The notes below the pieces were generated by a model. That model was given only the letters and a program-made list of their open reading frames with translations, searched no databases and was not told the DNA's origin. From positions 1 through 52,864 of the forward strand of contig JAFGRD010000002.1 in NCBI GenBank assembly GCA_016935315.1: DNA of 52,864 bases. Reading direction: 5' to 3'. How positions within the stretch are numbered: position 1 is the stretch's first letter; the number at the start of each line of letters is the position of its first letter. The stretch comes from Pirellulales bacterium. GTDB taxonomy: Bacteria > Planctomycetota > Planctomycetia > Pirellulales > Thermoguttaceae. Both the position numbers and the translations under genes were made by a program. Shown one piece after another: positions 1 through 52,864 of this stretch.

Positions 1-341
1 CGTCTATCGTGGACTCCGGTAGCCCCACCCTTTTGGAGACTCGCAATATGGGCAAGGCGGGAAGGAAAAAGAATCGACTCGTTCGAGGGCCAGACCGGTA
101 GCTGAAGTCGCCGTTGGACGAAGTGCTGCAATTCGGGCCCGTCAACCGTGGCAGAGAATCAACGCAACCCCATGAGCTACATGGACATGCGCCGACTGGC
201 CGATTTCCCGAATGCCGAAACATGCTTGGAGAAAACGGCCGAGGAGCCCCCAACGGCCCGGACGTCGCCAACGTGAATCGACGGGGCCGCCGGCAGGCCG
301 CCGTCCGCGGCCGGTCGCCAGAGCCGCAGATCCTTGCGGAT
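1..341. other. Left edge, no gene supported
   Basis: No reading frame here has a convincing start, ribosome site and protein-like composition. The frames that cross it are antisense shadows of the neighbouring apbE gene. Positions 95-112 carry a phrase (GGTAGCTGAAGTCGCC) that also occurs, inverted, at 8239-8258 and in variant form in the metH leader, so a decayed copy of the palindromic repeat family may lie here. Confidence 0.5.
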
Positions 342-1424
342 TCAATCTTGCGATGGCCCCGGTGCGATACTTGGCGGCTTCCAGACACGCAGCCCGGCCG
401 GCAGAGGCTCGTCGAGGATGAGGCGGAATCCGGGCGTGCAGATCAGGTGGTGCTGGTCCTTGGTGCCGACGACCAGCAGGGCTTCCACGCTCTGGGGCAG
501 CCGGGCGAGCCCCTGCTCGCGCAACACGCTCAGCGCGGTGGCCCAAACGTCGGCCGTCACCGCGTCGAGCGCCCAGACGGTCACCGAGAGGGCCACGTCG
601 GCCGGACGACCCGTGCGCGGATCGATAATGTGGCTGTAGCGGCGGCCGCCAATCTGCGTGAACCGCGCGTAGTTGCCGCTGGTGCAAACGGCCCCGCCGC
701 CGATGCGGAGCCTGGCCAGAATCCCCGGGCCGAAGGGGTTCTTCACGTCGATCGGCCAGTCGTGTCCGTGGTGTGGCCGGCCGAAGCAGACCAGATCGCC
801 GCCGACGTCGACCAGGCCCCCGTCGACGCAGGCGTGCCACAACACGTCGGCGGCCTGATCGATGGCATATCCCTTGGCGATGCCGCCCAGGTCGACGCTC
901 GCCGTGGCAGTGCGTTTGGCGGCCCCGGTCGCGGTCAACTCGATGTCGTCCCAACTCGAGGCGGCCCGCGCCCGGTCCAGCGCGCTATCGGTGGGCACCA
1001 TGTCGCGCCGGCCGGCGTCGCGCCAGAGCTCGATCAGCGGGCGGCAGGTCACGTCGAACGCGCCGCCGGTCTGCGTCCATGCCTGGCGGGCCGTGCGCAG
1101 CACGGCGAGCGTTTCCGGCGAGAGCGGGATTTCCCGCGAGGCGCCGGCCGCGTTGAAGCGTCCCAGTTCCGAGTCGTTCAGCCAGGCACTCATGCGGGCC
1201 TCGACCCCGCGGAGCGTAGTCTCGGCCTCGTGGACGATCTGATCGGCATGGACCGACTCGTTCGAGGGCACAATTGCCATCAGCGTGCACGACGTGCCCA
1301 TCACGGCCTTGCTCTGGCGGACAACCGCGACGGTGTGCGGCGCGGAGGTCTTCCAGAGACCGACGCCGACCAGCACGATCAGCGCGACAATCAGACCACC
1401 ACCAACAAGTTGTTCCCTTGGCAT
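342..1424 (-). CDS. apbE: FAD:protein FMN transferase (ApbE family), membrane-anchored
   Basis: ApbE-family enzymes use Mg and FAD to attach FMN covalently to a Thr or Ser of target flavoproteins outside the cytoplasm. The protein is 360 residues, usual for the family. Residues 5-25 form a hydrophobic anchor. Family motifs visible in order are VDLGGIAKGYAID, the GGGAVCTSGNYARF segment, YSHIIDPRTGRP and a C-terminal DAVTADVWATALSV segment that supplies the metal-binding Asp and Thr. The ATG at 1424 is preferred over an in-frame upstream ATG at 1568, because the extra 48 residues are Arg-rich and unlike a signal sequence. No Rnf, Nqr or other typical flavinylation target lies beside it, so its substrate is unknown. 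Confidence 0.9.
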   Translation of the reverse strand: MPREQLVGGGLIVALIVLVGVGLWKTSAPHTVAVVRQSKAVMGTSCTLMAIVPSNESVHADQIVHEAETTLRGVEARMSAWLNDSELGRFNAAGASREIPLSPETLAVLRTARQAWTQTGGAFDVTCRPLIELWRDAGRRDMVPTDSALDRARAASSWDDIELTATGAAKRTATASVDLGGIAKGYAIDQAADVLWHACVDGGLVDVGGDLVCFGRPHHGHDWPIDVKNPFGPGILARLRIGGGAVCTSGNYARFTQIGGRRYSHIIDPRTGRPADVALSVTVWALDAVTADVWATALSVLREQGLARLPQSVEALLVVGTKDQHHLICTPGFRLILDEPLPAGLRVWKPPSIAPGPSQD

Positions 1425-1674
1425 CCGCAAGTTCCAGGCGTTGTCCGATGTGGACCTCCGCACAACAGCGCGTCGAGGACGCGTCGGCTTCCTCGAGCGT
1501 CCCTTGTGGAATGAAAAGCGTCCGCGCCGCTGCCCTTCCGGCGAGGGGAACCTTGACGGCAACGACAAGCCGATTCAAACTGGAATCTAGCGGTCGACAG
1601 CGCTTGTGGCAATCCCCCCGGCGCGGGCCGACAGGCCCTTGGGGCTCGCGAGAGAATACGTTGGGCATTGCATT

Positions 1675-1807
1675 GATGGGTGACTTCTGATCGGGAAAGC
1701 ACCCCCGAAGTCACAGGCATCCTCCGTCAGGGCGTGATGCAAGAGCACGGCTGTTGCGCGTCCGTACACTTTCATACATGTTCAACTTGTTCCTTTTCGA
1801 GTCCTTG
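1675..1807 (-). repeat. Structured intergenic repeat, family 1, copy A
   Basis: This is a two-hairpin element of about 130 nt, read on the minus strand. A conserved 5' block (AAGGACTCGAAAAGGAACAA...) is followed by hairpin 1 at 1775-1737. That hairpin has a 14-bp stem with two mismatches and the loop ACGCGCAACAG. Hairpin 2 at 1714-1680 has a perfect 8-bp stem, GTGACTTC/GAAGTCAC. Copy B at 50804-50932 aligns over the whole length, including CTTTCCCGATCAGAAG. The element lies between the divergent apbE and zinc-ribbon genes, 250 nt upstream of the apbE start. It could be an RNA or a mobile REP-like element. Confidence 0.75.
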
Positions 1808-1848
1808 GCCCGCAGAAGCCGGCAACACAAGAACCCCATACGATTCTT

Positions 1849-2679
1849 ATGGCAATTCGGTTTCTCTGCCCTTCCGGCCATCGCTTGAGCGTTCCCGACA
1901 GCAGCGCGGGCGCGAAGGTGCGGTGTGCGCGATGTAAGAAGATCGTGAGCGTTCCCAAGGCATCCGAAGCGAAGGCAGCGGCGAACACGGAGACAAAGCC
2001 CGACGCCAAGCCCGAGGCTGAAACCGAATCTCAGGCAAACAACGAGTCCCGGCCCGTGGCGAAGGCCCCTGAACAGAAACAGCAGTCGGTTCCACCCAAA
2101 CGTGCGCGCGCTCGCGCGCGTTTCAAGCGCCCGCGCCGATCGGAATCGCCGCCGGCCCACCCAAAGCCGGAGAACACACGTCGCGGCCATGGCCGGCCGC
2201 GGCGTATGCCGGCCGACGTCTACCGACCGGATCAAGGCAGAGCGGCCACGACGCGATGGCTGGCGCTGATTCTGGGCCTGGCGGTCGCCTTCAGCGTCTG
2301 TCCGGTCGTATACCAGGCGCAGTGGAACTTGTCGACGGCCGGTGGTTGGGCGCGCATCGTGGTATTGGTGGGCGCAGTACAGTCCGTCTATATCGCCTGG
2401 ATGCTCAACCGGCCCGACTGGGCCAGCATGTGGGTGGTGATGCTGGTGTTCGCGGCCGTGTCGGCCCTGTACGGCATGGCCAGCGCGATGGCGCTTTCCT
2501 GGCCGGAGCACGAGCCGATGCCGTTGGGGATGGAGACGATCCGCCGGCCCGCCCGGGCCTGGTGCGGGGCCGTGCTGCTGACCACCTCGCTGGCCACCTA
2601 TCTTTGCGGCCGCACCAGCGCGAAGTGGCGGCGCCAGTTCGATCTCGACGCCCTGGCACGTAAGAAGTCTCGGCACTAG
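1849..2679 (+). CDS. Zinc-ribbon membrane protein of unknown function
   Basis: I do not recognise a named family. The 276-residue protein opens with a zinc-ribbon-like motif: Cys7 and His11 (FLCPSGH), then Cys26 and Cys29 (CARC). A long Lys/Glu/Ala/Arg-rich disordered linker follows (about 38-135). About four hydrophobic segments come next: 137-157, 166-186, 190-214 and 222-240. The tail is basic. Such an N-terminal ribbon before a linker and membrane region is common in planctomycete hypothetical proteins. The start lacks a strong Shine-Dalgarno sequence, but it is the only ATG that keeps the ribbon at the extreme N-terminus. It is divergent from apbE. Confidence 0.75.
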   Translation: MAIRFLCPSGHRLSVPDSSAGAKVRCARCKKIVSVPKASEAKAAANTETKPDAKPEAETESQANNESRPVAKAPEQKQQSVPPKRARARARFKRPRRSESPPAHPKPENTRRGHGRPRRMPADVYRPDQGRAATTRWLALILGLAVAFSVCPVVYQAQWNLSTAGGWARIVVLVGAVQSVYIAWMLNRPDWASMWVVMLVFAAVSALYGMASAMALSWPEHEPMPLGMETIRRPARAWCGAVLLTTSLATYLCGRTSAKWRRQFDLDALARKKSRH

Positions 2680-2784
2680 GCAACGATGGAGAAAGGATGC
2701 ACCCTTGTGTCGGGCACTGTCCCGATCTGTGCGCAGCGGGGATCCTCGTTCCCGCGTGTCCGCAGCGCAAGTAGTTGTCGCATC

Positions 2785-2820
2785 CCGCCTTGGGGCGGTC
2801 GGTCGGCCCGCGCAAGGCGG
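2785..2820. other. GC-rich hairpin in the gap before the sigma factor gene
   Basis: CCGCCTTG at 2785-2792 pairs perfectly with CAAGGCGG at 2813-2820 around a 20-nt loop. Two smaller GC hairpins lie at about 2708-2725 and 2738-2755. No T-run follows, so Rho-independent termination of the upstream gene is possible but not demonstrated. Confidence 0.4.
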
Positions 2821-2850
2821 CGGTCGTTCGGCAAAAACCCCGTTTCGTCT

Positions 2851-2856
2851 TACAAT
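2851..2856 (+). promoter_or_regulatory. Candidate -10 box for the ECF sigma gene
   Basis: TACAAT lies 51 nt before the ATG. The best partner 18 nt upstream, TTCGGC, is a poor -35. The same TACAAT hexamer occurs before two other genes here (36442, 47789), which gives slight support for a local -10 consensus. Confidence 0.3.
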
Positions 2857-2906
2857 GCGTGTCAGATTCGACACATGCTCGTGTGTAGCTATCTGGAGAG
2901 CAGTGC

Positions 2907-3503
2907 ATGGACCAGATGCCCGAGACCCGCCGCAGCCTGCTGCTTCGGATTCGCGATCCAGGCGACGACGAGGCGTGGACGGAGTTTCTGGAAATCTACC
3001 AGCCGCTGATCTACCGCTTCGCCCGGCGGAAGGGTTTCCAGCACGCCGACGCCGAAGAGCTCACGCAGGAGGCCCTGATCGCGGTCGCTTCGGCCATCGA
3101 GCGCTGGGATCCCGACCCGCGGCGCGGCACGTTTCGCGGGTGGCTGTTCCGCATCGCCAGGAACATGATGATCAATTTTCTCACGCGGGCGCGACCGGGC
3201 GAGAAGGCGACCGGCGGCACCGATTTCCACCGGCTGTTGCAGCAGCAGCCTGCCGCCGACGGACAATCGACGGTCGAGTTCGTCCGGGAGTATCGTCGTG
3301 AAGTGTTCTGTTGGGCCGCCCGCGAAATCCATGGCGAGTTTCAGGACGTCACCTGGCAGGCGTTCTGGCAGACGGCGGTTGCCGGACATCCCATCGCCGA
3401 GACGGCACGGCAGCTCGGCATGTCGGTCGGCGCCGTCTATGCGGCGCGGAGCCGGATCATGGCCCGGCTGAGACGCAAAGCCAAACAGGTGGAAGGCCAG
3501 TAG
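2907..3503 (+). CDS. ECF-type RNA polymerase sigma factor
   Basis: This 198-residue sigma-70-family factor has region 2 at about 25-95 (WTEFLEIYQPLIYRFARRKG, then DAEELTQEALIAV) and region 4 at about 145-190, with a helix-turn-helix in ETARQLGMSVGAVYAARSRIMARLR. It would direct RNA polymerase to a specific promoter set. GGAGAG precedes the ATG with good spacing. The next gene starts 23 nt downstream and encodes a Ser/Thr kinase with a zinc-finger N-terminus like those of anti-sigma factors. The pair is therefore probably one transcription unit in which the kinase controls the sigma factor. ECF factors paired with Ser/Thr kinases are a recognised planctomycete arrangement. Confidence 0.9.
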   Translation: MDQMPETRRSLLLRIRDPGDDEAWTEFLEIYQPLIYRFARRKGFQHADAEELTQEALIAVASAIERWDPDPRRGTFRGWLFRIARNMMINFLTRARPGEKATGGTDFHRLLQQQPAADGQSTVEFVREYRREVFCWAAREIHGEFQDVTWQAFWQTAVAGHPIAETARQLGMSVGAVYAARSRIMARLRRKAKQVEGQ

Positions 3504-3526
3504 GCCGCCCAGGCGGAGACCGCAAG

Positions 3527-5116
3527 ATGATCCACAGTCGCTCCGATTGCCGCCCCGAACAGTTGCAGAAGGCGCTGGACAGCCGGCTGCCGGCCGACGA
3601 CGAGGCCGAGCTGCTGCGACACCTCGATACCTGCGACACCTGCCGGCGGCAGCTCGAATCGCTGGCCGCCGACGCCGACGACTGGGCCGATGTCCGCGAG
3701 TTCCTTTCCGGACGGGAACCGTGGGAAGACCGGCCCGACGGCGCCGACCGGACCCACGAAACGCAGAATCAGGATTCCATCAACACGGCGGCCGACCGGC
3801 CGCAGCGGCTGGACTTCCTGGCCCCCACCGACGATCCGGCCATGCTGGGGCGATTGGGGCCTTACGAAGTCCAAGGCGTGATCGGTTGGGGCGGCATGGC
3901 CGTCGTGCTCAGGGCCTACGACCGCTCGCTCAACCGCAACGTGGCCGTCAAGGTGCTCTCGCCCCAGTTGGCCACCAGCGGACCCGCGCGGCAACGCTTC
4001 GCCCGCGAGGCCCAAGCGGCCGCCGCCGTGGTCCACGAACACGTGGTGCCCATCCACGCGGTCTCGGAAGCCGGCGGGTTGCCCTATCTGGTCATGACCT
4101 ACGTGCCCGGCCGATCGCTGCAGCAGCGGATCGACCAGGCGGGGCCGCTGACGGTAGCCGAGATTCTGCGAATCGGCATGCAGACGGCTGCGGGTCTGGC
4201 CGCGGCACATGCCCAAGGGCTGGTCCATCGCGACGTCAAGCCAGCCAACATCCTGTTGGAGAACGGCGTGGAGCGGGCCATGATCGCCGACTTCGGGTTG
4301 GCCCGGGCGGCCGACGACGCCAGCCTCACCCGCAGCGGCATCATCGCCGGCACACCGCACTACATGGCCCCCGAGCAGGCCGAAGGCCAGCCGGCCGACC
4401 ATCGGGCGGACCTGTTCAGCCTCGGCGGCGTGATGTACGCGATGGGGACCGGCCACCCGCCGTTTCGCGCCGAGACAGCGCTGGCCGTGCTCCGCCGCAT
4501 CTGCCAACAGCCGCCGCGCCCGATCCGCCAGATCAACCCCGAGATTCCCGACTGGCTGGCGGCCGTGGTCGAGAAGCTGCTGGCGAAGGACCCGTCCGAT
4601 CGTTTTCAGAGTGCGGCGGAAGTGGCCGAGTTGCTTGGACGATACCTGGCCCATTTTCAGCACCCGACCGCCGTGCCCGCGCCCCGGAAAGTCGCCGTCC
4701 GACGCGGCGCGGCCGGCCGCACGAAGAAACCTCTGTGGCACCACCGGCCGCAACTCGCGTGGCTCGCGTCGGCCTTGGCTGCGGCAGTCGGCGTCTCGGC
4801 CCTGCTCTATTTCGGCCCCTGGTTCTCCTACGACGAGCCGTCGGCCGGATCGCCGCCGGTAGCTCCGGCGCCGCCGCGGGCGTCCGACGGGCAGGGCCTT
4901 TCCCCGGCGGCCGTCTTCGAGTTGACCCGCGGCTCCTTCGACCGGCAGCAATGGGAGACCGATGTGGATCAGGTCCGCCGGAGGATTGCCGAACTCGAAG
5001 CAACGTTCCATCAGGTGCCTGAGCCGCGCTCCGGCCAAGTCTGGGCAGAAGGAGTATCCCAACTACAACAGCAGCTCGACGAGCTGCGGCGACAACTCGA
5101 CGACCACTCGCTGTAG
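3527..5116 (+). CDS. Transmembrane Ser/Thr protein kinase with anti-sigma-like zinc finger
   Basis: The protein has 529 residues. The N-terminal region carries His32-x3-Cys36-x2-Cys39 (HLDTCDTC), the zinc motif of anti-sigma factors. The kinase domain spans about 113-380: glycine loop at 118-123, ATP-binding Lys142 (VAVK), catalytic HRDVKPAN with Asp236, DFG at 255-257 and APE at 281-283. This is a complete active-kinase set. One membrane helix at 410-431 is followed by an external tail of about 100 residues, probably coiled coil (QVRRRIAELEATFHQ and QQQLDELRRQLD). The ATG at 3527 is chosen because it follows the sigma gene stop and has GGAG upstream; a longer in-frame extension overlaps the sigma gene. 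It probably senses an external cue and signals to the upstream ECF factor. Confidence 0.92.
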   Translation: MIHSRSDCRPEQLQKALDSRLPADDEAELLRHLDTCDTCRRQLESLAADADDWADVREFLSGREPWEDRPDGADRTHETQNQDSINTAADRPQRLDFLAPTDDPAMLGRLGPYEVQGVIGWGGMAVVLRAYDRSLNRNVAVKVLSPQLATSGPARQRFAREAQAAAAVVHEHVVPIHAVSEAGGLPYLVMTYVPGRSLQQRIDQAGPLTVAEILRIGMQTAAGLAAAHAQGLVHRDVKPANILLENGVERAMIADFGLARAADDASLTRSGIIAGTPHYMAPEQAEGQPADHRADLFSLGGVMYAMGTGHPPFRAETALAVLRRICQQPPRPIRQINPEIPDWLAAVVEKLLAKDPSDRFQSAAEVAELLGRYLAHFQHPTAVPAPRKVAVRRGAAGRTKKPLWHHRPQLAWLASALAAAVGVSALLYFGPWFSYDEPSAGSPPVAPAPPRASDGQGLSPAAVFELTRGSFDRQQWETDVDQVRRRIAELEATFHQVPEPRSGQVWAEGVSQLQQQLDELRRQLDDHSL

Positions 5117-5179
5117 CATATCCGCTCCAGGGCGTCGGTCGTGTATTCCCGTTACTTTTCACGATAAAGGAGAGGTGCG

Positions 5180-6082
5180 ATGAACGTATTGAGAATTGCC
5201 GGCGTGCTGGCGCTGTTGACGGCGGCCTGCCTGCTGCCGTGGGCCGACCGGCTGGGGATCGGCGAAACACTCTGCGAGTGCTCGGGGCAGGTGGCGGCCT
5301 CGGCACCGATGGCGGCCCCCGTGCAGCCTACGCATGTGACGGCCCAACCCTCCGGCACGAACGCCCCAGCCGTCCAAACGGCCGTCCCCACGGCCGTCGC
5401 CGCTACCCCGTCGCCGCCGTTGCCGGGGCTCTTCGACGGCTCCGTCAAGCTCGATGCCCTGTCGCTTGCCGAGCTGAAGGGTTTTGACCAGGCCCTTTCG
5501 CAGGAGACTCGCAAGGTGGCCCAGGCGTACGCGGAGGCGAGCGACGACGACAAAGCGGCCGCGGAACTGAAAGACAAGCTGACTGAAACGGTGCGGGTCC
5601 ACTTCAACATCCGCCGGGAGACCCGGCTGAGGGAGATCCAGGAGCTGGAAGCGCAGGTCGAGAAGCTCCGCGGACAGGTGTCGAAATGGACTGCTTCGGA
5701 GAACTCGATCGTCGAGATGCGGGTGGAGCAGTTTGTCCGTGCGGCCGAAGGTCTCGGCTGGGACGGAGGCTCCGCGACGGAAGGCCGTTCGAGAATCGGC
5801 GCGGCCGGCGGCGGATTTGGCGTGAGCGGCCCTGCCGCCACGCGCCCCACGTCCGTTCGACCCTCTCAACGGTCCAGGTCTACGGGCCGGCGCATGATGG
5901 GCGGCAGCACGGGTGGAGGCATCAGCGGTGGTGGTGGCATGGCAGGCGGCAGCGGCAGCAGCGGTGGGAGCAGCGGCAGCAGCGGCGGCAGCATGGGTGG
6001 CGTTGGTGCCGCAGGCGGAAGCAGCGGCGGTGGTGCCATCAGTGGCGGTAGCAGCGGCGGTGGAGCAAGGCGAACCAGGTAA
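5180..6082 (+). CDS. Secreted coiled-coil protein with Gly/Ser-rich tail (paralogue 1)
   Basis: No named family is recognised. The 300-residue protein starts with a signal-like hydrophobic segment (MNVLRIAGVLALLTAACLLPW). A Pro/Ala/Thr linker follows, then a helical charged region (about 85-200), probably a coiled coil, containing REIQELEAQVEKLRGQVSKW and MRVEQFVRAAEGLGW. The last 65 residues or so are almost only Gly and Ser. AAGGAGAGG precedes the ATG. The next gene is a clear paralogue that shares the signal region, the coiled coil and the AAEGLGW end. Lying just after the sigma/kinase pair, both may be targets or partners of that envelope signalling unit. Confidence 0.8.
   Translation: MNVLRIAGVLALLTAACLLPWADRLGIGETLCECSGQVAASAPMAAPVQPTHVTAQPSGTNAPAVQTAVPTAVAATPSPPLPGLFDGSVKLDALSLAELKGFDQALSQETRKVAQAYAEASDDDKAAAELKDKLTETVRVHFNIRRETRLREIQELEAQVEKLRGQVSKWTASENSIVEMRVEQFVRAAEGLGWDGGSATEGRSRIGAAGGGFGVSGPAATRPTSVRPSQRSRSTGRRMMGGSTGGGISGGGGMAGGSGSSGGSSGSSGGSMGGVGAAGGSSGGGAISGGSSGGGARRTR
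5912..6076 (+). repeat. GGC/AGC-rich low-complexity tract
   Basis: Imperfect GGCAGC/GGTGGC units encode the Gly/Ser tail of the preceding protein. The tract is prone to slippage and is absent from the tandem paralogue. Confidence 0.75.
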
Positions 6083-6167
6083 TGCCCGGGCGGCCGGCCA
6101 TGTCTCGGCCGGACTCTCGCGGGATTGTCACGCGTCCATTTTGTTACCCAGAAAAGGGAGTCGCACG

Positions 6168-6887
6168 ATGAAGCTGTTACGAATAGTCGGTGTATTGACA
6201 CTACTGGCCCTGGTTTGCCTGCTGCCGTGGGTGGGCCGCCCGGCCATGGAGCCAACCGCGACGTGCCTGGCCCAGGGAGCGGCCGTCGCGACGCCGGGTA
6301 CGCCCGTCTCCGGTCGGGCTGCAATCGGAATCTCGCTCGGGTCTGGCTTCGCCGGGCCGGGTCGCTCCCTCGAGCAGATCCTCGACGGCTCGGTCGAGCT
6401 GGGCTCGCTCTCGGTCGGCGAGCTGCAAAGCTGCGACCGGGAGCTGGAGGCGGCCACGCACCGGGCGGCGCAGGAGTATGCCCATGCCGAAGACAACGAA
6501 CAACCGACGCCCGAGCTGAAAGAAAAGCTTACAAAAACCATCGCGGCGCACTTCGACGTCCGCCACGAGATCCGCGACCGGGAAGTCCGCGAGTTGGAGG
6601 CCCAGGTCAGGAAGCTCCGCCAACTGGTGGCCCGACGGGCGGACGCGCGAAAGGACATCATCGACATGCGGGTGCAGCAGTTCGTCAGCGCGGCCGAAGG
6701 CCTCGGCTGGAACGACGAGGGACCCCTGGGCCAGGGCGCCGGCTGGATGCTGATGGGCGGGTCGGCCTTGTTCCTGGCGCCCGCCTCGACCGCGGTCGAT
6801 GCCACGAATCGACCGCCAACGAATTCCTTGCCCACCAGCACGACCCTACAGCCTTCGCAGTCTGCGCCGGTGCCCAGCGTACGATGA
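6168..6887 (+). CDS. Secreted coiled-coil protein (paralogue 2)
   Basis: This 239-residue tandem paralogue of the preceding gene has a signal-like N-terminus (MKLLRIVGVLTLLALVCLLPW), a matching helical region (ILDGSVELGSLSVGELQSCD, then REVRELEAQVRKLRQLVARR) and the shared QQFVSAAEGLGW block. The C-terminus differs: in place of the Gly/Ser tail it has a weakly hydrophobic stretch and a Thr/Pro/Ser end. The ATG at 6168 follows AAAGGGAG and aligns with the paralogue start. The two genes are 85 nt apart and probably cotranscribed. The function is unknown; an envelope or surface role is inferred from the signal sequence and the kinase neighbour. Confidence 0.8.
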   Translation: MKLLRIVGVLTLLALVCLLPWVGRPAMEPTATCLAQGAAVATPGTPVSGRAAIGISLGSGFAGPGRSLEQILDGSVELGSLSVGELQSCDRELEAATHRAAQEYAHAEDNEQPTPELKEKLTKTIAAHFDVRHEIRDREVRELEAQVRKLRQLVARRADARKDIIDMRVQQFVSAAEGLGWNDEGPLGQGAGWMLMGGSALFLAPASTAVDATNRPPTNSLPTSTTLQPSQSAPVPSVR

Positions 6888-6944
6888 GCCCCGCGCGGAG
6901 GATCCAGAAAGCAGGGCGGCTCCCCCGCTCAGCTTCACGTTCCT

Positions 6945-8123
6945 TTAGTGCCACTGCGCGGAATAGTAGGCACGATTGGTCGTGCGGTCGAATACCGCGT
7001 CAACGGCACGATCCTCCTTTGACCACGAGTAGTAGAGCCCATGGCTCACGGTGATCGTATCCGGATACCCGGTGTAGCGAGTCATGATAAAGGGCGTCAC
7101 GATTTCCTTCAGCGGAACGCCGGCGGACTGCGACTCGATCGAGCCGATCCGGGAATCGACCCATTTTCGAAAGGCGACCTCGTCGGTGGTGCATTCGAAC
7201 GTGACAGTACCGCGAGCCCCCTGGCGATAGCAGACATCCGTGGCGTTCGCAGGCAGGGAAAATGGCGCGTCGGCAGCCGCGATGTGCTCGGCGTAAGGAG
7301 GTTTCAATGATCGCGCGTACCACGAGGCGGTGCCCATCATCGTGGCCGCGACGCCCACGCCGACGAGAAGCTCGTGCAGGGAGAAGCGAAAGCGACTCGG
7401 GCCGGGCGGTGTTGCGAGGGAGTTGATCGCGGCTCGCAACTTGCGAGCCCAGAGCGCGTTCATGCGGCCGGCCAGAATGCTGCCGGCGGCGATGAGAAGC
7501 ATCGGGCCCAGTATCCAGACCACCATCTTGGGTATCAGCCGCAGTGCAGTGCCTTCGACAATGGTCTCGCCGACGGTCGTAACGAAGGCAAATGTTGCCA
7601 GTCCGCCAACGAGATACAGCAGGACGCCGGTTGCCGCCGCGGCCGAAGGCACGCGGCGAAACGTTCCTAGATACTGTTCCAGGGCGATCGCCACCCAAAG
7701 GGGAACGACGATGGCAAAGCCGATAATCGTGCAGGGGTCGAGTACCACAATCGCGCCGGCGTAGATCGAGAGCAGGAAGAGGTTGGCGGCGATCACAATA
7801 ACGGACACGGCCACGAGCATTCTCGACGGTCGAGGCAACGCGTTGCTCACGAGATGTTCTCCGGCTTCAGAATCTCCTGGGGCACGGGGCGGTCCGGCAG
7901 GACGCAAACACGCTGGCCGAACGTCCCTTTTCAGTGCACTCTGAAAGAGCCAGAGCGTAATCACTCCATAGACCGCAATCGCGCCAATGCTACTCGCCAG
8001 TTCGGTGACCCCGCGCGCGGAGAAGTCGGCCGATAACAACGTGGGGGCGAGTCCCACAATGGCACCGATTGTACAGAGCGCCGCTAGAACTCCCAGGACG
8101 AGCTTCACAACTTTCATGGCCAT
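6945..8123 (-). CDS. Polytopic membrane protein, unknown function
   Basis: The 392-residue protein has about seven hydrophobic helices: 5-30, 42-62, 101-123, 130-150, 163-185, 200-218 and 250-267. A soluble C-terminal domain of about 120 residues follows. The FRFSLHELLVGVGVAATMMG stretch before the last helix resembles the FSLRTLL-type segment seen in many planctomycete membrane proteins. A second ATG two codons in (8117) could be the real start. It converges with the upstream paralogue pair and is divergent from the DUF4832-type gene. No enzymatic motif was seen. Confidence 0.75.
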   Translation of the reverse strand: MAMKVVKLVLGVLAALCTIGAIVGLAPTLLSADFSARGVTELASSIGAIAVYGVITLWLFQSALKRDVRPACLRPAGPPRAPGDSEAGEHLVSNALPRPSRMLVAVSVIVIAANLFLLSIYAGAIVVLDPCTIIGFAIVVPLWVAIALEQYLGTFRRVPSAAAATGVLLYLVGGLATFAFVTTVGETIVEGTALRLIPKMVVWILGPMLLIAAGSILAGRMNALWARKLRAAINSLATPPGPSRFRFSLHELLVGVGVAATMMGTASWYARSLKPPYAEHIAAADAPFSLPANATDVCYRQGARGTVTFECTTDEVAFRKWVDSRIGSIESQSAGVPLKEIVTPFIMTRYTGYPDTITVSHGLYYSWSKEDRAVDAVFDRTTNRAYYSAQWH

Positions 8124-8230
8124 ATCCCGGTGTTTGTGTTTGCCAGCGCAGCCGGCCGCCAGCGACCTGGCGTTCTCGGTAAGTGCCGGCGAGAACCCGT
8201 GCCAAAGGCTGATCCTACCCCAGACGACCG

Positions 8231-8258
8231 TAGAATTCCATGGCGACTTCAGCTACCA
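8231..8258. repeat. Degenerate copy of the palindromic repeat (family 2)
   Basis: GTAGAATTC and GACTTCAGCTAC flank a CATGGC loop and pair imperfectly. The CGACTTCAGCTAC phrase recurs inverted at 98-110 and in variant form at 36320-36333. It sits in the divergent intergenic region before the DUF4832-type gene. Confidence 0.4.
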
Positions 8259-8300
8259 TATGGCTGAGGTGATCTGAATCCGAAGCATGGGGAGGACGTG

Positions 8301-9779
8301 ATGAATCCGCGTCGAATCGTCGCCGGTGGTCTGGTCCTGCTGGCGGCCGGTCTGCTTGGCGGCGCGCCGGTCGCGGCACAGGAAGCCGAGCGGATGACCG
8401 TCTCGCCGGAGGACAACGGCCGGCCGCTGGTCAATCCGCAGATGGGCTGGACGCTGCATTACTACTCGAACATCATCGCCAACTACGGCTCGAAGCTCCA
8501 GCCGTCGGACACCCTGGACGACTTCCCCGGCCTTTCGACCGTCTACCTGCGGCTGCCCTGGTCGTTTCTCGAGCCTAAGCAGGGCCAGTTCGACTGGTCG
8601 GTGGTCGACACGCCCGCCCAACGCTGGATTGCCAAAGGCAAGAAGATCGCCTTTCGCGTCAGTTGCTGCGAGAGCTGGATGCGATACGCCACGCCCCGAT
8701 GGGTGGAAGAGGCCGGCGCCAAGGGCCACAACTTCACCGTCGGCAAGGGCGTCGACGAGCACGGGCCGTTTTGGGAGCCGGTCTACGACGATCCGGTGTT
8801 TTTGGAGAAGCTGGACCGTTTTCTGGCCGAGTTTTCGCGACGCTACGACGGCAATCCGAACGTGGCGTTTATCGACGTGGGCTCCTTCGGCGTCTGGGGA
8901 GAAGGCCACTGCTGGGCCAGCACCAAGCTGGAGGTGGACGACGCGGTGCGCCGAAAGCACATCGATCTCCACCTGAAACACTTTCGGCAGACGTTGCTGG
9001 CCGTCAGCGACGACTACATCGGGCCGGGTAACCGGGTCGGCCGCCATCCGCTGACCGACTACATGCTCGCCCAGGGCGTGACGTTGCGCGACGACAGCAT
9101 TTGTGTCCAACCACCGCCCAACTCCTGGTTCCACGCCGAGCTGGCCCAGGCGTTCTGGCCGAAGTATCCGGTGGTGCTCGAGCACGAGCACTACGGCCCG
9201 TCGGTCAAGCGGGACGCCTGGCGCGGCGGCGCGCTGCTGGCACAATCGGTCGAGGAGTATCATGCGGCCTACATGTCCATCCATTGGTGGCCGCACGAGT
9301 TTCTGGCCGAGAACCGCGAGGTGATCGAGAAGATCAACCGCCGTCTGGGCTACCGCCTACAGCTTCGCAAGCTGTCGCTGCCCGGCAGGATCACGCTGGG
9401 CGAGCCGTTCGACGTGCAGGCCACCTGGGCCAACGCGGGCGTGGCGCCGTGCTATCCGGGCGGGTACATGGCGCTGACCTTCAAGGACCAGCAGGGCGGG
9501 ATCGTCTCGCTGCACGTGGCCGACCGCTTCAACCTGCGCGATCTGCCCGTAGGCCCGCCCGAAAAGGCGCCGGTGCGGGAGTTGCCCGCCGACTTCACCA
9601 TGGGGCGGGTCTACACCGACGGCCCGCGGGCATTTGCCCGGCCGGTCGCCGAGGGGACCTGCGAGGTGTTTGTCTCGGTCGGCACGCTGGACGGCACACC
9701 GCAGATCGCCCTGCCCTTGGACCACGACGACGGGCAGCACCGCTACCGCGTGGGGACCGTGGCGATCGCCCGGCCGTGA
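8301..9779 (+). CDS. Secreted DUF4832-type protein, probable glycoside-hydrolase-like TIM barrel
   Basis: The 492-residue protein has a signal peptide ending near AAGLLGGAPVAAQ. Its body reads like the DUF4832/beta-galactosidase-like families: NPQMGWTLHYY near the N-terminus, LRLPWSFLEPKQGQFDW, VAFIDVGSFGVWGEGH, and a C-terminal beta-sandwich-like part (RITLGEPFDVQATWANAGV). Proteins of this type are thought to act on polysaccharides outside the cytoplasm, but the substrate cannot be read from sequence. GGGGAGGA precedes the ATG at 8301; a GTG directly before it is also in frame. A sulfatase gene lies 1.3 kb away on the other strand, which fits use of sulfated glycans. Confidence 0.8.
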   Translation: MNPRRIVAGGLVLLAAGLLGGAPVAAQEAERMTVSPEDNGRPLVNPQMGWTLHYYSNIIANYGSKLQPSDTLDDFPGLSTVYLRLPWSFLEPKQGQFDWSVVDTPAQRWIAKGKKIAFRVSCCESWMRYATPRWVEEAGAKGHNFTVGKGVDEHGPFWEPVYDDPVFLEKLDRFLAEFSRRYDGNPNVAFIDVGSFGVWGEGHCWASTKLEVDDAVRRKHIDLHLKHFRQTLLAVSDDYIGPGNRVGRHPLTDYMLAQGVTLRDDSICVQPPPNSWFHAELAQAFWPKYPVVLEHEHYGPSVKRDAWRGGALLAQSVEEYHAAYMSIHWWPHEFLAENREVIEKINRRLGYRLQLRKLSLPGRITLGEPFDVQATWANAGVAPCYPGGYMALTFKDQQGGIVSLHVADRFNLRDLPVGPPEKAPVRELPADFTMGRVYTDGPRAFARPVAEGTCEVFVSVGTLDGTPQIALPLDHDDGQHRYRVGTVAIARP

Positions 9780-9818
9780 GCCGGGGTGTTGGCTCTTTCG
9801 ACGCGTGGCTACCCACGT

Positions 9819-10976
9819 TCAGGCATGTCTTGCAGTCGACTGGATGTTCCTGAGTGGCAATGATGGCAATATCTTCGTCAAGTCGCTCCATTCGGTTCGC
9901 ACACACACTGGCAGTAGAATGGGCGTCTTCGTAACCCGCCAGTCCTGAGAACGCAGCGGGATTCTGATGTCAGCCGTTCGCCATGGCTCCCGGCTTGGAC
10001 CAGGAAAGGTCACATGAGCGCCAACGGCGCCCGTAAAGAAAGAGAAATACACTCTCCAAGAACCTGCGTCATGGAGGACTCGGATAAGGTGGGACGCCGC
10101 TGGACACTGAAGAGCAGCGATGTCTGCCGCGTCGGTAAACCCATTTTGGCTAAGAAGGGAATGCGGGACCGGGACCTCCCCTAAGATCACACGAACCACC
10201 CACGTGAAGCTACGACGGTCCACAGTCGTCCTGCTACAGACGTGTCGTAGTAGGTTGACGGCGACTTTCATCAATGCCCTGAGTACATCGGCGGGGACTA
10301 AGCCAAGCTGAAACGAGGGAAGGGACGAACCCCGAAAGATCTGAACAGATCCGAAGCGCCGGCACGACTCCCATTGGCTTAGCTCACGCAGCACTTTCCG
10401 CTGGTCTCGTGCGTTCAGATAGCGGCAAATGAAGTGCATTCCGTCGCTGAAGTCGTGAATCCGTCTCCGTGCAAAAACCCTCGGAGGGCAACGATAGGGA
10501 CTTGGGATTGTGACCGGGATACGTTCCGGAACGAGGCGACTTCGTCCGGCATTCGAAGTGCGGGAAGCCGCGAGAACATGATCGATCAGTGTTGTCCGCA
10601 CTCCGTCGGCGCCGCATTGCTGGAAGTCCTCGGTGGCCGCAACAATAGTAATGGGGCCACAATCGTCGAAAATGATCTGTGGCCAAAGCCGCATCGTACT
10701 GTTGCCAGTATCAGCATGCGCCTCAAGAAGCAGGTGGTTTGCACTGTGATCCACATCCCAGGTAAGGCCGCTACTCTGGCCCATGTGTGACGGGAGTACG
10801 AGTGAAATCGGGGATCGTTGCGTGAGTTCCTCGTCTAGCTGTGACAGAACCCCGTTGTTGCACGTTGGGCAGACGCACTGGATGCAACGCGTGCCACCGA
10901 GCGCCTTGGGAATAATGTGTTCCCTACTCAGTTTACCCGGCTTGCCGCAGTAAACGCAAGTACCATGGCCTCTCAT
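9819..10976 (-). CDS. HNH-type nuclease-like protein, probably acquired
   Basis: The 385-residue protein has a classic HNH zinc-finger nuclease core at its N-terminus: Cys7-x2-Cys10, EHIIP with His20, then Cys36-x2-Cys39 followed by Asn40-Asn41. The remaining 340 residues match no family I know. The ATG at 10976 has AGAGGA at good spacing and puts the first zinc Cys at residue 7. The open frame continues much further upstream, but that part is only the antisense of the sulfatase gene. The gene is visibly lower in GC than its neighbours and uses more A/T-ending codons, which suggests recent transfer. It stands alone between two carbohydrate-related genes. Possible roles include a homing-type or defence nuclease. 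Confidence 0.75.
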   Translation of the reverse strand: MRGHGTCVYCGKPGKLSREHIIPKALGGTRCIQCVCPTCNNGVLSQLDEELTQRSPISLVLPSHMGQSSGLTWDVDHSANHLLLEAHADTGNSTMRLWPQIIFDDCGPITIVAATEDFQQCGADGVRTTLIDHVLAASRTSNAGRSRLVPERIPVTIPSPYRCPPRVFARRRIHDFSDGMHFICRYLNARDQRKVLRELSQWESCRRFGSVQIFRGSSLPSFQLGLVPADVLRALMKVAVNLLRHVCSRTTVDRRSFTWVVRVILGEVPVPHSLLSQNGFTDAADIAALQCPAASHLIRVLHDAGSWRVYFSFFTGAVGAHVTFPGPSREPWRTADIRIPLRSQDWRVTKTPILLPVCVRTEWSDLTKILPSLPLRNIQSTARHA

Positions 10977-11080
10977 ACTGCGTCCTCTCAACAGTACGAC
11001 CGGTGGCTGCTGCAAAGCGAAGCAGCGCTTCGATGTCTTCACCCCTAGGCTTCGCTTCGTCTCGCCCCGCGGACCGCGCC

Positions 11081-12583
11081 TCATGGCCGCCAGGGCTGCG
11101 GGCCGCCGGGTTTGGGCCGGAGGAATTTGGCGCCGACCTGCCGGTACCAGGCGTGCAGCTTGTCGCGCATCATGCGGACGCGGCCCGGCTGGGCCTCGGC
11201 AAGGTCGTCGCGCTCGCCCGGGTCGTTGCGAAGGTTGTACAGGTGCACGCGGCCGTCCTCCAAGCGCTCCAGCAGCTTCCAGTCGCCCATGCGGATCGCC
11301 CCGCCGGGAAAACCGCCCTGGTTGCCGTAGTGCGGATAGTGCCAGTAGAGGGCATCGCGGTCGATGCGGCCGCCGCGGAGCAAGGGGACCAGCGAAGCGC
11401 CGTCGAGGTGCTGCTCGGGCCGCGGCGGCAGCCCGGCCATGTCGAGGATGGTCGGGTAGAAGTCGGTGCTGATCACCGGCACGCGGCAGACGGAGCCCGG
11501 CGGAGTGACGCCGGGCCAGCGGATCAGGTAGGGCTCGCGGATGCCGCCTTCGTAGAGCCAGCCCTTGCCGGCCCGCAGCGGCAGGTTCGAGGTGGGCGAG
11601 CCCTCGCTGGTGCTTAAGCCCCCATTGTCCGACATGAACAACACGGCCGTCCGCCCGGTCAGCCCCAGCGCGTCGAGCTTGTCGAGCACCTTGCCCACGG
11701 CCTGGTCCATCGCTTCGACCATCGCGGCGTAGGTGGCGTGGGCCTGGACGATCCGCACGCGGCGGGGCGTGTCGACCGGCCAGTTCTGCTCCTCGGGGGC
11801 GAAGACTTCGCGATCGGCCAGGCCGAGCCGCTCGGCCTTTTGGCGATACTTCTCGACCAGGTCGGGCCGGGCGACCAGCGGCGTGTGCACCGAGTAGAAC
11901 GCCAGATAGGCCAGAAAGGGCCCGTCGCGGTGCTGCTGGATGAAGTCGGCCGCTTCCGAGGCCAGCCGGTCGGGCAGGTGCTCGCCGGTCGGGCCGTCGG
12001 CAAGCCGCGGATTGCCGTAGGGCACGAAGTACTTGCCCGGCCCGTACGGACCGCCGGCCGACCAGCCGCCCCGGTTGACGTCGAAACCCTGACGCGTGGG
12101 CCAGAACTCCTCGGTCGGGCCGAGGTGCCACTTGCCGGCGAAGAAGGTGGCGTAGCCGTGCTGTTTGAGGGCCTCGGCCAGGGTGACCTCTTCCAGCGGC
12201 ATGTTGTCGTGCAGCGGGGCGGGCAGGAAACGCGCCGCCCGGCGGCCCGAGAAGTAGTTCGTGGCGCCGACCCGGGTAGGGTATTTGCCCGTCATGATGC
12301 TGAAACGCGTCGGCGAACAAACGGGATTGGCCGCGTAGCCGTCGGTGAACCGCATGCCGCTGCGGGCGAGGCGGTCGATGTTGGGCGTTTCGTAGAAGGC
12401 GTCGGGATTGTTGCAGCCGACGTCCATGTAGCCCAGGTCGTCGACCAGGAAGAAAACGACGTTCAGCGGCGGTTTTTCCACTTCGGCGGCAGCGGCAGGC
12501 GAGACGCCCGGAAGACAGCCGAGCAGGCAGGCCGCCAGGCAGCCGGTCCGGAAGATGATCCCGGGCAGGGGCGGAGTTGGCAT
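11081..12583 (-). CDS. Secreted sulfatase (formylglycine-dependent, arylsulfatase-like)
   Basis: The 500-residue protein has a signal peptide (about 1-33) and hydrolyses sulfate esters in the periplasm or outside. The signature CSPTR is present, with Cys89 the residue converted to formylglycine. The metal-binding pair Asp48-Asp49 lies in FFLVDDLGY, and GKWHLG, MSDNGG and the C-terminal KLLERLEDGRVHLYNLRNDPGE complete the type I sulfatase pattern. GGGAG precedes the ATG. Planctomycetes carry many such genes for sulfated algal polysaccharides. No formylglycine-generating enzyme or anaerobic maturase is next to it. Confidence 0.93.
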   Translation of the reverse strand: MPTPPLPGIIFRTGCLAACLLGCLPGVSPAAAAEVEKPPLNVVFFLVDDLGYMDVGCNNPDAFYETPNIDRLARSGMRFTDGYAANPVCSPTRFSIMTGKYPTRVGATNYFSGRRAARFLPAPLHDNMPLEEVTLAEALKQHGYATFFAGKWHLGPTEEFWPTRQGFDVNRGGWSAGGPYGPGKYFVPYGNPRLADGPTGEHLPDRLASEAADFIQQHRDGPFLAYLAFYSVHTPLVARPDLVEKYRQKAERLGLADREVFAPEEQNWPVDTPRRVRIVQAHATYAAMVEAMDQAVGKVLDKLDALGLTGRTAVLFMSDNGGLSTSEGSPTSNLPLRAGKGWLYEGGIREPYLIRWPGVTPPGSVCRVPVISTDFYPTILDMAGLPPRPEQHLDGASLVPLLRGGRIDRDALYWHYPHYGNQGGFPGGAIRMGDWKLLERLEDGRVHLYNLRNDPGERDDLAEAQPGRVRMMRDKLHAWYRQVGAKFLRPKPGGPQPWRP

Positions 12584-12621
12584 GGTGGTGCTCCCGTCTG
12601 GCGGGGTGCAGTGGCAGTGGC

Positions 12622-14013
12622 TCAGCCTTTATACTTCTCCCAATACTGCGGCATCAGCTCCCGGACTTGCGTTTCCAACTCTTCGTCGCTGATGGCGGTC
12701 ATGCGGCCTTCTTTTTCATACTGGTCATTGACCCAGCGGGCGACCTTGTGGCACTTGATCACGCTGATCCGCTGGTCGCCTTTGAGGCCGAAGAACTCGT
12801 TGACCCAGAGGGCCACCCCGTCGGAGCCGCTCTTGTCGGTCAAGGCGACCCGCGGCGGCCGCCCCAGCAGCTTCGTGGTGTCGAAGATGTTGTAGATCCG
12901 CTCGTCCTGGCGCAACCCGCCGGCGTGGATTCCCGCCCGCGTCGTGTTGAAGGCCTTGCCGACCAGCGGGTAGTTGTCGGGGACAGGCAGGCCGATCGAG
13001 CGCATGTAGTCGGCGATTTCGGTGATCACCTGGGTTTGCAGGCCGCAGAGCTCGCCTTTGAGGGCAATGTACTCGATCACCGCGCCTTCGAGGGGCGGGT
13101 TGCCGGTCCGCTCGCCGAAGCCGAACAGCGTGGTGTTCACCGCGTCGCAGCCGTAGAGCCAGGCCGTGGCGCCGTTGGTGTGCACCTTGTGGAAGTCGTT
13201 GTGCCCGTGCCATTCCAGCCGATCGCCCGGCACGCCCACTTCCCGGTTCAGCTTGTAGATCAGCTTGGGGATGCTCCGCGGTAGCTCGACGCCGGGGAAG
13301 CTCACACCGAAACCCATGGTATCGCAGAGGCGGATTTTGGCCTTCAGCTCGTCGGGCACCTGCTCGCTCATCCGCATCAGCCGCTCGACGAAGGGCAGCA
13401 CGAAGCCTTCGATGTCGGCGCGGGTGACGTCTTCCAGGTGGCAGCGGGGGCGGACACCGGCCTCGAAGGCGGCGTCGACCACCTCGCAGTAGCTGTCCAT
13501 GCACTCCTGGCGGCTCTTGAACTTCAGCTTCTGGAAGATGTGGTAATCGGAGCAACTGGTGAGCATGCCGCTCTCTTTCAGCCGGGCCTCCTTAACCAGC
13601 CGGAAGTCGCCCTTGACCGCCCGGATCCAGCCGGTGCACTCGGGGAAGGCATGGCCCAGTTCGCGGCAGCGATCGAGCGTGGCGCGGTCGTTCTTCGTGT
13701 AGAGGAAGAACTCGGTCTGGCGGATCACGCCCCGGGGGCCGCCCAGCTTGGCCAGCAGGTCGTAGATATGGACCATCTGCTCGACGGTGTACGGCGGGCG
13801 GGCCTGCTGGCCGTCGCGAAAGGTGGTGTCGGTGATGACGATGTCGCGGCCGGCGAGCGTCGCCGGATCGAACTCGACCGGTTGACCGTCGATATACTCG
13901 ACCAGCGGCCCGTCGAAGCGGATCAGCGGCGGCAGACCGTAGTCGAAGGTTTCTTCGAGAAAGTTCGGCTCGGTCGCGTCGACCAGCGAATGTGAATCGT
14001 ATTTCTCAGACAT
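12622..14013 (-). CDS. DRE-TIM synthase: Re-citrate synthase / isopropylmalate synthase-like
   Basis: The protein has 463 residues. DTTFRDGQQA (about 61-70) is the DRE-TIM metallolyase signature, with the catalytic Arg and metal-binding Asp. HGHND holds the two metal-binding histidines, and ERTGNPPLEG is also present. Enzymes of this family condense an acyl-CoA with a 2-oxo acid. The phrases RDGQQARPPYTVEQ, TSCSDYHIFQKLK and NTTRAGIHAGGL are, from memory, closer to Re-citrate synthase and its relatives than to LeuA. It lacks the long C-terminal regulatory domain of LeuA, though a short tail is present. GAAGGAG precedes the ATG. An acyl carrier protein gene lies 89 nt upstream in the same direction. 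The exact substrate is unsure. Confidence 0.75.
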   Translation of the reverse strand: MSEKYDSHSLVDATEPNFLEETFDYGLPPLIRFDGPLVEYIDGQPVEFDPATLAGRDIVITDTTFRDGQQARPPYTVEQMVHIYDLLAKLGGPRGVIRQTEFFLYTKNDRATLDRCRELGHAFPECTGWIRAVKGDFRLVKEARLKESGMLTSCSDYHIFQKLKFKSRQECMDSYCEVVDAAFEAGVRPRCHLEDVTRADIEGFVLPFVERLMRMSEQVPDELKAKIRLCDTMGFGVSFPGVELPRSIPKLIYKLNREVGVPGDRLEWHGHNDFHKVHTNGATAWLYGCDAVNTTLFGFGERTGNPPLEGAVIEYIALKGELCGLQTQVITEIADYMRSIGLPVPDNYPLVGKAFNTTRAGIHAGGLRQDERIYNIFDTTKLLGRPPRVALTDKSGSDGVALWVNEFFGLKGDQRISVIKCHKVARWVNDQYEKEGRMTAISDEELETQVRELMPQYWEKYKG

Positions 14014-14102
14014 AAGGGCTCCTTCATTTCGAGACGCTTCTGCTGTCTATCCTTGGCCCCAACCTGCCATCGTTCGGCGGGTTGCTGTCCATCCCTGGTT
14101 CC

Positions 14103-14357
14103 TCAGACCTCCACGCCCTGTTCCTGGCACACTTTGGTGATGAACGCCACGGCGTCGCCGACGTTGGTCACCGCCAGCGCGGCGTCCTCGTCCATCTCGA
14201 TGCCGAACTCCTCCTCGAACATCGCCACCAGCTCGACCGATTGGACGCTCTCGGCGCCGAGGTCGACGGTGAAGGTGTACTCGGGCTTGATTTCACTGGG
14301 GTCGAGCTGCAAGACGCGGGCGGTGACCGCGACGACTCGTTCCTGCACGGTTGCCAT
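14103..14357 (-). CDS. Acyl carrier protein
   Basis: An 84-residue acyl carrier protein. The phosphopantetheine attachment Ser is Ser37 in LGAESVQSVELV, where ESV replaces the more usual DSL. The acidic helix II (MFEEEFGIEMDEDAA) and overall length are typical. The ATG at 14357 has a strong GGAGGAGA sequence upstream, so the longer in-frame extension to 14468 is rejected. It is not beside fatty-acid synthesis genes; it lies just upstream of the DRE-TIM synthase on the same strand. It may therefore be a specialised carrier and not the housekeeping AcpP. Confidence 0.9.
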   Translation of the reverse strand: MATVQERVVAVTARVLQLDPSEIKPEYTFTVDLGAESVQSVELVAMFEEEFGIEMDEDAALAVTNVGDAVAFITKVCQEQGVEV

Positions 14358-14448
14358 AACAGATATCTCCTCCCATGGTGTTGTGTGATTCCGGGAATGA
14401 CCTGGTGCCCTGGAGGCGGGAATCCCCCGAATCGTGCAAGTCGATTTG

Positions 14449-14479
14449 TTGACGTTTGCACAGTCCATGTGCGAGGGCG
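14449..14479 (+). repeat. 31-nt dispersed repeat (family 3), copy 1
   Basis: The stretch starts TTGACGTTTGCAC and ends ATGTGCGAGGGCG. It matches the minus strand of 24268-24298 with only two differences. GCAC and GTGC can form a small stem around a 7-nt loop. It lies in the gap between the GlmU-like gene and the acyl carrier gene. TTGACG resembles a -35 box, but no -10 follows at the right distance in either copy. Confidence 0.65.
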
Positions 14480-14543
14480 ACCAACGGGAGCCCGCTGTTT
14501 CCGGCTTCCCGTCGCTCGGCCTGGATCCTTCGCAGTGCCGACA

Positions 14544-15851
14544 TCAATGAGCGAATTTCCCCGCGGCCAGCAAGCGGCGGCCTCGTTTGACGGCCTCGCT
14601 CCGCACCGGCTTCGTCATGTTGAAAACCTCGTTCCACATGGCCTCTTGGGCCTCGGTCCACTCGCGTCCGCGGCGGCCCATGGCCGTTCTGGCCGTTTCG
14701 TAGAGCTTGCCCTTGCCGAACCCCTTGGTAACCACGCCTTCGAGGAACCAGGCAAAGGAAGGAATATGTTTCGGCAGCGGCTTGCCGGTGGCCGCGATCA
14801 GGGCCATCGCCCCAATGTAGGCGCCCGTGTTGAACAACGTGCCGATCGACGTTTTGGCGTGGTCGCCGATCAGGGCGCCGACCTTCGTCGAGCCGGTGTC
14901 GACCGGCTGTTTGCCGTCGAGCGTGACCGAGACGGTGGAGTAGTCGTTCTTCAAGTCGCTGTTGGTCGTGAGGGCCCCGAGGTTGACCCACTCGCCCACG
15001 TAGGCGTGGCCCAGAAAGCCGTCGTGATACTTGTTCGAGTAGCCGTGGATGATCGACTCTTCCACCTCGCCGCCGATGCGGCACATCGGCCCGATCGAAT
15101 TGCCTTCGCGGCACTTGGCGCCCAGCAGGATCGATTTCTTGCCGACGTAGCAGGGGCCTTCCACGCGGGTGAAGGGATGGATTTCCACGTCCTCGTCGAT
15201 GTAGATGGGGCCCGCGGCCGCGTCGAGCACGACCATCGGGTGGATCAGTGCGCCGGGGGCCACGTAGACGTCTTTCTTGCTGCCGCGGATCGCGACGGGC
15301 TCTTCGACGGTGCCCTCGACGCCACACCTGCCGGCAGCGGCAAAGTCCGCGACCAGTTGCTCCGGATTGGCCAGGATCAGGTCCCAGGTGTAACTCCACA
15401 CCGGCACGCTCCCCTCGGCCGAAGGAAGCAGCCCCTTGGCCGAGTCGAGCAGCGCGTCGATCGATTCCGTGTTGAGTTTCTCCAGGTCGGCCCGGGCAAT
15501 CTGGGCGTAGAGCACTTCGCCGTCGGCGTCGACGGCCACCTGGCTGGGTCCGGCCGGCTCGACGTCGAAACCGGCCGCTTTCACCCGGGCGTCGACCACC
15601 AGCAGGTCGTCGCCCCGCAGGCTCGCCGGGTCGTTGACCGACCGGCTGGTGCTCTCGCGATAGGCGTCGGCCATGTAGGGCGGCACGAAATAGGCCACCT
15701 CGAACGTCTCGAGTCGGTCGAACAACCGATCGAGCAGCTTGTCCAGCAGCGACGTCATGCCGCAGCGCAACTCCCAGACCGGCCGGCTCAGCGCCAAGGG
15801 ATAGAAATGGAAGCGTTTCTCGGTCAGGCGGTCGACCAGGATCAATCGCAT
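14544..15851 (-). CDS. GlmU-like sugar nucleotidyltransferase / acyltransferase
   Basis: The 435-residue protein has an N-terminal domain beginning MRLILVDRLTEKRFHFYPLAL and containing SRPVWELRCG, the pattern of the alternative bacterial GlmU-like family. A C-terminal left-handed beta-helix (about 210-380) includes IHPFTRVEGPCYVG, GYSNKYHDGFLGHAYVGEW and NLGALTTNSDLKNDYSTV. The helix resembles the acetyl-/uridyltransferase part of GlmU. With nagB 44 nt upstream on the same strand, a role in amino-sugar nucleotide supply is likely. The ATG at 15851 follows GAGGAA; an upstream in-frame ATG would overlap nagB. Confidence 0.85.
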   Translation of the reverse strand: MRLILVDRLTEKRFHFYPLALSRPVWELRCGMTSLLDKLLDRLFDRLETFEVAYFVPPYMADAYRESTSRSVNDPASLRGDDLLVVDARVKAAGFDVEPAGPSQVAVDADGEVLYAQIARADLEKLNTESIDALLDSAKGLLPSAEGSVPVWSYTWDLILANPEQLVADFAAAGRCGVEGTVEEPVAIRGSKKDVYVAPGALIHPMVVLDAAAGPIYIDEDVEIHPFTRVEGPCYVGKKSILLGAKCREGNSIGPMCRIGGEVEESIIHGYSNKYHDGFLGHAYVGEWVNLGALTTNSDLKNDYSTVSVTLDGKQPVDTGSTKVGALIGDHAKTSIGTLFNTGAYIGAMALIAATGKPLPKHIPSFAWFLEGVVTKGFGKGKLYETARTAMGRRGREWTEAQEAMWNEVFNMTKPVRSEAVKRGRRLLAAGKFAH

Positions 15852-15895
15852 GGCGGGTTTCCTCAGAGGTTGTTTCCGTTGGGCCGCCGGCCGGG

Positions 15896-16672
15896 TCAGG
15901 GGGCGTGGACCATGTTGTCCTGGATCCACTCGTAGTATTCGAGCATGTCCAGCGAACTGGCCGCCTCGCGGTCGACTATGTACATCACGTCGCGGTGCAA
16001 TTGCAGTGCGCTGGCGGTGATCACGCTGGTCACCGGCCCCTCGATCGCCTTGGCCACCGCGTCGGCCTTGTTCTTGCCGTGGGCCAGCAAGATGATCCTG
16101 TCGGCTTCGAGGATCGTCCCCACGCCCATCGTGATGGCGTAGATCGGAACCTCCTCGGGCGAGGCGAAGAACCGGGCGTTGTCGTCGATGGTCTGCTTGG
16201 CCAGCGTCTTGATGCGGGTCCGCGAGCCGAGCGAGCTGCTCGGTTCGTTGAAGGCGATGTGTCCGTCGCTACCGATGCCCAGGACCTGAAGGTCAATGCC
16301 ACCGCACTCGCAGATCCGCCGCTCGTACCACGCGCAGAACGCCTCGTAGTTGTCGGTCGTGCCGGAGGGGATATAGATGTTCTGCTTGGGGATGTTGATG
16401 TGCTTGAACAGGTTCTCGTCCATGAAATAGTGGTAGCTCTGCGGATGCTTCTGCTTCAGGCCCACGTACTCGTCCAGGTTGAACGTGGTGACCTGGGAAA
16501 AATCAAGCCCGTCCTCTCGGTGCATCCGCACAAGCTCCTTGTAGAGCCCCAAGGGCGTGGAGCCGGTTGCCAGGCCCAGCACGGCGTTGGGCTTGGCGTT
16601 GAGCGTCCGCGCGACGATGCGGGCGGCCACCTGGCTCATTTCCTCAACCGTGTCTTTAACGATGATCTCCAT
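15896..16672 (-). CDS. nagB: Glucosamine-6-phosphate deaminase
   Basis: The 258-residue enzyme converts glucosamine 6-phosphate to fructose 6-phosphate and ammonia in the cytoplasm. The full pattern is present: LGLATGSTPLGLYKEL (phosphate binding), FNLDEYVGL with the catalytic Asp, LGIGSDGHIAFNEP with the catalytic His, and AITMGVGTILEADRI. The length is usual. GTGAGGT lies upstream of the ATG. It is the first gene of a minus-strand set with the GlmU-like protein, so it may balance amino-sugar breakdown against cell-envelope precursor supply. Confidence 0.95.
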   Translation of the reverse strand: MEIIVKDTVEEMSQVAARIVARTLNAKPNAVLGLATGSTPLGLYKELVRMHREDGLDFSQVTTFNLDEYVGLKQKHPQSYHYFMDENLFKHINIPKQNIYIPSGTTDNYEAFCAWYERRICECGGIDLQVLGIGSDGHIAFNEPSSSLGSRTRIKTLAKQTIDDNARFFASPEEVPIYAITMGVGTILEADRIILLAHGKNKADAVAKAIEGPVTSVITASALQLHRDVMYIVDREAASSLDMLEYYEWIQDNMVHAP

Positions 16673-17059
16673 TGACTGACCTCACGATACGTTTCACACA
16701 ATTGAAGGGAGCGGTTTCGGGAGAACCCATCAGTATCTCGACCCGGCCGGCGGCTGTCAACCGTCGGGAGCCTCCGCAGGCGGTCGACGACCGACCCTCG
16801 CCTGGGGATACGGCACCCCAACGTTCACCGGCCCGGTCGTTCGGCTGATCTGGAATCATGCCGCCTGCCGGCAGGAAGAGCACATCGAAGCGGGCGATTT
16901 GTGGCAGAACACACACCGCCTCTTTGCCCCAGCCTCCCTGTCGCCCCGGTCTCCCCTTCTTGCCGATTTTGTGCCAGCCGGCAAATGGGACCTCATCGGC
17001 ATCACTTTCCGCGAGCGGTAGCTCCAGACTGCCCTGACGGCCCGCCCCAAGAGTCAAGC
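16673..17059. other. Intergenic region between SRAP gene and nagB
   Basis: 387 bp without a supported gene. An open frame crosses it but has no plausible start and a skewed composition. The minus strand contains a G-rich, purine-biased stretch at about 16920-16970. No terminator or clear promoter was seen, although the nagB promoter must lie in the part next to its start. Confidence 0.5.
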
Positions 17060-17746
17060 TCAAAACAACGCCGGCGCCTGTTCCACACACTGCGGACCCT
17101 CGTGCGTCGGGTTGTTGACGTACGTGCCGACCGGATGCGCCGTCATGTCTTGCTCGGGATAAGGGCACAACATCGCGCGGAGCCGCTCGGGCTGCTGCGC
17201 GCCGGGGTCGAGCCATGGCTGGTAAGCGTCTTCGGCCAGGATCACGGGCATGCGATTGTGGATCGGCCGCATCAGCGCGTTCGGCTCGGTTGTCAGGATC
17301 GTGCACGATTCGATTGCCGCGTGGTCCGGCCCCTCCCAGCTTTCCCAAAGGCCGGCCAACGCAAAGGGGCGATCGTCGCGCAGACGGATGAAGTAGGGCT
17401 GCTTTCGCTTGCCGCCGCGCTGCCATTCGTAGAAGCCGTCGGCCGCCACCAGGCATCGTCGCCGGCGAAAGGCCGCCCGATAGGCCGGCTTCTCGGCCGC
17501 CGTCTCCGACCGGGCGTTGATCATCCGGTTGCCGATCGCCGGGTCCTTGGCCCAGCCGGGAATCAGCCCCCAGCACAGCCACACGAGCTCGCGGGGCGAC
17601 TCGGGCTGCCGGGGCGGCAGCCGCACCACGGGCACCGGTTGGGACGGGGCGATGTTAAACCGCGGGGCAAACGGCGGCAGCTCGAACAGGGCAAACTGTT
17701 TGGCCACCACACTGGCCGGGGCTCGCAGCGTGAAGCGTCCGCACAT
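17060..17746 (-). CDS. SRAP-domain protein (YedK/HMCES family)
   Basis: The 228-residue SRAP protein belongs to a family that crosslinks to abasic sites in single-stranded DNA through its second residue, shielding them from breakage. The start MCGRFT exposes Cys2 after removal of Met, as required, so the ATG at 17746 is fixed by chemistry. Other family features are NARSETAAEKPAYR (active-site Asn), GFYEW (Glu) and IHNRMPVIL (His). It stands alone, divergent from the phosphoesterase gene. Confidence 0.93.
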   Translation of the reverse strand: MCGRFTLRAPASVVAKQFALFELPPFAPRFNIAPSQPVPVVRLPPRQPESPRELVWLCWGLIPGWAKDPAIGNRMINARSETAAEKPAYRAAFRRRRCLVAADGFYEWQRGGKRKQPYFIRLRDDRPFALAGLWESWEGPDHAAIESCTILTTEPNALMRPIHNRMPVILAEDAYQPWLDPGAQQPERLRAMLCPYPEQDMTAHPVGTYVNNPTHEGPQCVEQAPALF

Positions 17747-17941
17747 GGGGTCGATTGTACGCCGGGAGGACCAGATCGCAAGAGGCAAGTTGGGCATTCC
17801 TGCGGGAATCGGGCCGACCGCTGGGCTTTTCTGCTTTCTCCAATCACGAGAATCCTCACGCCCCGTGCGACCAGTCGCCGATATAAGCCAATGCGCGATA
17901 CGGCGCACTGCCTAGCGCCGGCGCGCGCCAAGGATGGGGCC

Positions 17942-19441
17942 ATGCTGGTTGTCATTAGCGATCTACATCTGAACGACGGCACGACCGGCCAGACCATTTC
18001 GCCCGGGGCATTCTCCATTTTCGCCGAACGGCTCCAGGATCTGGCCGTGGCGGCCTCGTGGCGCGCCGACGGAAGATACCGGCCGATCGAGCGGATCGAT
18101 CTGGTGTTGCTGGGCGACGTGCTCGATGTGATCCGCTCGGCGCGATGGAGTTCCCGCTCCAACGTGCGGCCGTGGGCAAATCCGCACGCGCCGGAATTCG
18201 TCGACCAGATCGGCCGCATCACGGCCGATATTCTCGAACACAACGCCGAATCGCTCTCGGTGCTTCGCCGCTTGGCGGCCGAGGGGGGCGTGACCGTTCC
18301 GCCCTCGCTCCGAGCTGCCCGGCCGGCCGCCGACGCGGAGGGCCAGGCGGTGCCGGTGCGAATCTGCTACATGGTGGGCAACCACGATTGGTTCTATCAC
18401 CTGCCGGGTCCCAACTACCACGCCTTGCGGCGGACGCTGGTCGAGCAGATGGGGCTGGCTAACCGGGCCGATCGGCCGTTCCCGCACCAAATCACCGAGA
18501 GCGAAGAGCTGCTCACGGCGATGCGGCGCCACAAGGTGGCCGCCCGTCACGGCGATCTGTTCGACCCGTTCAACTTCGAGGGAGATCGCGACGCCAGCAG
18601 CCTCGGCGACGCGATCGTGATCGAGCTGGTCAACCGGTTTGCGGCCGAGGTAGAAGCGAGTTTGGGTTCCGAGCTGCCGGCCGCGACGGTCTTCGGACTG
18701 CGGGAAATCGACAACATCCGCCCACTGATGCTGATTCCCGTCTGGATCGACGGCTTGCTGGAGCGGACGTGCGCGTTTCCCGCACTGCGCAAGCGGGTGA
18801 AGACCGTCTGGGATCGGCTGGCCGATGAATTCCTGGCGATCGACTTCGTCCGGCAGCGCGACACGTGGAGCCCCTTCGACCTGGTCGACGGGCTGCAGCG
18901 GGCGCTGAAGTTCAGCAAGCGGTTGTCGATCGGCTGGGCCAGCTCGATCGTGGAGTGGTTGAATAAGATCCGCGGGTCGGAGACGAGCTCCTACTACCAT
19001 CAAGCCCTGATCGAGCAAGACTTCCGTAATCGCCGCGCGAAACACATCGTTTACGGGCATACGCATTTTGCCGAGATCGTGCCCCTGGACGCCAGCTACG
19101 CCGAGGGCTACGTGCTCGACCAGACCTACTTCAACGCGGGCACCTGGCGGCGCGTCCACCGGCCGACGTGCTGGGCGCCCGGCGAGCACGAGTTCATTGC
19201 TTCCGACGTCATGACCTATCTGGCGTTTTTTCAGGGGGATGAGCGAAAGGGCCGGCCGTACGAGACCTGGTCGGGAACGTTGGGGCACGCGTCCACGGAA
19301 ATCACCATTCACCGAATCGACCCCGGCAGGGCGAGTCATGTCACAGGCCAAACCGTTTCGGCACCAGGCTTACCGAGCCACGCGCCCCACTTCCCCGCAC
19401 CATCTGGTAAGCCCCGCATCGCCCCCGGCCGTCGAGTCTGA
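17942..19441 (+). CDS. Calcineurin-like metallophosphoesterase, large
   Basis: The 499-residue protein carries the binuclear-metal phosphoesterase motifs in order: SDLHLND (Asp7, His9), LLGDVLDV, GNHDW and GHTHF. A long insertion (about 180-340) separates GNHD from GHTH. The substrate is unknown. The ATG at 17942 is chosen because SDLHL then falls at residue 6, as is usual; the open frame continues far upstream without protein-like content. An upstream ATG at 17891 is possible. The gene overlaps the next by 104 bp if that gene starts at its first good ATG. The pair may be functionally coupled. Confidence 0.85.
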   Translation: MLVVISDLHLNDGTTGQTISPGAFSIFAERLQDLAVAASWRADGRYRPIERIDLVLLGDVLDVIRSARWSSRSNVRPWANPHAPEFVDQIGRITADILEHNAESLSVLRRLAAEGGVTVPPSLRAARPAADAEGQAVPVRICYMVGNHDWFYHLPGPNYHALRRTLVEQMGLANRADRPFPHQITESEELLTAMRRHKVAARHGDLFDPFNFEGDRDASSLGDAIVIELVNRFAAEVEASLGSELPAATVFGLREIDNIRPLMLIPVWIDGLLERTCAFPALRKRVKTVWDRLADEFLAIDFVRQRDTWSPFDLVDGLQRALKFSKRLSIGWASSIVEWLNKIRGSETSSYYHQALIEQDFRNRRAKHIVYGHTHFAEIVPLDASYAEGYVLDQTYFNAGTWRRVHRPTCWAPGEHEFIASDVMTYLAFFQGDERKGRPYETWSGTLGHASTEITIHRIDPGRASHVTGQTVSAPGLPSHAPHFPAPSGKPRIAPGRRV

Positions 19442-20507
19442 GGCCTTTCGACGTCGCATGCAGCGGGTGGGCGACGCCTTTCGTCGCGCGAACGTGGCCG
19501 CCGTCTATCTGGCCCACGGAACATTCGTCGGCCCCGACGCCCTGGGCGTGCTCGCCGAGTTGGCCCGCGTGTTCCCCTCCGCCAGCCAGTCGGTTCGCCG
19601 GGTGATCAAGCGGGTGGTCGACAAGGTGGCCGGGGAGGCCGGCAACTACACCCCCGGCTTCGCACGATGTTTCGAGCGCTCGATGCACGAGGAGGGCCAG
19701 CGGCGGATTCCGGTCCGCGTGTTCCATTGGTCCAGCGAAAACCATCACATCGGCCGGGCCGACGGGGCGGTGCGGCTGATCGACGAACTGGCCTCGCTCC
19801 GGCTCGAACCGTCCCAGCGAGTCCTGCTCTTCGGCCACAGCCATGCCGGCAATGTTTTCGCCCTGATGACCAACCTGCTGGCCGGCAATCGCTCGGCCGT
19901 CGACCGGTTCTTCAACGCGGCCGCCATCTACTATCGCTGGCCGGTTGTCGGCTGTGTCGATATTCCCGTCTGGAACCGGGTCCGCGACTTGCTCACCGCC
20001 GGCGAACCGCCGCTGGCCGTGTTGCCCTTGGACATGGTCACCTTCGGTACGCCGATCCGCTACGGCTGGAACCGGAGCGGATACGCCAAACTGTTGCACT
20101 TCATCCACCACCGGCCGGTCCAGGGCCTGCCCGAATACCGCGCTCCGTTCCCTCCCACGCTCGACGACGTGCTCACCGCTGCCGACGGCGACTACGTTCA
20201 GCAGCTTGGTATCGCGGGCACGAACGTGATGCCGAGCGTGTTCGCATGGCGGGCGTGGATGGCCGACCAGCGGCTGAACCGGCTGCTGCAAGGCGAGCGA
20301 CCCGACCTGGACACGTTGGAGCAATTCCGGGCCGGGGCGATCGTCCCCGACGAGGGCACGGCGCTGCTGGTCGATTACGGCTTGCCCGAAGGCGGCGTTG
20401 CCGAGCACCTTGCCGGCCACGCCGTCTATACCCGCAAGAAGTGGCTGCTCTTCCACGCCGAAGAGATCGTCCGGCGGTTCTACGGGGCCGCGTTGCCGGC
20501 GTCGTAG
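19338..20507 (+). CDS. Alpha/beta-hydrolase-like protein, unknown substrate
   Basis: The 389-residue protein has a lipase/esterase-like nucleophile elbow, GHSHAG with Ser168, after a LLF strand. An upstream VYLAHGTFVG segment resembles the oxyanion-hole strand (HG). Later segments (DMVTFGTPIRYGW) look like those of lipase-like hydrolases that recognise large esters. The ATG at 19338 overlaps the phosphoesterase end by 104 bp; an internal ATG at 19459 would remove the overlap at the cost of 40 non-conserved-looking residues. It is the likely partner of the preceding phosphoesterase, perhaps in lipid or teichoic-like polymer turnover; this is inference only. Confidence 0.7.
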   Translation: MSQAKPFRHQAYRATRPTSPHHLVSPASPPAVESEAFRRRMQRVGDAFRRANVAAVYLAHGTFVGPDALGVLAELARVFPSASQSVRRVIKRVVDKVAGEAGNYTPGFARCFERSMHEEGQRRIPVRVFHWSSENHHIGRADGAVRLIDELASLRLEPSQRVLLFGHSHAGNVFALMTNLLAGNRSAVDRFFNAAAIYYRWPVVGCVDIPVWNRVRDLLTAGEPPLAVLPLDMVTFGTPIRYGWNRSGYAKLLHFIHHRPVQGLPEYRAPFPPTLDDVLTAADGDYVQQLGIAGTNVMPSVFAWRAWMADQRLNRLLQGERPDLDTLEQFRAGAIVPDEGTALLVDYGLPEGGVAEHLAGHAVYTRKKWLLFHAEEIVRRFYGAALPAS

Positions 20508-20550
20508 GATCAGCGCGTCGCCGCGGAAGGAAATAAGGCGATCACCCCTC

Positions 20551-20865
20551 ATGACCGACTATGTCCAAGTTGTGACGACCACCGAGCACCGGCAAGACGC
20601 CGAAGCCATTGCCCACTCGCTGGTCGAGTTGCGACTGGCGGCTTGCGTCCAGATCGTCGGGCCGGTGACCAGCACGTATCGCTGGCAGGGCGCGATCGAG
20701 ACCGGCCAAGAGTGGCAATGCTGGGCGAAGAGCCGCCGGCAGCGCTACGAAGAGATCGAGGAGGCCATCCGCCGGCTGCACCCGTACGAGGTGCCCGAAA
20801 TCCTGGCGGTTCCGATCCTCACCGGCAGCGCCGGCTATCTGGCGTGGCTGGATGAGCAACTGTAG
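20551..20865 (+). CDS. cutA: CutA-type divalent-cation tolerance protein
   Basis: This 104-residue CutA1-family protein belongs to a set of small trimeric proteins linked to copper and other metal tolerance. Features are VQVVTTTEHRQDAEAIA at the start, LAACVQIVGPVTSTYRWQG, and HPYEVPEILAVPI near the end. The ATG at 20551 follows a GGAAGGAAATAAGG region. The gene ends nine bases before the convergent stop of the membrane J-like gene. Confidence 0.93.
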   Translation: MTDYVQVVTTTEHRQDAEAIAHSLVELRLAACVQIVGPVTSTYRWQGAIETGQEWQCWAKSRRQRYEEIEEAIRRLHPYEVPEILAVPILTGSAGYLAWLDEQL

Positions 20866-20874
20866 CGCGCGGCG

Positions 20875-21894
20875 TCACTTGTCCCACCACATCGTGATCG
20901 CGAACGCCGCCGCGGCCGCCATGGTCGCCAGCACCAGGGCTATCCCGAAGTGGAGGACTTTCAGGTGCGCCATGCCGCCGCGGAAGATGATGCACACGAG
21001 GATCGACAAGATCACGGTCAGATTGAAGGCGAGCACCGCGACCATCCCGCGCCGCTTCGTCTTCTCGTCTTCTGAGAGTGCCGGGCGCGGCGGTTTGGCG
21101 GCGGCGGGCTTCTTCTCCTTCCTCTCCTGCTTCTTGGCAGCCGGCTGTTTGGCCGGCGCGGCGGCCGACTCCGCGCCCTCGCGCGGGTAGTACTTGGCGA
21201 TCATCACGTTGACGCTGGCCGCCGTGCAGAGGACCGTGCGGATGGGCATCTCGAAGCGCAGCCGAAGCTCTTCTTCCACGTCGGGGACCAAGGGGTTGGG
21301 CGCGGCCATCAGCAGGTAGTCGCCGTCGATCATCACCGGCACGCACGATTGTCGTCGGGCCAGCTTGGGCGGAATCTGCGGCACCAGGGCCTCGTCGACG
21401 CCGACGTCCTCCAGCTCGACGTACGGCAGTCCCAGCGATTCGGCATAGGCCAGCATGACGACGTCGGCCGAAGCCATCTTCTGTTGTACCAACGCGTCGC
21501 GGACGTCCAGCCCGATGGCGTTGGCATAGCTTCGCGCCTTCTCGAGCTGCAAGCGATCGATGGCCTTGTCGCCCAGGAGGATCTCTTCGAGGCTGCGGCG
21601 GCGACCCTCCTCTTCGTCCTTGCGACCCAGCGAGGCGTCGTACTCCCGCTTGCGCTGCTGGTCAGTCAGGCAGAGCATCGCCTTAGCCAACTCGTTGAGC
21701 AGCTCCTGCGACTGCCGGCTGTAATCGCCCGTGGCAAACTTCCGCACGTGGGCGTTCATCTTGCGGTAGTGGTCGCGGATCCTCGCCCGGTCGTCGGCGA
21801 AGCGCTTCAACCGCAAGAGCTGGTAGTAGTCCAACGGCCGGGCGGTTTCGGCAATCCCCAGCCAGTCGCGATAGACGTCGAGTTGCTCAGCCAT
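20875..21894 (-). CDS. Membrane protein with J-like region and MshEN-like domain
   Basis: The protein has 339 residues. Residues 20-91 read like a degenerate J domain (DYYQLLRLKRFADD at the start, LTDQQRKREYDASLG at the end), but the essential HPD tripeptide between helices II and III is missing. Residues about 105-235 resemble the N-terminal domain of type II secretion/pilus ATPases (LDVRDALVQQKMAS, AYAESLGLPYVEL, PKLARRQSCVPVMIDGDYLLMAAPNP). An Ala/Lys-rich linker (240-275) and two membrane helices (284-304, 314-337) follow. It starts 12 nt after the Hsp70 stop on the same strand, so it is probably a dedicated partner of that Hsp70 at the membrane. Confidence 0.75.
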   Translation of the reverse strand: MAEQLDVYRDWLGIAETARPLDYYQLLRLKRFADDRARIRDHYRKMNAHVRKFATGDYSRQSQELLNELAKAMLCLTDQQRKREYDASLGRKDEEEGRRRSLEEILLGDKAIDRLQLEKARSYANAIGLDVRDALVQQKMASADVVMLAYAESLGLPYVELEDVGVDEALVPQIPPKLARRQSCVPVMIDGDYLLMAAPNPLVPDVEEELRLRFEMPIRTVLCTAASVNVMIAKYYPREGAESAAAPAKQPAAKKQERKEKKPAAAKPPRPALSEDEKTKRRGMVAVLAFNLTVILSILVCIIFRGGMAHLKVLHFGIALVLATMAAAAAFAITMWWDK

Positions 21895-21906
21895 GGGATT
21901 GGCTGC

Positions 21907-23484
21907 CTATTCTACCATGTACTCGTTGGCCAACTTCGTGTAGACGTCGATCTGTGCCTCGCTGAGCCCGCTGCGGCGCTCGATTTCAATGGAGGCTTCC
22001 TTGCCGCCGGTCTTGTCCCGCGCGGAAACCAGGATGCGCCCGGAAGTGTCGAACGCGTAGGTCACTTCCACCAGCGAGCCCCTCGGCAGATCGACCGGCA
22101 AATCGGTAATGCGGCACTTCCCCAACAGCGAACAGGCCGCCGGATCGGGTGCGTCTCCCTCGATGACCTGAACGCTCACCCGCTGCTGCTTGTCGTGCTT
22201 GGTCTTGAAGGTCCGCTTGACCTCGGCGGGCAGCGGCGTGTTGCGGGGAATCATCAGGTGGTTGACATCCTTGCGGCTGCGAGGATTCGTGGCCAGCACG
22301 CCCAGCCCGTGCGAGTTCACGTTCTCCTGCTTCACGCCGGTCAGCATCTTGTGGACTTTGTCGGCCAAGGCGCTTTTTTCGCCCAGATGCTGGACTTCGA
22401 GGATGGCGGCGTGGATGGCGGCTCCCTGGGCGACCGCGGTGTGGGGAGAGATTTCGTGGTGCGGTTCCTTGCCCAACAGGTCCTTGAGCATCCGCGGCAC
22501 TTGCGGCATCAACGTGGCCCCACCCACCATCACCAAGGCGTCCAGCGCCTTGGCCGAGATGCCCGCCTGCTGCAACACCAACTCCGTGGTGTCGGCGGTG
22601 CGCTGCAGCAGATCGGCGGTCATGGCCTCGAACTGGTCCTGCGTGACGGCGACCGTGATCGACTTTCCCTCGTGGCGGCAGGCAATCTTCGTCTCGGGGT
22701 TGTCGGAAAGCTCCAACTTGGCCAGGTCGCAATCGTTGCGGAGCACGTGGACGGCCGCGACCGAGTCGCGGGGGTCTTTGCCGTGGCGGGATTTGAACTC
22801 CTCGCAGACGTGGTCCAGCAGCCGGTCGTTCCAGTCGACGCCTCCGAGCTGCACGTCGCCGTCGGTGGCGAGGACTCGAAAATGCGTGGGTGTGTAGCGC
22901 ACCACCGTCACGTCGAAGGTCCCGCCGCCGAGGTCGTACACCAGGGCGGTTCGCGGCTTCTCGAACGTCGGCCCCACCGCTCCCAGCTCCCCGCGGTGCC
23001 AGGCGTAGGTCAGCGTGGCGGCCGTCGGCTCGTTGATGATGTCGATCACGTGGATTCCGGCGATGCGCCCGGCGTCTTGCGTGGCCTTGCGCCGCACGTC
23101 GTTGAAGTAGTAGGGAACCGTGATCACCGCGTTGCCGATCTGGCCAATCCGCTTCTCGGTATCCTGGCGGAGCTTTTTGAGGATCAGCGCGGAGAGGAAC
23201 TCGGGCGTGATCTCCTTGCCGTCGAAGGTCCGCTTGTATTGGGTCTCGCCCATGTGGCGCTTGATGCGCTCGACCACGTGATCGGGGTCTTCCATGGCAG
23301 CCCGCATCCGGTTCGGCCCCACGATCACGTGTCCTCCCTCGGCCAGCAGCACGAGGCTGGGGGTCTCCACGTCGTCGTCTTCATTCGGGATCGAGACGGG
23401 ATTGCCTTCCTCGTCCAACTGGGCGATGGAAGAGAACGTGGTGCCCAGGTCGATTCCTACCGTTTGTCCTTCTCGAAACTCCAT
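21907..23484 (-). CDS. Hsp70-family chaperone lacking most of the lid
   Basis: The 525-residue Hsp70 has a complete ATPase domain: VGIDLGTTFSS (phosphate 1), VPYYFNDVRRKATQDAGRIA, NEPTAATLTYA, YDLGGGTFDVTVV (phosphate 2) and MVGGATLMPQVP. A beta-type substrate-binding domain follows (NTPLPAEVKRTFKT, DLPRGSLVEVTYAFD). The chain stops about 20 residues after it, so the helical lid of about 110 residues found in DnaK is absent. GGAAGTGGA lies before the ATG. It forms a tight minus-strand cassette with a lipoprotein gene upstream and the membrane J-like gene downstream. This looks like a specialised Hsp70 and not the housekeeping DnaK; no GrpE or DnaJ is nearby. Confidence 0.92.
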   Translation of the reverse strand: MEFREGQTVGIDLGTTFSSIAQLDEEGNPVSIPNEDDDVETPSLVLLAEGGHVIVGPNRMRAAMEDPDHVVERIKRHMGETQYKRTFDGKEITPEFLSALILKKLRQDTEKRIGQIGNAVITVPYYFNDVRRKATQDAGRIAGIHVIDIINEPTAATLTYAWHRGELGAVGPTFEKPRTALVYDLGGGTFDVTVVRYTPTHFRVLATDGDVQLGGVDWNDRLLDHVCEEFKSRHGKDPRDSVAAVHVLRNDCDLAKLELSDNPETKIACRHEGKSITVAVTQDQFEAMTADLLQRTADTTELVLQQAGISAKALDALVMVGGATLMPQVPRMLKDLLGKEPHHEISPHTAVAQGAAIHAAILEVQHLGEKSALADKVHKMLTGVKQENVNSHGLGVLATNPRSRKDVNHLMIPRNTPLPAEVKRTFKTKHDKQQRVSVQVIEGDAPDPAACSLLGKCRITDLPVDLPRGSLVEVTYAFDTSGRILVSARDKTGGKEASIEIERRSGLSEAQIDVYTKLANEYMVE

Positions 23485-23546
23485 GTGTCCACTTCCATCG
23501 GTTTGCGCGGTTGCCGTGTCCCAGTGTCTTATCCCGACGCCGCGAG

Positions 23547-24227
23547 CTACAGCGGCTCGTCCAGCTCCGGGAGCCCTTCCGTTTCAGGGGTCTCCTCGGC
23601 GTGGAGGAACTTCATGCCACCGGCCACCGCCTCCAGGGAGGACCGGTATTTGTCCAAGGTGCCCGTGCGCGTCCGCAACTCGAGGGTGTACTTCCGCCCC
23701 GAAACGACCGTTTCGATAAACAACCGCTCCAACTCGATCTTCTTCGATTTGTACGTGGCCTGGGCGCGCCGCCGGTACGTGATGCCCACCAGGGAGCCGA
23801 TCTTGATCGGCTCGATGCCCTGGCTCAGCCGGGCCGTGCTGGTGTCTTTGCTCAGCGCGGCGGAAATCTGCCGGGCGAACTCGTCCACGTTCGTGTCGGT
23901 GACGTTAAAAACTGTTTCGTAGTCTTCCGCCGTCAGCAGGATGCTCGGGTAGCTGAGGTTCTGCAGGGCCGTGAAGCGGATCAGCCATTGGCGATTCCGC
24001 GGCGGAACGTGCCAGCCCGCCGGAGGTGCCACTTCAATCCGCCCCTCGTCCAGCGGACCGATCAGGCCGCCCAGTTCGGGAAGCGTCTCAGCCGCTACCG
24101 TTCGCGATTCCTCCAACACGGGCGCCTTTTCCGGACGGTCGCAACCGCCGACCACGACGGTCAGAAGCACGAGGGCCGGGAGCACGAGGGGGCAGCAGAC
24201 GCGGTAGGCATGCAACAAGCTCATCAT
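23547..24227 (-). CDS. Lipoprotein in the Hsp70 cassette
   Basis: The 226-residue protein has a lipoprotein signal: a hydrophobic segment LVLPALVLLTVVV followed by the lipobox VVGGC. The mature part has a globular beta-rich look (RIEVAPPAGWHVPPRNRQW, RLFIETVVSGRKYTLELR) but matches no family I can name. Two adjacent ATGs (24227, 24224) can serve as start; the open frame extends further but would bury the signal. It lies 62 nt upstream of the Hsp70 gene on the same strand. The context suggests a role on the outer side of the membrane where the J-like protein is anchored. Confidence 0.8.
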   Translation of the reverse strand: MMSLLHAYRVCCPLVLPALVLLTVVVGGCDRPEKAPVLEESRTVAAETLPELGGLIGPLDEGRIEVAPPAGWHVPPRNRQWLIRFTALQNLSYPSILLTAEDYETVFNVTDTNVDEFARQISAALSKDTSTARLSQGIEPIKIGSLVGITYRRRAQATYKSKKIELERLFIETVVSGRKYTLELRTRTGTLDKYRSSLEAVAGGMKFLHAEETPETEGLPELDEPL

Positions 24228-24267
24228 GGCGCCCAGATTCTTTGCTTCGCAGGCACGCTTCCCCAGC

Positions 24268-24298
24268 CGCCCTCGCACATTGACCGTGCAAACGTCAA
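24268..24298 (-). repeat. 31-nt dispersed repeat (family 3), copy 2
   Basis: Read on the minus strand it starts TTGACGTTTGCAC and matches 14449-14479 in 29 of 31 positions. It lies 41 nt upstream of the lipoprotein start, in the same direction. A TTGAC...GTCAA inverted repeat is present here but imperfect in the other copy. Confidence 0.65.
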
Positions 24299-24418
24299 TA
24301 ATGCGAAAACCTGTTTTCCAGGCTAATCGCGCGGGTCCCTGCATGTCAAGCGCCGAAGGGGGGCAGATGCCGCCGGGAGTCCGCTGGTCTCTTGGGGCAA
24401 GGTCGCCGTGCCGCGCGC

Positions 24419-24730
24419 CTACTCTTCGATCACTTCCTTGACAAGCTGGACAAAATGCGGAGTCTTCTGAGACTCACTCAACTCCTTGGCCTTCTTGTCT
24501 GCCTGCTTCCGCTCGCTGTGTTCGAATACGGCAACCCGCCTCAGGGACTGGTTGAACACTCCCCAAAAGGCCTTTAGACGAACCTCCTTGGCCGCCTTGG
24601 CCCGGCTCTTCCGCTTGGGCTTTGCCTTGGGAGCCGCCTTGGGGGCCGCCTTCTTCTTTTCCGCTTCCAGGCGTTCGGCAGTTTCGCCCTCTTGCCGCAA
24701 CTCCTTTCTATTCAGTACCTTACGAGCCAT
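24419..24730 (-). CDS. Small basic Lys/Ala-rich protein
   Basis: The 103-residue protein has a Lys/Ala/Pro-rich disordered first half (KKKAAPKAAPKAKPKRKSR) and a more ordered second half (LKAFWGVFNQSLRRVAVFEHSERKQADKKAKEL, shown in part). The basic tail resembles bacterial histone-H1-like or nucleic-acid-binding proteins, but the second half matches nothing I recognise. GGGAG lies upstream of the ATG. The gene is alone between the Hsp70 cassette and DUF4254. Confidence 0.75.
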   Translation of the reverse strand: MARKVLNRKELRQEGETAERLEAEKKKAAPKAAPKAKPKRKSRAKAAKEVRLKAFWGVFNQSLRRVAVFEHSERKQADKKAKELSESQKTPHFVQLVKEVIEE

Positions 24731-24884
24731 GTTTCTCCCTCAGAAGGGTTGATGAGCACATCAGAACCGGATGATGATGCCCGACCGGTACACGCCGGAT
24801 CCGCGGACGATCCTTCCCAATCACTATACGATAACCGATTTGCCTGCCGTACGCTAGTAGACCTGGCCCATGGGCGCCGGAAGT

Positions 24885-24915
24885 GGCACAACCGTGATTC
24901 GGTTGCATCCGTGCC
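24885..24915. other. Hairpin in the gap after the DUF4254 gene
   Basis: GGCAC and AACCG pair with CGGTT and GTGCC around a TGATT loop, with a 6-nt one-sided bulge. It lies between the stop of the DUF4254 gene and the basic-protein gene, both on the minus strand. No T-run follows, so it may be an attenuator-like or weak terminator structure. Confidence 0.35.
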
Positions 24916-24995
24916 GAATTTCGCGTATGGTGCGCCGCCGCTGCGGCTCCGCTGCTTCTGCAGCCCATAACCGGCCGTTTTTGGGGTGCGGGTCG

Positions 24996-25601
24996 CTACG
25001 CCGCCGGTTTTCCCTGGGCGCAGTAGAGGTAGGGGTTCATCGTCGGATCGTTGTACATCTTGAACTGCCGGTAGACTTTCAGTCGTCTGCGGCCTGAGAA
25101 GATGTCGTCGATCTGTTCGCTCAGCGAAGTAGAAAGATCTGCGTGCTGCTCATGGAGGGTCTCCAGCTTGGCTTTCGCCCGGGCCTGATGTGCTTCGCCG
25201 GCGTCGGCGCGCCGGCTCTCTTCCTCCATGTGGTAGATCCGCAGCGCCAGGATCGAAAGCCGATCGATCACGCTGCCGGGCGTCTCGCTGTTGAGCCGGG
25301 CCTCCGGCAAAGGGACCACGCCGACCGAGGCCAATCGGCCGATCAGCGAGTCGTCCAACTGCTCGATCAGATCATTCCGCTGTTGATTGAGCCGGTCGAT
25401 GTTTCGCTTGACCTGGGCCAGTTCGGCGTCGGCCACCTCCAGGCTTCGGGCGATGTCCTCCTGGTGCCAAAGACGATAGTTTTGCTGGTGCTGCCGGCAG
25501 ACGAGCCCCAGAAAACCCTCGTACGCGTTGTCGATGTCCGACTGGTGCCACCGCCGGACCGTCGTTTCGTGCAGCCGCGTGATCGCATGGACGTTGATCA
25601 T
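24996..25601 (-). CDS. DUF4254 family protein
   Basis: The 201-residue protein is largely alpha-helical. The pattern LHETTVRRWHQSDIDNAYEG at the start, HQQNYRLWHQEDIARS in the middle and SVIDRLSILALRIYHMEEE fits DUF4254, a family without a known function. Planctomycete genomes often carry it near glycosyltransferase genes, but none is close here. The ATG at 25601 puts the conserved region at the N-terminus. It is divergent from the EEP hydrolase, with 129 bp between the starts. Confidence 0.8.
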   Translation of the reverse strand: MINVHAITRLHETTVRRWHQSDIDNAYEGFLGLVCRQHQQNYRLWHQEDIARSLEVADAELAQVKRNIDRLNQQRNDLIEQLDDSLIGRLASVGVVPLPEARLNSETPGSVIDRLSILALRIYHMEEESRRADAGEAHQARAKAKLETLHEQHADLSTSLSEQIDDIFSGRRRLKVYRQFKMYNDPTMNPYLYCAQGKPAA

Positions 25602-25730
25602 TGGATCGTCTCGTCTGTGAGAGCTCGATGTGATGAGAACTCGACGCCGTGAGAATTCGCCGTTTCGCAGAAGTCCAGTGAGGAGGGGAAATCGGCGGGA
25701 AGGATAGTCTTTCCGGCGATTTCGGGCAAC

Positions 25731-26600
25731 ATGAAAAAGAAGAAGTGGCTTGTCGCAATCGCCGTCGTGCTGCTGCTGCTGGGCGGCCTGATCCACCACG
25801 GCTCCCGTCATGTTTCGACCGGCCCGGCCGAAGGGGTGGCCATCCACCAGGCCGCCCAGGGACAGGCGACCGAAACGCCCCAGGACCGGCCAACGCTCCG
25901 CATCGCCACGTTCAACATCCACGCCGGAAAGGGGCGCGACGGCCGCCGCGACCTGGACCGCGTGGCCGACTGCCTCGGCGGGCTCGATTTCGTCGCATTG
26001 AACGAGGTCCGCGGTCCGCAGACCTTCGAGAATTGCGATCAGGCCGAGCGGCTGGGGCGGCAGTTGGGCATGGCATGGCTGTTCACGCCGGCCGTGCGGA
26101 CCTGGTACCACCTGGAGTCGGGCAACGGGCTGCTGAGCCGCGTCCCGGTGACGTTCTGGCAGCGGATACCCTTGGCGCGCCAATACGACCGCAGCCATCG
26201 CAACGCCGTGCTGCTGGGATTGAAACACCGCGACCGCACGATCCATGTCTTGCTGACGCACGTCAACCGCCGCTACGACGCCGAGCGTCGGGCCCAGCTT
26301 CGGGCGGTGATTGCCCTGTATCTGGCGCTGGCCGAGCCGGCGATCCTGCTGGGCGACATGAATTCCGACACCGAAGACCCCCAGATTCGCCAACTGCTGC
26401 AAACCCCCGGCGTTAGCGACCCGGTCTCGGCGATGCTTGGCCTGGAGGCCATCAGGCAGCAGGCCCCGCAACGCATTGACTGGATCTTCGCCCGGGGGTT
26501 GGACTGTGTGGACGCGGGCATCATCGACACAGGGGCTTCGGACCACCCGATGATTTGGGCCGAGCTGCGGCTACCGCCGGACGCACGCCCGGAACCTTGA
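25731..26600 (+). CDS. Membrane-anchored endonuclease/exonuclease/phosphatase-family protein
   Basis: The 289-residue protein starts with KKKK and a hydrophobic helix (about 6-22) that would export or anchor it. The EEP catalytic motifs follow: ATFNIHAGKG, the metal-binding Glu in LNEVRG, LGDMNSD and the terminal SDHPM with the catalytic His. The family hydrolyses phosphodiesters or phosphate esters in nucleic acids, sphingolipids or inositides; the exported position makes a lipid or extracellular nucleic acid substrate plausible. No strong Shine-Dalgarno sequence was seen. Confidence 0.88.
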   Translation: MKKKKWLVAIAVVLLLLGGLIHHGSRHVSTGPAEGVAIHQAAQGQATETPQDRPTLRIATFNIHAGKGRDGRRDLDRVADCLGGLDFVALNEVRGPQTFENCDQAERLGRQLGMAWLFTPAVRTWYHLESGNGLLSRVPVTFWQRIPLARQYDRSHRNAVLLGLKHRDRTIHVLLTHVNRRYDAERRAQLRAVIALYLALAEPAILLGDMNSDTEDPQIRQLLQTPGVSDPVSAMLGLEAIRQQAPQRIDWIFARGLDCVDAGIIDTGASDHPMIWAELRLPPDARPEP

Positions 26601-26629
26601 GCTTGATTTGTTTCGGCCGGCTTGGTACT

Positions 26630-26659
26630 AAGGACTCGCAAAAGAACAAGTTGGACATA
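26630..26659 (+). repeat. Structured repeat family 1, 5' block only (copy C)
   Basis: AAGGACTCGCAAAAGAACAA, then GTTGGACATAC, matches the first 30 nt of copies A and B. The hairpins that follow in A and B are missing. It begins 30 nt after the EEP gene stop. Confidence 0.65.
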
Positions 26660-26688
26660 CGAGCCTGCGGCTTGCGGCTGCGCGGGGC

Positions 26689-26694
26689 GTATAA
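26689..26694 (+). promoter_or_regulatory. Candidate -10 box for the radical SAM gene
   Basis: A perfect TATAAT lies 33 nt before the chosen ATG. No good -35 stands 16-18 nt upstream. Confidence 0.4.
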
Positions 26695-26726
26695 TGGACC
26701 GTGTGGGATTTGCAGAGGATTGCCGG

Positions 26727-27617
26727 ATGCGGGCCGTTAACCACCTGTCTTCGAAAGCGGCGTGCCGGATCATCGGCGGCGTTTTCGATATGACCCTGAG
26801 CCGCTTTCCGGCCGCAGTGCGGATCGAGACCACCAATGCCTGCAACGCAAAGTGCACGATCTGCCCTCACAGCGAGATCGCCCGGCCCATCGCGCGGATG
26901 GACGACGAGTTGTTCACCCGCATTATCGACGAGTGTGCTCGGGGCGGCTGCCAAGAGGCCCATTTGCACAACTTCGGCGAGCCGTTGCTGGACAAACACC
27001 TGGAAGACCGGGTTCGCTATGCCAAGCAGCGCGGGCTGCGCAAGGTCAAGATCTTCACCAACGGTTCGCTGCTTGGCGAAGAGCGGGCCCGGGGTCTGAT
27101 CGACGCCGGCCTGGACGAAATCAAAGTCAGTTTCGACGGCGCCACCCGCGAAGAGTTCGAACAGATTCGGGTGCCGTTGAAGTACGATCAAGTGGTCGAG
27201 AACATCAAGGGGCTGGTAGCGTTGCGAGACGCGATGCGATCGGCCATGAAGGTGCGCGTGGCGTGCTGCAGCACGACGGACAAAGACGGCACGATGCAAT
27301 CGCTGGAGAAGACGGTCGACGGCTTCTCCTTCGGCAAGATTCACAATTGGGCCAGCGAGGATTACACCAACGGGCAAAGCAAGATCCGCAAACCGTGTTC
27401 CCGGCTGTGGCGGACCTTCACGATCCTGGTCGACGGCCAGGTGGCGCTGTGCTGTCTGGATTACGACGGCCAGTTCACCCTGGGCCGCCTCGACGCAGGC
27501 ACGTCGATCCGTGACGTCTGGACCGGTGCCGCATATCGCCAGGTGCGCGCCAGGCACAAGGAAGCCCGGCAGGACGAGATCAGCCTTTGCCGCCATTGCA
27601 CGAAGTCCTTCTTCTAA
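26727..27617 (+). CDS. Radical SAM / SPASM-domain protein
   Basis: The 296-residue protein has the radical SAM iron-sulfur motif Cys39-x3-Cys43-x2-Cys46 (TNACNAKCTICPHS). HNFGEPLLDK and KVKIFTNGSLL follow as in this family. The C-terminal part has paired cysteines (DGQVALCCLDYDG and CRHCTKSFF) of a SPASM-like auxiliary cluster domain. Such proteins modify peptides, enzymes or sugars; no precursor peptide gene was seen beside it. AGAGGA precedes the ATG at 26727; starts at 26694 and 26790 are also possible. Confidence 0.88.
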   Translation: MRAVNHLSSKAACRIIGGVFDMTLSRFPAAVRIETTNACNAKCTICPHSEIARPIARMDDELFTRIIDECARGGCQEAHLHNFGEPLLDKHLEDRVRYAKQRGLRKVKIFTNGSLLGEERARGLIDAGLDEIKVSFDGATREEFEQIRVPLKYDQVVENIKGLVALRDAMRSAMKVRVACCSTTDKDGTMQSLEKTVDGFSFGKIHNWASEDYTNGQSKIRKPCSRLWRTFTILVDGQVALCCLDYDGQFTLGRLDAGTSIRDVWTGAAYRQVRARHKEARQDEISLCRHCTKSFF

Positions 27618-27670
27618 GCAGGATGGAACGATTTCGGGAGTTTGAAGTCCGCCGTCCTGTTCCCGTCGCC

Positions 27671-28681
27671 ATGAACCGAGACATCCAGAAGCCGGCTCGC
27701 CGAATCTCGCGCCAGGTGGTATTCTTGTGGGCAGTTGTCCTGGTAGGTTGCGTGATGTTCGGCTACATGGCCCTGTTCGGCGACCGCGGCGCCAACGGCA
27801 ACGCCGAGGCGGCCGTCTCGCGGCTGCGGCTGGAGGACATTCCCTTCAACGGCGCCCGGGCATACGACTATCTGAAACAGCTTTGTGCGCTCGGGCCCCG
27901 GCGCAGCGGATCACCGGGCATGAAGGCCCAGCAGGAGTTGCTGACGGCCCATTTCCGCAAGCTCGGCGGGCAGGTGGAGCTGCAGTCGTTCCGCGTGGCC
28001 CATCCGGTCGACCGCTCGGACGTGTCGATGGCCAACTTGATCGTGCGTTGGCATCCGCAAACGACGGAGCGAATTCTGCTCTGCGCCCATTACGACACGC
28101 TGCCCTTTCCGATGCTCGATCCGGTCAATCCGCGGGGAACGTTCGTCGGCGCCAACGACGGCGCCAGCGGCGTGGCCGTGCTGATGGAGCTGGCCCACGA
28201 GATGGCGTCGCTGAAGGGCAACTACGGCGTCGATTTCGTGCTCTTCGACGGCGAGGAGTTCATTTTCAGCCAGCGGGACCGCTTCTTCCTCGGCTCGGAG
28301 TATTTCGCCCGGCAGTATGTCCGGGGCCGGCTCCCATATCGCTACCGCTACGGCGTGCTGCTGGACATGATCGGTGACAAGGATCTGCAGATCTACCAGG
28401 AGCGCAACAGCATGTGGTGGCGGGATACGCGCCCGCTGGTCGAAGATATTTGGTCAACGGCCCGGCGGCTGGGGGTGCGTGAGTTCATTCCGAGGAAAGG
28501 GTATACGATCAGCGACGACCACGTGCCGCTGCACGATATCGGCAAGATCCCCACCTGCGACGTGATCGATTTCGACTATCCGCCCTGGCACACCCGCGGC
28601 GACACACCCGACAAGTGTTCCGCCCTGAGCCTGGCCAAGGTCGGCTGGGTGCTCCGCGAATGGCTCAAGGCGGTGCCGTAG
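27671..28681 (+). CDS. M28-family protein, glutaminyl-peptide cyclotransferase-like
   Basis: The 336-residue protein has an N-terminal membrane helix (about 15-37) and an M28 zinc fold. Metal ligands visible are His140 (CAHYDT), Asp163 (GANDGASG), the DGEE pair at 195-196, and a C-terminal YPPWHTRGDTPDKCS with the last His. The Pro-Trp-His segment and size resemble glutaminyl cyclases, which form N-terminal pyroglutamate, more than aminopeptidases. The ATG at 27671 gives a compact anchor; one at 27623 is possible. It overlaps the next gene by 22 bp if that starts at its ATG. Confidence 0.82.
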   Translation: MNRDIQKPARRISRQVVFLWAVVLVGCVMFGYMALFGDRGANGNAEAAVSRLRLEDIPFNGARAYDYLKQLCALGPRRSGSPGMKAQQELLTAHFRKLGGQVELQSFRVAHPVDRSDVSMANLIVRWHPQTTERILLCAHYDTLPFPMLDPVNPRGTFVGANDGASGVAVLMELAHEMASLKGNYGVDFVLFDGEEFIFSQRDRFFLGSEYFARQYVRGRLPYRYRYGVLLDMIGDKDLQIYQERNSMWWRDTRPLVEDIWSTARRLGVREFIPRKGYTISDDHVPLHDIGKIPTCDVIDFDYPPWHTRGDTPDKCSALSLAKVGWVLREWLKAVP

Positions 28682-29655
28682 TCGATGCCAGCGAGGCAAT
28701 CGCCGTGTTCCACTGGGAAAACGGATTGAAGCTCACCCGGGCCGACCTGGCGATCGACTTTTGTCGCCGCCAGCCGCGCGGATTCATCTCGCACGCCCAC
28801 ACGGACCATATGGCCCGCCACGAGTATGCCCTGTGTACGCCCGAAACGTCGGCCCTGTATCAATTCCGCTTGGGACGGCGGCGGACGCTGAAGATACCGT
28901 ATCGCCGTCCGATCCAGTGGGGCGGGCTGCGGCTGACGACCTATCCGGCCGGGCACTGCCTGGGGTCGGCCATGTTGCTGGCCGAAGACGGGTCGCAATC
29001 GTTGTTGTATACGGGCGATTTCAAGCTGGGCCCCTCGGCCACCGCCGAAGAAGCCGAGTTGCCGCACGCCGAGATCCTCGTGCTGGAAAGCACCTACGGC
29101 CATCCCGACTACCGGCTGCCGCCGCGGGAGGAGACGATCGAGCGGCTTGTCGCGCTGGTTCGCGAGACCCTCGCGACCGGGGCCACGCCGGTGATCGTCG
29201 CCTATGTGCTCGGCAAGGCTCAGGAGGTCACCCGATTGCTGGCCGACCGGCAGATTCCCGTCCTGCAACAAAAGCGCATCTACCAGGTTAGCCGGGTCTA
29301 CGAGGCGTGCGGGATGCGTCTGGGGCAGTACGAGCTGTTCGAGGACCGCCCGCGGCCGGGCTGGGCCGTGTTGGTACCACCGGGTACGCCGCCGCTGGAA
29401 TGCCTCGGCCGCGAGGTCCGCATCGCCGTGACCGGTTGGGCGGTCGACAACGGGGCCCGATACCGGCTGAAGGTCGATCACGCCGTCCCGTTGTCGGACC
29501 ATGCCGACTACGATCAACTGTTCGAGGCGGTCCGGCGCGTCAGGCCCGACAAGGTCTATTGCACGCACGGCCCGGAGAGCTTCGCCCTGCGACTCCGCGA
29601 GGCCGGCCACGACGCCCATCCCCTGGGCCGGCCCAGCCAGATGACGCTGTTCTAG
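28660..29655 (+). CDS. MBL-fold exonuclease-like protein
   Basis: The 331-residue metallo-beta-lactamase-fold protein has the zinc motif HAHTDH at 45-50. PAGHCLGSAM and YTGDF also belong to the RNA/DNA-processing branch (CPSF/Artemis-like), as do LESTYG and the late SDHADY and THG segments. It probably cuts nucleic acid. Some relatives sit with DNA ligase and helicase genes; none are here. The start is uncertain: ATG 28660 overlaps the upstream gene, while GTG 28705 has GAGG upstream and still keeps the whole fold. Confidence 0.85.
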   Translation: MAQGGAVVDASEAIAVFHWENGLKLTRADLAIDFCRRQPRGFISHAHTDHMARHEYALCTPETSALYQFRLGRRRTLKIPYRRPIQWGGLRLTTYPAGHCLGSAMLLAEDGSQSLLYTGDFKLGPSATAEEAELPHAEILVLESTYGHPDYRLPPREETIERLVALVRETLATGATPVIVAYVLGKAQEVTRLLADRQIPVLQQKRIYQVSRVYEACGMRLGQYELFEDRPRPGWAVLVPPGTPPLECLGREVRIAVTGWAVDNGARYRLKVDHAVPLSDHADYDQLFEAVRRVRPDKVYCTHGPESFALRLREAGHDAHPLGRPSQMTLF

Positions 29656-29823
29656 CGGTCTTTGACGCGGTGCTTCGAGGCGGGTCGGCCGGCGGCTCCG
29701 TCGCCCTGCTCGGCGACTTGACAGGCGGGCAACGATCGAGTCTGCTTACGGCGTGACTGCGGCCTGCGAGGGCAAACAGCGGCCGCAATGCCTGTCAGAT
29801 CGCCAACGCAAAGGGAAAAACTG

Positions 29824-30642
29824 ATGGATATCGGCATCAATCTGGAGTTCATCCGCAGCTCGGACAAGGGGTTTCGGGCTGGGATCGAGACGGCGGCCAA
29901 GCTGGGCTACAAGTATGTCGAACCCTGTGTGGCCACCGGCTACGACCTGCTGGCCTTAGGGCAGTACTACCATATGGTGTGCATGCAGGATGACCCACTG
30001 GAGGTAAAGGGTTGGATGGACGAGTTGGGGCTGAAGGCCTCGGCCATCAGCGCCCATTCGCCGTTGATGCGACCGGAGGTGTCGATTCCCTACCTTACCC
30101 AAGCCATCCGATTCGCCAGCGACATCGGCACCCCCGTCGTCACGACCGACGAGGGCATCAAGCCCGACTGGATGTCGGAGAACGAGGCCTTCGACATCAT
30201 GCGGTACACCATTCGCCAGGTGATGCAGACGGCCGAACGCTACGGCATCGAGGTCGGGCTGGAGCCGCACCAGCAGTACACCGTTCGCAAGGACACGTTC
30301 TTGCGGATCCTCGGCCTTTCGGATAGTCCTTGCTGGAAGGTCAACTGGGATACGGGCAACTTCTATCTCGGGGGCCAGGACGACCCCTACGAAGCACTGA
30401 ACGACGTGGCCGATCGGCTCTGCCACATGCATGCCAAGGATATCAGCATCGAGCAGGGCGAGGCCGAGCGGGGTCAGGTGACCGGCACGGCGGTCGGCTG
30501 CGCCTGTGGCGACGGGGTGGTCGATTGGGCTCGGGTCATCGAGATCCTCAAGAAGCATGATTTCGACGGCGTGCTCTGCGTCGAGTGCGGTACGGTGGAT
30601 CAGGCCGAGCGGAGTCTGAAGTACCTCCAGGGGCTTCTGTAG
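29824..30642 (+). CDS. Sugar phosphate isomerase/epimerase-like TIM-barrel protein
   Basis: The 272-residue protein fits the xylose-isomerase-like TIM-barrel superfamily. Characteristic pieces are EVGLEPHQQYTV (metal-binding Glu), NWDTGNFYLGG, CHMHAKDIS and VLCVECGT near the end. Members isomerise or epimerise sugars or cyclitols, often in planctomycete carbohydrate use. GGG/AAAAA-type purine-rich sequence precedes the ATG. A hairpin lies 22 nt after the stop. Confidence 0.85.
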   Translation: MDIGINLEFIRSSDKGFRAGIETAAKLGYKYVEPCVATGYDLLALGQYYHMVCMQDDPLEVKGWMDELGLKASAISAHSPLMRPEVSIPYLTQAIRFASDIGTPVVTTDEGIKPDWMSENEAFDIMRYTIRQVMQTAERYGIEVGLEPHQQYTVRKDTFLRILGLSDSPCWKVNWDTGNFYLGGQDDPYEALNDVADRLCHMHAKDISIEQGEAERGQVTGTAVGCACGDGVVDWARVIEILKKHDFDGVLCVECGTVDQAERSLKYLQGLL

Positions 30643-30664
30643 TAGCTTTGTGCAAGCCAAGGGA

Positions 30665-30691
30665 GGTGGGGCTCGCTGCGCGCGACCCACC
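30665..30691. repeat. GC-rich hairpin after the isomerase gene
   Basis: GGTGGG...TCGC pairs with GCGA...CCCACC around TGCGC, with a 2-nt bulge. On the minus strand it contains GGTGGGTCGCGC, which also occurs directly after the last gene of the window (52613-52624). No T-run follows, so it is more likely a REP-like repeat than a terminator. Confidence 0.5.
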
Positions 30692-30837
30692 CTTATAGCG
30701 ATATGCTCAACCACCCTGGGGGTTTCTCTGCCGCCGGATGCAAGATGCCGGCCCGCTCTGGCGTCCGCGCCCGAAACCGACTATCATGAGCGGCTTGTCC
30801 ACATCGTTGAAGATGAAGAACTTGCAGGGAGGGACTC

Positions 30838-31470
30838 ATGTCCGATCCGTCAGAACTCTATGAGGCAATCTTACACGGCGACGCCCGCAAGGCGGAGGCT
30901 GTCACCAAAGCCGCCTTGGAGGCCAAAGTCGACCCGAGCGAACTGTTGCAGAAGCAGATGATCCCGGCCATGGACGAGGTCGGCAAGCGGTTCGAGTGCA
31001 ACGAGTATTTCGTGCCCGAGCTGCTGATTGCCGCCCGGGCAATGAAGACCTCCTTGGAGTTGATCACCCCGCTACTGGCCGAGGCGGGGGCCGAGCCGGC
31101 CGGCCGGGTGGTCATCGGCACGGTGCAGGGCGACCTGCACGACATCGGCAAGAACCTGGTGGCCTCGATGCTCGAAGGAGGCGGCTTCCAAGTGGTCGAT
31201 CTCGGCGTCGACGTTTCGCCGGAGAAGTTCATCGAGGCCGCTAAGCAGAAGGAAGGCACGATCCTGGCCCTCTCGGCCTTGCTGACCACCACGATGACCA
31301 TGATGAAGGCGGTCATCGAGGCGTTGGAGAAGGAAGGCATTCGCGACAAAGCCAAAGTGATAATCGGCGGAGCCCCGATCACCCAGCAATACGCCGACGA
31401 AATCGGCGCCGACGGCTATAGCGACAACGCCAGCGCCGCCGTGGCCTTGGCCCGGAAGCTCGCTGGGTAG
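30838..31470 (+). CDS. Corrinoid (B12-binding) methyl-carrier protein
   Basis: The 210-residue protein is a two-domain corrinoid protein like MtaC/MtbC and the cobalamin module of MetH. A helical cap (about 1-85) is followed by the Rossmann-like domain with Asp99-x-His101-x2-Gly104 (GDLHDIGKN); His101 is the lower ligand of cobalt. ALSALLTTTMTMM and GGAPITQQYADEIGADGY are typical. It would carry a methyl group between a substrate methyltransferase and a tetrahydrofolate or thiol acceptor. AGGGAGGGA precedes the ATG. The next gene is a pterin-dependent methyltransferase, probably its methyl-transfer partner. Confidence 0.93.
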   Translation: MSDPSELYEAILHGDARKAEAVTKAALEAKVDPSELLQKQMIPAMDEVGKRFECNEYFVPELLIAARAMKTSLELITPLLAEAGAEPAGRVVIGTVQGDLHDIGKNLVASMLEGGGFQVVDLGVDVSPEKFIEAAKQKEGTILALSALLTTTMTMMKAVIEALEKEGIRDKAKVIIGGAPITQQYADEIGADGYSDNASAAVALARKLAG

Positions 31471-31595
31471 TCCGCCCGCGGGCGGCCCCAACGACAAGCG
31501 AAACGACCGATCGGAACAAGGGTTTGGCACCGAACCTCTGCAAGATGGCTGGCCAACGGCGTTTTGCATCACTCCCATGCGCAGGAGCAATCCCG

Positions 31596-32465
31596 ATGGC
31601 CATCGCAGGCTTGACCATCATCGGTGAGACGATCAACGACTCCGTTCCCTCGACCAAGGCGCTGTTCGACGCCGGCGACGTCGAGGAACTGTTGGAGTTG
31701 GCGCGTTTCCAGGACCAGCGCGGCGCGGGCTACATCGACGTGAACATCGGCTCGCGTCCGCCGGAGCTGATGGCCGAACTGGTCGCCAAGATCCAGGGCG
31801 CCACGTCGAAACCGCTTTCAATCGACACGCCCGACCCGGACATCGCCCGGGCGGGACTCGAGGCCTATGATCCGGCTCGTGCGGGCGGTCAGGCGCCGAT
31901 TCTCAACTCGGTCTCGGCCCTGCGCGCCGACATGCTCGAGCTGTACCGCATCCAGCCCTTCAAACCGATCTTGCTGGTCTCCGAGCAAGTGGTCGACGGC
32001 CAATCGCGGCCGTGCCACACGGCGGCGGAAACCTACGACGCGACCAGGTCGTTGGTGGCCGCCTTTCGGGAGCAGTGTGCCGGGGCAACCAACGACGACT
32101 GCATCCTCGACCCGGGCATCGCTCCGATCGGCAGCGACACCGAAGGCAATCTGCACCGGCTGATCACCGCCATGGAGACGATCCGCGCCGACGCCGATTT
32201 GGCCGGCGTGCATGCCTCGGTGGGCTTAAGCAACTTCACGGTGATGTTGCCGCCGAAACGGGCCGACGGCTCGCCGCTGAAAAGCGCCCTGGAAAGCGCC
32301 TTCCTGACCAGGGCCATGCCGCTGGGGCTGGACATGATCGTCGGCTCCGTGAAGCGGAAGTACCAACTGCTCGAACCCGACCACCCGGCCATGGTCTGCC
32401 TGGAAGAGTGTCTCAAGGCCAGCGGGTTCGACGTGTTGATGCGGGTACGGGAGTTCTATAGCTGA
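31596..32465 (+). CDS. Methyltetrahydrofolate:corrinoid methyltransferase-like protein
   Basis: The 289-residue protein belongs to the pterin-binding TIM-barrel family of dihydropteroate synthase, MetH and AcsE. GLTIIGETIND at the start, GAGYIDVNIGS, KPLSIDTPDPDI, ILNSVSAL and ASVGLSNFT follow the family order. With the corrinoid protein just upstream, it probably moves a methyl group between corrinoid and tetrahydrofolate. The ATG at 31596 is chosen because the conserved strand begins at once; the open frame starts at 31524. It converges with metH, 39 bp away. Confidence 0.88.
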   Translation: MAIAGLTIIGETINDSVPSTKALFDAGDVEELLELARFQDQRGAGYIDVNIGSRPPELMAELVAKIQGATSKPLSIDTPDPDIARAGLEAYDPARAGGQAPILNSVSALRADMLELYRIQPFKPILLVSEQVVDGQSRPCHTAAETYDATRSLVAAFREQCAGATNDDCILDPGIAPIGSDTEGNLHRLITAMETIRADADLAGVHASVGLSNFTVMLPPKRADGSPLKSALESAFLTRAMPLGLDMIVGSVKRKYQLLEPDHPAMVCLEECLKASGFDVLMRVREFYS

Positions 32466-32504
32466 GGGAGGCCACCGTGAACCGGACTCCGGCACGGCCG
32501 CGCG

Positions 32505-36221
<3,717 letters not shown>

Positions 36222-36259
36222 GCGGCGCTCCTTCACCGTGAGAACTCGAAATCCGGTAG

Positions 36260-36328
36260 CTGAATTCACGAGAATTCAGCCTGCCATGATACGGAACACG
36301 TCTCGCCACTGAAGTCTTGCGACCTCAG
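36260..36328 (-). repeat. Paired palindromes (family 2) in the metH leader
   Basis: Two 20-nt hairpins are separated by 29 nt. Minus strand, 36328-36309: CTGAGGTC-GCAA-GACTTCAG, eight pairs with one G-T. Then 36279-36260: CTGAATTC-TCGT-GAATTCAG, a perfect 8-bp stem. The same pair with the same spacing occurs at 44818-44886, and a weaker pair at 42113-42180. The second hairpin ends 38 nt before the metH GTG, so it could lie in the leader RNA or be a REP-type repeat. Confidence 0.75.
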
Positions 36329-36441
36329 CTACTCGTTTGGCCGAAATGTCAGCAAGGAAGTATCGCTTGCAGCGGGTTGGGGGGCAAGTGCGAGGTGTTT
36401 CCCCCCTTTTTTCCGGGCTTCTGGAATCGGGCCCGAACGTC

Positions 36442-36447
36442 TACAAT
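36442..36447 (+). promoter_or_regulatory. Candidate -10 box
   Basis: TACAAT lies 53 nt before the ATG of the second homocysteine methyltransferase. The candidate -35 at 17-nt spacing (TTCTGG) is poor. Confidence 0.3.
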
Positions 36448-36499
36448 AACTGATGTGTCTCTGACCAGGGGCGGCCCGATTGTCGGGAGGGTACCAATC

Positions 36500-37372
36500 A
36501 TGCACGAATTGATCGAGATGCTCATCTCCGCCGGTCCGGTGGTAGCCGACGGGGCCTGGGGAACGCAGATGCAGCAGCGGGGGCTCTCGGTGGGGGCCTG
36601 CCCCGACGCCTGGAACCTCGAGAGGCCCGACAAGGTCGAAGAGGTCGCCCGAGCCTACGTCCAGGCCGGCAGCCAGGTGATTCTCACCAACACGTTCGGC
36701 GCCAACCGCTTCGTATTGGCCCGGTACAACCTGGCCGAAAAGGTGGTTGAGATCAATCGGGCCGGGGTGGAGATTTCCCGCCGGGCCGCGGATGGGCAGG
36801 CCAAGGTGTTCGCCTCCATCGGACCCAGCGGCATGATGCTGATGACCGACGAGGTCAGCGAAGCCGATCTGCGGGCCGCTTTCCTGGAACAAGCCCGGGC
36901 GATGGCCGACGCCGGCGCCGACGCCATCGTGGTCGAGACCATGTCCGACCCGGCCGAGGCCAAGCTGGCGGTGGCCGCCGCCAAGCAGACCGGTCTGCCC
37001 GTGGTCGGCTGCATGGTCTTCGATTCGGGCAAGAACAAAGACCGCACCATGATGGGCGCCACGCCCGAGCAGGCCGCCGAACAGTTGCTCGACGCCGGGG
37101 CCGACGTGATCGGCTCGAACTGCGGCCAGGGCATCGCCGGCTTCGTGGGAATCTGCCGCCGGTTGAAAGCGGCCACCGATCGGCCCGTCTGGATCAAGGC
37201 CAACGCGGGCATGCCGGAAGTCGTCGAAGGCGAAACCGTCTACACCCAGATGCCCGAGGAGTTCGCCCAGTACGTGCTCCAACTGGTCGAGGCCGGGGCC
37301 CAGTTCATCGGTGGATGCTGCGGGACCTCGCCGGCGTTTATCGCGGCGGTTCGCAAGAAGTTGCAGGGATGA
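36500..37372 (+). CDS. Homocysteine S-methyltransferase-family protein
   Basis: The 290-residue protein equals the homocysteine module of MetH. DGAWGTQMQQ (start), LTNTFGANR, SIGPSG and the zinc ligands Cys208 (SNCGQG), Cys273 and Cys274 (GGCCGTSP) are present. It would accept a methyl group onto homocysteine or another thiol, probably from a corrinoid protein because it has no cobalamin module of its own. GGGAGGG precedes the ATG. It is divergent from metH and followed after 44 nt by a UroD-family gene, possibly its methyl-supply partner. Confidence 0.9.
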   Translation: MHELIEMLISAGPVVADGAWGTQMQQRGLSVGACPDAWNLERPDKVEEVARAYVQAGSQVILTNTFGANRFVLARYNLAEKVVEINRAGVEISRRAADGQAKVFASIGPSGMMLMTDEVSEADLRAAFLEQARAMADAGADAIVVETMSDPAEAKLAVAAAKQTGLPVVGCMVFDSGKNKDRTMMGATPEQAAEQLLDAGADVIGSNCGQGIAGFVGICRRLKAATDRPVWIKANAGMPEVVEGETVYTQMPEEFAQYVLQLVEAGAQFIGGCCGTSPAFIAAVRKKLQG

Positions 37373-37416
37373 CTCGGTTCAGGCCGATAGGAAAGCCAAC
37401 GGAAAAGCCCCCCACG

Positions 37417-38607
37417 ATGAACTCGCGCGAACGCGTTCTTTGTGCGATCAACCACCAACACCCCGATCGCGTGCCGATCGATCTCGGCGCCACGCGGCAG
37501 TCGGGCATGGCCGCGTCGACCTATCACCGCCTGAAGCAGCGGTTGAGAATCGGCACGCCCACGCGGGTGTTCGACGTCTACCAGATGCTGGCCGAAATCG
37601 AGGAGCCGATCCTCGATCGGTTCGGCGTCGACGTGGTCGGGTTGAACCGGCCGGCGGTGACCTTCGGAATCCGCAACGAGAACTGGAAGCCGTGGACGCT
37701 CTTCGACGGCACGCCGGTCGAGGTGCCGGGCGGATTCCAGCCGGAGACTCAGCCCAACGGTGATCTTCTGCTGCGACGGCCCGACGGCGCCCCCATGGCG
37801 CGGATGCCCCAAGGTGGCTTCTACTTCGATCGGCTCGACAAGTACCCCGGTGCGGCCCACGCCGACCCCGAGACCCTCCAGCCGCCGTTGCTGGGCCCGG
37901 AGGAATGCGACCACCTGCACGCGCAGGCCGAGGCGTACTGCCGAAACACCGATCGGGCCCTGATCGCCGCCATGGGGCCGCCCTACGAACTGTTCTTCGG
38001 CCTGGGCACCGGCGACTTCCAGGCGTGGATGATCACGCTGGCCACCGAGCCCGACTACGTCCACGCGCTGAACGAGAAGCTGACCGAGGCGTGGCTGGAG
38101 AACCTGCGGCGGTTCACCGACGCGGTCGGCGATCGCGTGCAGATCCTGCAATTCAACGACGATCTGGGCACGCAGGACGCCCCGTTTCTGTCGGTGGCCA
38201 TGTTCCGCGAGCGGATCATGCCCTACTATCAGCGCGGCCTCGACTGGGTGCACCGGAACACGAACATGAAAGTGTTCATGCACAACGACGGGGCCATCTT
38301 CGATTTCCTGCCCACCCTGATCGAAATGGGCGTCGACATCCTCAACCCGGTGCAAACCACGGCCAAGGGCATGGACCCCGCGAAGCTGAAGCAGCAGTTC
38401 GGCCGACAGCTCGTGTTTTGGGGCGGCTCGTGCGATTGCCAGGGCACACTGGCATTCGGCACGCCGGAGCAGGTCGCCCGCGAAGTCGAACAGAGTCTGC
38501 GGATCTTCGCCCCCGGCGGCGGCTACGTGCTGGCGCCGGTCCACAACGTGCAAGCCGGCGTGCCGCCGGAGAACGTGATTGCCCTGTTCGAGACGGCAAT
38601 CGCGTGA
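37417..38607 (+). CDS. Uroporphyrinogen decarboxylase-family protein (methyltransferase-like)
   Basis: The 396-residue protein starts MNSRERVLCAINHQHPDRVP, the usual opening of UroD-family proteins that act in corrinoid methyl transfer. VFMHNDGAIFDFLP and GGSCDCQGTLAFGTPEQV follow near the C-terminus. The His-x-Cys zinc pair of MtaA/MtbA is replaced here by HND, so the metal site may differ and the substrate is unknown. An ATG at 37369 overlaps the previous stop codon (ATGA) and is an alternative start, but the conserved region begins at 37417. It is probably cotranscribed with the homocysteine methyltransferase gene. Confidence 0.85.
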   Translation: MNSRERVLCAINHQHPDRVPIDLGATRQSGMAASTYHRLKQRLRIGTPTRVFDVYQMLAEIEEPILDRFGVDVVGLNRPAVTFGIRNENWKPWTLFDGTPVEVPGGFQPETQPNGDLLLRRPDGAPMARMPQGGFYFDRLDKYPGAAHADPETLQPPLLGPEECDHLHAQAEAYCRNTDRALIAAMGPPYELFFGLGTGDFQAWMITLATEPDYVHALNEKLTEAWLENLRRFTDAVGDRVQILQFNDDLGTQDAPFLSVAMFRERIMPYYQRGLDWVHRNTNMKVFMHNDGAIFDFLPTLIEMGVDILNPVQTTAKGMDPAKLKQQFGRQLVFWGGSCDCQGTLAFGTPEQVAREVEQSLRIFAPGGGYVLAPVHNVQAGVPPENVIALFETAIA

Positions 38608-38644
38608 AACGCCCCGTGGCAACGGCGGGCCCACGACAACAGTG

Positions 38645-38673
38645 GAATGCCCAACTTGTTCTTTTCGAATCCT
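38645..38673 (-). repeat. Structured repeat family 1, 5' block only (copy D)
   Basis: Directly at the stop codon of the PEP-CTERM gene the minus strand reads AGGATTCGAAAAGAACAAG, then TTGGGCATTC, close to copies A-C. No family-1 hairpin follows. Confidence 0.55.
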
Positions 38674-39767
38674 CAGCGCCCGCGGCGATTTCGCCAGCCA
38701 TAGAGGGCCAGCGCGAGAGCAGCCGCGGTGGCCAGCACCAGCGTGGAGGGTTCGGGGATGGTCGCGATCCATCCGCTGGGCTCCCCCCGGTAACTGCCTG
38801 TGCCGGCGATCGTCGTGCCGTCGTCGGAGACGGCGTACGTGGCGTTCAAGCTCCAGAGGGTCATGTCGACCCCATGATCAGCCAGCACGTCGCGGAGGAG
38901 GCGCGAGCCGTGTGCGGCGTCCCAAACAAAAACACTCTGCTCACCGCCCAACTCCCCCATCCATCCCACGACCACCGAACCGTCGGCCGAGACGCCCCAG
39001 GCCTCGCTCTGCGTGCCTTCCGGCATGCCCAGGCCGACCATCACGTCGTTCTGCCAGCGGAACGCCTCGGAGTTGCCTGCGGAGGTCTCGGCGGAGCCCA
39101 CGATCACCGAGCCGTCGGCCGAGACGTCCAGTGCCTGGCTGCCGAGGCCTCCCAGCGCCCCCAGCCCGACCATGGTGCCGGCTTCCCAGCGGAACGCCTC
39201 CATGATGCTCGACGTGTTCAAGCAGTAGCCGACGACGACCGCCCCGTCGTTCGAGACGGCGACCCCCAGCCCTTCAGGACCGCCCAGCGTGCCGAGATCG
39301 GTCATCACGCCGTTTTCCCAACGGAAGGGACGGGTATTGCCCGCGGCAGTTCCGCTGAAACCCGCAACCACCGAGCCGTCGGCCGAGACGTCCACGGCCA
39401 GGCTTTCGTCGCCACCCAGCGTACCCAGACTTGTCAGCGTGTCGTTCTCCCAGCGGAACGCCCCTTCGTTACTAGGGGTGTTCGCGCTAAGTCCGACCAC
39501 CACCGAGCCATCGGCCGAAACGCCATAGGCGAAGCTCTCCGAGATTCCCGAAATGCCCAGGTGACCGGCGCGGCCGTTTTCCCAGCGCACCGCGCGCATG
39601 TGGCTGCCGTTTTCCGGTTGGTGGCCGCCCACGACCACCTTTCCATCGGCCGAAGTGCTGAAGGGAAGGAGGACGGGGATGGGCGAGAGCGACCAATCGG
39701 CTCTCGACGCGGCGGCCGCCCCGAATAGTCCCACGACGCCCAGCAGACCGGCGAGCAACGTTCTCAT
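38673..39767 (-). CDS. PEP-CTERM protein with HAF repeats
   Basis: The 364-residue secreted protein has a signal peptide (MRTLLAGLLGVVGLFGAAAA). About six repeats of about 45-50 residues follow, with the pattern VSADGSVVVG...AFRWENG...LGTLGG, known as extracellular HAF repeats. The C-terminus is a PEP-CTERM sorting signal: IPEPSTLVLATAA, a hydrophobic helix and RNRRGR. Such proteins are processed by exosortase and end on the surface or in matrix polysaccharide. The ATG at 39767 gives the proper signal; the upstream frame is not protein-like. No exosortase gene is in the window. Confidence 0.9.
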   Translation of the reverse strand: MRTLLAGLLGVVGLFGAAAASRADWSLSPIPVLLPFSTSADGKVVVGGHQPENGSHMRAVRWENGRAGHLGISGISESFAYGVSADGSVVVGLSANTPSNEGAFRWENDTLTSLGTLGGDESLAVDVSADGSVVAGFSGTAAGNTRPFRWENGVMTDLGTLGGPEGLGVAVSNDGAVVVGYCLNTSSIMEAFRWEAGTMVGLGALGGLGSQALDVSADGSVIVGSAETSAGNSEAFRWQNDVMVGLGMPEGTQSEAWGVSADGSVVVGWMGELGGEQSVFVWDAAHGSRLLRDVLADHGVDMTLWSLNATYAVSDDGTTIAGTGSYRGEPSGWIATIPEPSTLVLATAAALALALYGWRNRRGR

Positions 39768-39828
39768 GGACGGCCCCCCCTTGCAGTGACAGGTAACGCG
39801 GCGACTGGGCATCCTGCCCCGCGCTGCT

Positions 39829-39857
39829 ACCCTATCCGAGTCGAGGGCGTTTGTCAA
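39829..39857 (-). promoter_or_regulatory. Candidate promoter of the PEP-CTERM gene
   Basis: TTGACA (39857-39852), a 17-nt spacer and TAGGGT (39834-39829) on the minus strand, 61 nt upstream of the ATG. The -35 is perfect; the -10 has three of six consensus bases. Confidence 0.5.
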
Positions 39858-39890
39858 CCAAGGAACGCGTTAGGCTCGAAAAACAACGCC

Positions 39891-39929
39891 ATGAAAGAGC
39901 CAAGCCGCTGCGCGCCTTGGCTCTTTCAT
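39891..39929 (-). terminator. 39-nt hairpin (family 1, copy F), possible terminator
   Basis: A perfect 14-bp stem (ATGAAAGAGCCAAG / CTTGGCTCTTTCAT) surrounds the 11-nt loop GCGCGCAGCGG on the minus strand. The loop differs by one base from copy B (ACGCGCAGCGG). It follows the radical SAM gene stop by 54 nt. TTTTT comes seven bases after the stem on the minus strand, so it could terminate that gene. The loop match argues that it is also a member of the structured repeat family. Confidence 0.65.
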
Positions 39930-39983
39930 ATAGGTCTAAGTGCCGTTTTTCGGAAAGTGCAGGACTCCTTGGCAGCGGTACGG

Positions 39984-41771
39984 CTACGAGATGCTCACCA
40001 GTTCTCGGGCACCGGCTGCCCGCTGCGGCGCCGGCACGGCGATGGGTTGGACGTACCGGCACGGCTGCGCCGCCGGGTTGTCTGCACAGGCCTCGTTCCG
40101 CTCGTAGAAGGTTGGCGGCTCGTAGGTCCAGCCGGCGGCCAGGCGTTTTTCTTCCTGGCGGAGCTTTCGCAACAGCCAGCGGCCGCCGATCGCGCCGCAG
40201 AGCCGCGTCTTCCAGCCGAATTCCTCACAGAGGTCCTTCAGGATCGCCGACATCTTGGCGTACATGGCCGGGTTGTTGCGGTAGTAGAGCTTCGCGCCGC
40301 CGACCAGGGCCGCGAAGGTCGTGGCCAGCTCCCGGGCCTCCCAGGCATAGCGGCGGCGGATGCGGGCGTCGGGGTGGTTCTTGTAGCGGCGATAACCGGC
40401 CAGCGTGGTTCGCGTGATCCGCGCCGTGCTGGGACCGTTGGCCTCGAAATCCCGGTTGAAGGCCCGCAGCATGAACTCGGCCGATTGCTCGTCGTTGATG
40501 TGCGGGTGGCGGTAGTTGAAGATGAGCTGGCCGTGGATATCCCCCACGTGGTACTCGCTCTCGTCTTTCATCATCCCCTTGGCCGAAAGCTCGGCGTGCA
40601 GCGGCGTGCCGGGGATGGGTGTGTAGAGCATGAACTGGTGGAAGTCGGTCACGTGCCGGGCGGCGTAGTCGAGGGCCTCGTCGATGTTCTCCGGCGTGTG
40701 GTTCTCCAGGCCGATGATCGTGGACCCCAGCACGCGGATACCGTGCGACTGAAGCTCCTTGATCAGCTCGAAGGTGTCGATGCCCTGGAGCTTCTTGTAC
40801 TGGCTGTCGCGGCCTTCGATGCCCATCCAGACCCAGGAGATCCCCATCCGCACGAGTTGATCCATCGTATAGGATCGCAGCACGTTGGCCGAGCTGAAGA
40901 CGTACAGCGCCCAGGCCTTGTCATGCTTCTCCATCAATTCCAGCAACCGCAGCGCCCGCTTGCGGTGCAGCAGGAAGTTCTCGTCCATCACGAAGAAGGA
41001 GTGGACCTTCATCTCGCGCTCGAGCTGGCACATGATCTCGAACAGCTCGTCGCCGGTCTCGTAAAAGTTGATGAACTTCCCCTTGCCGCCGAACATGGCC
41101 GAGGTGGAGCAGAAGTTGCACCCCAGCGGGCAGCCCACCGAGGGAATCACGGTGGCCGCCACGTCGCCCGGCCTGTCCTTGACCGTCACGCCGGCGTTCC
41201 GCGTGCCGATGCCGGAATAGATCGTCGGATGGCGCAACGGCCGCTGGTCGTCTTCGCCGAGGAACCGGCGGAACCAGCGGACGCCCTCGCCCTTGACGCA
41301 ATGGTCGGCGTCGATCCGCTTGTGCAAGTCGGGAATGTTGGCGATATGGCCGCCGACGACAATCGTCGCGTTGGGCAGGTACTGGCGGACCAGTTCGCAC
41401 ATCTTCTTCACCTTCAGAAGGTTCGGCGTGATGCCCGAAATGCCCACGATGTCGTACTCGTTGTCGCGGATCTCTTCGATGAACCGCTTCAGCACCGGAA
41501 AGTCCAGCAGCGTGCAAGGGGCCTCGATGTTCGACTGGATCATCATCAGCCCCCAACTGCGATGGAACATCCGCAGCGAAAAGGGGCCTTGGGTGCGGGT
41601 GACCTGGTTATGATAGAGCTCCATCGGGTTCATCGCCCGGCTGCCGTACTCGTCGTCCTGCGCGTATGGCCCGAACACGCTGGTGAGAAGGACTCTCGCC
41701 TTGGAGCCGGCCGGGTGGACGGCACGCGGCGGTTGGCCCGCCGGATGGAACTCGGTATAGTCGGCTTTCAT
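39984..41771 (-). CDS. B12-binding-type radical SAM protein
   Basis: The 595-residue protein has an N-terminal cobalamin-binding-like Rossmann region (about 65-170: YDIVGISGITPNLLKV, ATIVVGGHIA). A radical SAM domain with Cys214-x3-Cys218-x2-Cys221 (GCPLGCNFC) follows. VWMGIEGRDSQYKKLQGID and TIIGLENHTPENIDEALDYA are typical of this group. About 150 C-terminal residues are of unknown kind. Relatives methylate unactivated carbons or join C1 units in lipids, hopanoids and natural products. TAGGAGC lies before the ATG. The family needs cobalamin, as do several neighbouring genes. Confidence 0.88.
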   Translation of the reverse strand: MKADYTEFHPAGQPPRAVHPAGSKARVLLTSVFGPYAQDDEYGSRAMNPMELYHNQVTRTQGPFSLRMFHRSWGLMMIQSNIEAPCTLLDFPVLKRFIEEIRDNEYDIVGISGITPNLLKVKKMCELVRQYLPNATIVVGGHIANIPDLHKRIDADHCVKGEGVRWFRRFLGEDDQRPLRHPTIYSGIGTRNAGVTVKDRPGDVAATVIPSVGCPLGCNFCSTSAMFGGKGKFINFYETGDELFEIMCQLEREMKVHSFFVMDENFLLHRKRALRLLELMEKHDKAWALYVFSSANVLRSYTMDQLVRMGISWVWMGIEGRDSQYKKLQGIDTFELIKELQSHGIRVLGSTIIGLENHTPENIDEALDYAARHVTDFHQFMLYTPIPGTPLHAELSAKGMMKDESEYHVGDIHGQLIFNYRHPHINDEQSAEFMLRAFNRDFEANGPSTARITRTTLAGYRRYKNHPDARIRRRYAWEARELATTFAALVGGAKLYYRNNPAMYAKMSAILKDLCEEFGWKTRLCGAIGGRWLLRKLRQEEKRLAAGWTYEPPTFYERNEACADNPAAQPCRYVQPIAVPAPQRAAGARELVSIS

Positions 41772-41883
41772 ATGTCTCGAAGCTCCTAAGTGGTGTTCTT
41801 CGCAATCTGCGTGGGACCGATTCGAAAACGAGCGTCTTTGCTCAGCGGCGGCCTACCGGCGACGCGCAAGCTGTAACGGAAGG

Positions 41884-41889
41884 ATTATA
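41884..41889 (-). promoter_or_regulatory. Candidate -10 box of the radical SAM gene
   Basis: A perfect TATAAT on the minus strand, 112 nt before the ATG. The nearest -35-like TTGGAC stands 22 nt upstream, longer than normal. Confidence 0.4.
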
Positions 41890-42112
41890 TGCTGTGTCGC
41901 CACGTGGAGTAGTCCAACTGCGTATCGGCTGTGTAATAGCTGGGTAATAGTTGCGCGTTGGGGGCGCGCCGGCAGCAGTGGCGTGGAGATTGCCGTCTGA
42001 TCCAACCGGTGCAAGCAAGCCGTGCGAGGGGATTTTGCGGCTTGTGCGATGGCTCGGCTGCACGGACGGCGGGTGCGAAATTCCCGGCCGAAAACGTCTC
42101 GCCGGATGGCGG

Positions 42113-42180
42113 CTGGAGCCCCGAGACTTCCGATTCGGGAGCATTCCGTGTCACGGCAGGCTGAATTCCCGCGGATCCGG
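42113..42180 (+). repeat. Paired palindromes (family 2), degenerate copy
   Basis: Weak hairpin CTGGAGCC-CCGA-GACTTCCG at 42113-42132 and CTGAATTC-CCGC-GGATCCGG at 42161-42180 are 28 nt apart. The spacer (ATTCCGTGTCACGGCAGG) matches the metH copy (GTTCCGTATCATGGCAGG). The pair lies upstream of the putative histidine-kinase promoter, so in this copy it would not be transcribed from that promoter. Confidence 0.6.
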
Positions 42181-42217
42181 CTACGGGCCACGGTGGCGTG
42201 CCGGGGCCCCCGCCCGC

Positions 42218-42247
42218 TTGACGCCGTTGCGGCCGTTTTGCTATGCT
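42218..42247 (+). promoter_or_regulatory. Candidate promoter of the two-component operon
   Basis: TTGACG, an 18-nt spacer and TATGCT, 56 nt upstream of the histidine kinase ATG. It matches the sigma-70 consensus at five and four positions. Confidence 0.5.
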
Positions 42248-42303
42248 CGCCGGATGAGGTGTGTCTCCGCTTCCCCCTGATCGCGACAGCTCTCGTCCCC
42301 GCC

Positions 42304-43296
42304 ATGTCCACGCGCCGCTCGCTCCGGTTGCCCATCATCTTGGCGATCGTGATGATCGTCCTGCTGGTGGTGCTGACCGTCGGCTGGGTATTGCTGGCCG
42401 TCTCCAAGGCCGTCAGCGACACGGGCTACGCGCCGCTGTATTGGACGTTGCTGACCGTCGGCACCACGTTCATCCTCTTGCTGCTGGTCGGGGTGGTGCT
42501 GTACCTGGTGCTGTCGATCAAGGCGATCAACCTCTCACGCCGGCAATCGAATTTCATCGACAGCGTGACCCACGAGCTGAAGTCGCCCATCGCCTCGATG
42601 AAACTCTATTTGCAGACCCTCAACCGGCGGCGCGTCAGCGAGAGCCAGCAAGCCGGCTTCTACCGGTTCATGCTCGAAGACGTCGAACGGCTCGACCATC
42701 TGATCAACCAGATGCTCGACGCCGGGCGCATGGAATCGGGCCGCGCCGACGGCGAGATCGAAGACGTGCCGTTGGCGCCGCTGCTGCGCGAGTGTGCCGA
42801 AGCCGTTTGCCTCAGCTATCGCGTCCCGCCGGAAACCATCGCCGTCGATGCCGAGCCGTTGATCGTGCGGGCGCGGCCGGGCGACCTGGAAATGGTCTTC
42901 CGCAACCTGCTGGACAACGCCGTCAAGTACGCCGGCGCGCCGCCGCGGGTCGAAGTGACCTTGCGGCCGGGGCCCGAGGGCTGCACGGTCGCGCGAATCG
43001 CCGATAACGGACGCGGAATCCCCCAGAAGCTCCGCCGCAAGATCTTCGGGCGTTTCGTGCGGCTGGGACTGGAGTTGGAGCGGGAGAAACCCGGCACGGG
43101 CCTGGGGCTTTACATCGTCCGCACGCTGGTCAAACGGCTCCGCGGCCGCATCCGTGTGCGCGATCGGGAGCAAGGGCCCGGAACCGTCTTCGAGGTGCAA
43201 CTGCCCGGTTGCCTCCAAGGGCCTCCGACGGACGGCAATCCCGCCGAAGGCGCCGAAGCCCCGCCCCCGGCCGAACCGGAAACAACCAAGTCGTAA
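42304..43296 (+). CDS. Membrane sensor histidine kinase
   Basis: The 330-residue protein has two membrane helices (about 9-33 and 46-71) and almost no external loop between them. The H-box is SVTHELKSPIASMKLY with phospho-acceptor His90. N-box NLLDNAVKYA, ADNGRGIP (G1) and GTGLGLYI (G2) complete the ATPase part, so it should be active. The C-terminal 30 residues are Pro/Glu-rich. With so short an external loop it probably senses within the membrane or through a partner. The response regulator gene starts 21 nt later. A longer upstream frame is open, but ATG 42304 gives the normal start before the first helix. Confidence 0.93.
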   Translation: MSTRRSLRLPIILAIVMIVLLVVLTVGWVLLAVSKAVSDTGYAPLYWTLLTVGTTFILLLLVGVVLYLVLSIKAINLSRRQSNFIDSVTHELKSPIASMKLYLQTLNRRRVSESQQAGFYRFMLEDVERLDHLINQMLDAGRMESGRADGEIEDVPLAPLLRECAEAVCLSYRVPPETIAVDAEPLIVRARPGDLEMVFRNLLDNAVKYAGAPPRVEVTLRPGPEGCTVARIADNGRGIPQKLRRKIFGRFVRLGLELEREKPGTGLGLYIVRTLVKRLRGRIRVRDREQGPGTVFEVQLPGCLQGPPTDGNPAEGAEAPPPAEPETTKS

Positions 43297-43317
43297 AAGG
43301 GAGCGAACGCTGCTGCG

Positions 43318-44049
43318 ATGGCTGACAAGGAGCACATTCTCGTGGTTGAGGACGAAGAGCACCTGGCCACCGGAATCAAGTACAATCTGGACGCCGAGGG
43401 TTACCGTGTCACCACGGTCGGCGATGGGCCGTCGGCGCTGCGGATCCTCGGCGAGAGCCCCGACGGAGTGGATCTGGTGGTCCTGGACCTGATGTTGCCC
43501 GGCATGAGCGGATACGCCGTGTGCGAGTCGCTACGGGCAACCGATCGAGACTTGCCCGTGCTGATCCTCAGCGCGCGCACCTTGGCCGAAGACCGCGCCC
43601 GCGGCTTCGACGTCGGGGCCAATCAGTACCTCACCAAGCCGTTTGACCTGGACGAGTTCCTCAGCCGCGTGAGAAACCTGCTTGCCTTGCACAGCCGGCG
43701 CCGAGAAATGCACGCGCGGCAGGCGAAACCACTGAGCTGCTTCGCGTTCGGCAACGCGGTGGTCAATTTCGAGACGTTCGAGGTGACCGTGGCCGACGAG
43801 CCGGTGCGGATGACACAATTGGAGATGACGCTGTTGCGCTACTTCGTGGAGAACCAGGGCCGGGTGATTCCTCGCCACGAGCTGCTCGAAAAGGTCTGGG
43901 GGATGCCGACCAGCGTGCAAACACGCGCCCCCGACCAGTTCATCCGCCGGCTGCGCAAAACCTTCGAGCCCGACCCCGCGCAGCCGCGACACTTCCTGAC
44001 CATCCGCGACGCGGGCTATCGGTTCGTGGCCGAACCGGAGGAGGAATAA
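43318..44049 (+). CDS. Response regulator, OmpR type
   Basis: The 243-residue protein has a receiver domain with Glu11-Asp12 and phospho-acceptor Asp57 (VVLDLMLPGMSG). Lys in QYLTKPFD and a winged-helix DNA-binding domain (about 140-240: EMTLLRYFVENQGRVIPRHE, FIRRLRKTFEPD, AGYRFV) follow. It is the cognate partner of the upstream kinase. DUF1638 follows two bases after its stop, so the regulator is very likely cotranscribed with that gene and may control the UroD methyltransferase that comes next. Confidence 0.93.
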   Translation: MADKEHILVVEDEEHLATGIKYNLDAEGYRVTTVGDGPSALRILGESPDGVDLVVLDLMLPGMSGYAVCESLRATDRDLPVLILSARTLAEDRARGFDVGANQYLTKPFDLDEFLSRVRNLLALHSRRREMHARQAKPLSCFAFGNAVVNFETFEVTVADEPVRMTQLEMTLLRYFVENQGRVIPRHELLEKVWGMPTSVQTRAPDQFIRRLRKTFEPDPAQPRHFLTIRDAGYRFVAEPEEE

Positions 44050-44051
44050 GG

Positions 44052-44798
44052 TTGCACCTGAAGCTGATCGCCTGCGAAATCCTTTACCGCGAGCTCTGCG
44101 CGGTGGTTGCCCGGTCTCCGAATCGGGTCGACTTCGAGTTTCTGCCCAAGGGGCTGCACGACATCGGCCAGGCGGGCATGTCGGCCCGGCTCCGCGAGGT
44201 GCTCCAGGCGGTCGACCCGTCGCAGTACGACGCCGTGGTGCTGGGCTATGGGCTGTGCAGCAACGGCGTGGTCGGGTTGGCCGCCGAGACCGTGCCCCTG
44301 GTCGTCCCCCGCGCCCACGACTGCATCACGCTGTTTCTCGGCGACAAGGATCGCTACTTGGAGTATTTCCAGAGCCATCCGGGCGTGTACTTCAAGACCA
44401 GCGGCTGGATCGAACGCGGCGAGGGGCTGGCCCAACTCGGCAGCGACGCGATTCCCCAGGCCGCCGGCATGACCGCCACCTACCACGAGTTGGCGGCCAA
44501 GTACGGCGAAGACAACGCCCGCTATCTGTACGAACAGTTGGGCAACATGACGCGCCATTACCAGAAGCTGACGTTCATCGAAATGGGGATCGAACCCGAC
44601 GACCGCTTCGAGCGACAAACCGAACAAGAGGCCGCCCAGCGGGGCTGGCAGTACGAAAAGCTCGCCGGCGACATGGGGCTGATCCGGGCGCTGGTCGACG
44701 GGCCGTGGGACCCCGAACGGTTCCTGGTCGTCGAGCCGGGCTGCCGCGTGGCGGCCAGCTTCGACGACGCGATCGTGCAGGCAGTCAAGGAGGTGTAA
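44052..44798 (+). CDS. DUF1638 family protein
   Basis: The 248-residue protein matches the DUF1638 pattern: LKLIACEILYRELC at the start, VVLGYGLCSNGVVGL, PRAHDCITLFLG and a late VVEPGCRV. The conserved Cys and His residues suggest a metal site. From general knowledge, DUF1638 genes often sit with corrinoid methyltransferases in anaerobes, but the reaction is unknown. The start is TTG 44052 with GAGGA upstream, two bases after the response regulator stop, so translation is probably coupled. The MtaA-like gene follows 122 bases later. Confidence 0.85.
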   Translation: MHLKLIACEILYRELCAVVARSPNRVDFEFLPKGLHDIGQAGMSARLREVLQAVDPSQYDAVVLGYGLCSNGVVGLAAETVPLVVPRAHDCITLFLGDKDRYLEYFQSHPGVYFKTSGWIERGEGLAQLGSDAIPQAAGMTATYHELAAKYGEDNARYLYEQLGNMTRHYQKLTFIEMGIEPDDRFERQTEQEAAQRGWQYEKLAGDMGLIRALVDGPWDPERFLVVEPGCRVAASFDDAIVQAVKEV

Positions 44799-44817
44799 CG
44801 CTCCGGCCAAAAGGCAC

Positions 44818-44886
44818 CTCAAGTCGCAGGACTTCAGCAGTAAGACATTCTCAATATCGTAGCAGGCTGAGTTCTCGCGAATCCAG
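44818..44886 (+). repeat. Paired palindromes (family 2) before the MtaA-like gene
   Basis: CTCAAGTC-GCAG-GACTTCAG at 44818-44837 and CTGAGTTC-TCGC-GAATCCAG at 44867-44886 are separated by 29 nt, exactly as in the metH leader. Each stem has one mismatch; the second also has a G-T pair. The second hairpin ends 34 nt before the ATG. Confidence 0.75.
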
Positions 44887-44920
44887 CCACAAGAATCCTT
44901 GCAAAGGAAGGGACCAAAAC

Positions 44921-45934
44921 ATGAACGGACGAGAGCGCATCCTCGCCGTCTTGGAAGATCGGCCGGTCGATTGCCTGCCGCAGATGCCGATTACCATGAT
45001 GTTCGCGGGCGATCAGGGGGGCGTGCCCTATGGAAAGTACGCCGCCGATCATCGCCTGCTGGTCGATTGCCAGATCCACGTGGCCGAGAAGTTCGATCTC
45101 GACTACGTCTCGTGCATCTCCGATCCCACCCGCGAGGCCGCCGATTGCGGCGCGGCGATCAAGTTCTTCGACAACCAGCCGCCCGCGGTCGAAGAAACAC
45201 GGGCCCTGTTGGCCGACAAGAAGACGCTGGCCGGACTGAAAATCCCCGACCCGCTGGGCGGCGGACGCATGCACGACCGGGTCCGGGCGGCGGCACTGTT
45301 CCGAGAACGCGTCGGCGGCGAGAAGCTGATCGAAGGTTGGATCGAGGGTCCCTGCGCCGAAGCGGCCGACCTGCGGGGAATCAACACGCTGATGCTCGAC
45401 TTCTTCGACGACCCGGCCTTCGTCCGCGACCTGTTCGATTTCGTGCTTCAGATGGAGCTGCAATTCGCCCGGGCACAGATCGAGGCGGGCGTCGACATCA
45501 TGGGCGTGGGCGACGCCGCCGCCTCGCTCCTCGGCCCACAGATCTACGAAGAGTTCGTGCTGCCCTATGAAAAAAAGATGATCGACGCCTTGCACGAAAT
45601 GGGGACCAAGGTCCGCATGCACATCTGCGGCAACATCAGCCGGATCCTGTCCGGCGTGGGGCAACTGGGATGCGAGATGGTCGACATCGACTGGATGGTC
45701 CCGCTCACGCGAGCCCGCGAGGAGATGGGGCCGGGGCAGGTATTGGCGGGCAACATCGACCCGGTGGCCGTGTTGCGCAACGGGACGCCGGAGTCGATCA
45801 CCGCGGCGATCGCCGAGTGCCACCGGCAATGCGGCCGGCGCTTTATCGTGGGGGCCGGCTGCGAGGTGCCTCGCGGCACGCCCGAGGAGAACCTGTTGGC
45901 CCTGCGCGACTACGCCCGCTCGCACGCGCCCTGA
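44921..45934 (+). CDS. MtaA-like UroD-family methyltransferase
   Basis: The 337-residue protein starts MNGRERILAVLEDRPVD. It keeps the zinc-site pattern of methylcobamide methyltransferases: His234-x-Cys236 (MHICGNIS) and Cys314 (GAGCEVPRGTP), with AGNIDPVAVLRNGTPE between. It may move a methyl group from a corrinoid protein to a thiol or another acceptor; coenzyme M is not expected in this organism. AAGGAAGGGA precedes the ATG. It follows DUF1638 and the two-component system on the same strand. A corrinoid protein that could serve it is encoded at 30838. Confidence 0.88.
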   Translation: MNGRERILAVLEDRPVDCLPQMPITMMFAGDQGGVPYGKYAADHRLLVDCQIHVAEKFDLDYVSCISDPTREAADCGAAIKFFDNQPPAVEETRALLADKKTLAGLKIPDPLGGGRMHDRVRAAALFRERVGGEKLIEGWIEGPCAEAADLRGINTLMLDFFDDPAFVRDLFDFVLQMELQFARAQIEAGVDIMGVGDAAASLLGPQIYEEFVLPYEKKMIDALHEMGTKVRMHICGNISRILSGVGQLGCEMVDIDWMVPLTRAREEMGPGQVLAGNIDPVAVLRNGTPESITAAIAECHRQCGRRFIVGAGCEVPRGTPEENLLALRDYARSHAP

Positions 45935-46013
45935 TCGTGCCCGGCGCGGGCGCTCTCTCCGGCCATCGAGCTTTTCGGCGTGGCGGCGTGGGCGGAGAAC
46001 GACCGCGGGGGAG

Positions 46014-46042
46014 TTGACATCCGGGCTGGTATATGTTCCAAT
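46014..46042 (+). promoter_or_regulatory. Candidate promoter of the Gfo/Idh gene
   Basis: A perfect TTGACA, a 17-nt spacer and TCCAAT, about 120 nt before the ATG. A TATATG in the spacer is too close to serve as -10 with this -35. Confidence 0.5.
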
Positions 46043-46164
46043 AGCAGGGCCTACCTGGGGGGCGAGCCTCGGTGCCCGCCCGCACAGCCTGCCACGCGTT
46101 TCCCGCTGATTGGGGAAGCCCGCCATCCTTGAATTCGTTGCACTTACCTGGAAAGGGAAAAACC

Positions 46165-47640
46165 ATGTCGCGACAAACACGTCGTACGTTCTTGAAGCGG
46201 GCCGCCGCCACCGCCGGCGTCGCTACCACGTTTACCATCGCCGGCACGCAATCCTCCGGCCAGGTGCTCGGCGCCAACGACACGATCCGCGTGGGCGTGG
46301 CCGGCATCCACGGCCGCGGCAACAGCCACATCGGGGCCTTCGCCGGCATGGACAAGGTCCAAGTCACCCATCTGATCGATCCCGACAGCCGGCTGTTCGC
46401 CGGGCGAAGCGAGTCGATCAAGAAGCGCAACGGCAACACGCCCAAATGCTTCCAGGACATCCGCAAGGCCTTGGAGGACAAAGAACTCGACGCGGTGTCG
46501 GTGGCCACCTGCAACCACTGGCACTCCCTGATCACCTTCTGGTCCTGCCAGGCCGGTAAGGACGTCTACGTGGAGAAGCCCTGCAGCCACAACGTCTTCG
46601 AGGGGCGCCAGTGCGTGAAGGCCGCGCGGAAGTACAAGTGCATCGTGCAGCACGGCACGCAGAGTCGCGCCTCGGGCAGTTGGGCCAAGACGGTCGCCGC
46701 CGTGGCCAGCGGCAAGTACGGCAAGCTGCTGGTCTCGAAGGCCTACGCCTCGAAGCCCCGCTGGAGCATCGGCTTCAAGGACGTCAAAGACCCACCGGCG
46801 GAGCTCGACTACAACCTCTGGCTGGGCCCGGCGCCCATGCAGCCGTATCACGAAAACCTGGTCCACTACAACTGGCACTGGTTCTGGGACACCGGCAACG
46901 GCGAGATCGGCAACCAGGGCGTCCATCAGATGGACATCGCCCGCTGGGGCATCCCCGGCGGCACGCTGCCCAAGAGCGTGATCAGCATGGGCGGCCGCTG
47001 GGTTCAGTCATCCGAAGGCCACCCGCCCTTTACCGACCAGGCCGAAACGCCCAACATGCAATTGACCGTGATGGATTTCGGCGGCCCGCTGATGGTCTAC
47101 GAGGTGGCCGGGCTGTGTGGCAAGTCGGTCGTCGGCAAACAGGCCCCGCCGCGCAAAGTGGACAACGAGTTCTACCTCGAAGAAGGTGCCATCAAGGGCG
47201 GCAAGTTCTATCCCAAAGGCTCCGACAAGGGCGAGTCGATCGACGTCGACTACCACATCGAGCCGGGTGGGATCTTCGAGAACTTCATCGACTGTGTCCG
47301 CAGTCGCGACCGCACCAAGCTGCACGCCGACATCCTCGATGCCCATTACTCGGCCGCCTTGTGCCATTTGGGCAACATCTCCTACCGGCTCGGCCAGCAG
47401 GTGCCCGGCACCACCAAGCCCGAAGTGCTCGGTGTCCACGAGGAAGCCTCTCGCTCCTGGAGCGACATCTGCACGGCACTGGACAACGCCATCGGGCTGG
47501 ACCTGGAGAAGAGCACCTACCAGCTCGGCCCGATGCTGCAGTTCGACGCCGAGAAGGAGAAGTTCGTCGGCAACGCCGAGGCCGACAAGCTGCTGACCCG
47601 CGAGTACCGCGAGCCGTTCGTGGTCACCGAGGAAGTCTGA
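46165..47640 (+). CDS. Tat-exported Gfo/Idh/MocA oxidoreductase
   Basis: The 491-residue protein opens with a twin-arginine signal (RQTRRTFLKRAAATAG). The Rossmann nucleotide-binding part (IRVGVAGIHGRGNSH) follows, then the dehydrogenase motif VYVEKPCSHN with the catalytic Lys, and the C-terminal beta-sheet domain (GNQGVHQMDIARWGIPGG). Export after cofactor binding is known for the family. Planctomycetes carry many such enzymes, probably acting on sugars or cyclitols; the substrate is not clear. GGAAAGGG lies before the ATG. A strong terminator follows. Confidence 0.92.
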   Translation: MSRQTRRTFLKRAAATAGVATTFTIAGTQSSGQVLGANDTIRVGVAGIHGRGNSHIGAFAGMDKVQVTHLIDPDSRLFAGRSESIKKRNGNTPKCFQDIRKALEDKELDAVSVATCNHWHSLITFWSCQAGKDVYVEKPCSHNVFEGRQCVKAARKYKCIVQHGTQSRASGSWAKTVAAVASGKYGKLLVSKAYASKPRWSIGFKDVKDPPAELDYNLWLGPAPMQPYHENLVHYNWHWFWDTGNGEIGNQGVHQMDIARWGIPGGTLPKSVISMGGRWVQSSEGHPPFTDQAETPNMQLTVMDFGGPLMVYEVAGLCGKSVVGKQAPPRKVDNEFYLEEGAIKGGKFYPKGSDKGESIDVDYHIEPGGIFENFIDCVRSRDRTKLHADILDAHYSAALCHLGNISYRLGQQVPGTTKPEVLGVHEEASRSWSDICTALDNAIGLDLEKSTYQLGPMLQFDAEKEKFVGNAEADKLLTREYREPFVVTEEV

Positions 47641-47672
47641 CGCCCGGCGGCTGACCGACGTGCGACCGAACC

Positions 47673-47711
47673 ACGGCCGAGGCGGTGGAACCGCTGCCTC
47701 GGCCGTTTTTT
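47673..47711 (+). terminator. Rho-independent terminator
   Basis: A perfect 11-bp stem, ACGGCCGAGGC (47673-47683) with GCCTCGGCCGT (47696-47706), and a 12-nt loop are directly followed by a run of T. It lies 32 nt after the Gfo/Idh stop. Confidence 0.93.
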
Positions 47712-47788
47712 GGGTTCTTCCAACGTGTTCTTGGCTCCCCTTCGGTTCCGTCGGCGCCGATCAAGATGCCTTCTCGCGCCCGATGTGG

Positions 47789-47794
47789 TACAAT
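47789..47794 (+). promoter_or_regulatory. Candidate -10 box
   Basis: TACAAT stands about 80 nt before the phosphoesterase ATG and shortly before a family-1 5' block. No clear -35. Confidence 0.3.
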
Positions 47795-47804
47795 TGGGAG
47801 CGCG

Positions 47805-47832
47805 TCGAAAAGACAAGTTGGGCGCACCATAC
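47805..47832 (+). repeat. Structured repeat family 1, partial 5' block (copy E)
   Basis: TCGAAAAGACAAGTTGGGC followed by CACCATAC resembles the 5' block of copies A-D with one deletion. The hairpins are absent. Confidence 0.4.
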
Positions 47833-47872
47833 ACGACGAATGACAACACACCGCACCACCACGGAGAACATC

Positions 47873-48880
47873 ATGCTTGCATCCGCCCGCCGATGGTTTC
47901 TGCTGCTTCTGCTGCTCGCCGCCGCGACGTCGCTCGTTGCGACCACGCCGGCCACCGCGGGCACGTCGTCCGGTTTCTCGGTCGTTCTGCTGCCCGACAC
48001 GCAGTTCTACTCGGAGACGTTTGCCGACACCTACCTGGCCCAGACCGAGTGGATTCGGGCCCGGGCCGCCGCCGAGCGGACTCGCTTCGTGATCCACCTG
48101 GGCGACATCGTCGACAACGCCACGGTGGAAGAGGAGTGGAAAGTGGCCGACCGGGCCCACCGGGTGCTCGACGGCGTGGTGCCCTACAGCGTGCTGCCGG
48201 GCAATCACGACGGCGCGCCCGGCGAGACCGAGCTGTACAACAAGTACTTTCCTCCGCGGCGTTTTGAGCACTATCCCTGGTACGGCGGACACGCGGGCCA
48301 GAAGAACGACAACAACGTCGCCCTGTTCAACGCGGCGTGCATGAAGTTCCTGGTGCTCAACCTCGAATACAATCCCGGCGACGAGACACTGCAGTGGGCC
48401 AACGACGTCGTCGCGCAGCACGCCGATCGGCGGGTGATCGTCGCCACGCACGAGTATATGGGTCCCAAGGGGCGCCGCCCGCCCGGCGAGAAGATCTTCG
48501 AGCAGCTCGTGCGCAAGCACGAGAATATCTTCCTGGTTGTCTGCGGCCACGTGGGGGCGATCGCCCAGCAAGTCAGCGCCAACGACGCCGGCGGCCAGGT
48601 TCACGAAGTCCTGTGCGACTACCAGAACCTGCCCGAAGGCGGGGGCGGCTGGCTCCAGGTGCTCCGCTTCCTGCCCGAGCAGAACCAGATCGTCATCGAG
48701 GCCTATTCGCCGCTCTCCGACGAGCACGCCGATCAGCCCAAGGCCGTGGCCACACTCGATTACGACATGAGCGAGCGCGAGCTGGCCGCAACCGGCTCGC
48801 ATCGCTGGCTTGGACGCGGCAAGCTGCCGGCGGGACGGTTCGGATGGCGGATCCGGCGGCTGCTGCAATCGTGGCGGTGA
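47873..48880 (+). CDS. Secreted calcineurin-like phosphoesterase
   Basis: The 335-residue protein has a signal peptide (FLLLLLLAAATSLVATTPATA). Metal-binding motifs follow: LLPDTQFY (Asp; the usual His is Gln), HLGDIVDN, LPGNHDG, VATHEYMG and VCGHVG. The substitution at the first motif is known in this subgroup. It probably removes phosphate from an external ester. GGAG lies before the ATG. The AOR gene starts 40 nt after its stop. Confidence 0.88.
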   Translation: MLASARRWFLLLLLLAAATSLVATTPATAGTSSGFSVVLLPDTQFYSETFADTYLAQTEWIRARAAAERTRFVIHLGDIVDNATVEEEWKVADRAHRVLDGVVPYSVLPGNHDGAPGETELYNKYFPPRRFEHYPWYGGHAGQKNDNNVALFNAACMKFLVLNLEYNPGDETLQWANDVVAQHADRRVIVATHEYMGPKGRRPPGEKIFEQLVRKHENIFLVVCGHVGAIAQQVSANDAGGQVHEVLCDYQNLPEGGGGWLQVLRFLPEQNQIVIEAYSPLSDEHADQPKAVATLDYDMSERELAATGSHRWLGRGKLPAGRFGWRIRRLLQSWR

Positions 48881-48920
48881 CCGCCGTGCTCGCCAGCGCC
48901 TTCACGCAAGGATTGGGAAC

Positions 48921-50792
48921 ATGCCCGTACCGGCAACTTCAGGAAGAATCCTGCTGGTCGATCTGGCCCGCGGAACCACGCGCGTCGAACAACCCGGCGA
49001 CGAGCTTTACCTGAGCTACTTCGGCGGTTACGGCCTGGGGGCGTATTACCTCTACACGATGCAGCGGGCGGGCGTCGATCCGCTGGGGCCGGAGAACACC
49101 TTGGGCTTCTTCACCGGGCTGCTGACCGGCACCGGTGGCATCACCAGCAATCGCTACGTCGTGGTGGCCAAGAGTCCCAAGACGGGTGGCTGGGGCGACG
49201 CCAATTCCGGCGGCACCTTCGGGCCGGCCATGAAGACGGCCGGCTTCGACGCCATCCTGCTGACCGGGCAGAGCGACACGCCCGTGATGCTGGTGGTGCG
49301 CGACGGACGGGCTGAGCTGCTGCCGGCCGACGACTGGTGGGGATTGGAGAGCCACGAGACGGAAGACCGCGCCCGGCAGCGGTTCGGCACCAACGCCCGC
49401 GTCGCCTGCATCGGCCCGGCCGGCGAGCGCCAAAGCCTGCTGGCGGCGGTGATCAACGACAGGGGCCGGGCGGCCGCGCGCAGCGGGCTGGGCGCGGTGA
49501 TGGGCTCGAAACGGTTGAAGGCGATCGTGCTGGCCGACGGGGTGCGCGAAGTCCCCGTCGCCGATCCCGACGGCATGAAAGCCGCCATCGGCCGCCACCG
49601 CGAGTTCCTGCAAACCCGCCCTCGCTGGACCACCATGCGGACCTACGGCACCTGCGGCAGCATGGCCGGGTTGGCTTTCAAGGGCGACACGCCCGTCAAG
49701 AACTGGGCCGGCACCGTGGAAGCCGACTTCCCCACCGTGGGCAAGATCAGCGACGAGGCGGTGATCGCGATCCAGCGCCGCAAGTATGCCTGCTGGAAAT
49801 GCCCCATGGCCTGCGGCGGGTTGACGCGGGTCGAAGAAGGTGAGTTCGCCGGGGAAGGGCACAAGCCCGAGTACGAAACGCTCGGTGCGTTCGGCTCGAT
49901 GTGCCTCAACGACGACCTGGCGTCGATCAACCTCTGCAACGATCTGTGCAACCGCCTGGGGCTCGACACGATCGGCACCGGCGGCACCGTGGCCTCTGCA
50001 ATCGAGTGTTTCGAGAACGGCCTGATCGGACCCGAGGACACCGGTGGGCTCGATTTGCGCTGGGGCAACGCCCGGGCCATTGTCGAACTCACCCGCCGGA
50101 TCGGGCGGCGCGAGGGATTCGGCGACGTGCTGGCCGACGGCGTCCGCCGCGCGGCCGAGCGCATCGGCAAGGGCTCCGCGCGCTACGCGATTCACGTCGG
50201 CGGCGAAGAGTTGCCGATGCACGATCCCCGCCTGGTCCCCAGCGCGGCGACCTCGTATAAGATGGACGCCACCCCCGGCCGCCACACGCAAGTCAGCACG
50301 TGGATCTCCGAGCTCGGGGCCGGACCGCCGGGACTGGTCGAGGAACCGCAGCCGCCGCACCATTACCCGGGCAAAGGGAAACTACACGCGCGGGTCAACA
50401 ACTACTTCCACGCGGGCAGCTCGTCGGGCATGTGCATGTTCACGCTGTTGACGCTCCGGCCGACCGCCCTGCCCGATTCGTTGACGCACGCCACCGGCCG
50501 GCCGTGGATGCTCGACGACGTGCTGCGGACCGGGGCCCGCATCGCCGCACTGCGGATCGCGTTCAACCTCCGCGAAGGCGTTCGCAACCTCGAGCTCGAC
50601 GTGCCCGCCCGGGTGCTCGGCGATCCGCCGCTGTCGCAAGGTCCCACGGCCGGGCGGACCGTCGATCTGGCGGCCCAGGTCGAAGACTATCTCGAGGCGA
50701 TGGGCTGGGACCCGGCCACCGGCGTGCCCCGCGAGGAGACGCTGCGGGGGCTGGGGTTGGATTTCGTGGCCGAGGACCTGTACCCGCCGTAA
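48921..50792 (+). CDS. Aldehyde:ferredoxin oxidoreductase-family tungsten enzyme
   Basis: The 623-residue AOR-family protein contains the family start GRILLVDLARGTT and GLTGTGGITSNRYVVVAKSP. The iron-sulfur ligands are Cys291-x2-Cys294-x3-Cys298 (CWKCPMAC), with a fourth Cys late in GSSSGMCMFT. It oxidises aldehydes to acids, or does the reverse, with ferredoxin, using a tungsten or molybdenum pterin. Such enzymes are oxygen-sensitive and point to anaerobic metabolism. AAGGA precedes the ATG at 48921. No ferredoxin or cofactor gene is adjacent. A structured repeat follows 11 nt after the stop. Confidence 0.93.
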   Translation: MPVPATSGRILLVDLARGTTRVEQPGDELYLSYFGGYGLGAYYLYTMQRAGVDPLGPENTLGFFTGLLTGTGGITSNRYVVVAKSPKTGGWGDANSGGTFGPAMKTAGFDAILLTGQSDTPVMLVVRDGRAELLPADDWWGLESHETEDRARQRFGTNARVACIGPAGERQSLLAAVINDRGRAAARSGLGAVMGSKRLKAIVLADGVREVPVADPDGMKAAIGRHREFLQTRPRWTTMRTYGTCGSMAGLAFKGDTPVKNWAGTVEADFPTVGKISDEAVIAIQRRKYACWKCPMACGGLTRVEEGEFAGEGHKPEYETLGAFGSMCLNDDLASINLCNDLCNRLGLDTIGTGGTVASAIECFENGLIGPEDTGGLDLRWGNARAIVELTRRIGRREGFGDVLADGVRRAAERIGKGSARYAIHVGGEELPMHDPRLVPSAATSYKMDATPGRHTQVSTWISELGAGPPGLVEEPQPPHHYPGKGKLHARVNNYFHAGSSSGMCMFTLLTLRPTALPDSLTHATGRPWMLDDVLRTGARIAALRIAFNLREGVRNLELDVPARVLGDPPLSQGPTAGRTVDLAAQVEDYLEAMGWDPATGVPREETLRGLGLDFVAEDLYPP

Positions 50793-50803
50793 CAGATTGA
50801 CGT

Positions 50804-50932
50804 AAGGACTCGCAAGAGAATAGGTTGGACATACATGAACGTGCAAGGACGCGCAGCGGCCTTGCTCCTTCATCACCCGTTGACTGAAGATGCCTTTGAG
50901 TTTCCTGGTTCTTTCCCGATCAGAAGGCACCC
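50804..50932 (+). repeat. Structured intergenic repeat, family 1, copy B
   Basis: Same order as copy A at 1675-1807: the 5' block AAGGACTCGCAAGAGAA..., hairpin 1 at 50835-50873 (14-bp stem with two mismatches, loop ACGCGCAGCGG), then a conserved tail with TTCTTTCCCGATCAGAAGGC. TGCCTT/AAGGCA can close a second hairpin. The stem differs from copies A and F by paired changes. TTGACG at 50797 stands just before it and could be a -35 for this element, but the matching -10 is poor. It lies between the AOR gene and a 34-residue membrane protein. Confidence 0.75.
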
Positions 50933-50938
50933 AAATCG

Positions 50939-51043
50939 ATGCCCGATCCCGATTACGCCGGCGGCCCGCCGGGTGGGTTCCACCTGATTGTCGGATTGGC
51001 GCTGATCTTCTTCCTCGCGCTGATCCTCAAGTCGTGTCTGTGA
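50939..51043 (+). CDS. Small single-pass membrane protein, 34 residues
   Basis: The short frame starts MPDPDYAGGPPGGFHL and ends in a hydrophobic helix (about 14-30) followed by KSCL. Its composition (acidic/Gly-Pro head, a clean membrane helix, a short basic end) looks like a real small protein. No strong Shine-Dalgarno sequence was seen. It ends 16 bases before the SRPBCC gene, same strand, so the two may be cotranscribed. The function is unknown. Confidence 0.5.
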   Translation: MPDPDYAGGPPGGFHLIVGLALIFFLALILKSCL

Positions 51044-51059
51044 ACGAGCGGCCGGCGAG

Positions 51060-51545
51060 ATGTTGCTGAAAGATTCCGTCTTGATCAACGCCTCGGCGGA
51101 TCGGGTCTGGGAGTACGTCGGCTCGCCCGACCTCTGGCCGCTGTTCCACGCCAAGGCCGGCAACTGCGAGCAACTCAGCGCCCAGGGCGGCGCGATCGGC
51201 TCGCTCTACGAAATGGAATTCTCCCTGGGGTCGAAAACCTCCCCGACGAAGTGTGAGATCATTGACCTACGCGTGGGGCAGACGATCCAACTGAAATCGA
51301 CGCTGCCGGGGCTGAACCCGAAAACTGGGCAGCCCGACGCCGCGGTGATCACCTACGAGCTTCAGGACCGGGGTTTCAAGACCAAGGTGTACGAGCAGAT
51401 CCATCTAGATCTCTCGAGCGTCAATCCGCTGCTACGGGTGTTGGCGTGGTTGATACACCGCCTCGGCAAGCCGTCGGGCGAGACGAGCCTGAGGAAACTG
51501 AAGAAGATTGTAGAGGAAGACGCGGCCCCGCTGCCTGGGGCCTGA
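51060..51545 (+). CDS. SRPBCC (START-like) family protein
   Basis: The 161-residue protein fits the SRPBCC/polyketide-cyclase fold. The start MLLKDSVLINASADRVWEYV followed by DLWPLFH is the usual pattern for this superfamily, which binds hydrophobic ligands in a deep pocket. No catalytic residue can be assigned. It may act together with the small membrane protein upstream. Confidence 0.82.
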   Translation: MLLKDSVLINASADRVWEYVGSPDLWPLFHAKAGNCEQLSAQGGAIGSLYEMEFSLGSKTSPTKCEIIDLRVGQTIQLKSTLPGLNPKTGQPDAAVITYELQDRGFKTKVYEQIHLDLSSVNPLLRVLAWLIHRLGKPSGETSLRKLKKIVEEDAAPLPGA

Positions 51546-51645
51546 CCGTTGACCAGAGCCTCTGTCCCGTGATACACTCATGCCTGCCAGGTCAGCCATC
51601 GCTTGGACTGGAGATTCCGCAGAAGACTTCGCACAAGGAGACGCC

Positions 51646-52605
51646 ATGGACCGCTGCGATTCCGGTGCCGTAAACGGCGGCGGCAACGACCAGCCGCGAG
51701 ACGGCGGGCGCCGCGATTTTCTCAAGAAGGTCGGCGCGCTGCCGGCGGCGTTGATCGCCGCCCAGGTCGGCTCCGAGGCGCCGGCCGCGCCCACCGAGCC
51801 GCCCAAGCTGCCGCAGGTCCGACTGGGACGCTACACCCTTTCGCGGCTGATTTGCGGCTCCAACACGTTCAACGCCGGCTCTCACTTGTCGGTCTTCGTC
51901 AACCACCAGATGCGCGAGTACTTCACGCCCGAGCAGATCTTCAAGACCCTGCGGCGATGCGAGGAGGAGGGCGTCAACTGCTGGCAGTCGGGACTCGGCA
52001 ATATCGAGCTGTACCGGCAGTACGTCGACCGGGGGCTGAAGATGCACTTCATCGCCATCGACGCCGGCAACGCGTCGTCGGTCGAGAAGCTGGCGGCCGG
52101 CGGCTGCATCGCCATCGCCCATCACGGTGAAAGAACCGACGCGATGTTCAAGGACGGTCAGATCGACCGGATGCACGACTATCTGAAGCGGGTTCGCGAC
52201 GCCGGACTGTTGGTGGGGGTTTCCACCCATATGCCCGACGTCGTCGATGCGGTCGAATCGAAAGGCTGGGACGTCGACTATTACATGACCTGCGTCTACG
52301 AGCGCCACCGCAGCGCCGCGCAGCTCGAAGAGTTGCTGGGCCAGGCGCCGATTCCGGTGGGCGAGGTCTATCTGCCGAACGACCCGCCGCGGATGTTCCA
52401 GGCCGTCCGCCGCACGAAGCGCCCCTGCCTGGCCTTCAAGATCCTGGCCGCCGGCCGGCTCTCCGAGCGGCGCCAGTGGGTCGAACAGGCGTTCCGCCAG
52501 ACCTTCGAGTCGATCAAGCCTACCGACGCCGTGATCGTCGGCATGTACGACCGCTACAGCGACCAGCCGGCCGACAACGCGGCGCTGGTCCGCCGGTTCG
52601 GCTGA
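51646..52605 (+). CDS. Tat-exported aldo/keto-reductase-like TIM-barrel protein
   Basis: The 319-residue protein has a twin-arginine-type signal (GGRRDFLKKVGALPAALIAA), with the two Arg before DFLKK. The barrel-like body starts VRLGRYTLSRLICGSNTFN, which resembles aldo/keto reductases. The usual catalytic Tyr/Lys pair of that family is not clear, so activity is uncertain. AAGGAG precedes the ATG at 51646. A GC-rich repeat with GGTGGGTCGCGC follows the stop. Confidence 0.75.
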   Translation: MDRCDSGAVNGGGNDQPRDGGRRDFLKKVGALPAALIAAQVGSEAPAAPTEPPKLPQVRLGRYTLSRLICGSNTFNAGSHLSVFVNHQMREYFTPEQIFKTLRRCEEEGVNCWQSGLGNIELYRQYVDRGLKMHFIAIDAGNASSVEKLAAGGCIAIAHHGERTDAMFKDGQIDRMHDYLKRVRDAGLLVGVSTHMPDVVDAVESKGWDVDYYMTCVYERHRSAAQLEELLGQAPIPVGEVYLPNDPPRMFQAVRRTKRPCLAFKILAAGRLSERRQWVEQAFRQTFESIKPTDAVIVGMYDRYSDQPADNAALVRRFG

Positions 52606-52864
52606 GGCCGCGGGTGGGTCGCGCTTGCCCGCGTATGGAGAATCTCGACCGTGATCCCCGGCCGCAGCGCGCAAGCCGTCGCCATCGCCCCCGACGGCTC
52701 GCGAATCGTCGTGGGCAACGGCTACACGCTGCAGATCAGCGAGATCCAAACCGGCATGGAATATGCCCAAATGGAGGGCGGGGAAATCCAGTGGTCGGCT
52801 GGGCATCACCCATCCGGAACTGACCGAGATGCAGATTCGCGCCATCTTCGAGGCGGCCGCCGAG
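52606..52864 (+). pseudogene. WD40-like fragment joined to a PPDK fragment
   Basis: In the frame that continues past the preceding stop, 52630-52790 reads like WD40 repeats (RVWRIST, AQAVAIAPDGSRIVVGNG, LQISEIQTG) but has no proper start. From 52796 another frame reads RLGITHPELTEMQIRAIFEA, the pattern around the PEP-binding C-terminal part of pyruvate phosphate dikinase, and runs off the end. The join at about 52790-52796 cannot be a normal gene. It may be a decayed gene, a recombination point or an assembly error at a contig edge. Confidence 0.55.

Follow-up and report, generated by a model that had tools for sequence, protein, structure and literature searches.

The hairpins found at three places in the window (the whole 52,864-nt stretch of Pirellulales DNA analysed here) are parts of two families of short mobile elements. 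The overall explanation that we favour, with a probability of about 0.88, is that two MITE families share a hairpin module, are moved in trans and decay by deletion. In kind the elements are ordinary MITEs; their unusual feature is that one hairpin pair occurs in two MITE families with unrelated ends. We call B-family the one that includes copies A and B of the window, and F-family the one that includes copy F. The sequence-only reading had offered a choice among a small RNA, a leader element and a non-autonomous mobile hairpin; the last is right, because the elements have inverted ends, duplications, no long reading frame and many copies and because the F-family has a matching autonomous IS in other genomes, whereas no evidence was found for an RNA. 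An element would consist of an inverted end of 31–33 bp, a hairpin, a family-specific centre of about 85 bp, a second hairpin and the other inverted end.

The two-hairpin element of the sequence-only reading is sound in its hairpins and copies but is merely a fragment of this larger repeat element, and the limits given for it (1675-1807 for copy A, 50804-50932 for copy B) were too short. The window holds the following features:

50802-50945, plus strand: copy B, a one-ended B-family element with left inverted end, left hairpin and part of the centre; right limit approximate
50802-50832, plus strand: the inverted end on the left of copy B, which departs from the consensus used at 4 of 31 positions
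50835-50873, plus strand: left hairpin of copy B, with an 11-nt loop and a stem in which 12 of 14 positions pair
1638-1808, minus strand: copy A, with both inverted ends and a CTTGG duplication at 1638-1642 and 1804-1808; right hairpin deleted
1737-1775, minus strand: left hairpin of copy A, with 12 of the 14 stem positions paired and pair 12 changed on both sides
39880-39962, minus strand: copy F, a one-ended F-family element with inverted end at 39931-39962 and hairpin at 39891-39929; inner limit approximate
26628-26658, plus strand: solitary B-family inverted end, 31 bp identical to the consensus used
38647-38677, minus strand: a B-family inverted end standing alone and degenerate, with mismatches at 11 of 31 positions

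The 39-nt hairpin is present in all three copies, and the three 11-nt loops match the window sequence as quoted. The 14-bp stem ascribed to all of them is complete in copy F (14/14 pairs) but not in copies A and B, which have mismatches at pairs 4 (A-G) and 8 (T-T) and at pairs 6 (C-C) and 8 (T-T), respectively. The paired changes reported at stem positions 11-13 are indeed there: A-T, C-G and G-C in A; A-T, A-T and G-C in B; and C-G, A-T and A-T in F. A second hairpin had been placed within 50804-50932, which fails as a family feature, the best stem varying from copy to copy among 20 full B-family copies; the family's true second hairpin lies near the opposite end and is absent from both A and B. 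Copy B is also without the right end, homology stopping at about 50945. Copy F, previously taken for a partial copy of the A/B element, is instead a member of another family, the ends of which differ. No known RNA family had been recognized, and this is borne out by Rfam, with no match in the window and a best score among three loci of 23.3 bits against a cut-off of 62. The degenerate B-family end at 38647-38677 abuts the TGA stop of a reading frame, whose C-terminus appears to be like that of a PEP-CTERM protein.

The genome from which the window comes (7,102,429 bases, 7.1 Mb, in 172 contigs) has at least 40 places that match copy B with an E value of 5.2e-23 or better, among the 40 of 157 candidates that were scored. 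Alignment of the first 30 loci gave the inverted ends as CTNAGGACTCGCAAAAGAACAAGTTGGRCAT and its reverse complement; with up to three mismatches, this pattern matches the genome 96 times and its reversed control 0 times. Terminal inverted repeats of about 31 bp bound 21 paired elements, all 231-234 bp and 16 of them exactly 232 bp long, and laxer pairing of ends adds shorter, internally deleted elements. Inside each end stands a hairpin, the left one of 39 nt (that of the sequence-only reading) and the right one of 41 nt. The flanks show a 5-bp target duplication, CTNAG, with agreement at 100 of 165 positions against 83.7 after shuffling (p = 0.0002, left uncorrected although the register was picked after other registers and several widths). 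This short, near-palindromic consensus is duplicated exactly in 7 of the 33 candidate pairs, a few of which are doubtful pairings of unlike length, with the boundary set at GACTC; earlier tests at other boundaries detected only the inner 3 bp, and the final boundaries were moved after the flanks had been read. The longest closed ATG frame in the consensus of the 232-bp element has 36 codons. The B-family is thus a MITE, with no transposase found for it among the sequences searched, and it would be moved by a transposase that duplicates CTNAG.

Candidates for an autonomous B-family element or its mover were rejected. In the genome, only one pair of ends was found facing each other over a distance of about 4 kb (C123), and it encloses ordinary genes, and no B-family ends lie beside the genome's single matches to PF01609 and PF01797, PF13359 having 0 matches. 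Two matches to the B-family end with 3 mismatches in five other genomes fall within apparent coding sequence and look like chance; one such chance match inside a reading frame, L213 (G033, contig C151), is in a frame that presumably resembles the HNH region of Cas9. The exact 27 bases of the end are absent from the genome contig collection searched, and the degenerate pattern has 0 matches in the viral contigs. Separately, the genome's only DDE_Tnp_1 match (L157, G000 C89:818-1621) lies in what by eye is apparently a complete IS with ends AGACCTGAAACAAGCG.

For the F-family, a transposase partner can be named. Its ends, CTGCACTTTCTGAAAAAACGGCACTTAGGCCTA, give 50 pattern matches against 0 for controls, and in its own genome it comprises two full copies of 233 bp and two further 58-bp palindromes made of both ends alone; the longest closed ATG frame in the consensus has 43 codons. 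Across six F-family elements and five from the Pirellulales MAG Zod_Metabat.975, 51 of the 77 positions in the 7-bp flanks agree, where shuffling gives 22.5 (0 of 5000 shuffles), with 4 of 11 exact; a first 7-bp test at other boundaries had given p = 0.11, and the boundaries were later moved after flank reading. In a viral contig (L185), F-family ends with 0 and 3 mismatches in 22 bp bound a 1495-bp insertion with the duplication AAACAAT, so that the duplication length, 7 bp, is alike for the F-family and this IS. The insertion encodes a 449-aa transposase that scores 275.6 bits against the NCBIfam IS701 model NF049999 (cut-off 170) and matches Pfam DDE_5. The end as it appears in L185 occurs also in L176, and a transposase relative of 72-81% identity, with a probable frameshift, stands beside the same end in Zod_Metabat.975. 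Among six genomes searched with the transposase protein, G307, G017 and G033 match, and 1 of 72,556 plasmid records, from a Planctomyces, holds a relative at 45%. The window's own genome (G000) gives no match at E 1e-5. Several of its contigs stop about 80-130 bases within an F-family element, as would be expected from an assembler meeting near-identical copies; since the 172-contig assembly breaks inside these elements, an own IS701-type copy may be missing from it. That the outer 22 bp of the ends flank a transposase gene of the IS701 type, with 7 bp duplicated, marks the F-family, to judge from sequence, as an IS701-type MITE. Its movement would be in trans, by an IS701-type DDE transposase that recognizes the outer end CTGCACTTTCTGAAAAAACGGC and duplicates 7 bp.

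Elements of two F-family ends alone, 58 bp long and with duplications, exist in two genomes (L120 and L126 here, with 5/7 and 6/7 positions duplicated, and L181 in Zod_Metabat.975, with AGGAAAA duplicated 7/7), which suggests that the hairpins are probably dispensable for movement, although these elements could have lost their centres after insertion. By eye and in one fold, the run of A6, a CGGCAC stem and T6 in all three looks like a two-way intrinsic terminator.

Further copies in relatives are found for the F-family in other Planctomycetota MAGs, whereas the B-family consensus has only one weak match, to the hairpin, among 59 relatives. The F-family consensus matches 7 of 296 genomes of the order, its own included, with two candidates scored per genome; G097 and G033 share the end, and in the four other matching genomes the likeness is limited to pieces of 25-34 nt. 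A 21-base segment of the end recurs exactly in one viral contig, L185, and in 17 stretches of the genome contig collection, all from Planctomycetota MAGs (13 from Zod_Metabat.975, 2 from Zod_Metabat.223, 1 from Zod_Metabat.1184 and 1 from a Planctomycetota bin). The stretches of Zod_Metabat.223 and Zod_Metabat.1184 end like those of G033 and G097, so each pair probably represents one and the same MAG. Besides the ends-only L181, Zod_Metabat.975 contains four full relatives, 230-231 bp in length (L168, L172, L173 and L183).

The outer 22-bp end, the 7-bp duplication and the size of the F-family all fit a MITE of the L185 IS, as among IS701-family IS and IS-derived MITEs. The two have the ends alone in common, hairpins and centre not being recognized in the IS by eye. 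QMITE2 of Coxiella is also alike, with inverted ends of 23-29 bp, duplications of 7-9 bp and a stable predicted transcript structure (PMC10969869); the part of that paper available to us makes no mention of a hairpin pair common to two families whose ends are unrelated. In titles and abstract openings from the open literature on planctomycete MITEs, MITE hairpins, IS701 MITEs and Pirellulales repeats, to which most subscription papers do not belong, we found no description of the B- or F-family.

We compared the parts of the elements through three consensuses (B-family, F-family and Zod_Metabat.975) assembled by eye. Homology between the B-family and F-family ends found no support (p = 0.73), and their centres are not significantly alike (p = 0.08), whereas both hairpins are alike, the left in 34 of 39 bases (p = 0.001, the floor of the test). 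Between the F-family and Zod_Metabat.975, by contrast, the ends are identical (34/34), the centres are not significantly alike (p = 0.17), and the left hairpins share 30 of 39 bases, the hairpins differing in sequence with pairing kept. Hairpin likeness therefore follows the host and not the end. The differences run in the same direction as base composition (65% G+C in the window, 54% in eleven Zod_Metabat.975 loci), which may account for part of this likeness. The left and right hairpins of one family share their top part (p = 0.002 for the F-family, 0.001 for Zod_Metabat.975 and 0.062 for the B-family), and the consensuses from both genomes have the loop sequence GYGCAGC in common. We propose that the hairpins are a cargo module common to both families within their own genome, the stems of which would stay paired while their sequence shifts between hosts towards the host's base composition. 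A bolder version, which we hold to be rather unlikely, has the twin hairpin as a host-adapted module passed between unrelated MITE families in one genome, with the GCAG-apex hairpin recognized by some host factor, be it a protein that binds hairpins, a nuclease or an enzyme of RNA processing. If true, the twin hairpin would be a survival part common to several parasites of one host.

Covariation, taken in the sequence-only reading as the sign of a selected structure, does exceed that of shuffled and slid controls. Among 39 left hairpins from three groups (B-family, F-family and Zod_Metabat.975), two-sided change occurs at 8 of 15 pairs, 91.3% of cells pair against 83.9% after shuffling, and covariation scores 0.242, where the shuffled control gives 0.112 and the slid control no more than 0.092. 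For 43 right hairpins of the own genome, the corresponding values are 7 of 17 pairs, 90.7% against 80.8%, and 0.268 against 0.100 and at most 0.084, although the count of two-sided pairs is not exceptional, 118 of 500 shuffles reaching 7. These alignments used 39 of 45 (left) and 43 of 47 (right) distinct rows from 66 left and 56 right hairpins retrieved; rows with more than 6 or more than 8 mismatches to the family consensus, one Zod_Metabat.975 deletion copy, and rows with inserts or unrelated 3′ arms were dropped and copy F was added by hand, a filtering that favours paired rows. When only the 20 full B-family copies are considered, two-sided cells number 1 in the left hairpin against a shuffled mean of 1.0 and 15 in the right hairpin against 5.9, and the inverted ends themselves show a weak excess, 15 against 9.5 (p = 0.034). 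The pair that varies most in the right hairpin requires 7 changes on a tree with few supported branches, and these changes cluster by subfamily. With few events, a poorly resolved tree, no left-hairpin signal, an excess in the ends and the pattern of copy F described next, the covariation is not a safe proof of selection.

Paired stem changes could instead come from template switching during DNA replication, a quasi-palindrome correction in which a mutated arm rewrites the other and no structure is selected; such switching has been described as a cause of compensatory changes in RNA genes (PMC8794818, in the part seen). Relative to the F-family consensus, copy F has a T to G change on the 3′ arm and a two-base patch, GA to CC, on the 5′ arm; the patch also mends the G-G mismatch at pair 10 that 16 of 18 F-family left hairpins keep. 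L032 has the 3′-arm change alone, as expected of an intermediate, and in Zod_Metabat.975 one arm is changed in L179 and both in L177. Copy F accordingly looks like a product of templated palindrome correction, and so is no proof of selection on RNA. Yet the T-T mismatch of the B-family left hairpin persists uncorrected in 20 of 26 B-family alignment rows, L039 and L072 lose the G-G mismatch through a single change on the other arm, which makes patches unnecessary, the GYGCAGC loop is common to both genomes' consensuses, and the relationships among copies are presumed. As the whole cause of the paired changes, we consider template switching plausible, at somewhat less than even odds. A selected structured RNA, either a small RNA or a 3′-UTR element that happens to be repeated, is improbable. 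It would account for the covariation above controls, for the called stop codons within 3 nt of an edge in 10 of 37 B-family copies, and for a left stem that varies little among full copies (7.0%, against 15.8% for the ends and 18.8% for the centre), a low value that may be biased, as the fetch query covered the left half and not the right. It would not account for inverted ends with target duplications, Rfam has no family that scores as high as its cut-off, no promoter-like or terminator-like site turned up when 401 bases around copy B were scanned with consensus patterns, and copies break at many positions within the hairpin; on present evidence this is not a new RNA family. Very improbable is movement as REP/REPIN-type palindromes by a Y1 (RAYT) transposase. 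REPINs resemble the present elements in having two inverted hairpin units, in being intergenic and in their compensatory stem changes, which are reported to be common (PMC3116915, in the part seen), and the own genome has one Y1 domain. They differ in that the B- and F-families have long inverted ends and target duplications, and the F-family ends belong to a DDE IS, which contradicts the REPIN reading for that family. No B- or F-family end lies in the 1948 bases around the Y1 gene, itself at a contig start, and by eye no GTAG or CGTC tag stands at the hairpin foot. REPs, in Planctomycetes as elsewhere, and Y1 transposases flanked by inverted repeats are described in PMC3733652 and, as far as its accessible part goes, differ from the B- and F-family elements. 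The only RAYT-like Y1 match in the genome (L158, G000 C97:248-448) lies at the end of a contig, within a long frame that has tandem PYGRGSG-like repeats. Within the preferred reading of two decaying MITE families, the likeliest cause of the kept pairing would be weak selection on the hairpin, as DNA or RNA, together with templated arm-to-arm correction.

Finally, the state of the copies is consistent with decay by deletion. By a loose rule that may count a few ends twice, about 122 B-family ends divide into 44 in near-full copies, 4 cut by contig limits and 74 that stop early (60 of these within 97 nt), and 44 F-family ends into 4 near-full, 4 contig-cut and 36 that stop early (30 of these within 84 nt); the breaks are thus concentrated in the end and the first hairpin. 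A hairpin-cutting nuclease could account for this clustering. Old copies would decay by deletions that stop mostly there, which would have left copies B and F one-ended and the inverted end at 26628 solitary. Across the 20 full B-family copies, the right stem diverges by 16.8%, and the right loop by 5.4%. No gene called by a home-made gene caller spans any of 37 B-family copies, 8 of the 10 stop codons at edges overlap the edge, and the neighbouring genes have mixed orientations; because the target TNA can itself be a stop codon, such edge stops are partly expected. A third family of short repeats, whose ends resemble TATTGACGTTTGCACNGTCAATG and which has a CGACCAACGGGAGCCCG hairpin, occurs in the window at 14447-14549 (plus strand) and 24278-24300 (minus strand) and also at L124, L129, L047, L054, L076 and L077; by eye it is fused to broken B- or F-family copies in several loci.

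A puzzling ‘unknown RNA’ thereby becomes a mobile element, and one of its two families gains a named transposase partner. Stem covariation, which usually marks a functional RNA, is seen here inside transposons, with templated palindrome correction as a real alternative to selection, and screens for structured RNAs should first check their candidates for inverted ends and target duplications. In this genome, the same hairpins are found in two MITE families that differ in their duplications and have unrelated ends, which offers a natural test of what such hairpins contribute to an element.
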